A stretch of DNA of 31,850 nucleotides from a virus. The notes beneath the pieces are model-generated. The model made no database searches. It had not been told where the DNA came from and was given only the letters and a program-made list of their open reading frames with translations. Position numbers and translations under genes: made by a program. The stretch is taken from the IMG/VR virus record IMGVR_UViG_3300030109_000245, positions 1-31,850 of that record. One strand, written 5' to 3'. Positions 1-31,850 of the stretch are shown one piece after another (positions within the stretch are counted from its first letter, which is position 1; each line of letters starts with the position of its first letter).

Positions 1-326
1 GGAATGTTTCAACAGTTGATACATATCCAACTAAAGATAGTAAAAGTGATGTAGTCTACAACGTACATTGGAGACTTACAGCAACTGATGATACTAATAA
101 GGATAGTGACGGTAATAACTGGACTGCTACTACTTATGGTTCACAGATACTTGATACTTCAGACCTTTCAAGCTTTACAGCTTTTGCAGATTTAACTGCA
201 AGTAATGTTCAAGGTTGGGTTGAAGCTGCTTTAGGTGCTGACGAAGTTACAGCTATGAAAACTGCATTAGATGCAAATATAGCTGAAAGTATTACACCTA
301 CATCTGTTACTAAAACAATTAGTTAA
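1..326 (+). CDS. C-terminal part of a DUF7936-like phage protein (5' end outside window)
   Basis: An open frame runs in from the left edge (first full codon at base 3) and stops with TAA at 324-326, giving about 107 residues. The visible part contains YNVHWRLTATD and, near the end, VQGWVEAALGADEVTAM followed by a helix DANIAES. This matches my recollection of DUF7936, a small family found next to structural genes in many marine phages; its function is unknown to me. The stop lies 6 bases before the next gene, so it belongs to the plus-strand late operon. The start and the full length cannot be seen. Confidence 0.7.
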   Translation, partial: NVSTVDTYPTKDSKSDVVYNVHWRLTATDDTNKDSDGNNWTATTYGSQILDTSDLSSFTAFADLTASNVQGWVEAALGADEVTAMKTALDANIAESITPTSVTKTIS

Positions 327-332
327 TAAGCT

Positions 333-575
333 ATGGAATTAACACCTTATTTGTTCTGGAACATCTTCATAACATTGGTGTTAGCTCCGGTGCTTTACGG
401 TATTCGTAGAAACGAAGCCGAAGCAAAAAGAATAGACATACTTTTAAATAAAACTCGAGAAGAGATTGCAAAAGACTATGTCACCAAACAAGAAGTAAAA
501 GAAGGAATGAATATCTTAATGGATAGATTAGAAAAACTACATGAAAAGGTTGACAGACTCTTTGAGGTAAAATAA
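333..575 (+). CDS. Small single-pass membrane protein with coiled-coil tail
   Basis: 80 residues. Residues about 7-24 (FWNIFITLVLAPVLYGI) form one hydrophobic segment, followed by a positively charged RR and a long charged helix with heptad-like spacing (residues 28-78). The last base of its stop codon is the first base of the next gene, so the two are translationally coupled. The architecture (N-terminal membrane segment plus coiled coil) is shared with the gene at 11415-11765, and both resemble small phage holin-accessory or membrane-anchor proteins. I do not recognise a named family, so a lysis or tail role is only inferred. Confidence 0.65.
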   Translation: MELTPYLFWNIFITLVLAPVLYGIRRNEAEAKRIDILLNKTREEIAKDYVTKQEVKEGMNILMDRLEKLHEKVDRLFEVK

Positions 576-3394
576 TGGCAAAGAAAAAGAAAAGAACTAA
601 AAAATATAGACCAACATACACTACTGGTGGTAGGGTAGACATGCGTACTGGTGGAAGAGTAAAAGCTCAAGTTGGTGGTATTCCTCAACCTACTGTAAAA
701 GACAGAACTGTAACAAGTCCGGGAATACGAGGAGATGTTTTTGACCCACCTGATGATGAGGACAATGGTGGTAAAGAAGACCCACCTAATGACCCACCTA
801 ATAATCCACCACAGACACCTATCACGCAAGGTCAAGGTCAAGCTTTTAATGCTGCAAGAGGTACAGAATCTTCACAAGCTAGAAGAGAAAGAATAGCTAG
901 AACAGAAGCTGAGACTGAAGCTAGAGCAGCAGGGCAAGTTCCAGAAGCTGCTGTTATTGACCCAGCAGTACAAATAAATGAAAACATTAAGCAAGGCACT
1001 ACAACAATGGCAGAGCCTACTACAGTTACAGGAGAAACAGCAGAGCAAGTTACACCTGAAACAGTTAGAGAAGGACAACTTGATACAGCAACTCAACCAA
1101 CAGAAAGAAGTGCTGCTCAAATATCTGCAGATGAATTAACAACAATATCAGAAGAAGTTACTGTTAATGCTGCTCAAGGTAACAGAGATGCAGTAGTTAA
1201 AGCTAACTTAGAAGAAATTAGAAATCTTACAGAACCTGCAAAGTTTGCAAAAATAGAAAAAAGTGTAGCAGAAGCTGAAAAAGCTGATAATGTTGAAGCA
1301 GTTTTACAATCTAAAATTTATGATAAAGATGTTAGAGGTAGTAAAGTTAATTTAGTTGAAGGACCAGATGCAGAATATAATACTCGTACTGCCATAACTG
1401 ATACTGCTGCTCAAGGTGCTGTAATAAATCAAATAGCTGAAAATGCAGTAGACCTTATAGGTTATGATGCTCTTGAACAAAGACAAGTAACAGGTACTGC
1501 TGCTAAAAATGCTGCTGCAGATATGATAGCAGCTACTGCTTTTATTCCAAAAGATATTGCTGCTGCTATGGTAGAAGACCCTGCAAGTGTTAGAGCTGAA
1601 GTAGATACTCAACCTGTAGAAGTACAAGCTGCTGTAGCTGCTTTACCTCAAGAAGCTTTAGTATCATCACAAATGGAAACATTACTTGGTGGTATGGAAG
1701 ATGGTAATATACCACTATGGGCTAAACCTGCTGTTGATGCAGTTAATCAAAATATGGCTGCAAGAGGTATGTTACCTTCAACAGTTGGTAGAGATGCATT
1801 GTTTAATGCTGTAGTTCAAAGTGCTTTTCCTATTGCTCAAAGTAATGCACAAGCTTTACAAGCTAGAGCAACACAAAATTTAAGTAATCAACAACAAGCT
1901 AATCTACAACAAGCAAGTCAACAACAACAATTAAGATTATCTAATTTAGCAAACAGGCAGACTGCTGAAAGTCAAACAGCACAGATGGCTCAACAAATGG
2001 CTACATTACAAAGTCAATTTAATCAACAAGCTGTAATGACAAGTGCAGAACAAACACAACAAGCTGGGTTAACAGACTTACAAAATAGACAACAAGAAGC
2101 AGTTATAAAGTCTCAAAATGACCAACAAATGAGAATGCAAAATCTTGGTAATGAACAGCAAATAGAAATGGCAGAATTACAAATAGATGCTGCTAGAGCA
2201 GGAGCTGACCAAGCTGCAGAAAATCAAAACAGAATATTAGAAATGCAAACTGCTGCAGACTTTTTATCAAAGAATGCTGGATTTAAACAACAAATGGATT
2301 TAGCTAATTTGTCTAACGACCAACAAATGAGATTAGCTAATTTATCTGCAATGAATCAGGCAGATGCAGAAAGTTTAAGTAATGAGCAACAAACAGACCT
2401 TGCTAACTTAAATAAACAAATGCAAGTTAATATTAGAAATAAAGAGTTAGCACAACAGATGAATGTAGCTCAGTTAAATACTGACCAACAAATGGCTATA
2501 CAAAATGCTTCTATACAAGCAAATTTAGATTTAACTAAATTTAATACAGAACAACAAGTAGAATTAGCTAATAGTAAGTTTATGCAAACTGTAACATTAC
2601 AAAATATGAATGCTCAACAACAATCATTTTTACAAGATGCTACAGCTTTAGCATCACTTGATATGGCTGCAGTAGACCAAAGAACTAAAGTAGCTATGCA
2701 ACATGCTCAAGCATTCTTACAAATGGATATGAGTATTTTAAATAATAATCAACAAGCACGTATGATGGAAGCACAGCAAGAGCAACAAAGAATACTATCA
2801 AATCAATCTGCTGAAAATGCTGCTGCTCAATTTAATGCTGCTAATGAACAACAACGAGACCAGTTTATGATGAGTCTTGGTGCACAAATGGAACAGTATA
2901 ATGCTTCACAAAATAATGCAATGGAACAGTTTAATGCTAGTCAAAATAATGCAGCCGAAGCTAGAAGAGCTGGTAGAGAAGCAGATGTTGAAAAATTTAA
3001 TGCACAGCTTATAACTCAAGTAGACCAATTTAATAGTCAACAAGATTTTGCAAGAAATAATTGGAATGCACAGAATGCTGCAGCAGTTGAAGCTTCTAAT
3101 GTACAATGGAGAAGACAAGCTAATACAGTTAATACTGCTGCTCAGAATCAAATTAATATGCAGAACGCAATGAATGCATTTAACATGAGCAGTCAGAACC
3201 AAGCATTTTTATGGCAAGAATTAAGAGACCAAGCTGATTTTGATTTCAGAGCTTTTGAAAATCAAGAAAACAGAAATGCTCAAATACTTGCAACAGCTAT
3301 TGCTAATGAAGGTAAAGCTGGTGAAAAATATGATGATTATTTAACACAACTTATTTCATCATTACGTAATTCATACACAGCAGGACTAGGATAA
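575..3394 (+). CDS. Very long Gln/Ala-rich hendecad-repeat virion protein
   Basis: 939 residues. Residues 1-35 are strongly basic (KKKKRTKKYRPTY, then two TGGRV motifs), followed by a Pro/Asp-rich low-complexity stretch. Residues about 100-420 are Ala/Glu-rich helix-forming sequence. Residues 429-912 consist of 44 consecutive 11-residue units with no insertion or deletion, most starting QQ and carrying Leu/Met at position 5 (for example QQMRLANLSAM and QQMAIQNASIQ). The last 27 residues leave the repeat. Eleven-residue repeats favour straight, slightly right-handed helical rods, as in tail tape-measure proteins and some fibre shafts. The position in the structural block supports a virion role (tail fibre shaft, or internal or tail protein). 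The exact function is not recognised. The start ATG overlaps the preceding stop by one base. Confidence 0.8.
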   Translation: MAKKKKRTKKYRPTYTTGGRVDMRTGGRVKAQVGGIPQPTVKDRTVTSPGIRGDVFDPPDDEDNGGKEDPPNDPPNNPPQTPITQGQGQAFNAARGTESSQARRERIARTEAETEARAAGQVPEAAVIDPAVQINENIKQGTTTMAEPTTVTGETAEQVTPETVREGQLDTATQPTERSAAQISADELTTISEEVTVNAAQGNRDAVVKANLEEIRNLTEPAKFAKIEKSVAEAEKADNVEAVLQSKIYDKDVRGSKVNLVEGPDAEYNTRTAITDTAAQGAVINQIAENAVDLIGYDALEQRQVTGTAAKNAAADMIAATAFIPKDIAAAMVEDPASVRAEVDTQPVEVQAAVAALPQEALVSSQMETLLGGMEDGNIPLWAKPAVDAVNQNMAARGMLPSTVGRDALFNAVVQSAFPIAQSNAQALQARATQNLSNQQQANLQQASQQQQLRLSNLANRQTAESQTAQMAQQMATLQSQFNQQAVMTSAEQTQQAGLTDLQNRQQEAVIKSQNDQQMRMQNLGNEQQIEMAELQIDAARAGADQAAENQNRILEMQTAADFLSKNAGFKQQMDLANLSNDQQMRLANLSAMNQADAESLSNEQQTDLANLNKQMQVNIRNKELAQQMNVAQLNTDQQMAIQNASIQANLDLTKFNTEQQVELANSKFMQTVTLQNMNAQQQSFLQDATALASLDMAAVDQRTKVAMQHAQAFLQMDMSILNNNQQARMMEAQQEQQRILSNQSAENAAAQFNAANEQQRDQFMMSLGAQMEQYNASQNNAMEQFNASQNNAAEARRAGREADVEKFNAQLITQVDQFNSQQDFARNNWNAQNAAAVEASNVQWRRQANTVNTAAQNQINMQNAMNAFNMSSQNQAFLWQELRDQADFDFRAFENQENRNAQILATAIANEGKAGEKYDDYLTQLISSLRNSYTAGLG
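1859..3310 (+). repeat. 44 tandem 33-base (11-codon) repeats inside the rod protein gene
   Basis: Counting outward from the unit that starts at residue 572, 13 units lie upstream and 31 in all run downstream, in strict 11-residue register (44 x 11 = 484 residues, 429-912). The DNA shows this as CAACAA or a related codon pair recurring every 33 bases. The units are degenerate: hydrophobic residues at two positions and the leading Gln pair are kept, but identity between units is low. This points to an old repeat held by structural constraint, not a recent duplication. Confidence 0.85.
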
Positions 3395-3398
3395 AATT

Positions 3399-4076
3399 AT
3401 GGGATTTTTAAGAAAAGTAGGAAGAAAAATAAAAAAGAAAGTTAATAAACTTTTTGGTAGTAAGTTTGGTAGTATCATAGGAGGCATAGGATTGTCTATG
3501 ATGTTCTTTGGTGGAGCAAAAGCTTTATTTGGTAAAGAAGGGTGGTGGAAAAATTTTTCAGAACGTATAAAGGATAGTAACTTCTTTGGTAGAAATAATG
3601 TAGCTGATGCTGCAACAGAAGCAGTTAATGTTCTTGAAAGCCCAAGAATTGTTGATTCATCAAATGTAGATTTAATACCAGTTGATAATGTAGTAGATAC
3701 ACCTATAAAATACAACTATAATGAAAAAGGAAAATTAATTGGTTCTGAACTCGGTGAAGTTGGTAAAGATGCATTTGTTTCTTCTAAAGGTAATATACTA
3801 TCTTCTTTTAAAGAAAGTGAATTTATACCTAATGTAGCAGAAGGTTTAACTACTTCATTAGCAATTAGTGCAGTCCAAGGAGAACCAGAAGAACAATTTA
3901 TTAGTGGTGGTATAGCTTCTCAACCACCAATGGAAGCTTCACAAAATGCATACTTAGCAGAAGTTCAAAATCAAATGCCTCAATATCAAGGAACTAACTT
4001 TCAAAATTTAAATCAAAGTTTATTCTATGGAACTTTAAGTCCAGATTATTTATTAACACAAACAAGAATGGGATAA
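3399..4076 (+). CDS. Putative internal virion / DNA-ejection protein, basic and amphipathic N-terminus
   Basis: 225 residues. The first 22 residues are very basic (FLRKVGRKIKKKVNKLFG). They are followed by a glycine-rich hydrophobic helix at about 23-44 (SIIGGIGLSMMFFGGAKALF) that could insert into a membrane, then a polar Gln/Asn-rich C-terminus. It sits between the rod protein and two further structural genes, separated by 4-base gaps. A basic N-terminus plus a Gly-rich membrane helix is typical of small ejection proteins in podoviruses. That role is inferred from architecture and position only. Confidence 0.6.
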   Translation: MGFLRKVGRKIKKKVNKLFGSKFGSIIGGIGLSMMFFGGAKALFGKEGWWKNFSERIKDSNFFGRNNVADAATEAVNVLESPRIVDSSNVDLIPVDNVVDTPIKYNYNEKGKLIGSELGEVGKDAFVSSKGNILSSFKESEFIPNVAEGLTTSLAISAVQGEPEEQFISGGIASQPPMEASQNAYLAEVQNQMPQYQGTNFQNLNQSLFYGTLSPDYLLTQTRMG

Positions 4077-4080
4077 GATT

Positions 4081-4677
4081 ATGGCAATATCAGAAAAAGC
4101 AACAAAATTTATATCCGATAGTTTTGAACAAGGTAAAGCTATTCCGGGACAAAGTTTAACTAATGCACCAGACCAGCCTTATAACTGGGAAAAACCTGCA
4201 GAATATACTAATCCTAAAGAAACTATGATGTATATCTTTGAACAGCTTACAGTACCAGAAACAGTTACTAATATGTTATTATCATTAAGTAATGGTGTAG
4301 GTGTTATTGATATTGCTTCTAGTGTTCTTTATTCAGGATTTTTAGAAGGTAAATGGAATCCAGATTTAATGACACTAATGATGGAGCCAACTATGTTTAT
4401 GATAATGGCTTTAGCTGAAAAAGCAGAAATAGATTATGTTTTAGATTCAGGAGATGATGTAGCAGTTAAAGAAATGTCACCAGAAAAACAATTACAAACT
4501 TTAGAGGGTGGTATTAATGAATTAGATAATATTAGAAAACAAGCTGCTAATAGAGTTAATCCACAGTCAGTTCCTGCAGAAATTAGAGAAGTTATTGAAG
4601 AAACTGAAATACCACAAAGTTTATTAGATAAAGTAAAAAAAGAAAAAAGTAATAGTTTATTAGCAAGAGAGGAATAA
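4081..4677 (+). CDS. Conserved marine-phage structural protein of unknown function
   Basis: 198 residues. It contains IPGQSLTNAPDQPYNWEKP at residues 22-40, a segment GFLEGKWNPDLMTLMMEP at about 87-104 and MIMALAEKAEID. I recall similar proteins, with the same Pro-Trp N-terminal motif and the G-KWNPDL motif, in marine T4-like and podovirus-like phages, where they lie among virion genes. The middle region is hydrophobic but not a clean membrane helix, and the C-terminus is charged and helical. It starts 5 bases after the previous stop. The precise role is unknown. Confidence 0.6.
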   Translation: MAISEKATKFISDSFEQGKAIPGQSLTNAPDQPYNWEKPAEYTNPKETMMYIFEQLTVPETVTNMLLSLSNGVGVIDIASSVLYSGFLEGKWNPDLMTLMMEPTMFMIMALAEKAEIDYVLDSGDDVAVKEMSPEKQLQTLEGGINELDNIRKQAANRVNPQSVPAEIREVIEETEIPQSLLDKVKKEKSNSLLAREE

Positions 4678-4678
4678 G

Positions 4679-6202
4679 ATGTCAGATTTTTTAAAAAGTT
4701 TATTAGATAAAAATCCGGGTTCACAAACAGGTGAGCTTATTGGAGCTTATCTATCTGGTAGAGATAAAAAAGATAATAGAGCTAGAAATGTTTTATTAGC
4801 ATCTTTATTTTTTAATGCTAAAGAAGCTTCTATGCAAAGTAAAGTTAGAAAACAATTAGAAGAACTTGAAAGAAATAAAACTTTAGAGGTTGCTAAGTTA
4901 AATAATCAATGGACTAAAAGAGTTAATTTATCAAATCAATATGAAAATATTCAAAAGAATGGAGCTTTAAATTATTATAAAACTCAAGCTGAACAAGCTT
5001 TTAATGATGAACATATTAAAGATAAAGAATTAATGAGTTTACAAGGTGGAGATGTTGCAGAGTATAAACTTAATTGGATGACAGATTATGCAAACAAACA
5101 AAATGAAAAGTTTATAACACAATATAATAATATAGATAAATCTATTACTACTAAAGAAGAATTTACAAAACCTTACATGGATTATTATAGAGCACAACAG
5201 GAACAAATTGCTGCACCTGCTAATGTAAGTTTAGTGCATAAAGCATTTGGAGCTATAGGTATTGGTAAAGATAAACAAGAGTATGCTGATAAAGTAGAAG
5301 AGCTAAAACAAAGAAGACAAGTTAATCAAACTAGAATATTAACATATACTGCAGAGGATGTAGCTCGTATTCAAAAAGAAAGAGGAGATGTTGAAGGTTT
5401 AAAAATTAGTGGTGCAGATTTAAATACTTTATTAAATAATAGTGGTTTAAATGAAAGTGACCAAGATAGTTTAAGATTGAGAAGAGGAGTTAGAGAACAA
5501 TGGAGAGCAAATGGTATGACGTATCAAGCTGCTCAAAATGCTATTGCAGCATATGAAGAAGGATTTAATGCTAAAATTAATTTATCAAAACTTAATGAGG
5601 CTGAAGCAAGATATATAGCATATTCTCCTGAACCTGAAAATAAAAATTCTATAGAATATCAAAGTTGGGAAAGAGGATTAAATAAAGCTAAACGAACTGC
5701 ATTAGGTATTGAAGATTTAAGTCAAGATACTATTGATAAAGCTAATACTATATTTGATTTAACAGCTATGATTAATGAAAATAAAAATAATGGTAAAAGT
5801 ACTGAAGTATTAGAAAAAGAAAGACAAGAATTTTTAGAAGACTATATTGGAGAAATACAAAGAAAAGCTGTTGGTGGTGTTGATATGGCAACAGTACAAG
5901 CACAAATTTTTGCGTCAAGAATGGCAGTAGTATATGGTATGATAGATGATAATCCAAGCCTTACTAAAGATACTCAATTATCAGATATTGCTATAACTCG
6001 ATTACCTGATGAAGTTCAGACAGCTATTGAGGGTATGAGTATAGAAGACATAAATCGGAATGAAACAGTATTAGGAGATAGTAAACAACTATTTAGAAAT
6101 TTACAACAACAAACATATGTTACACAACAATATAATATTGCAATAGCATTTACTGACGATATTGATTATGAAAATTCAGACCCACTTGGTTTATTAAAAT
6201 AA
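4679..6202 (+). CDS. Hypothetical virion protein, helical and Lys/Asn/Glu-rich
   Basis: 507 residues with one base between the previous stop and this ATG. It is predominantly helical and polar, with coiled-coil-like stretches around residues 55-90 and 345-385. No signal peptide, membrane segment or catalytic motif was seen. Placement between structural genes and directly before the 1352-residue ejection-type protein suggests an internal virion protein, by analogy with the gp14-gp15-gp16 order of T7. No sequence family is recognised, so this assignment rests on position. Confidence 0.55.
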   Translation: MSDFLKSLLDKNPGSQTGELIGAYLSGRDKKDNRARNVLLASLFFNAKEASMQSKVRKQLEELERNKTLEVAKLNNQWTKRVNLSNQYENIQKNGALNYYKTQAEQAFNDEHIKDKELMSLQGGDVAEYKLNWMTDYANKQNEKFITQYNNIDKSITTKEEFTKPYMDYYRAQQEQIAAPANVSLVHKAFGAIGIGKDKQEYADKVEELKQRRQVNQTRILTYTAEDVARIQKERGDVEGLKISGADLNTLLNNSGLNESDQDSLRLRRGVREQWRANGMTYQAAQNAIAAYEEGFNAKINLSKLNEAEARYIAYSPEPENKNSIEYQSWERGLNKAKRTALGIEDLSQDTIDKANTIFDLTAMINENKNNGKSTEVLEKERQEFLEDYIGEIQRKAVGGVDMATVQAQIFASRMAVVYGMIDDNPSLTKDTQLSDIAITRLPDEVQTAIEGMSIEDINRNETVLGDSKQLFRNLQQQTYVTQQYNIAIAFTDDIDYENSDPLGLLK

Positions 6203-6208
6203 ATAATA

Positions 6209-9200
6209 ATGTCATCTTTGTACGAAAAATATAAGTATGAAAATAATTTAAAGTCAGTAAACGATTTAGAAGAATTACGTAGACTTTATAATAATAATCC
6301 CACTTACAAAAAAGAATTTGGATTTGCAGAATTTGTAGATATTGCTACTAAAAATTCTAGTGAACCTTTAAGTTCTGAAATAAAAAATATTGTATCTCCT
6401 GAAATAAAACCTGACCCTTTAGAAGCAGACCCTAACTTTTATAAAAAACAATTTAAACCAACTTATCAAGATTGGATAGGCGATAACATGCCTTTAAAAA
6501 ATTATAGAAAAACTGTGGGTGGTATAGCTAATGAATTATTTACAGGTGGTGCAAAATTAGTAAGTGAAGCTGCTTTAAAATTAAACACTTATGGACAAAG
6601 AGAAACTTTAGAAAAAATTGCTAAAGATAAAAATATTTCTTATAGTGAATTAGTAAATCAAATAGAAAAAGATAGTAATAAAAGAATAGATAAAGGTTCA
6701 GCTACATTATTAAGACCAGTAGTAGGTGCTGATATTTACGATGGAGATACTATTCAACAACCAGAAGGTATTATAGGAACTGGAGCAGTAACTATAGCAC
6801 CTTTTGTAAGTGTATTTCGTAGAGCTAGAAACTTATTTGGTACTCGAGCTGATGATGCTTTAAAAAGAACAGGTAAAAAAGCAGACACTAAAAAACTTTT
6901 AACAGCTAAAAAAATTGAACTAGGTAAAGATTTAGCTGCTGCTGAAATATCATCGCAAGTTTTATTTGCAGATGACCCTGAAGTATTTATGGTTGCTAAA
7001 TATATTAATGAAAATATAGAGAATACTGTATTAGATGATAGTTTTGTTGGAGACTTTTTTGAATATTTAGATGCTGATGAAAATAGTAGTTCTACTCAAC
7101 GAAGATTAACTCTATTATTAGATGGTGCAGTTTTTACTGGTATTATAGGAGGAGGCTTAAAAACTGTGTCTCTTACTAAAGATAAGTTAGCTGAAGTATT
7201 AAAAAGAATAAAAAGTAATTCAGAATTAAAAGAAGGATTTAAAAGAATGTTAGCTCCTTTAAAAGAAAAATTAGAACCTTTTACTCCTAATAAAATTAAA
7301 GACAAAGTAGATGATGATGTTTTTGTAGACATACCTTTAGAAGGTCGTGGTATTAAAAGAGAAGCTACTAGAATTTTAAATGGTGTTAGAAAGCTTAGAA
7401 GAAAATATTTTACTTCTAGAGGTTATTATAATTCTGAAATGCATAACATTATTTTAGATGGTGAATTAGCTAAAGCTGGATTTGAAAAACAAGCAAAAAA
7501 TTTATTAGATGATTTAACTTATCAATCTAAACAGCTTGTAAAAGAAGGTGAATTTAATGGTTCTCAGGTTACTAAAATGTTAGAAGATTATTTATCTGGT
7601 AATATAAAATTAAAAGAATTACCTGAAGGATTACAGAGTGTAGCTTTAAGAACTAGAGATACTATAGATGATTTAAGTAATTTATTATTAGAACAAAAAA
7701 ATATACCTGAAGATTTAAAATTTGTTATTAGAAGTAATATAGGTAAATATTTAAGAAGAAGTTATGAATATTTTGAGAATCCTAGTTATAAACCAAGTCA
7801 AGATGTTATAGATGGAGCAGTTGAAAGTATTGCTGAAAAATTAGCTGGTAGGTCTATTCAAACTTCTTTATTTGATGATACTGCAAAATTAAGCATAGAT
7901 AAATATAGAGATGAGGCTAAAGAAATTGTAGAGGGTTTATTAGGCGATAGAAAAAATATGGACTTTTATTTAGATAAAGTTTATGGATTTAAAAAAGCAG
8001 ATATTTTATTTCAAACTAGAAAAGAAATAGATGAACCTTTACGTAAATTTTTTGGACAAAGAGAAACTGAAGACATAGGAAAAACTGTTTTTACCACAAT
8101 AGAAACTCTTGGAAAATATTTGTCTGATGCTAAAATGTATGATGATTTATATACTAAAGGTAAAGGTAAATGGTTTTTTGAAGAAACAACCGATGCAGTA
8201 ACAAGAACTAGAACATCCGGAGTTATTCAAGGTAAACAATTTGGTGCGTTAGATGGAATGAGAACCACTAAACAAATAGCTAAGTTTTTTGAAAAGACTT
8301 CTACTGGTACTTTTGAAAGATTATTATCTCCTTTATTAGCTGTAAAAGGTGTTGGACAAGCTGTTGCAACTGTATATAGTTTTACAACTCATGCTCGTAA
8401 TACTATTGGTGGTGGTATTATTATGGCACAAAATGGATTAAATCCTTTTGATAAAGAAACTCGAAATGCTTTTAAAACTTTAACAAATGAATTATATACT
8501 AGAACCCCTAATAAAAATAAAGCTTTAGAAGATTTATATATTAAATATCAAAACCTTGGCATAGTAAATCAAAACGTTAGAATAGGTGAATTTAAAAAAT
8601 TAATAAATGAAAATATAACAGATGCTAATTGGGTAAAAAAATTAGACAGAGCATTTGCTGGTCAAGCTTATGGTGGTGCTAAAAAATTATTTAATAAAGT
8701 AACAGATACTTTTAATAAAACTTATGTAGCTGAAGATGATATATGGAGAATAGCTTCTTTTCAAAAAGAATTAAATGTTCTTAAAAAAGCATTTCCTAAT
8801 AGAAGTATAGATGAATTAGAAAGAGAAGCAGCTACTATTATTAGAAATACTTTCCCTACTTATAATTTAGTTCCTTTAGGAGCTAGAGAATTAAGAAAAG
8901 TGCCTGTATTTGGTAACTTTTATTCTTTCTTTGCAGAAAGATGGAGAAATAATTATCATACTTTAATGAGAGGTATGGAAGAAATTAGGTCAGGTAATCC
9001 AGACTTAATTGAAAGAGGTTACCAGAGATTAGCTAGTCAAATGGCTGTGGGTTATTTAGGTAGTGAAGGTGTTAATAGATTTACTAAATATGCATTTGGT
9101 GTTAGTGATGAAGAAGAACAGGCTATAAAAGATTTAGCATTACCACCTTGGTCAAATAATGGAACTATAGGATATAAACGTGATAAATTTGGTAATATAT

Positions 9201-10267
9201 CATTTGTAGATTTAACTTTTTCAGACCCTAATGCTCCAGTTTTAAATGTTTTTAATGCTTTTACAAATGAAATATTTGACCCTGAATCTTCGTTAGATTC
9301 TATAGATAATAAAATAGCTAATGCAAGTATGGAGTCTTTAAAAACATTTTTAGCTCCTTTTACTGACCAGCCTTTATTTACTGATAGATTAGGGAGAGCA
9401 CTACTTCTTGGTGAAGATGAAAATGGCAATCCTATTGAAGGAACTAATCCACAACAAAGTGGTATGCAAAATTTTTTAGCGACATCAAAATATGTAGGAG
9501 AAGTTTTATTACCAAGATTTTTAAAAGAGGGAGCTGAATATACTAGAGAGTTACAAGAAGGAGAATTATCTGGGGAGGAATTTGTAGAAGAATTTGTAGG
9601 TAAATTAACAGGTTTAAATTATACTTCAGTTAATACAGAAAATTTAAAAACAAATTTATTTTTTAAAGTAAAAGATTTTAATACAAACTATAAAGATACT
9701 AAAGATTTATTAAATGAATATAAAGTAGAAACTATTGAAGAAGCTTTAGAAAATTATTTAATAGCTAATAGAGCTTATTACAGAGACTATGTAACTTTAA
9801 ATAGAGCAATTAGAGGAGCTAGAATTTTAGGTATTAGGAATGATGATATTAAAGAAGCTGTAAAAAAAGTAAGTGGTGAAGGACTAGGAGTGGTAGAAAA
9901 AAATGGATTATCTTCTTATGATAATAATTTTCAACCTATTAGATTAACTGAAAAAGAATTAATAAATTTATATAACTCAGCAGACTATACTGGTGTAAGT
10001 TTTAATGAGTTTAAAAGTAGTTACAAAAAGTTATATAATCAATTAAGTATATTACCTTTATTACAATATGAAGATGATTTAAATGAAAAAGAAAAAGAAG
10101 TAATAAAAATATTAAAAAGACCTAAAAAATTTACAAGACAACAAAAAGTTGAAGGTGGCTTAGTATCAGGACCAGAAGTTTCTGACACTAAAGAAGACCC
10201 AGCAGACAGAGTTGACCCTTTTACAGGAGAACCTTATAAAGCTCAAATGGAGGAGTTAGGATTATGA
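6209..10267 (+). CDS. Very large internal virion protein (T7 gp16-like by size and position)
   Basis: 1352 residues, close to the about 1318 of T7 gp16. It is mostly helical, with no signal peptide. A moderately hydrophobic, Gly-rich central segment lies at about residues 707-755 (VKGVGQAVATVYSFTTHARN onward). The C-terminus holds GLVSGPEVSDTKEDPADRV and DPFTGEPYKAQMEELGL; I recall the KEDPADRV/TGEPY tail on large proteins of many marine podovirus-like phages. I did not find a lysozyme-like active site in it. The stop overlaps the lysozyme ATG (ATGA). A role in DNA ejection across the cell envelope is inferred from family analogy and position. Confidence 0.65.
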   Translation: MSSLYEKYKYENNLKSVNDLEELRRLYNNNPTYKKEFGFAEFVDIATKNSSEPLSSEIKNIVSPEIKPDPLEADPNFYKKQFKPTYQDWIGDNMPLKNYRKTVGGIANELFTGGAKLVSEAALKLNTYGQRETLEKIAKDKNISYSELVNQIEKDSNKRIDKGSATLLRPVVGADIYDGDTIQQPEGIIGTGAVTIAPFVSVFRRARNLFGTRADDALKRTGKKADTKKLLTAKKIELGKDLAAAEISSQVLFADDPEVFMVAKYINENIENTVLDDSFVGDFFEYLDADENSSSTQRRLTLLLDGAVFTGIIGGGLKTVSLTKDKLAEVLKRIKSNSELKEGFKRMLAPLKEKLEPFTPNKIKDKVDDDVFVDIPLEGRGIKREATRILNGVRKLRRKYFTSRGYYNSEMHNIILDGELAKAGFEKQAKNLLDDLTYQSKQLVKEGEFNGSQVTKMLEDYLSGNIKLKELPEGLQSVALRTRDTIDDLSNLLLEQKNIPEDLKFVIRSNIGKYLRRSYEYFENPSYKPSQDVIDGAVESIAEKLAGRSIQTSLFDDTAKLSIDKYRDEAKEIVEGLLGDRKNMDFYLDKVYGFKKADILFQTRKEIDEPLRKFFGQRETEDIGKTVFTTIETLGKYLSDAKMYDDLYTKGKGKWFFEETTDAVTRTRTSGVIQGKQFGALDGMRTTKQIAKFFEKTSTGTFERLLSPLLAVKGVGQAVATVYSFTTHARNTIGGGIIMAQNGLNPFDKETRNAFKTLTNELYTRTPNKNKALEDLYIKYQNLGIVNQNVRIGEFKKLINENITDANWVKKLDRAFAGQAYGGAKKLFNKVTDTFNKTYVAEDDIWRIASFQKELNVLKKAFPNRSIDELEREAATIIRNTFPTYNLVPLGARELRKVPVFGNFYSFFAERWRNNYHTLMRGMEEIRSGNPDLIERGYQRLASQMAVGYLGSEGVNRFTKYAFGVSDEEEQAIKDLALPPWSNNGTIGYKRDKFGNISFVDLTFSDPNAPVLNVFNAFTNEIFDPESSLDSIDNKIANASMESLKTFLAPFTDQPLFTDRLGRALLLGEDENGNPIEGTNPQQSGMQNFLATSKYVGEVLLPRFLKEGAEYTRELQEGELSGEEFVEEFVGKLTGLNYTSVNTENLKTNLFFKVKDFNTNYKDTKDLLNEYKVETIEEALENYLIANRAYYRDYVTLNRAIRGARILGIRNDDIKEAVKKVSGEGLGVVEKNGLSSYDNNFQPIRLTEKELINLYNSADYTGVSFNEFKSSYKKLYNQLSILPLLQYEDDLNEKEKEVIKILKRPKKFTRQQKVEGGLVSGPEVSDTKEDPADRVDPFTGEPYKAQMEELGL

Positions 10268-10719
10268 ACATAGAACAATGTAAAGCTGAAATAAAAAGAC
10301 ACGAAGGTGAAGTGTTAGAAATATATATGGATAGTTTAGGCTATAAAACTCTTGGTGTCGGACATCTATGCCAACCAGAAGACCCTGAATACAATTGGGA
10401 AGTTGGTACTGCTGTTCCTCAAGAAGTAGTAGATATGTATTATGAAAGTGATTTTAATAAACATTTAAAAGAAACTATGCATGTTATAGGCGAAGAAGAT
10501 TTTAAAAACTTACCAGAGATTATACAACGTGTTGTAGTTAATATGTGTTTTAATCTAGGTGGTACGAGATTTAGTAAATTTAAAAAGATGTTAGCAGCTT
10601 GTCGTACACATGACTGGGAAGAGATGGCTGTACAAATGGAAGACAGTCGTTGGTTTAGACAAGTAGGTAGACGTAGTGTTGAGTTACAAACTATGGTTAG
10701 AGAATGCTGCTCTACTTAG
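10264..10719 (+). CDS. Endolysin, T4 lysozyme-type (GH24 muramidase)
   Basis: 151 residues. The N-terminus carries the T4 lysozyme catalytic triad with native spacing: Glu14 in RHEGEVLEIYMDSLGYKT, Asp23, Thr29, followed by LGVGH. The Glu-to-Asp distance of 9 and Asp-to-Thr distance of 6 match E11, D20 and T26 of T4. FNLGGTRFSKFKKML and a Trp-containing SRWFRQVGRR segment match the C-terminal lobe. There is no signal peptide or SAR helix, so access to peptidoglycan would need a holin, and one is encoded two genes downstream. The start overlaps the previous stop by ATGA. It cleaves the cell wall at the end of infection. Confidence 0.93.
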   Translation: MNIEQCKAEIKRHEGEVLEIYMDSLGYKTLGVGHLCQPEDPEYNWEVGTAVPQEVVDMYYESDFNKHLKETMHVIGEEDFKNLPEIIQRVVVNMCFNLGGTRFSKFKKMLAACRTHDWEEMAVQMEDSRWFRQVGRRSVELQTMVRECCST

Positions 10720-10943
10720 AAACAGATTTAGACAGAGCATATAAGCTTGATTGTAAAGCTAGAGCCAAGTGTGATGAGCCTTGGGTAACTAGAGAACAGT
10801 TTAGAGGTTTATATGAAAGTTTAATCAGCTTACATTTACAAAAAGCTGAGAAGGAGAATATATTAGTAGATGATGTACCTGAATGGGTGCTAAGTTCTAT
10901 TGATGGTATGTTAGAGGGAACATTAACTTTAGAGAGAGAATAA
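10704..10943 (+). CDS. Small hypothetical protein in the lysis block
   Basis: 79 residues, overlapping the lysozyme 3' end by 16 bases and ending one base before the holin ATG. It is acidic (LETDLDRAYKLDCKARAK, later DDVPEWVLSSIDGMLEG), soluble and mainly helical, with two Cys residues near the N-terminus that do not form a metal motif. No family is recognised. Conserved spacing between endolysin and holin suggests co-translation and perhaps an accessory lysis role, but nothing in the sequence proves this. Confidence 0.6.
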   Translation: MLLYLETDLDRAYKLDCKARAKCDEPWVTREQFRGLYESLISLHLQKAEKENILVDDVPEWVLSSIDGMLEGTLTLERE

Positions 10944-10944
10944 T

Positions 10945-11415
10945 ATGAAAGATATGTTAAAAAATATAGTAGGTGCTGTAGCTCCAACATTAGGTACTGC
11001 TTTAGGTGGTCCTATGGGTGGTATGGCTGCTAATATGATAGCCGATGTTTTAGGTTGCCCTAACAATCCTAAAGCAATAGAAAAAGCTGTAGCTGAAGCA
11101 ACACCTGAACAAATGTTAGAACTTAAAAAAGCTGAGAATGACTTTGAAGTGCAAATGAAAGAGCTAGAAGTAGACGTATTTAAACTAGAAGTAGCTGATA
11201 CGCAAGATGCTAGAGGAAAATTTTCAAAAGACTGGACAGCTAGAATTATGGGTGTAGCCACAGTAGGTGGATTTTTAGCTTATATATTCTTAGTAACACT
11301 ACAACCACCAGAGCAAAATAGTGAGGCTTTGATAAACCTAGTGTTAGGTTATCTTGGTGGTTTAGCAAGTGCTGTTATTAGTTTTTACTTTGGGGCTTCA
11401 CATAAGCAAGACTGA
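10945..11415 (+). CDS. Holin, 3TM type (PF11351-like)
   Basis: 156 residues. A Gly/Ala-rich N-terminal hydrophobic segment (APTLGTALGGPMGGMAANMI, residues 13-32) contains the GGPMGGMAA signature I associate with the Holin_3TM family. A charged helical middle (about 45-92) leads to two C-terminal membrane helices, about 96-115 (ARIMGVATVGGFLAYIFL) and 126-148 (EALINLVLGYLGGLASAVISF). It lies next to the endolysin gene. The expected role is to permeabilise the inner membrane at a programmed time and release the signal-less lysozyme. The stop codon and the next ATG overlap (TGATGG). Confidence 0.8.
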   Translation: MKDMLKNIVGAVAPTLGTALGGPMGGMAANMIADVLGCPNNPKAIEKAVAEATPEQMLELKKAENDFEVQMKELEVDVFKLEVADTQDARGKFSKDWTARIMGVATVGGFLAYIFLVTLQPPEQNSEALINLVLGYLGGLASAVISFYFGASHKQD

Positions 11416-11765
11416 TGGAGTCGGCAGTAGCACTAATAACTGAATTAGGTTTTCCTATTGCAGCAGCTTTAGGACTAGGTATTTTTGTTTGGAAACTTAT
11501 CAATAGAATTATTGATGGTATGGAAACTAAACTAGATACTTTAGATGAAAAAGTACAGACTGCATTAGACACTATGGAAGAAAGGGTGTCAACTAAACTT
11601 GATAGTCAATATGGTATTATTGTGAGTTTAATTGATAGAGTAAGAGCATTGGACAATCAAAGTATTAGACAAGATGTATTGTTAAAGACTTTGGTAGGTG
11701 TCCCAAATTTAATTGATTTAGAAAAAATAGCAAAGGCAGAGAGAGATGACCAAAGAAAAGATTGA
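11415..11765 (+). CDS. Membrane-anchored coiled-coil protein, possible holin accessory
   Basis: 116 residues. One membrane segment lies at about 8-30 (ITELGFPIAAALGLGIFVW), followed by a long regular coiled coil with repeats such as METKLDTLDEKVQTALDTME and VSTKLDSQ. The C-terminus is charged. The layout resembles hemolysin XhlA-like or other holin-associated phage proteins, and a smaller protein of the same design is at 333-575. It begins in the stop of the holin gene and its 3' end overlaps csgF by 20 bases, so the lysis block runs directly into the curli cassette on one message. Confidence 0.6.
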   Translation: MESAVALITELGFPIAAALGLGIFVWKLINRIIDGMETKLDTLDEKVQTALDTMEERVSTKLDSQYGIIVSLIDRVRALDNQSIRQDVLLKTLVGVPNLIDLEKIAKAERDDQRKD

Positions 11766-12213
11766 GATGGCAACATTAGTAAGTATATTTTTATTAGCAT
11801 TATTTGCAGTAACAGATATAAAAGCTGATGAGATGGTACATCAATTTAAGAATCCCAGTTTTAGTGGGATAGGTACTTCTGCACATTATCTTACCATAGA
11901 GAATCAAGAGTTCTCAAGAAAGATGACTATCAAAGAAGAACTAAAAGCTATTCAAGAACAAATAGAAAGAGATAAAGAGAACACTACACTAGCAAGGTTT
12001 ATAAGAAACTTAGAGTCTAGAATATACGCACAGCTATCAAGACAGCTAGTAGAAAATTTATTTGGTGAGACTCCAAGTACAAGTGGCATATTAGAATTAG
12101 AAGGTAATACTATTGAGTATAGTATTGAAGATGGAATTATAACATTAAGGATTGTAGATGCAGATGGGAATGAAACAATTATTGAGTTGCCTATTGGCGA
12201 TTTCTCTTTTTAG
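11746..12213 (+). CDS. csgF: CsgF-like curli assembly protein
   Basis: 155 residues with a signal peptide (hydrophobic core TLVSIFLLALFAV, likely cleaved near DIKA-DE; Met8 is a possible alternative start). The mature N-terminus MVHQFKNPSFSG aligns with the MTFQFRNPNFGG start of E. coli CsgF, the segment that plugs into the CsgG pore. ESRIYAQLSRQLVENLFG matches the TQAIQSQILGGLLSN helix, and the C-terminal beta strands IEYSIEDGIITLRIVDADGNE match the E. coli C-terminal sheet. Length is close to the family's (138 in E. coli). In bacteria CsgF couples secretion through CsgG to fibre nucleation at the cell surface. It is directly followed by csgG. Finding it in a lysis-adjacent phage operon is unusual. 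Confidence 0.88.
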   Translation: MTKEKIEMATLVSIFLLALFAVTDIKADEMVHQFKNPSFSGIGTSAHYLTIENQEFSRKMTIKEELKAIQEQIERDKENTTLARFIRNLESRIYAQLSRQLVENLFGETPSTSGILELEGNTIEYSIEDGIITLRIVDADGNETIIELPIGDFSF

Positions 12214-13018
12214 TGGTTGTGCAGTATTAAGTAAAAACAACGATTTAGTTTTAACAAAAAAAATAGAACCTGCTAACGTATTAGATTTACAATCTACACA
12301 GTTAGCTGATTTACCTCCTGCAAAAATTAAACCAATTATAGCAGTATATGCTAACAGTTTTCAAGACTTAACAGGGCAAAGAAAAAGTAATAGTAGCTTT
12401 GCTTTATTTAGTACAGCAGTTACTCAAGCTCCAGAAGCATTGCTTATCAGAGCTTTAAAACATGCTGCTAATGGTGAATTTTTTAGAGTTGTCGAAAGGG
12501 TAGGGTTAGATAATCTTACCAAAGAACGACAACTAATCCGGTCAACTAGAGAGAACTTTGAGGAAGACTTAAAACTACAACCCTTACTATTTGCTGGTCT
12601 TATAGTACAAGGTGGAGTTATAAGTTATGATACAAACATTCAATCTGGTGGTATTGGGGCACGTTACTTAGGAATAGGTAACACGAAACAATACCGAGAA
12701 GACGTAGTAACTATATCATTGCGATTAGTTTCTGTGTCAACTGGTGAAATATTATTAGAGACTACGGTATCTAAAAATGTTTTATCAACAAGTGTGTCTC
12801 AAGATGTCTTCCGATTTATTGAAGCTGGTACTGAACTAGTAGAAATAGAAGGAGGCATCGCTGAGAACGAGGTTGGCTCTATTGCTTTGCAAAAGGTAAT
12901 AGAGACAGCAGTTTTTAATTTAATAGAAATAGGAATAGAGAGAGGGTATTGGGAATATGAAAATATTAAAATTATTGACCCTTGCAATGATGTTGAATGT
13001 ATCATTGTACGGGGCTGA
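12158..13018 (+). CDS. csgG: CsgG-like outer-membrane curli secretion channel lipoprotein
   Basis: 286 residues. It has a lipoprotein signal peptide with lipobox LFSGC (acylated Cys21). The start at 12158 is supported by TAAGGA six bases upstream and by the need for the signal peptide. Family signatures are strong: IAVYANSFQDLTGQRK, NFEEDLKLQPLLFAGLIVQG, and NIQSGGIGARYLGIGNTKQY followed by TISLRLVSVSTGEIL, which align almost residue for residue with E. coli CsgG (277 residues). CsgG forms a nonameric ungated channel in the outer membrane that exports curli subunits. Its first 56 bases overprint the end of csgF, and its last 62 bases overprint the start of the curlin-like gene. No CsgE-like gene is present. 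Confidence 0.93.
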   Translation: MQMGMKQLLSCLLAISLFSGCAVLSKNNDLVLTKKIEPANVLDLQSTQLADLPPAKIKPIIAVYANSFQDLTGQRKSNSSFALFSTAVTQAPEALLIRALKHAANGEFFRVVERVGLDNLTKERQLIRSTRENFEEDLKLQPLLFAGLIVQGGVISYDTNIQSGGIGARYLGIGNTKQYREDVVTISLRLVSVSTGEILLETTVSKNVLSTSVSQDVFRFIEAGTELVEIEGGIAENEVGSIALQKVIETAVFNLIEIGIERGYWEYENIKIIDPCNDVECIIVRG

Positions 13019-13670
13019 CAACGAAATATATATAGACCAATCAGGTGATACTGCTAATATAGACTTAGAGCAACTTGGTTCAGGCAACATTATAGGTGGG
13101 CTTGATTCTACTGCTGGAAGTTTAACTCCATTAGATTTGGATGGTAATACTTTGGATTTAATATTAAATCAAATAGGTGACAGTAATACATTTCTTGGTG
13201 ATATACTAGGAGATAATATTGTTGGTTACTTTAATTTTGATGGTAATTCAAATACATTTACTATTCAAGTTGACCCTACTAATACTTATGGTGCTGATGG
13301 TTCTAATCTAAATGTTCAAGCTACTGGTGACAGTAACACATTTAACTTGGATTTAGCTACAAATGCTATAGCAAGTAATACAGATTTAGATTGGATTATT
13401 AATGGTAGTAGTAATACTTTAACATTCGATATAGATGTTGATGGTGCTACTTCCTTTGTAGATATAGATGGAGATAGTAATACTGTAACTTATGATGGTG
13501 ATGGCTATGCTAATGGTTATTTTTATTTAGACCAAACAGGTAGTTTAAGAACCTTTAATATACAACAACAGAGTACTTTAGCAAGTGATTGGCTCAAGAT
13601 TATTTCAAATGGCGATTCTGGTACTGTTTGTGTTATCCAAGACGATGGTGGCACAGCAGTCGGATGCTAA
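12957..13670 (+). CDS. Curlin-like secreted repeat protein, probable CsgG substrate
   Basis: 237 residues with a clear signal peptide (MKILKLLTLAMMLNVSLYGA-DN). The mature start IYIDQSGDTANIDLEQLGSGN fits the curlin repeat pattern (I-x-Q-x-G-x-x-N, then Q-x-G-x-x-N). Further irregular repeats centre on GDSNTF or a similar motif: QIGDSNTFLG, DGNSNTFTIQ, TGDSNTFNLD, NGSSNTLTFD and DGDSNTVTYD, spaced about 25-50 residues. It is acidic, rich in Asn, Asp, Gly and Thr, and ends with two Cys (GTVCVIQDD, VGC). This fits an amyloid-type or beta-solenoid fibre subunit exported by the adjacent CsgG, equivalent to CsgA/CsgB. The classical strict Ser-Gln-Asn ladder is only partly kept, so amyloid formation is inferred. 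Confidence 0.75.
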   Translation: MKILKLLTLAMMLNVSLYGADNEIYIDQSGDTANIDLEQLGSGNIIGGLDSTAGSLTPLDLDGNTLDLILNQIGDSNTFLGDILGDNIVGYFNFDGNSNTFTIQVDPTNTYGADGSNLNVQATGDSNTFNLDLATNAIASNTDLDWIINGSSNTLTFDIDVDGATSFVDIDGDSNTVTYDGDGYANGYFYLDQTGSLRTFNIQQQSTLASDWLKIISNGDSGTVCVIQDDGGTAVGC

Positions 13671-14694
13671 TATTGGAAGCGTAACAGAATTTAAAGGAAC
13701 AGGCAGGATTGTAAGGGATAAACCTTATGATGCTGCCTTGTTTTTTGGTATTGAAAGTTATGATAATGTTGAGACTACTAACGGTAGGATTGGTATAACA
13801 TTTCTTAATGATACTAAGGTTAGATTAACAGAGCACTCACAGTTACTCATTGATGAGTTTATCTACGACCCTGACCCATCAAAGTCTAAGATGGCTTTGC
13901 AGTTTGCAAGTGGGACAGCAAGATTTATTACTGGTAAATTAAATACTATTAATAAAGAGAACATTGCTATTAGTACTCCAAGTGCTAACGTATCAATTCG
14001 TGGTACAGATTTTACAGTAACAGTAAATGAACTTGGTGAAAGTTTAATTATACTATTACCAAAAGATGATGGTACTCCAAGTGGTGAGATAATTGTTGCT
14101 ACTGCTGTAGGTGAGGTTATACTTAATCAACCCTATCAAGCTACTACAGTTTCTATGTTTGAAACTGAGCCTACTAAGCCTGTAATATTAGATATAACAC
14201 TTGAACTAATAGACAATATGTTGATTGTTAATCCACCAAAGGAGGATATAAATGTTACTGAGAAGAGTGTGTCAAGTAATAGTAGTAACTTACTTGATGT
14301 TGATTATCTTGAGTTTGAGGACTTGGATGTAGACTATCTAGCTAATGATGATTTAGAATTTACAGAGCTAGATATAAATTACCTTGACGTGAATTTTTTA
14401 GAGGACTTGCTTGACATCATACAGGATGTTAATGAGCTTGACCAGACTGAAACTTTACTTCAAGCTAGTTTAGATTTAAAAGGTACAACATTAGGGTTTG
14501 ACCCTGATACACAAATAAATACTTTTACTACAGATAATACTATAACTTTTATTAGAGCATTAGAAAATACAGTAAGAGTAGATTTAGATAAAAATAATGC
14601 TTATACTGTTATCTTAGTACAAAATGGTAAGAGCACACAGATTATAGTAAACGGTGGTAGCTCGTCAACCATAACAATAAAACAAAATGATTAG
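13585..14694 (+). CDS. Secreted FecR-domain protein with acidic decad repeats
   Basis: 369 residues from a GTG start; an ATG at 13609 is an alternative and no clear Shine-Dalgarno sequence decides. The signal peptide core is MAILVLFVLSKTMVA. Residues about 55-190 form a FecR domain (PF04773): GRIGITFLNDTKVRLTEHSQ, ALQFASGTARFITG and the hallmark ISTPSANVSIRGTDFTVTV. Residues 237-276 carry four 10-residue acidic units (LDVDYLEFED, LDVDYLANDD, LEFTELDINY, LDVNFLEDLL), followed by a beta-rich C-terminal domain. FecR-domain proteins of this type are usually periplasmic or surface proteins, often encoded next to CHASE2 cyclases, as here two genes downstream. This is not a sigma-factor regulator: no N-terminal anti-sigma region or TonB-system gene is present. 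Confidence 0.8.
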   Translation: MIGSRLFQMAILVLFVLSKTMVAQQSDANIGSVTEFKGTGRIVRDKPYDAALFFGIESYDNVETTNGRIGITFLNDTKVRLTEHSQLLIDEFIYDPDPSKSKMALQFASGTARFITGKLNTINKENIAISTPSANVSIRGTDFTVTVNELGESLIILLPKDDGTPSGEIIVATAVGEVILNQPYQATTVSMFETEPTKPVILDITLELIDNMLIVNPPKEDINVTEKSVSSNSSNLLDVDYLEFEDLDVDYLANDDLEFTELDINYLDVNFLEDLLDIIQDVNELDQTETLLQASLDLKGTTLGFDPDTQINTFTTDNTITFIRALENTVRVDLDKNNAYTVILVQNGKSTQIIVNGGSSSTITIKQND

Positions 14695-15142
14695 ATTATT
14701 ATTACTAGGATTACTATGTAGTCCATTATACGCAGAGTTAGATTTAACTTTACCACCTATTCCAGATGAAGAAATTGTAGAGTTAGAAAAAAAGTTTAGA
14801 GATAACTTTAATTTTATAGAAATAAAAGAACCTCCAACAAAACAGCAAAGAATTATTTATTGGACATTAAATGCTTTAGATGTTTACACAACTTATGAAG
14901 GATTAAAAAATCCTAATATAGCAGAAGCTAATCCTATAATAGGTAAAAGACCATCATTAGAAAAATTAGTAGTTCATAAAATTATATTTGCTGGATTGAT
15001 TGGAGAAAACTTAAACACTTATAGCTATACTCTTATAAATACAGCTTTAGGTATAGCAGTAGTAAGAAATATTTATATAATTAATACTACTTCTCCTTGT
15101 ACTATAAATTTTAATTTCGATGGCTCAAGAGTACCTTGTTAA
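14687..15142 (+). CDS. Exported DUF5658-like protein
   Basis: 151 residues with a short signal peptide (MIRLLLLGLLCSPLYA-EL). The region RIIYWTLNALDVYTTYEGL followed by EANPIIGKRPSLEKLVVHKI resembles the DUF5658 pattern (LD-TT---GL, then E-NP). Two hydrophobic segments, about residues 97-110 (KLVVHKIIFAGLIG) and 115-132, could lie in the inner membrane. Two Cys lie near the C-terminus. It overlaps the FecR gene by 8 bases and the cyclase by one base (TAATG), so it is tightly coupled to both. Its function is unknown. A membrane partner for the FecR protein or the cyclase is a guess from position. Confidence 0.6.
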   Translation: MIRLLLLGLLCSPLYAELDLTLPPIPDEEIVELEKKFRDNFNFIEIKEPPTKQQRIIYWTLNALDVYTTYEGLKNPNIAEANPIIGKRPSLEKLVVHKIIFAGLIGENLNTYSYTLINTALGIAVVRNIYIINTTSPCTINFNFDGSRVPC

Positions 15143-16893
15143 TGAGATACGCAAGTTTACTATTAGGATTATTAACATTACCTTTGTTATTTAATTTTGC
15201 ACCATTAGAAGTACTAAGACTAAAAACCTTTGATGCTCTAGTACAAACACCAGAGCCTTCAGGTCATTTTACTATATTAAATATTACAGAGGAAGATGTA
15301 CAACTTAAAGGTGGTTATCCTTTTCCTCGTCAAGACTTAGCAAGTATTCATCTTGAGTTACTTAACAAAGGTGCACTAGGTGTTGGTTGGGTAATATTAT
15401 TTCCACAAGATGACAGGTTTGGTGGTGATAAAATATTCTCTGATGTATTAAGCTATGCACCAAGTGTGTTAGCTATGCCAGAGTTTGACAATGGTATGTA
15501 CCCAGAAACTCATGGTACTGTTATTCTTGGACCAGATGTAGAGTTACCAAAGGCAAAAGGATTTTTACAGAATATAAGACCTTTAAGTAATTCAGCTACG
15601 CAAGGTGCTGTGTCTGCTCCAGTAGATGTTGATAACCTTGTAAGAAGATTACCATTACTACAACAAACACCTGATGGTTGGGTTGCTGCTTTTGGTACAG
15701 AAGTATTAAAGACTTTAGCTGGTGCTAATACTTATCAGATAAAGACCAACGAGAATGGTATAGAGATGATAAGAGTAAAAGGTTTACCACCTATTAGTAC
15801 AGACAGTTTAGGTAGAAAGTGGATTAGTTGGGTAGATACTAATCAAACAACATTAGAAGAGATGGATGTTGAGGGTACATTTGTTTTTGTTGGCGTGACT
15901 GCTGCTGGTGTAATGCCACAGTTAGCTACACCAAAGGGACTATTAGAACCTCATAAGATACAGGCAGCTTTAGCTGAAAGTATTTTAATAGACTCACCTC
16001 AGATTCCAGATTATAGATTATTTATAGAACTTATTTTATTATGCATTTCAGGATTATTAATCGTCTTCGTGATAAATCATTTTGGTATTACTATGGGTGC
16101 ATCATTGGCAGGTACGCTGATACTGTCGATGGGTGGGCTCGGTTACTATTTAATTTTTCGAGGCTTTTTAGTTGATGTAACATGGAGTATGACATGTATG
16201 ACACTTTTGTCATTACAACAATTCTATTTAAGATTCAGAGAGCAATACAAACTAAGACAACAAATCAAGAAACAGTTTGGTCATTACCTTGACCCAAGAC
16301 AAGTAAAACAATTACAAGAAAATCCTGGACTGTTAAAGTTAGGTGGTGAAAGAAAGTATTGTACCATGTTGTTTACTGATGTCAGAGGCTTTACAAACTT
16401 ATCAGAACAATTAGAACCAGAACAAGTAACAGAGTTAATGAACAAGACATTAACCATACAAGCTACTGCAGTTAAGAAGTATGGTGGTATGGTTGATAAA
16501 TATATAGGTGATGCGATGATGGCTATCTTTAATGCACCAATAGACTTAGACATGCATGAGGACAGAGCAATCCTTACAGCTATAGAAATAAAAGAAAAGA
16601 TGGAAGAAGCAGACTTAGGTATTGAAATTGGTATAGGAATCAATTCCGGTATAGTTATGCTGGGGAACTGTGGGAGTGAAGATAGGTTTGATTATACTGC
16701 TATAGGTGCAGATGTAAACCTTGCAGCTAGATGTGAGAGTAGTTGTAAAGCTGTAGGCAGAGATATAGTCATAGCAAAGAATACTGCTCAAGAAACAGAC
16801 ATACCTTTAGTTAAGTTAGAACCGATAGCAATGAAAGGGATAGCAGAGCCAGTAGAAATATATACTACAATAGACTTGACAAAACCTGAATAA
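15142..16893 (+). CDS. CHASE2-domain class III adenylate cyclase, membrane sensor type
   Basis: 583 residues from ATG 15142, which overlaps the previous TAA; an in-frame TTG at 15136 is less likely. An N-terminal membrane anchor (about 4-20) is followed by an extracytoplasmic CHASE2 domain (about 25-285; LRLKTFDALVQ and the PFPRQDLASIHLELLNKGA pattern). Three membrane helices (about 292-312, 316-338, 343-362) lead to a cytoplasmic class III cyclase domain (about 405-560). All six key residues are visible: metal Asp413 (FTDVRGFT) and Asp457, Lys453 (DKYIGDAMM) and Thr519 (DYTAIGADVN), which select adenine, and Asn526 and Arg530 (VNLAAR) for the transition state. It should make cAMP from ATP in response to an envelope signal. 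This is very unusual in a phage. It ends the curli-FecR cassette. Confidence 0.92.
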   Translation: MRYASLLLGLLTLPLLFNFAPLEVLRLKTFDALVQTPEPSGHFTILNITEEDVQLKGGYPFPRQDLASIHLELLNKGALGVGWVILFPQDDRFGGDKIFSDVLSYAPSVLAMPEFDNGMYPETHGTVILGPDVELPKAKGFLQNIRPLSNSATQGAVSAPVDVDNLVRRLPLLQQTPDGWVAAFGTEVLKTLAGANTYQIKTNENGIEMIRVKGLPPISTDSLGRKWISWVDTNQTTLEEMDVEGTFVFVGVTAAGVMPQLATPKGLLEPHKIQAALAESILIDSPQIPDYRLFIELILLCISGLLIVFVINHFGITMGASLAGTLILSMGGLGYYLIFRGFLVDVTWSMTCMTLLSLQQFYLRFREQYKLRQQIKKQFGHYLDPRQVKQLQENPGLLKLGGERKYCTMLFTDVRGFTNLSEQLEPEQVTELMNKTLTIQATAVKKYGGMVDKYIGDAMMAIFNAPIDLDMHEDRAILTAIEIKEKMEEADLGIEIGIGINSGIVMLGNCGSEDRFDYTAIGADVNLAARCESSCKAVGRDIVIAKNTAQETDIPLVKLEPIAMKGIAEPVEIYTTIDLTKPE

Positions 16894-16904
16894 GACTCTA
16901 TAAT
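16876..16904 (+). promoter_or_regulatory. Perfect consensus sigma70 promoter for hsp20
   Basis: TTGACA at 16876-16881, a 17-base spacer and TATAAT at 16899-16904 match the consensus at all 12 positions. The -35 lies within the last codons of the cyclase gene and the -10 just after its stop. Transcription should start near 16911, giving hsp20 its own message apart from the late operon. A host-type promoter fits the lack of a phage RNA polymerase in the window. Confidence 0.85.
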
Positions 16905-16910
16905 ATAAGT

Positions 16911-16962
16911 AAGAGTGTGCGAATGGTCGGCACTCAATAACTTGCTTTATTAAGGAGTTAAT
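16911..16962 (+). promoter_or_regulatory. ROSE-like RNA thermometer in the hsp20 5' leader
   Basis: The predicted leader of about 52 bases folds into two hairpins. The first pairs GAGTG (16913-16917, plus a U-G) with CACTC (16931-16935). The second pairs CTTGCTT (16941-16947) with AAGGAG (16952-16957) across a TATT loop, hiding the Shine-Dalgarno sequence and leaving G16944 bulged. TTGCT opposite AGGA with a bulged G is the hallmark of ROSE elements, which control small heat-shock genes in proteobacteria. The start codon follows at 16963. Temperature control is inferred from the structure. Confidence 0.65.
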
Positions 16963-17376
16963 ATGACACATTTAAAAGCATTTGGACAATTCAGTCCGTT
17001 CTCAGTTGGGTTTGATGAAATCTTTGATACACTTCAAAGAGCATCAATACCTCAAACAAACTACCCACCTTATAACATAGTTAAATCAGGTGAGGCATAT
17101 CGAATCGAAATAGCAATGGCAGGATTTAAAGTCGAAGACATTGATGTTGAGGTTAAAGATAAAACACTTACTGTATCTGCTGTACAAACAGATGAGAAGA
17201 AAGGAGTAGAATATATCCATAAGGGTATATCTGAAAAAGACTTCACTAAAACATTTGCTCTAGCAGAGTATGTTGAAGTAAAAGATGCAGTAGTTGTTGA
17301 TGGTATCTTGGTGATTGAACTGGAAAAGAACATTCCAGAAGAAGAAAAACCTAAAAAGATACGTATATCCAGCTAA
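16963..17376 (+). CDS. hsp20: Small heat-shock protein, Hsp20/alpha-crystallin family
   Basis: 137 residues, IbpA-like in size. The N-terminal arm holds FDEIFDTLQRAS. The alpha-crystallin domain covers about 35-125 (YNIVKSGEAYRIEIAMAGFK, then VEDIDVEVKDKTLTVSA, then DGILVIELEK). The C-terminus has the I-x-I anchor motif (IRI, residues 133-135). AAGGAG lies five bases before the ATG. It is an ATP-independent holdase that keeps unfolding proteins soluble; Hsp20 genes are known in marine T4-like phages, where a role in virion assembly or stress survival has been proposed. Here it has its own consensus promoter and a thermometer-like leader, and it is the last plus-strand gene before the convergent boundary. 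Confidence 0.95.
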   Translation: MTHLKAFGQFSPFSVGFDEIFDTLQRASIPQTNYPPYNIVKSGEAYRIEIAMAGFKVEDIDVEVKDKTLTVSAVQTDEKKGVEYIHKGISEKDFTKTFALAEYVEVKDAVVVDGILVIELEKNIPEEEKPKKIRISS

Positions 17377-17388
17377 TTATAGCTAAAT

Positions 17389-17478
17389 CCTCTCAGAGGC
17401 ACGGAGAAGCTCTGTATTAAAATATTAATCTTACGATACCTATCGCATTAGGTACTATCAGATAATGCAATACAGAGC
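17389..17478. repeat. Nested inverted repeats in the spacer between convergent operons
   Basis: The 123-base spacer after hsp20 (17377-17499) holds a perfect 10-base inverted repeat, GCTCTGTATT (17409-17418) and AATACAGAGC (17469-17478). Inside it is GCATTA (17445-17450) with TAATGC (17463-17468), directly abutting the outer right arm. A small hairpin CCTC-TCT..GAGG lies at 17389-17399, and ATACCTA/TAGGTA can also pair. There is no oligo-T tail directly after the stem on either strand, so a simple intrinsic terminator is not clear. A bidirectional transcription stop or a stable 3' RNA structure are possible roles. Confidence 0.6.
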
Positions 17479-17499
17479 ATCTGGTGAAGTCAATTTTCT

Positions 17500-17724
17500 C
17501 TAATCTGCCATAATTCGTGCATTTAGGTTAGCTTCTATGTAATTATGTATTTCATCCAGCTTTCTTGTACCTTCTCGCACTACAGTCTGTAATGTTGCGT
17601 ACTCTTCTTGGCTAAAATAAGGTTTTAATTCTTTAATATCTGTAGAAACTCTCTCAGTAATTACCTTACCAGTTCTACTATATAATACTTTATAGCCAAA
17701 CAGAGTTGCTTCTTTCTGTTTCAT
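17500..17724 (-). CDS. Hypothetical small protein at the end of the minus-strand operon
   Basis: 74 residues. Its ATG overlaps the stop of nrdB (ATGA), so it is translationally coupled to it. The sequence begins MKQKEATLFGYKVLYSR and ends with a predicted helix (VREGTRKLDEIHNYIEANLN). It is soluble, without Cys or a recognisable motif. It is the last gene of the long leftward transcript. A link with ribonucleotide reduction is suggested only by position. Confidence 0.6.
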   Translation of the reverse strand: MKQKEATLFGYKVLYSRTGKVITERVSTDIKELKPYFSQEEYATLQTVVREGTRKLDEIHNYIEANLNARIMAD

Positions 17725-18695
17725 TCTTCAAATCCTGCAAAAGTTATGTTATCTTGTCTACCTCTAAGTCCAGCTTTCATATAAGTAGTAGCACGACCTT
17801 CAAAAAAGTTTTGATGTTCGACACCAGTTACTTCATCCAACCAACCTAAAGGATTTTCTCTTTGGTCATAATTAGTTTTCAAACCAAGTTGTAGTAATCT
17901 TCTATCAGCTATGTATCTATTATAAGCATACATATCTTTTTTAGTTAGTCCTTGTATGTCACCCATCTCAAATACTAAATCTAAAAACTTATCTTCTAAT
18001 GTTACCATCTCTCTACAGATGTCATATAGTTCTTTCTTAAAATCATCTGTCCATATATCCATGTTCTCTTTAATAAACTCTCTAAATAATTTAGTCATAG
18101 CTTCAACGTGCATAGACTCATCACGAATAGAATAGGTAACTATCTGTCCCATACCTTTCATTCTACCGAACCTTGGAAAGTTTAATAGGATTGCAAAACT
18201 ACTGAAGAGTTGTAGTCCCTCAGTAAAAGCAGAATAAACAGCAAGAGTTTTAGCTATGGTTTCTCTTTTAGCTTTAGAAGGTTTAAAGTTACCAACGTAG
18301 TCGTGCTTGTCTGCCATCTCTTCATAGTCAGCGAATGCTTTATATTCTATCTCAGGCATACCAACAGTATCAAGTAGTAAACTGTAAGCATGTTGATGAA
18401 TTGATTCCATGTTAGCAAAAGAAGACATCATCATTCTTGCTTCTGGTTTTTTAAAGATAGGCATATACTTATCTATATAGCCACTAGCCACATCGACATC
18501 TGATTGAGTAAACAATCTAAATATCTGTGTTAATAAATTCTTTTCTGTGTCTGTAAGTTCTTGCCAGTCTTTTACATCTGTATGTAAAGGCACAGACTCT
18601 GGCATCCAATGCATTTGATTCTGTAATACATAGTAATCAAACATCCATGGATATTCAAACGGTTTATAATAATCTCTATTACCTAGTAAAGTCAT
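17721..18695 (-). CDS. nrdB: Ribonucleotide reductase class Ia beta subunit (radical subunit)
   Basis: 324 residues, slightly shorter than E. coli NrdB. The di-iron ligands are all present at family spacing: Asp66 (QSDVDVASGY), Glu97 and His100 (NMESIHQHAY), Glu159 (AFTEGLQLF), and Glu193 and His196 (RDESMHVEAM). The radical Tyr is Tyr104, seven residues after Glu97, as in E. coli Y122. It should form the tyrosyl radical that activates NrdA, supplying dNTPs for phage DNA synthesis. GAGGAG lies seven bases before the ATG. It is separated from nrdA by a zinc-ribbon peptide, a 2OG oxygenase and a 71-residue protein. Confidence 0.96.
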   Translation of the reverse strand: MTLLGNRDYYKPFEYPWMFDYYVLQNQMHWMPESVPLHTDVKDWQELTDTEKNLLTQIFRLFTQSDVDVASGYIDKYMPIFKKPEARMMMSSFANMESIHQHAYSLLLDTVGMPEIEYKAFADYEEMADKHDYVGNFKPSKAKRETIAKTLAVYSAFTEGLQLFSSFAILLNFPRFGRMKGMGQIVTYSIRDESMHVEAMTKLFREFIKENMDIWTDDFKKELYDICREMVTLEDKFLDLVFEMGDIQGLTKKDMYAYNRYIADRRLLQLGLKTNYDQRENPLGWLDEVTGVEHQNFFEGRATTYMKAGLRGRQDNITFAGFEE

Positions 18696-18894
18696 TGAAG
18701 TTCTCCTCTAATGTTCTTAGTTTATCTTCTGCAGTTGCTAACTTATCTATTTCCATATCCATTGTTTCAATAATGTTAGGATGTTCAGCTACACCTACAC
18801 TACTTTTAAAATAGTTTAATAAATTAGTTTCTGCCTCTGCTCTTTGTGCTTCATATTTTAATCTTAAAGCATTATATAATTTTTGTTTTATCAT
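18679..18894 (-). CDS. Small helical hypothetical protein between oxygenase and nrdB
   Basis: 71 residues, beginning MIKQKLYNALRLKYEAQRAE. Nearly all of it is predicted helix and amphipathic (LKYEAQRAEAETNLLNYF, DKLATAEDKLRTLEENF), so a small coiled-coil or helical-bundle protein is likely. The start overlaps the oxygenase stop (ATGA) with GGAGGA upstream, and its end overlaps nrdB by 17 bases, so it is translated in the same unit. No family is recognised. Confidence 0.65.
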   Translation of the reverse strand: MIKQKLYNALRLKYEAQRAEAETNLLNYFKSSVGVAEHPNIIETMDMEIDKLATAEDKLRTLEENFNDFTR

Positions 18895-19580
18895 TCTTCC
18901 TCCTTATTAAAACAATTTAAATTAGCAGCTACAGTTCTACGTTCTCCTTCACCAAAGAAAGGATATACCATATGCTGTAACCATGATGGAAACATAAGTT
19001 GTCTCCCAACTTTAGGTTGCATTACTACTGATTGTGATGGTCTTAATCTTTCAGAATCCATTAAACTATTTCTTCCATAATTAAAAGCAAGAAACCCATC
19101 ACATGCACCTGAACTATTATACAAGTCATAGCTTTCTAAAGGATTCTCTCCTTGCTTTCCTATTTGTTCAGGAACTTTAGTCCATGTAGTTGTACTAATT
19201 CCCATAAGAGTTTTAGTTCCATGGTCATGGATAGGATTATAATCTCCCTCATAACTATGAACAGACCATAGCTCATCTATGTCTATTATCTTACCAGTAT
19301 GTCTTGTACCTGTTATATTATTATAAACATCTAAATAATTAACTGCCATGCTTGTAATAAATTTATAGTATTCATCTAGTATAGGGTCTTTATGGTCCAT
19401 TAATAATTGTTGACCTCTATGTATTTGACCAACCAAAGTACCAGCTAATGATTTTCTTTTTTTACTTTTATATAATTTATCTAAATATTTATTTAAACTT
19501 TTTACCATACTATCTGGTAGCTGTGCTTCCAACATTATGACAGCAGGTAAAGAATGCACTTGTATTTTTATATCTTCCAT
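18891..19580 (-). CDS. 2OG-Fe(II) oxygenase (TIGR02466/PF13759-like)
   Basis: 229 residues from the ATG at 19580. A longer frame to 19625 is rejected because it runs into the zinc-ribbon gene, while AAGGAG lies properly spaced before 19580. The pattern matches the phage family of putative 2-oxoglutarate oxygenases: metal ligands His118 and His120 (NPIHDHGTKTLMGIST), the distal His203 (FPSWLQHMVYPF) and the 2OG-binding Arg214/215 (GERRTVAANLN). Similar genes are common in marine phages beside nrd genes. The substrate is unknown; protein or nucleotide hydroxylation has been suggested in general. Overlaps on both sides place it in the nucleotide metabolism operon. Confidence 0.85.
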   Translation of the reverse strand: MEDIKIQVHSLPAVIMLEAQLPDSMVKSLNKYLDKLYKSKKRKSLAGTLVGQIHRGQQLLMDHKDPILDEYYKFITSMAVNYLDVYNNITGTRHTGKIIDIDELWSVHSYEGDYNPIHDHGTKTLMGISTTTWTKVPEQIGKQGENPLESYDLYNSSGACDGFLAFNYGRNSLMDSERLRPSQSVVMQPKVGRQLMFPSWLQHMVYPFFGEGERRTVAANLNCFNKEEE

Positions 19581-19581
19581 A

Positions 19582-19731
19582 TCATTCTTTCTCCTTTGGT
19601 AAATAAACCATGACAAAAGAGCCACAGTTCGGACAACTTAAATTGGTTTCCATCATATATTCTGAATCCTTATCTTCTATATCATGGTCTCCACCCCATA
19701 TTAATTTTGTATTACAATGCCAACAATTCAT
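19582..19731 (-). CDS. 49-residue zinc-ribbon peptide
   Basis: A short frame reading MNCWHCNTKLIWGGDHD onward, ending VMVYLPKEKE. It has two CxxC pairs (Cys3/Cys6 and Cys33/Cys36), the classic zinc-ribbon layout. It starts one base after the nrdA stop, and its end overlaps the ribosome-binding region of the oxygenase gene, whose ATG follows its TGA by one base. I recall near-identical small proteins (WHCNTxLIWGGDHD) in other marine phages, so it is real despite its size. Zinc binding or a dithiol redox role is inferred; the function is unknown. Confidence 0.75.
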   Translation of the reverse strand: MNCWHCNTKLIWGGDHDIEDKDSEYMMETNLSCPNCGSFVMVYLPKEKE

Positions 19732-19732
19732 A

Positions 19733-21628
19733 CTATCCCTCACAAGCTATACAGTCCACCTCATCTAAACGAATCCTTGGAACTTTAATGTTAACGTTTT
19801 CCACATTCCTTGCTGCATTAGACCTAAAGTAATACAGCGATTTTAATTTATTCATACCATACCAATGCACATCATTGACATACTGCATGTAATCATCATG
19901 TATATCTTGGTCCTCTGTTGCTTTTGGCAAAGTAAAAAATAAATTAACTGATTGTGCTTGACAAATAAACTCTTGTCTTTTGTAAGCATGTTCGACTACC
20001 CATATCTGATTTATCTCATTAGCAGTTTTAAATACTTCTTTCTCTGCATCTGTAAGCATACATAAATCTTCAACTGACCCATCATTACCTGATATATCTT
20101 TTAAAGTCTGTTCTAACTCTTGACCTTTTAAACCTTTTGATTTTAAAAGTTTAACTAAGAATTTGTTTCTGACTTGATAAGAACCTGATAAAGTTTTGTG
20201 GGTATATACATTAGCACGAAAAGGCTCAATGCTGGGAGAAGTGCCAGAACAAATAATCCCACTACTAGCATTAGGAGCAATAGCAAGAAGATGAGCATTC
20301 CTCCTGTTTGTATTGTGTAAATCAGGGCATTCACCACGCACATCAGCAAGTCTCTCAGTAGCTCGTACAGCTTTGGATTTGATGTGTTTGAATGCTTTAT
20401 GATTGAATCCAGTAGCATAGATACTTTCAAACGCAATGTTTTGAGACTGGAGATAAGCATGGAAACCCATTGCTCCAAGACCAACTGACCTTTCTCTATA
20501 AGCAGAGTAAGCAGACTTAGCGTACCCTTCTTTACCTTCTTTAATATATTTTGTAAACCGTTTGAAATTTGCACTATAACCTCCTAGTTGTGATGTGTCT
20601 ACTGCATTCTCAATGTAATGTTCTATCACATTGTCAAGCATAGTTATTAAATCTTCAATAAACTGTTGGTCTTCTGACCACTTATCGAAGTGTTCTAAAT
20701 TAACAGATGATAAACAACATACTGCTGTTCTCTCTTCATTGGTAGCAAGTGTTATCTCTGAGCATAAATTACTTTGTCTAATTGATAAACCTAAATCCTG
20801 TTGTGTTTTAGGTAACGCATCATTACAAGTATCAATGTTAATCATGTAAGGTTCACCAGTCTCTGCTCTAGCATTTATGATTTGAAACCATAAAGCTCTA
20901 GCATTTATAGTATTGACAGCTTCATTAGTTTTAGGGTCAATCAATCTCCAGTCTTCATCATTCTTAACAGCATCTAAGAATGCATTAGTTATATTAATAC
21001 CATTGTGTAGGTTTAAACACTTCCTATTTATATCACCACCAGATTCTTTTCTCATGTTAATAAACTCTTCAATCTCTGGATGACTAACATCCATGTAAGC
21101 AGCATAAGAACCACGTCTTGTAGTGCCTTGATTGAAAGCTAACATCTGCGAATCTACCACATGCATGAATGGAATTGAACCAGTAGAACGAGAGCCATGA
21201 GTAGTAGGTATACCGTTACTCCTAACATCTCCCCAATATCCACCAATGCCTCCACCCGAACTTGCCAACCATATGTTCTCGTCATAGTGAGCAGATAGCC
21301 CAGTCCTACTATCAGGAACATAATTAAGGAAACAACTGATAGGTAGCCCACGAGTAGTGCCTCCGTTGCTAAGTATAGGAGTGCTAAACATGAACCAACA
21401 ATCGGAACTGTAGTTATAAAGTCTTTGAGCCATTTCATAATCTGTTTCTCCTTTAAATGTTGCACCAAATACTGATGCTCTTGCGAATGCTTCTTGGGCA
21501 TGTGTCTCTCCATCCCAAAAGTATCTATCTTTTAATGTGTCTAAACTAAACTTATCAAAGTTTTTTTCTTTGTCATAGTCTATCATTATTCCTAAATAAC
21601 TTTTAGTTCCGACCTTATCTTCTACCAT
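19733..21628 (-). CDS. nrdA: Ribonucleotide reductase class I alpha subunit (catalytic)
   Basis: 631 residues, with a compact phage-type N-terminus that lacks an obvious ATP-cone. Active-site features are visible: the first redox Cys in GLPISCFLNYVP, the N-x-C-x-E triad with the radical Cys in SNLCSEI, the second redox Cys in TAVCCLSSVNL, the nucleotide-binding loop around GGGIGGYWGDVRSNG, the radical-transfer Tyr pair near LKSLYYFRSNAARN, and a C-terminal CIAC (Cys626/Cys629) for re-reduction. It converts NDPs to dNDPs together with NrdB. The missing ATP-cone suggests that dATP inhibition is lost, as in several phages. No glutaredoxin or thioredoxin gene was seen in the window, so reduction probably depends on the host. 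Confidence 0.96.
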   Translation of the reverse strand: MVEDKVGTKSYLGIMIDYDKEKNFDKFSLDTLKDRYFWDGETHAQEAFARASVFGATFKGETDYEMAQRLYNYSSDCWFMFSTPILSNGGTTRGLPISCFLNYVPDSRTGLSAHYDENIWLASSGGGIGGYWGDVRSNGIPTTHGSRSTGSIPFMHVVDSQMLAFNQGTTRRGSYAAYMDVSHPEIEEFINMRKESGGDINRKCLNLHNGINITNAFLDAVKNDEDWRLIDPKTNEAVNTINARALWFQIINARAETGEPYMINIDTCNDALPKTQQDLGLSIRQSNLCSEITLATNEERTAVCCLSSVNLEHFDKWSEDQQFIEDLITMLDNVIEHYIENAVDTSQLGGYSANFKRFTKYIKEGKEGYAKSAYSAYRERSVGLGAMGFHAYLQSQNIAFESIYATGFNHKAFKHIKSKAVRATERLADVRGECPDLHNTNRRNAHLLAIAPNASSGIICSGTSPSIEPFRANVYTHKTLSGSYQVRNKFLVKLLKSKGLKGQELEQTLKDISGNDGSVEDLCMLTDAEKEVFKTANEINQIWVVEHAYKRQEFICQAQSVNLFFTLPKATEDQDIHDDYMQYVNDVHWYGMNKLKSLYYFRSNAARNVENVNIKVPRIRLDEVDCIACEG

Positions 21629-21893
21629 GTTTCTCCTCTAGATGTAAAGCAATAATAGCATAATGTATTATCTTATATAACTCTACTTGTTTGTTATCTT
21701 TCTTACCATATCGCATAGCATACTTCATAATATTACCAATAGCAAAACCTTCACCGTGACCAGCATCTATAACCATGTCAGTAGCTTGATACTTACCATT
21801 AGAATAATGTTGAGCATAAGTCTTATCAATATATTCTTTTATTAAATTTAAAATTTTACCTTCGTTGAATTTATAATTTATTTTCTTTTTCAT
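21615..21893 (-). CDS. DUF3310-like protein
   Basis: 92 residues. The core HYSNGKYQATDMVIDAGHGE, then FAIGNIMKYAMRYGKKD, then ELYKIIHYAIIAL matches the DUF3310 pattern (HY----E--D-------F-GN--KY--R---K------K---Y), a family widespread in phages and sometimes labelled nucleotide kinase without proof. It is the gene directly upstream of nrdA and overlaps it by 14 bases, which supports a link to nucleotide metabolism. The biochemical function is uncertain. Confidence 0.75.
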   Translation of the reverse strand: MKKKINYKFNEGKILNLIKEYIDKTYAQHYSNGKYQATDMVIDAGHGEGFAIGNIMKYAMRYGKKDNKQVELYKIIHYAIIALHLEEKHGRR

Positions 21894-22113
21894 AATATTC
21901 TTTTTTTGTTTGTTTATAAAACCATCTTAAACTATATGCACTTAACATAAATTTATTATTAGCAAAGATGTGAGTTTGTTCTGGTAAAAACTCATGGAGA
22001 TTCTTCTTGTTGATTCTAGAAACATCTTCTCCTTCTGGTATCATAGTTCTTAACCAGTCAATGAGTTTACCTTCTGCTCTTCTTCTTATTAGTTTAGACT
22101 TCTTGCCATTCAT
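21871..22113 (-). CDS. Hypothetical basic protein between exonuclease and DUF3310 gene
   Basis: 80 residues, basic (MNGKKSKLIRRRAEGKLIDW, later WFYKQTKKEYYEK), with a Trp/Tyr-rich C-terminal helix. It overlaps the exonuclease gene by 20 bases and the DUF3310 gene by 23 bases. Similar small proteins beginning MNGK-SK-LR+ occur in marine podovirus genomes by my recollection, with no known function. The basic charge would suit nucleic-acid binding, but no motif is present. Confidence 0.6.
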   Translation of the reverse strand: MNGKKSKLIRRRAEGKLIDWLRTMIPEGEDVSRINKKNLHEFLPEQTHIFANNKFMLSAYSLRWFYKQTKKEYYEKENKL

Positions 22114-22888
22114 AATTCTTTACCAGTTGCCAGTATCTTAATATACTATTAAACATTTCTTTATGTTTTTCATGTGATTCTGTTTCCCAAATGTGATACA
22201 GGATAATACTTGTATCTGCTCTATCAACAAAGATAGAAACTCTAGTAGGGTCATCAACCTGACAACCTTGAGCATAAGCAGATAACTGCATACCATGTTC
22301 ATCATAGACTAACTTAGCTGGGTCTTTACCTTCAAGGTTATCTTTGGTTTTAAAGTCCACAAAGATTCCTGACTTACAGTATAAGTCTATCTTACCACCA
22401 TAGCCTTGTTCAGCACAGAAAGAATCCTCTGCTATCCAGTCTTCGTTAGGAAAGTTCTCGTCTAACCATGCTTGAATAAGTTTGTAAGGTTTAGTCTTAG
22501 CTTTACCTAAGAAACCTTTTTCTATTTGAGCATGTATCTTTGTCCCTTGCTTGGCTGCTTTTAAACCAACCTGTCTAGCTTCATTCTTACATCTGTAAGT
22601 AAAAGAATCAAAAGGTTCTTGTTCTCCTCTATCTAAATCAATTGCTGCTTTGATAGCTTGAGTAAGTTTCCAATTCTCTAAAGCTGGTTTAGCAACCATA
22701 CCTAAAATGGTTGTGACTGAAGGGACAAGTCCAATACTTTTGGCATCTCTTAATGTGGTGTTTCTTTCTTTACCATTAGCACCTATGATTGTATACATAG
22801 GTTCTCCATCTCTAGCATACCAATGTCCAGACTCAGATGTAAACTTATTATACTTGTCTAATTGAGTTTTGTCAAGTGTTTTATTCAT
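22094..22888 (-). CDS. PD-(D/E)XK exonuclease, Cas4/RecB-like
   Basis: 264 residues. The nuclease core is at about 163-180, GYGGKIDLYCKSGIFVDFKT: Asp in KID and Asp-Phe-Lys-Thr (D-x-K) form the PD-(D/E)XK active site. Upstream, GTKIHAQIEKGF (about 115-126) supplies the conserved His motif and LVPSVTTILG the N-terminal motif of the family. The C-terminal QLSAYAQGC is motif IV. It probably fills the T7 gp6 role of degrading host DNA and processing replication intermediates, as its position between polymerase/endonuclease and nucleotide genes suggests. A consensus sigma70 promoter lies inside its first 15 codons. Confidence 0.85.
   Translation of the reverse strand: MNKTLDKTQLDKYNKFTSESGHWYARDGEPMYTIIGANGKERNTTLRDAKSIGLVPSVTTILGMVAKPALENWKLTQAIKAAIDLDRGEQEPFDSFTYRCKNEARQVGLKAAKQGTKIHAQIEKGFLGKAKTKPYKLIQAWLDENFPNEDWIAEDSFCAEQGYGGKIDLYCKSGIFVDFKTKDNLEGKDPAKLVYDEHGMQLSAYAQGCQVDDPTRVSIFVDRADTSIILYHIWETESHEKHKEMFNSILRYWQLVKNYEWQEV
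22847..22875 (-). promoter_or_regulatory. Perfect consensus sigma70 promoter inside the exonuclease 5' end
   Basis: Read on the minus strand, TTGACA (22870-22875), a 17-base spacer and TATAAT (22847-22852) match the consensus at all 12 positions. They lie within codons 5-14 of the exonuclease gene. Transcription from about 22840 leftward would raise expression of the 80-residue gene, DUF3310, nrdA, the oxygenase and nrdB independently of the DNA polymerase message. Confidence 0.7.
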
Positions 22889-23294
22889 TTTCTAGCTCTT
22901 TATATGTTTTAAAGACATCAGATGTAAATAGTTTCTGTATATTTACTAACCACATCTTACTTGCTTTGTTGTCACCACCACAAACAGACTTCTTAAAATC
23001 TAATTTATCAATCAGTTGTTTTAGTTTAGGGACATCAAATATAAACGTACAGAATATATCATCATCAATACAAAGATTATGAAACCAATAGTCTGATTCA
23101 GTAGCACAGATACCAGATGGTTTACCATATGATTCATACTCAATACATATGTTACCAGTCTTCATCCACATACCACGTTCTGACTTGACCTCAATCTTTT
23201 TATTAGTTAGCATATCTGCTATCCTATCTTCTCTTATCTGACCATACTCTAAGTCTAGGTCAAACTTCTTTCTATTTTCTTTAGTGGGTTTCAC
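22881..23294 (-). CDS. Putative PD-(D/E)XK endonuclease (T7 gp3-position)
   Basis: 137 residues from a GTG start, with GGAGG well placed upstream. IADMLTNKKIEVKSERGMWMKTGN carries an E-x-K catalytic pattern (KIEVKSER) and is followed by the CIEYES strand with a conserved-looking Glu. An acidic residue upstream (DLEYGQ/IRED) could complete a PD-(D/E)XK site. Between DNA polymerase and exonuclease, this is where T7-like phages keep the Holliday-junction endonuclease. Family naming is uncertain. It overlaps the polymerase stop by 14 bases and the exonuclease start by 8. Confidence 0.7.
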   Translation of the reverse strand: MKPTKENRKKFDLDLEYGQIREDRIADMLTNKKIEVKSERGMWMKTGNICIEYESYGKPSGICATESDYWFHNLCIDDDIFCTFIFDVPKLKQLIDKLDFKKSVCGGDNKASKMWLVNIQKLFTSDVFKTYKELENE

Positions 23295-25002
23295 TCCAAT
23301 TACCTCCTATTTTATATTCACCAGTTAAATCACATCGCATTTTAAATTGCTCTGTTACCTTCTCAATACACTCAACACCTACTCTTCCTACAGAGTCAGC
23401 TTGAGATTCTTTGACTTGTAGTTGCCATTCATCATGGATGTTAGCAACAAACTTAGCATCATAAGTATTTAACTTAATCAACTCATATAAATTTATCATA
23501 GCTTGTTTCATTACAATAGCACCACTACCTTGTAGTAAAGTATTAAGTGCAGCATGAGGACTTCTTACATATATCTTTCTACCATCAATACCTTTTAAGA
23601 AACCTCTGTTGGCAGCTTGTTGTACTCTGTCACGTAAAGTTTTTAATGCTGGTAAGTTAGCAAAGAATCTTTGTTTCAATGCTTTACCTTTCTTCATATC
23701 ACCATTAATTATCTTACCTATCTTCGCATCACCAGCACCATAGACTAAAGCATAGATAAATGTCTTAGCTTGGTCACGTGTCTTTAGTCCAGCAAGTTCT
23801 TGATTGGTTGTATGGATGTCACCATTAACAACATCCTCAATGTAATCAGCATCATTCATGTAGTGAGCTAACATACGTAACTCTAAACCACTAGCATCAA
23901 TACCAACTAACTTATAGCCATCCGGTACAGTCCAACAAGCACGACACTCTTCACCGTAAGGACTATGTATGTTAGGGACTTGAGCCATGTTAGGACCTCG
24001 ATGTGTCATCCTCCCTGTAATAGTACCATTAGGTATAACCTTACCATGTACTCTATCATCTTTAACAACATCAATCCAAGATGATACTTGAGCTATACGT
24101 TTCTGATATAATAAGAAATCAGCAATTAGTTTAGCTTCTTTGATGTGGGTAATCTTTTTAAGTGTACTCTCATCCACAATAGGTTGACCAGTAGGAGTAA
24201 ACCTTTCTGGTTGCCAACCAAAGTCAACAAGATACTCACCTATTTGTTTACGACTACCGAGATTAAAGTCAACTAACTTCTTACGCATGAAGGGTTGAAA
24301 GTTTTGTGTGTTCATACAATGCACATACTCCTCATCTGTAAGTCCTCGCTTACTAAGTTCACCATCCTTCTTAATGTAAGGTGTAACTTGTTTATCATCA
24401 ACCCACTTAGGTTTAAATGTTTTCTGTACTTCATCCTCTACATCTGCCATCTTTTGTTTAAGCTCTGCTAACAAAGTCATAGCTTGTTTACTATCAAAAT
24501 AAAAACCATTTCTTTCTTGTTCACATATAATAGCAGAAGTCATTTGCTCTAAGTCAAAGGACTGCTTACTAAATCCTAGTCCTTCTTTCTGTAAGAACTT
24601 ATATACAGCTTCATTCAGTTTAACATCCTGTACACAATAGTCTAGCATTTGTGGTGTATAGTTATTAAACTCTGGTTGTTCTTGTTTAGGTATACCTAAT
24701 CTATAACCCCAAGTCTTGAGACTATGTCCATTCTCTCTGACTGGATTGTAAAGTCTTGACATAACAAGAGTATCAATTACCTTACCTCGATACACAAAGT
24801 TATGTAATCGTTTAAGTATCTGTAAATCAAAACCTATAATGTTATGACCAATTAAAACTTTAGCACTATGTAATAAGTCTAGTGCATCTTCAATTTGATT
24901 TGGTCCAAACTTATATACTTGTCCATCAACTTGTTTAGCTACAATACACCATATCTTAGTAGCATCAAGGTCATCTGTTTCTATATCAAAAATAAGATTC
25001 AT
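23281..25002 (-). CDS. Family A (T7-type) DNA polymerase with 3'-5' exonuclease
   Basis: 573 residues, against 704 in T7. Proofreading motifs: Asp6 and Glu8 (LIFDIETDD), Asp59 (GHNIIGFD), Tyr122 and Asp126 (DYCVQD). Polymerase motifs: TGRMTHRGPNMAQVPN, motif A GIDASGLELRMLAHYM, motif B RDQAKTFIYALVYGAGDAKI, motif C ANIHDEWQLQV. Motif B has Tyr at the position of E. coli Phe762 (T7 Tyr526), a state found in lytic phages. The shorter length suggests that the T7-type thioredoxin-binding insert is absent, so processivity may come from another factor. It replicates the phage genome with the adjacent primase-helicase and SSB, and overlaps the helicase gene by 17 bases. Confidence 0.96.
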   Translation of the reverse strand: MNLIFDIETDDLDATKIWCIVAKQVDGQVYKFGPNQIEDALDLLHSAKVLIGHNIIGFDLQILKRLHNFVYRGKVIDTLVMSRLYNPVRENGHSLKTWGYRLGIPKQEQPEFNNYTPQMLDYCVQDVKLNEAVYKFLQKEGLGFSKQSFDLEQMTSAIICEQERNGFYFDSKQAMTLLAELKQKMADVEDEVQKTFKPKWVDDKQVTPYIKKDGELSKRGLTDEEYVHCMNTQNFQPFMRKKLVDFNLGSRKQIGEYLVDFGWQPERFTPTGQPIVDESTLKKITHIKEAKLIADFLLYQKRIAQVSSWIDVVKDDRVHGKVIPNGTITGRMTHRGPNMAQVPNIHSPYGEECRACWTVPDGYKLVGIDASGLELRMLAHYMNDADYIEDVVNGDIHTTNQELAGLKTRDQAKTFIYALVYGAGDAKIGKIINGDMKKGKALKQRFFANLPALKTLRDRVQQAANRGFLKGIDGRKIYVRSPHAALNTLLQGSGAIVMKQAMINLYELIKLNTYDAKFVANIHDEWQLQVKESQADSVGRVGVECIEKVTEQFKMRCDLTGEYKIGGNWSETH

Positions 25003-26650
25003 TTGTAAATGTTTCCTCCTCTGTCACTTCATGTAATCTACCAGTATCAATGTCATATTTTAAACTACAAGCCATACCAGTATCACCAGTATACCTTGAC
25101 TTCAAGACTCTAACCTTAGTCATGTTAGCTTCCTCTGGATTCTCTGCTTGTTGATTTCTCTCTAATGCAATAACACAATCAGACAATTGTGCTATTCCTT
25201 GTGAACCTTTGAGATGAGAAAGGGACACTTGTATACCTTTTTCATGTCCTCTATCGCCTTGTGCTCTACGTAAATGTGATACCAGTATCATACCTACACC
25301 AGTCTCTTCAACTAAGCTACGCAATCTATTCATTAACATATCAATACCACGTCTCTCGTCACCCTCAGTTAGTACGTTGACAAGCATATGTAGGTGGTCA
25401 ACTACAACCCAGTCACACTCACACCCTACAATAATATATCTTAGCTTAGAAAATATCTCATCAATGTCTGTCGCACCAAGATGAGCATGGATAAATACTC
25501 TGCCCTTCTCAATAGCTTTGTCAAACAAAGTATGGAGTTCATCGCTTGTATACTTAGAACGTTTCTCTGATAAGTATATCCTATCATTGGCTTCAATAGA
25601 TACAATACCATCGGCAGTACGTAACCAGTTCTCCTCTAGTGCTACAATACCTACATTGTCTTTTGTGTTCTTAATTAAATGATGTTCAAGTTCTCTAGTC
25701 ACACTAGACTTACCTAGTCCTGTACCACCTGTCAAGGTGACCAACTCACCCTTACGCATACCATAGAGTTTCTTATTCAGTCCTTCCCAAGGATAAGCTA
25801 CACTTTCTTTCTCTTCTCTGTGTAGCCACTCATCCTTCTTACTGGATAGTTCCATGATACCAGAGGGAGTATAAGTCTTGGCTTCCCACCAAGCAGTAGA
25901 GAACTCTTGGAACTTCTTCTTAGCTAACATCTCGTTAGCATCTTTGTAACCATTGGGTAAGTTTATTATCTTTGCCTTACTTGGCTTAAGGATTCTTGCA
26001 ACCTGTCTAGCAGATTCAATCCCAGCTTTGTCATTGTCAAAACAAAGAACAACATTATCAAATGATTCTACAAACTCAATGCTCTCTCGTATATCTTTAA
26101 CAGCAGATGAAGCTCCACGTTTAATAGATACTACACTAGACTTACCTTGCATAAGTTCATAGACTGCCATTGCATCACACTCACCTTCGGTTATGGTTAA
26201 ATACTTACCACCTTTGTTGCGATACAGTTGCTCACCGAACAACCCTGTCCCTTCAAACGTACCATTGCATGAGAAGTTCTTGTTGTCTACATACCTAGTC
26301 TTAGTTGCAACTATCTCACTTCCATTATGAAACGGATAAATATGTTGCTTGACTTGACCAGCATGGTCTTTGACAACCTTCACACCAAACTTTCTTGCAG
26401 TTTGTTCTGATATATTTCTATCAGTCAATGGTGCATATACTCCTGTGTATGAGTTTAAGAATGATGTCTCTGGTTGTTTCATGGGTACAATAGTGTTAGT
26501 ACTTGTACTCATATCATCTGCTTTGTCATAGTCTGGAAAAAAAGTATTACAGCTAAAACATTTAGCAGACCCATCAGCATTCAAAGAAACAGCATCACTA
26601 CTATCACACTTGGGACAGGGTAGCTTATGTTTAATAAATTTTGTATTCAA
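24986..26650 (-). CDS. T7 gp4-like primase-helicase
   Basis: 554 residues (T7 gp4: 566). The zinc-binding domain has Cys12, Cys15, Cys31 and Cys34 (CPKCD, CFSC), with exactly T7's 3-16-3 spacing. The TOPRIM primase shows Glu155 (LTITEGECDA) and Asp205/Asp207 (VLCFDNDKAG). A linker leads to a DnaB-type helicase with Walker A at 308-315 (GGTGLGKS), Walker B VVVDHLHML, and SHLRRAQGDRGHEKGIQVSL. It makes RNA primers and unwinds the fork. The start codon is TTG, with AGGAG six bases upstream. A gap of about 99 bases to the preceding gene holds no convincing frame. Confidence 0.96.
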   Translation of the reverse strand: MNTKFIKHKLPCPKCDSSDAVSLNADGSAKCFSCNTFFPDYDKADDMSTSTNTIVPMKQPETSFLNSYTGVYAPLTDRNISEQTARKFGVKVVKDHAGQVKQHIYPFHNGSEIVATKTRYVDNKNFSCNGTFEGTGLFGEQLYRNKGGKYLTITEGECDAMAVYELMQGKSSVVSIKRGASSAVKDIRESIEFVESFDNVVLCFDNDKAGIESARQVARILKPSKAKIINLPNGYKDANEMLAKKKFQEFSTAWWEAKTYTPSGIMELSSKKDEWLHREEKESVAYPWEGLNKKLYGMRKGELVTLTGGTGLGKSSVTRELEHHLIKNTKDNVGIVALEENWLRTADGIVSIEANDRIYLSEKRSKYTSDELHTLFDKAIEKGRVFIHAHLGATDIDEIFSKLRYIIVGCECDWVVVDHLHMLVNVLTEGDERRGIDMLMNRLRSLVEETGVGMILVSHLRRAQGDRGHEKGIQVSLSHLKGSQGIAQLSDCVIALERNQQAENPEEANMTKVRVLKSRYTGDTGMACSLKYDIDTGRLHEVTEEETFTNESYF

Positions 26651-26749
26651 TTCTATCTCCTATAAAATATAATACTAGTTTTGTTCTAACGCAGAAGGTC
26701 TAGCAACTCCTACAACAAGCATTTTTTTACTTACAGTTGTTATGCAAGT

Positions 26750-27010
26750 TTAAGAGTCTTCTTCTACTGAAGCTTCCTCTTCACTATCTTCCTCAATCAA
26801 TGCATCATCTGTTAGATGTTCTTGCATTTGACCATTGAAGTTTTGAACTGCTGCATCAAGTACAGCAATTCGTCTACGCAAGTTGTTGACCTCATTGGTA
26901 CACTCAACTATTACATTGAATAAACCTTGAGCATCTTGCGAGAGTTGTAGTACATCATACGAACCATTGTCGGTTCTGTATGTGACTTGTGGATTATTTT
27001 CATCAGTCAT
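26750..27010 (-). CDS. Small coiled-coil protein with acidic tail (DUF6447-like?)
   Basis: 86 residues. The middle (YDVLQLSQDAQGLFNVIVEC followed by NEVNNLRRRIAVLDAAVQNF) resembles, by my recollection, DUF6447-type small phage proteins, in which a Y-x-x-x-x-L-S motif precedes a helical hairpin. The C-terminus is strongly acidic (EEDSEEEASVEEDS). It starts two bases after the ssb stop, so it is coupled to ssb. The acidic tail resembles those of SSB-like proteins and DNA mimics. Its function is unknown. Confidence 0.6.
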   Translation of the reverse strand: MTDENNPQVTYRTDNGSYDVLQLSQDAQGLFNVIVECTNEVNNLRRRIAVLDAAVQNFNGQMQEHLTDDALIEEDSEEEASVEEDS

Positions 27011-27012
27011 AA

Positions 27013-27426
27013 TTAAAACTCCTCGTTACTATCAAAAAATTCAGAGCCGTCCTCTGCTTTATATTCCACTAGCTCTATGACTTGAACACCCTGTAGGTCG
27101 AGACTTTTGCCAGTCTTACCAGCATACTCCCAATCAAATTCACTACATTGTACTCTTACCTTAGAGCCATTACCAACAGCTAGATTAATGTCTTGCTTGT
27201 TAGCATCAAGTAATCTTGGTGCATTCCTAATCATACCATTAGGACCATTCACCTTTCGCTTGATAACTAAAGCTGGACCTTCATCCATCTGCTTTACTGT
27301 GTGTCCACGTCCAGCAAAACCATCTGCTGTCTCTTGGTCAACAACAAGGTTGACTGTATACACAGGTTCAAAAGTCGTATTGGGTGTCTTAATACTTGCC
27401 CAATACGCAGTTCCTTCTACTATCAT
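27013..27426 (-). CDS. Single-stranded DNA-binding protein, T7 gp2.5-like role
   Basis: 137 residues. The beta-rich sequence (GTAYWASIKTP, PVYTVNLVVD, ALVIKRKVNGPNG, KVRVQCSEFDWEYAGKTG, LDLQGVQVIEL) fits a single OB-fold of the kind annotated as phage SSB or DUF2815-like. The C-terminus is acidic and ends in Phe (GSEFFDSNEEF), the T7 gp2.5 hallmark that binds polymerase and helicase. It is the first replication gene of the minus-strand operon, has GGAGG before its ATG, and follows a structured leader of about 130 bases driven by a near-perfect promoter. Confidence 0.8.
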   Translation of the reverse strand: MIVEGTAYWASIKTPNTTFEPVYTVNLVVDQETADGFAGRGHTVKQMDEGPALVIKRKVNGPNGMIRNAPRLLDANKQDINLAVGNGSKVRVQCSEFDWEYAGKTGKSLDLQGVQVIELVEYKAEDGSEFFDSNEEF

Positions 27427-27467
27427 ATTTACCTCCTATGATTAAGTTTGAAGTTGTTAAAGTTAGT

Positions 27468-27554
27468 GAGAGTGTTGAGCCAACTACTCTCGGAGTTGTG
27501 GTTAGAACCAAACCTACTAATACTTGGAGATAGAGGGCTTGTTCGGTTGCTCAA
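27468..27554 (-). promoter_or_regulatory. Structured 5' leader of ssb with mutually exclusive hairpins
   Basis: In the predicted ssb leader, TTGAGCAAC (27546-27554, just after the expected start site) can pair with GTTGGCTCAA (27475-27484), enclosing a small hairpin at 27499-27510 (TGGTTCTAACCA). The same GTTGGCTCAA lies in a competing hairpin, GAGAGT-A-GTTG/CAAC-ACTCTC (27468-27491). The two folds exclude each other. No U-run follows, so terminator-type attenuation is not evident. mRNA stabilisation or translational control is possible. Confidence 0.5.
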
Positions 27555-27562
27555 GATACAGG

Positions 27563-27591
27563 ATTGTATCATACTTGCTCCTCTTTGTCAA
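27563..27591 (-). promoter_or_regulatory. Strong extended -10 sigma70 promoter for ssb-replication operon
   Basis: On the minus strand, TTGACA (27586-27591), 17 bases, then TACAAT (27563-27568) gives 11 of 12 consensus positions, preceded by TGA (an extended -10 TGn). It overlaps the 3' end of the 64-residue gene at 27569. Initiation near 27556 would start the message for ssb, primase-helicase, polymerase and downstream genes. Confidence 0.8.
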
Positions 27592-27763
27592 GTAATATTT
27601 CATCTAAATACTCTAAGTTTATATCTTCGTCTAGTATCTCCACTATAAAACTGTCACCATCATACGTCACACTATGATTAATATCTATGTTAGCTTTAGC
27701 TTTGATTTCATCAACAGCTTCTACAAACTCTGCATACTCTGTCTTAGTCATTGTTGCTTTCAT
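27569..27763 (-). CDS. Small acidic hypothetical protein
   Basis: 64 residues, very acidic toward the end (FIVEILDEDINLEYLDEILLDKEEQV), with a helical N-terminus (KTEYAEFVEAVDEIKAKANI). Met1 and Met5 are both possible starts. Its ATG overlaps the stop of the next upstream gene (ATGA). The 3' end contains the -35 and spacer of the ssb promoter. No family is recognised. Small acidic early proteins of phages often bind and inhibit host factors, but nothing specific can be shown here. Confidence 0.6.
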   Translation of the reverse strand: MKATMTKTEYAEFVEAVDEIKAKANIDINHSVTYDGDSFIVEILDEDINLEYLDEILLDKEEQV

Positions 27764-27918
27764 CTGCCTTGTCCTCGATATTTTTTATAAGTTCGCTTTT
27801 TGTTTTTGTTCATAGTAGACATTGCTATTTTAATACGTCTACCACGCCCTCCTATGCCCTGTGAGGAACTCTTTTTCACATGGTCTATAGTTTGTATTGT
27901 CTTGCCTCTTACTGCCAT
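27760..27918 (-). CDS. 52-residue basic conserved phage peptide
   Basis: Reads MAVRGKTIQTIDHVKKSSSQ and ends KNKKRTYKKYRGQGR. It overlaps its neighbours on both sides (10 bases with the upstream gene, ATGA with the downstream gene). Very basic, with a Ser/Gln/Gly-rich middle. I recall proteins of this pattern (MAVRG--IQT, K-RSYKKYRGQG-) in many marine phages, always small and uncharacterised, which supports it as a real gene. A nucleic-acid-binding role would suit its charge but is not shown. Confidence 0.75.
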   Translation of the reverse strand: MAVRGKTIQTIDHVKKSSSQGIGGRGRRIKIAMSTMNKNKKRTYKKYRGQGR

Positions 27919-28103
27919 TCTTCCTTGTCCTTCTTACGTTTGTCTTCATACTCAGTTAACCTTCTGCCACTCTTAAATCCTGTAGTTATAGAGACTAACT
28001 TACCTTTGTCAAACTTAGCCTCCATAAAACTCCACTCTTTATCAAGTCCTTCTTTCTCTAATTCTTTTTTTCTTTGCAGAACTTTATACTTGTATTGTGT
28101 CAT
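27909..28103 (-). CDS. Small charged hypothetical protein
   Basis: 64 residues, beginning MTQYKYKVLQRKKELEKEGL and ending EYEDKRKKDKEEWQ. It is highly charged and helical at both ends, with a short beta-like core (KLVSITTGFKSGRRL). It ends 10 bases inside the next gene and starts 8 bases after the preceding stop, so it belongs to the same transcript. No motif or family is recognised. Confidence 0.55.
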   Translation of the reverse strand: MTQYKYKVLQRKKELEKEGLDKEWSFMEAKFDKGKLVSITTGFKSGRRLTEYEDKRKKDKEEWQ

Positions 28104-28111
28104 TGTCTTTA

Positions 28112-28459
28112 TTAATCTTTTACAAATCTTTTATCTTTCATTGCCATATCTACTAAAGGTTGCACTCCTTTTAGAATATATTTAGGAAGTTTATGGGTAA
28201 ATGTTCCATCTGTATTTAGATAAATATATTCTCTTCTATCCATATCTCCAATTGCTTCTTTGTATATAGTAATAGAAAACAATTCATCTTTTTGAACGTA
28301 GCCGATTAAACCTTCACATCCTTTCTTTGGCTCGTCATGGTAAACATCTATTACCTCATAAGCCCAATGGTTGTGTCGTTTACAATAAAAAGGTTCAACT
28401 GTTTCAAGAGCAACCTCGTAAAATATTTTAGGTGGTATATACCTAGGTTTATTTCCCAT
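28112..28459 (-). CDS. Hypothetical protein at the head of an early sub-operon
   Basis: 115 residues, alpha/beta with many aromatic residues (FYEVALETVEPFYCKRHNHW, later AIGDMDRREYIYLNTDGT). A single Cys-His cluster (CKRHNH) is too small to call a metal site. TTGGAG lies upstream of the ATG. The preceding 88 bases contain three copies of TGTGACAATT (28506-28548), so expression is probably regulated there. No family is recognised. Confidence 0.55.
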   Translation of the reverse strand: MGNKPRYIPPKIFYEVALETVEPFYCKRHNHWAYEVIDVYHDEPKKGCEGLIGYVQKDELFSITIYKEAIGDMDRREYIYLNTDGTFTHKLPKYILKGVQPLVDMAMKDKRFVKD

Positions 28460-28505
28460 AATACTTCTCCAAGTTATTTATAAGTTATGTAGTCTATCAT
28501 ACTAT

Positions 28506-28548
28506 TGTGACAATTCCATGACTGTTATGTGACAATTGTGTGACAATT
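28506..28548. promoter_or_regulatory. Three TGTGACAATT repeats, operator-like, upstream of 28459 gene
   Basis: TGTGACAATT occurs at 28506-28515, 28528-28537 and 28539-28548; the last two are 11 bases apart (one helical turn). The 20 bases ATGTGACAATTGTGTGACAA (28527-28546) recur exactly at 30010-30029 in front of another minus-strand gene group. On the minus strand each copy reads AATTGTCACA, containing TTGTCA, a near-consensus -35. A shared repressor or activator site is likely. Confidence 0.65.
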
Positions 28549-28679
28549 TATATATATTCTTCCTCCAAGTCATCTAAAAATGCATCTATTTTTGTTGCTA
28601 ACCAATCTGGTATGTCAACTACATCCTCCGTATCATCATCTTCCCAAGTGATAACTAACTTCCATCCTATTATCTTCAT
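28548..28679 (-). CDS. 43-residue acidic hypothetical protein
   Basis: Reads MKIIGWKLVITWEDDDTEDV and ends DAFLDDLEEEYI. AAGGAG lies nine bases before the ATG, and the start overlaps the preceding gene's stop (the upstream gene ends at 28676), so translation is credible. A short strand (KLVITWED) is followed by an acidic helix. No family is recognised. Its stop abuts the operator-like repeats. Confidence 0.55.
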   Translation of the reverse strand: MKIIGWKLVITWEDDDTEDVVDIPDWLATKIDAFLDDLEEEYI

Positions 28680-28903
28680 ATTCTATCTCCTTCTAATAAT
28701 AAACCTTTGGCTACTAAATGAGCCACCTCTTCCATGATACATTGATGGATAAAACCTTCCTTACTGTCTTCACCTTCATAGTCTCTGACATGTGCAAAGA
28801 CTTTATCAACCAATACATCTAAACTTTCTTTTGATAGCATCCTCAAGAACTCAAAGTCTCGAACTGCTACGTTCTCTATTCTCGTATATAAACTCATACT
28901 CAT
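28676..28903 (-). CDS. Small helical hypothetical protein
   Basis: 75 residues, MSMSLYTRIENVAVRDFEFL onward. Mostly helical (LSKESLDVLVDKVFAHVRDY, CIMEEVAHLVAKGLLLEG), acidic overall. AAGGAGG sits ideally before the ATG, within the end of the preceding gene, and start and stop overlap their neighbours by ATGA. The N-terminus MSMS matches that of the next gene upstream (28900-29040), suggesting shared origin of the translation-start segment. Function unknown. Confidence 0.6.
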   Translation of the reverse strand: MSMSLYTRIENVAVRDFEFLRMLSKESLDVLVDKVFAHVRDYEGEDSKEGFIHQCIMEEVAHLVAKGLLLEGDRI

Positions 28904-29040
28904 GCTACCTCCTTTTGTGTTAAGTCATATTCTCTTTCTGTTAAGTATGAATATGATTGTAAAAATTCTGCCTTCGATAAAATGTAAAAGTCTTTCATCT
29001 TTTCCTTATCGTCTGTAAAGTCTTTGATACTCATACTCAT
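28900..29040 (-). CDS. 46-residue hypothetical protein
   Basis: Reads MSMSIKDFTDDKEKMKDFYI and ends LTQKEVA. ATGA overlaps occur at both ends, and AAGGAGG lies before the start inside the previous gene. The compact helical sequence has no recognised motif. The repeated ATGAGTATGAG start shared with its downstream neighbour offers two in-frame start codons. Confidence 0.55.
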   Translation of the reverse strand: MSMSIKDFTDDKEKMKDFYILSKAEFLQSYSYLTEREYDLTQKEVA

Positions 29041-29180
29041 TCTACCTCCTTGTAAAACTTATTAATTATATGTCTAATATCAACCCAAGCATCTTGAATA
29101 TCATCTGTCGGCTCATCTGCCCACTCAACCTCTCTTGTTATGACATCATCTATTATTTTAATTTTATCTGCTATACTCAT
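29037..29180 (-). CDS. 47-residue acidic hypothetical protein
   Basis: Reads MSIADKIKIIDDVITREVEW and ends HIINKFYKEVE. Acidic and helical, with a Trp-containing middle (WADEPTDDIQDAW). ATGA overlaps couple it to both neighbours. The tight coupling and good start context support translation. No family is recognised. Confidence 0.55.
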   Translation of the reverse strand: MSIADKIKIIDDVITREVEWADEPTDDIQDAWVDIRHIINKFYKEVE

Positions 29181-29365
29181 GCACACCTCTCTCTAAATCT
29201 TTGTTCCATAATCTCATACAATATTTCATCTCTATCATCATCTGCATCAAGCCCTATCCTAGAGTAAGTAAATATCTCTTCCTCTAGTAAGCCCTCCTCA
29301 TGCTCTGTAGTGACTTCTTGTTCTATCTGTTGCCACAACATGTCTTCATGTACTTCTTTACTCAT
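29177..29365 (-). CDS. Small very acidic hypothetical protein
   Basis: 62 residues from the ATG at 29365. An in-frame ATG two codons earlier (29371) sits too close to the AAGGAG, which is spaced seven bases from 29365. The sequence is rich in Glu/Asp (EQEVTTEHEEGLLEEEIF, GLDADDDRDEILYEIMEQ), with a net charge strongly negative. It could be a DNA mimic or an inhibitor of host proteins, but no motif proves this. It overlaps the next gene by ATGA. Confidence 0.55.
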   Translation of the reverse strand: MSKEVHEDMLWQQIEQEVTTEHEEGLLEEEIFTYSRIGLDADDDRDEILYEIMEQRFRERCA

Positions 29366-29377
29366 AATCATTCTCCT

Positions 29378-29728
29378 TTAACTTTGTTGATACCAATACT
29401 CTATACCATCAAAATCAACAGTATCGTAATTGTATTGTTGGTCTCGTGCAAAAGCTTCTATGTCTATATAACAATGTAAAGCTTCATCTATATCAGCAAA
29501 GTCAAAAAAGTAATCTTCCATATAGTCTACAAAATAACTATCTCTAATAAAAAATACTCCAAACTCTAAGTCTTTCAAGCCCTCAGTATAGTTATCACAA
29601 TATTGATTTAATATACTTTGTAATGCTTTTACTTCATCTTTAAAGTCTGCATCATCTTCATACTTTTCTATATAATCAAGTATGTTTCGACTATCTATTA
29701 CGTCATCACTATTTGTTATATCATTCAT
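29378..29728 (-). CDS. ArdA-like acidic protein, candidate anti-restriction factor
   Basis: 116 residues from the ATG at 29728; an earlier in-frame ATG (29734) lies too close to TTGGAG. Strongly acidic. The C-terminal half, GVFFIRDSYFVDYMEDYFFD then CYIDIEAFARDQQYNYDTVD then FDGIEYWY, matches the ending typical of ArdA-like proteins (YF-EY--E, then YID-EA-ARDL--DY--V-FDG--Y). ArdA proteins mimic bent B-form DNA and block type I restriction enzymes. The protein is shorter than canonical ArdA (about 165 residues), so only the C-terminal domain type may be present. Location among early genes fits defence against the host. The family assignment is tentative. Confidence 0.5.
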   Translation of the reverse strand: MNDITNSDDVIDSRNILDYIEKYEDDADFKDEVKALQSILNQYCDNYTEGLKDLEFGVFFIRDSYFVDYMEDYFFDFADIDEALHCYIDIEAFARDQQYNYDTVDFDGIEYWYQQS

Positions 29729-29791
29729 AATCATTCTCCAAGTTAATTAATTTAAGTAGGCACTTTAAAGTGATACCTAGCACTATATAGT

Positions 29792-29944
29792 CTAAAGTTC
29801 TAACTCTTGTTGTTTAAAACTCATATCTTTTTCTTCTTTTTTCTTCATCATATCTTCTGTTTCTATTAAAACTTCTTCATCAGCTTGATATTGAAGACCA
29901 TCATTAAGAAGAATTTCTTCTATTTTTTTTGTTATATCACTCAT
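29792..29944 (-). CDS. 50-residue charged coiled-coil peptide
   Basis: Reads MSDITKKIEEILLNDGLQYQ and ends MKKKEEKDMSFKQQELEL. The ATG at 29944 is preferred over one six bases upstream because AAGGAG is spaced six bases from it. Helical and highly charged. It is the first gene after a promoter-like sequence and operator-like repeats at 29991-30041. No family is recognised. Confidence 0.55.
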   Translation of the reverse strand: MSDITKKIEEILLNDGLQYQADEEVLIETEDMMKKKEEKDMSFKQQELEL

Positions 29945-29990
29945 AAACATCTCCTTTTGTGTTTAAATTATGTAGACAGGGTAGCACACT

Positions 29991-30018
29991 ATTATTACGA
30001 AGTAAAATCATGTGACAA
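29991..30018 (-). promoter_or_regulatory. Sigma70-like promoter overlapping operator repeats
   Basis: On the minus strand, TTGTCA (30013-30018), 16 bases and AATAAT (29991-29996) give 5 of 6 at each box. The -35 lies inside one of the TGTGACAATT copies, so a protein bound to the repeats would compete with RNA polymerase. It would drive the small acidic gene array from 29944 leftward. Confidence 0.6.
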
Positions 30019-30041
30019 TTGTGTGACAACCCTGTGAACTT
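30011..30041. promoter_or_regulatory. Second TGTGACAATT repeat cluster
   Basis: TGTGACAATT (30011-30020), TGTGACAACC (30022-30031) and a degenerate TGTGAACTT (from 30033) are spaced 11 bases apart. The 20 bases from 30010 are identical to those at 28527-28546. This is the same operator-like element placed before a different gene group. Confidence 0.65.
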
Positions 30042-30051
30042 TTATATTAAT

Positions 30052-30234
30052 TTATACAGGCATAAAGCATATATACTTCTTACCTACGTTTAAAACTCTC
30101 CCTCTTTTGGTGCTGTAGGTATTAAACTTATTTAAGTTTCTAGTATTAGTAGCAACTCTAAATTTAAATCCTAACACGTTAAAGTGATAAAAGTTTTTAT
30201 TATTGTTATAGCTATCTTTAAATATCTTTAACAT
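30052..30234 (-). CDS. Small basic hypothetical protein
   Basis: 60 residues from the ATG at 30234. An ATG four codons upstream (30246) supplies the TGGAG that serves as ribosome binding site for 30234. Basic and Asn/Lys-rich, with beta-like strands (YHFNVLGFKFRVATNTR, KRGRVLNVGKKYICFMPV). No family is recognised. It is transcribed toward the operator cluster at 30011. Confidence 0.5.
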   Translation of the reverse strand: MLKIFKDSYNNNKNFYHFNVLGFKFRVATNTRNLNKFNTYSTKRGRVLNVGKKYICFMPV

Positions 30235-30291
30235 ATTTTTCTCCATTAAATGCCCTCTGCTTATATAGGTGAAAGAGCTTAACCTAATTAT

Positions 30292-30450
30292 TTATATAAC
30301 TTGACGTTCAGCGTCTGAGAAATGTTGACCATCATTCTCTGAATAAAACCAACCGACTATACTTTTCTTTTTATAGTTCGCTAGTTTATCAAGAGCCAAG
30401 TCTCTCTCTTCTTCTGTGTCAAATTTTATAGTTAAATTAAATGTTTCCAT
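30292..30450 (-). CDS. 52-residue hypothetical protein
   Basis: Reads METFNLTIKFDTEEERDLAL and ends FSDAERQVI. A beta-alpha start (FNLTIKFDTEEERDLALDKL) looks like a small ferredoxin-like or RRM-like half, and the C-terminus holds WFYSENDGQHFSD. The ATG overlaps nothing but lies one base before the stop of the preceding gene (30452), so the two are coupled. No family is recognised. Confidence 0.55.
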   Translation of the reverse strand: METFNLTIKFDTEEERDLALDKLANYKKKSIVGWFYSENDGQHFSDAERQVI

Positions 30451-30451
30451 G

Positions 30452-30802
30452 TTATGCCACCTCTACTAGATGTTGGTATGTATCTTTTACATCATCAATC
30501 AACTCAATGTTTAATAGTTCTAGCTTTTCAATGCCGATGTTTTGCATTAACCATCTCTGCACTTGTTGAAAGCTACAACCATAATCAAGAGCGTTAAACT
30601 CACAAAATGATTGAATAACTAAAGCTCTAAGCTGTTTTTGGCTCTTAGCTCTTTTATACCTCTCAAACCATTTAGTGTATATTTCCTCTCCATAGTTTCC
30701 GTATAGATAAGCAGAATAATACCTTCTTACTACATGATTTGGATTATTTAACAGATTGTCAAAATCTGAAAAATCACTTTTTAATTTTTCTTTATAGTCC
30801 AT
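30452..30802 (-). CDS. Hypothetical early protein
   Basis: 116 residues from ATG 30802, with TTGGAG nine bases upstream; an in-frame TTG at 30817 is part of that ribosome binding site and is not the start. The protein is mainly helical (NHVVRRYYSAYLYGNYGEEI, RYKRAKSQKQLRALVIQSFC, QVQRWLMQNIGIEKLELLN), with no membrane segment. The function is not recognised. Confidence 0.6.
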   Translation of the reverse strand: MDYKEKLKSDFSDFDNLLNNPNHVVRRYYSAYLYGNYGEEIYTKWFERYKRAKSQKQLRALVIQSFCEFNALDYGCSFQQVQRWLMQNIGIEKLELLNIELIDDVKDTYQHLVEVA

Positions 30803-30842
30803 TTGTCCTATCTCCAAAAATTAAAGCGTATTTAAAAATGGG

Positions 30843-30956
30843 CTACGCTTTGTTATGCCCTGTTAATAGGTGGTTATCTTTTGTTATCAACTGTCTACCA
30901 TAAAGAGAATAACCAAACTCTAACAAGGTGATAGCGTTCTTCATGCCTTGCCTCAT
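30843..30956 (-). CDS. Possible 37-residue peptide
   Basis: A frame reading MRQGMKNAITLLEFGYSLYG and ending TGHNKA. The second Met (30944) has AGGCAAGG close upstream as a weak ribosome binding site. It fills most of the 250-base gap between the genes at 30802 and 31067. No family is recognised and the frame is short, so it may be chance. Confidence 0.3.
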   Translation of the reverse strand: MRQGMKNAITLLEFGYSLYGRQLITKDNHLLTGHNKA

Positions 30957-30989
30957 GGGTGATTTTCTCCGAAGTTCACCAACTCCACA

Positions 30990-31015
30990 TTATATATATT
31001 TAATTATATATATAA
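30990..31015. repeat. AT-only inverted repeat
   Basis: TTATATATAT (30990-30999) and ATATATATAA (31006-31015) are perfect inverted arms around TTAATT. The element lies between the 37-codon frame and the gene at 31067. It could be an easily melted site or a weak transcription-stop hairpin. No G or C is present in 26 bases. Confidence 0.5.
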
Positions 31016-31066
31016 ACTTTTAAATTCTTTCTTGCTACTCTCTCACCTGTTGGTGATTTTCACAAG

Positions 31067-31288
31067 CTACTTAGTCTGTCTATGTCGTAATAATATACTA
31101 TCTAATAAATGTAATCTATTATTATCTTCTAAATTTATTAAACCATTAACAGGATTAGCTGATATTTTTCTAGTTCCTAAATGAATATCATTATTATAAA
31201 AATCTACTTTTGAAAGCTTTAATTTTCTTTTCTGTGCTTTCTTAAGTTTTCTAGCTTCATTCCTGTTTAGCTTTATTTTTGTTTTCAT
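31067..31288 (-). CDS. Small basic early protein, first gene of the leftward operon
   Basis: 73 residues from the ATG at 31288 (an ATG at 31297 overlaps the promoter -10). Highly basic N-terminus (KTKIKLNRNEARKLKKAQKR) and a short hydrophobic end (LHLLDSILLRHRQTK). No ribosome binding site precedes it. The promoter at 31296-31323 would start RNA at or next to this ATG, suggesting a leaderless message. A nucleic-acid-binding early regulator is plausible from charge and position only. Confidence 0.55.
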   Translation of the reverse strand: MKTKIKLNRNEARKLKKAQKRKLKLSKVDFYNNDIHLGTRKISANPVNGLINLEDNNRLHLLDSILLRHRQTK

Positions 31289-31295
31289 AGTTCCC

Positions 31296-31323
31296 ATTAT
31301 TCATATATTTTTTATCATGTCAA
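31296..31323 (-). promoter_or_regulatory. Sigma70 promoter at the head of the early operon
   Basis: On the minus strand, TTGACA (31318-31323, 6 of 6), 16 bases and AATAAT (31296-31301, 5 of 6). The expected start site is about 31288-31289, exactly at the first gene's ATG. It is the outermost minus-strand promoter seen, next to the origin-like region. Confidence 0.7.
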
Positions 31324-31412
31324 CACTTAAATGAAAAAAAAGTATATGTTTTTTTTAATAGCTTATATAGTCCTTATTGTTTGGTTAATGTGTTTGGGTG
31401 GGTTGAGATTGT

Positions 31413-31432
31413 GAGGGCTTTAGAGGGCTTTA
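31413..31432. repeat. Tandem 10-base repeat GAGGGCTTTA
   Basis: Two perfect adjacent copies at 31413-31422 and 31423-31432, upstream of the iterons. They may be part of the origin architecture or a protein-binding site. Confidence 0.6.
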
Positions 31433-31460
31433 GAATTAGTTTGAGAGTATGTTAGCTTTT

Positions 31461-31656
31461 AAAGTCTGTAAAGTCTGTGGAGTTTTACTGTATGAAATCC
31501 ACGCTTCAAAACTTTTAAAACTTCATTAACTAGATTATCTTTTTAATTTTTATAATCTTTTTCTGGCTCTTGTTAGGTTTTGAAGTCTGGAAAGTCTGTA
31601 AAGTTATCCACAAGCTATAAAGTCTGTGGATAAACTGTGAACATCTTAAAGTCTTG
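31461..31656. repeat. AAAGTCTGT iterons
   Basis: Copies of a 9-base word AAAGTCTGT: 31461-31469, 31470-31478, 31591-31599 and 31619-31627 are perfect, with variants at 31582-31590 (GAAGTCTGG) and 31648-31656 (AAAGTCTTG). Pairs are head to tail in strict 9-base register, and at 31600 the register runs directly into a DnaA box. Direct repeats of this type are initiator-binding iterons in plasmid and phage origins. Confidence 0.75.
31604..31633. other. Two perfect inverted DnaA boxes
   Basis: TTATCCACA at 31604-31612 and its exact reverse complement TGTGGATAA at 31625-31633 both equal the consensus high-affinity DnaA box. They face each other 12 bases apart, with an iteron between and overlapping the second. 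I saw no others in the window. They imply that host DnaA binds the phage origin. Confidence 0.8.
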
Positions 31657-31659
31657 ATA

Positions 31660-31697
31660 TACTGTACGTTTATATAGTACTGTACATTTATACAGTA
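31660..31697. promoter_or_regulatory. Tandem LexA-like (SOS) boxes
   Basis: TACTGTACATTTATACAGTA (31678-31697) differs from the E. coli LexA consensus at two positions and keeps the CTGT-N8-ACAG core perfectly. An adjoining copy, TACTGTACGTTTATATAGTA (31660-31679), has four differences. They overlap by two bases, 18 bases apart. They are candidate binding sites for host LexA or a phage repressor, placed just after the iterons and DnaA boxes. Confidence 0.65.
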
Positions 31698-31701
31698 CGC
31701 T

Positions 31702-31722
31702 GGAGGTACAGGGGTGGTGGGG
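31702..31722 (+). other. G-rich tract, possible two-layer G-quadruplex
   Basis: GG, GG, GGGG, GG and GGGG runs fall within 21 bases (starting GGAGGTACAGGGG), conspicuous in an AT-rich genome and lying directly after the LexA-like boxes. It could fold into a small G-quadruplex or be a protein-binding tract. No coding use was seen. Confidence 0.4.
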
Positions 31723-31850
31723 TGTATATATGTAATGCTTATACAAAATTACAAAAACTAGGTATTAACCAGATAGCTAACAACAGGTTAACGACCCGAC
31801 TATATAGTCTTTAATAATTTTAAAGGAAATTTAGATATAATATAGCCATT

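Follow-up and report, generated by a model that had tools for sequence, protein, structure and literature searches.

How do T7-like marine phages in which no RNA polymerase gene is found begin to copy their DNA? This question is raised by a 31,850-bp virus record from IMG/VR (hereafter the window, the whole stretch of DNA that was analysed), in which two DnaA boxes face each other. Judging from the nucleotide pattern here and in related phages, we consider it highly probable that the stretch at ~31450-31650 is an array that recruits host DnaA, and the array probably serves as the replication origin of the phage.

The window covers part of a ~50-55 kb podovirus of the HTVC103P type, a marine phage with T7-type DNA-copying machinery. 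Rightward structural genes occupy the first ~11.8 kb and a cargo block follows up to 17.4 kb; the replication genes point leftward and span 31.3 to 17.7 kb. Besides an exonuclease-like protein and ribonucleotide reductase, the replication block encodes the following three proteins.

24986..26650, minus strand: T7-type primase-helicase
23281..25002, minus strand: family-A (T7-type) DNA polymerase
27013..27426, minus strand: gp2.5-like single-strand-binding protein

The nearest cultured phages are the pelagiphages HTVC103P, HTVC104P and HTVC115P (primase 45-47%, polymerase 49-50%). They have the genome layout, the replisome type and the lack of an RNA polymerase in common with the window, but HTVC103P and HTVC115P differ in having no DnaA array. 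Members of this group carry HMO-2011-like morphogenesis genes, and the host of the metagenomic relatives is partly unknown (PMC8528129). The window was assigned to the group by its HTVC103P-like primase and polymerase, its convergent structural and replication blocks and HMO-2011-like packaging genes, of which the terminase genes are known only from relatives because the window ends just before terS (small terminase), within a short leftward ORF of which G014 has the complete version. This genome and G001 (53.5 kb with overlapping ends, giving a unit of ~50.5 kb) are its closest metagenomic relatives. No DNA similarity of the array region to named phages was found. The cargo block (11746-17376) is unusual for a phage and encodes CsgG, a curlin-like repeat protein, a FecR-domain protein, a CHASE2-adenylate cyclase and Hsp20. 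The cyclase proved uninformative as a host indicator, as its full-length matches are only 26-30% identical and come from scattered bacteria. A 118-aa early protein (29378-29734) has a weak match to ArdA (antirestriction) below the cut-off.

A first, sequence-only reading had reported two perfect DnaA boxes facing each other with 12 nt between them. This is exact, and they are the sole exact TTATCCACA occurrences within 31,850 bp.

31604..31612, plus strand: DnaA box 1, TTATCCACA, perfect
31625..31633, minus strand: DnaA box 2, TGTGGATAA, perfect
31636..31644, minus strand: degenerate DnaA-like box, TGTGAACAT, 11 bp past box 2; relatives have TGTTAATAA

Single boxes occur at chance level in the window (4 matches to TTWTNCACA versus 5.5 expected), and a pair of perfect boxes within 30 bp arose in none of 1000 dinucleotide shuffles. 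Box 2 is retained in G001, G014 and locus L106; the position of box 1 reads TTATCAACA in the first two and is perfect in the third. The window's array is among the weaker ones: its phased-array score of 3.1 sd lies near that of the highest shuffle, and its helical phasing involves one box pair and one weak site only, the phasing proper being found in relatives. The region was also said to be non-coding, which our comparison bears out, since stops and a frameshift interrupt the frame through the array among the closest relatives; a small coding gene is thereby ruled out, although G014 happens to keep a 47-aa frame open through this stretch. We found no tRNA in the region and rejected a structured RNA at the array, as no Rfam family came near its gathering score and no fold beat shuffles. 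The description of the region as AT-rich is only weakly borne out: GC is 29.5% versus 33.1% in the whole window.

The boxes lie among copies of a second motif, AAAGTCTGT.

31450..31484, plus strand: 35-bp direct duplication, copy 1; copy 2 (31571-31605) is 86% identical; carries repeat pairs
31461..31478, plus strand: two head-to-tail AAAGTCTGT repeats
31591..31599, plus strand: AAAGTCTGT repeat, with a degenerate copy, GAAGTCTGG, just before it at 31582
31619..31627, plus strand: AAAGTCTGT repeat overlapping DnaA box 2

These had been read as six 9-base iterons in fixed register. Four are exact (starting at 31461, 31470, 31591 and 31619), which exceeds chance (shuffle maximum 1), but those at 31582 and 31648 have two mismatches and no single register holds: start-to-start distances of 9, 112, 9, 28 and 29 bp do not make a regular iteron array. 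The two copies of the duplication are 121 bp apart. The motif is confined to the closest relatives and missing from most array lineages, and on sequence grounds it is a feature of this sublineage, not a general element. A general iteron origin was ruled out for the same reason. Plasmid origins combine iterons with DnaA boxes (PMC4980987), and those of P1 and RK2 resemble the window in having short direct repeats adjoining DnaA boxes. By analogy, a phage Rep protein might bind the AAAGTCTGT repeats while DnaA merely assists, as the four exact copies, one of them overlapping a DnaA box, would suggest. We consider this very improbable: the repeats are 9 bp long, irregularly spaced, partly the product of duplication and sublineage-specific, and there was no Rep-like family match among the early ORFs tested, many of which are unknown proteins.

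Because the region adjoins terS, we chose 80 terS-anchored loci for comparison, many of which are related, so that counts are not independent. Across these related loci, 67 perfect boxes lie in the 218 kb upstream of terS versus 11 in the 283 kb downstream, and arrays are found 0.3-1.9 kb from terS. After clustering into 28 groups we counted 17 boxes, compared to 0.84 ± 1.16 for 300 permuted 9-mers (maximum 8). At least two boxes occur in five of the 28 groups, and permuted motifs never gave more than one such group. Together with the shuffles, these permutations rule out a chance origin of the box pair and of the relatives' boxes. Pairs of TTATNCACA on the same strand within 150 bp are spaced only by 11, 21, 22, 31, 42-44, 54, 64, 65, 75, 85 or 86 bp, which are whole helical turns only (mean resultant 0.946 at a 10.75-bp period for 24 listed spacings that are not fully independent); opposite-strand pairs are spaced by 21, 22, 43, 44 or 99 bp. 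Degenerate boxes stand between the strong ones at 9+2 bp (11-bp) steps, and in L170 they form a series of TGTTAATATGC-type units of which the last is TGTGGATAA. Phased-array scores reach 16-26 sd over shuffles in L104, L130, L134, L140, L145 and L170, are ~3-7 in the window, L106, L107, L110, L115 and L173, and remain at background in many other loci, including those of HTVC103P and HTVC115P. About half of the relatives have no array, these two cultured phages among them. A terS tree places the array-bearing loci in a single large clade, within which the array was apparently lost several times (9 label changes; clade support is modest and recombination possible). A wider sampling of IMG/VR for contigs with two boxes 21 or 22 bp apart yielded more distant contigs: L230, L248 and L267, in which the polymerase is of HTVC103P type and a set of 4-9 perfect boxes precedes the primase gene by ~4 kb, and L236, which has 8 boxes and a T7-type primase.

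These arrays resemble E. coli oriC in their perfect TTATCCACA boxes, degenerate boxes at 11-bp steps, whole-turn spacing and intergenic, AT-rich surroundings, and in some lineages also in their oppositely oriented half-arrays. Unlike oriC, they belong to a phage that itself encodes a T7-type primase-helicase and polymerase, there is no adjacent dnaA, and perfect boxes number just two in the window. According to a review of oriC, strong boxes there nucleate arrays of weak boxes in opposite orientations, and the spacing may change by whole turns but not by part of a turn (PMC4285127). Since the phage arrays likewise vary by whole turns only, we infer cooperative assembly of DnaA, and binding of DnaA to the array is very likely given this pattern. 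The boxes could instead be a decoy that titrates host DnaA and halts replication of the host chromosome, several boxes per genome being multiplied by many genome copies per infected cell. Titration would require neither helical phasing nor a fixed place, and two perfect boxes in the window are few; we regard such a role as very improbable.

The helically phased rows of boxes in relatives suggest that the host initiator starts replication of these phages. At such an origin, host DnaA would bind the strong boxes and extend onto the phased weak ones, and the DnaA complex would then melt neighbouring AT-rich DNA. The phage primase-helicase would load on the opened strands, a handover that we consider plausible, and synthesis by the phage polymerase would proceed outward along the genome. 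Early genes would be transcribed by host RNA polymerase. Two further elements lie beside the boxes.

31512..31562, unstranded: AT-rich low-stability stretch, candidate unwinding element, conserved in the closest relatives
31296..31323, minus strand: sigma-70-like promoter of the early operon, TTGACA-N16-AATAAT

The first is not unique, as several other stretches of the window are equally unstable. The second is the early promoter that the sequence-only reading had placed next to the array, and we recovered it as a leftward sigma-70-like promoter at 31323-31296. DnaA acts as a transcription factor near the lambda origin, and the array might likewise govern early transcription by host RNA polymerase, and replication would then begin from host transcripts or at another site. 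In favour of this, L134-/L140-type loci have strong sigma-70-like promoters at 74-120 bp from the array, and perfect promoters read through it in L110-/L115-type loci. The geometry varies, however: the promoter precedes the array by 285-331 bp, or follows it by 74-120 bp or, in the window, by 303 bp. Promoters on either side at differing distances make a fixed role in promoter control less likely, and long phased arrays exceed the needs of a simple operator; overall, we judge this explanation unlikely.

GC skew, which had been suggested as a check, agrees with an origin at the array but is confounded by transcription and gene direction. In G001, G004, G020 and G021 the skew reaches its minimum 0.2-0.8 kb away from the array. 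Same-strand genes between the array and terS have a coding-strand skew below that of genes beyond the array in 11 of 11 loci, a comparison of two genes per locus in related loci, uncorrected for composition. The proximity to terS (0.3-1.9 kb) would also suit a role at the genome end, in which DnaA bound to the DNA that enters first would influence entry, protection of the end or packaging; such a role has been proposed for the injection-stop region of T5. The T5 injection-stop signal is described as containing DnaA boxes (PMC13250531). SP6-like ZK1, phiEap-1, Shigella A7 and Vibrio BD1 have DnaA arrays close to their genome ends. The SP6-like Klebsiella phage vB_KpnP_ZK1 resembles our loci in its non-coding location, several perfect DnaA boxes and ~21-bp period, and T5-like EPS7 in its non-coding location and several perfect boxes with a LexA-like box beside them. 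They differ in the place of their boxes, which is a genome end or the injection-stop region, and in that an RNA polymerase is present in the SP6-like group. Among the relatives of the window, G001, G020 and G021 have their overlapping ends elsewhere, with no terminus at the array, and contig ends near terS fall at differing positions. A genome-end role is quite unlikely in our estimation. DnaA-box-like arrays occur near the genome ends of OK625527 (nt 1-205; L396), KT321314 (nt 69-181), MK685668 (nt 22-173) and PV244424 (nt 47136-47189), all of them named phages of the SP6-like group, of other Autographiviridae or of Vibrio; this may be a wider pattern that has drawn little notice.

Does DnaA take the place of a phage RNA polymerase? 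The phages resemble T7 (Autographiviridae) in their T7-type primase-helicase, family-A polymerase and gp2.5-like single-strand-binding protein. T7 lacks an array and has a single perfect DnaA box, at 8255; unlike T7, the relatives tested have no single-subunit RNA polymerase. PF00940 was absent from all of these relatives, including six near-complete metagenomic genomes >50 kb and two cultured isolates, and the T7 and HTVC019P controls matched. The lack of a phage RNA polymerase first noted in the window, which is itself incomplete, is thus confirmed for the group, and it implies that early genes are read by host RNA polymerase. The further proposal that DnaA is recruited instead of the polymerase fared unevenly: the phased arrays of relatives speak strongly for recruitment, but replacement is only inferred, and it is weakened because array-less relatives, including HTVC103P and HTVC115P, also have no polymerase. 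Moreover, the terminal region of SP6-like Klebsiella phages contains DnaA arrays although their reference relative SP6 carries an RNA polymerase gene, and T5-like EPS7 holds DnaA boxes, so an array need not replace an RNA polymerase.

The flanks of the array hold three elements, all of which the sequence-only reading had overlooked, although the first two lie within the interval it marked.

31660..31679, unstranded: imperfect LexA-like box, TACTGTACGTTTATATAGTA
31678..31697, unstranded: LexA-like box, TACTGTACATTTATACAGTA, 2 mismatches to the gammaproteobacterial consensus
31725..31819, unstranded: family-conserved non-coding element of ~100 bp, in relatives with and without DnaA array

The LexA-like boxes form a tandem (31660-31697; TACTGT-N8-ACAGTA), the second of which is missing in G001 and G014. 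LexA-like boxes are also present in L103 (-511 of terS) and L108 (-376 of terS), and their pairing with DnaA boxes recurs in EPS7 (NC_010583; L395). HTVC103P encodes an 85-aa protein, gp30, that contains a LexA DNA-binding domain (PF01726). The element at 31725-31819 is strongly conserved near terS (35 terS loci) and contains an imperfect dyad, TTAACCAG...CTAGTTTA; it may be a packaging site, a promoter or a regulator. Beside the DnaA arrays a GAGGGC motif recurs, as GAGGGCTTTA twice in the window (31413-31432) and as GATTGAGGGC in others (L134-/L140-type). At about -1430 to -1160 of terS, L140-type loci have a conserved ~90-aa gene (MENTFDIN...) that adjoins the array and has no confident family; its product could act at the origin.

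DnaA-box origins as such are already known. In the open-access literature searched, we found no report of DnaA boxes in HMO-2011-/HTVC103P-type phages, and for PseuGes_254 there is an Ori-Finder prediction only. What is new, as far as that literature goes, is a phased DnaA array that recurs in T7-replisome phages without an RNA polymerase. We tentatively propose, as a possibility of nearly even standing, that a widespread marine branch of T7-replisome phages has swapped an RNA-polymerase-primed start for an oriC-like phased-DnaA origin that feeds the phage primase-helicase, with LexA-type control possible in the window's sublineage. How replication starts in the RNA-polymerase-less relatives of T7, which are abundant marine phages, would then have a concrete answer for many of them in the phased DnaA array. 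If this is true, phage replication would be coupled to the abundance of the host initiator and to its ATP state, and a T7-type helicase would be able to use DnaA-opened DNA in place of DnaB.
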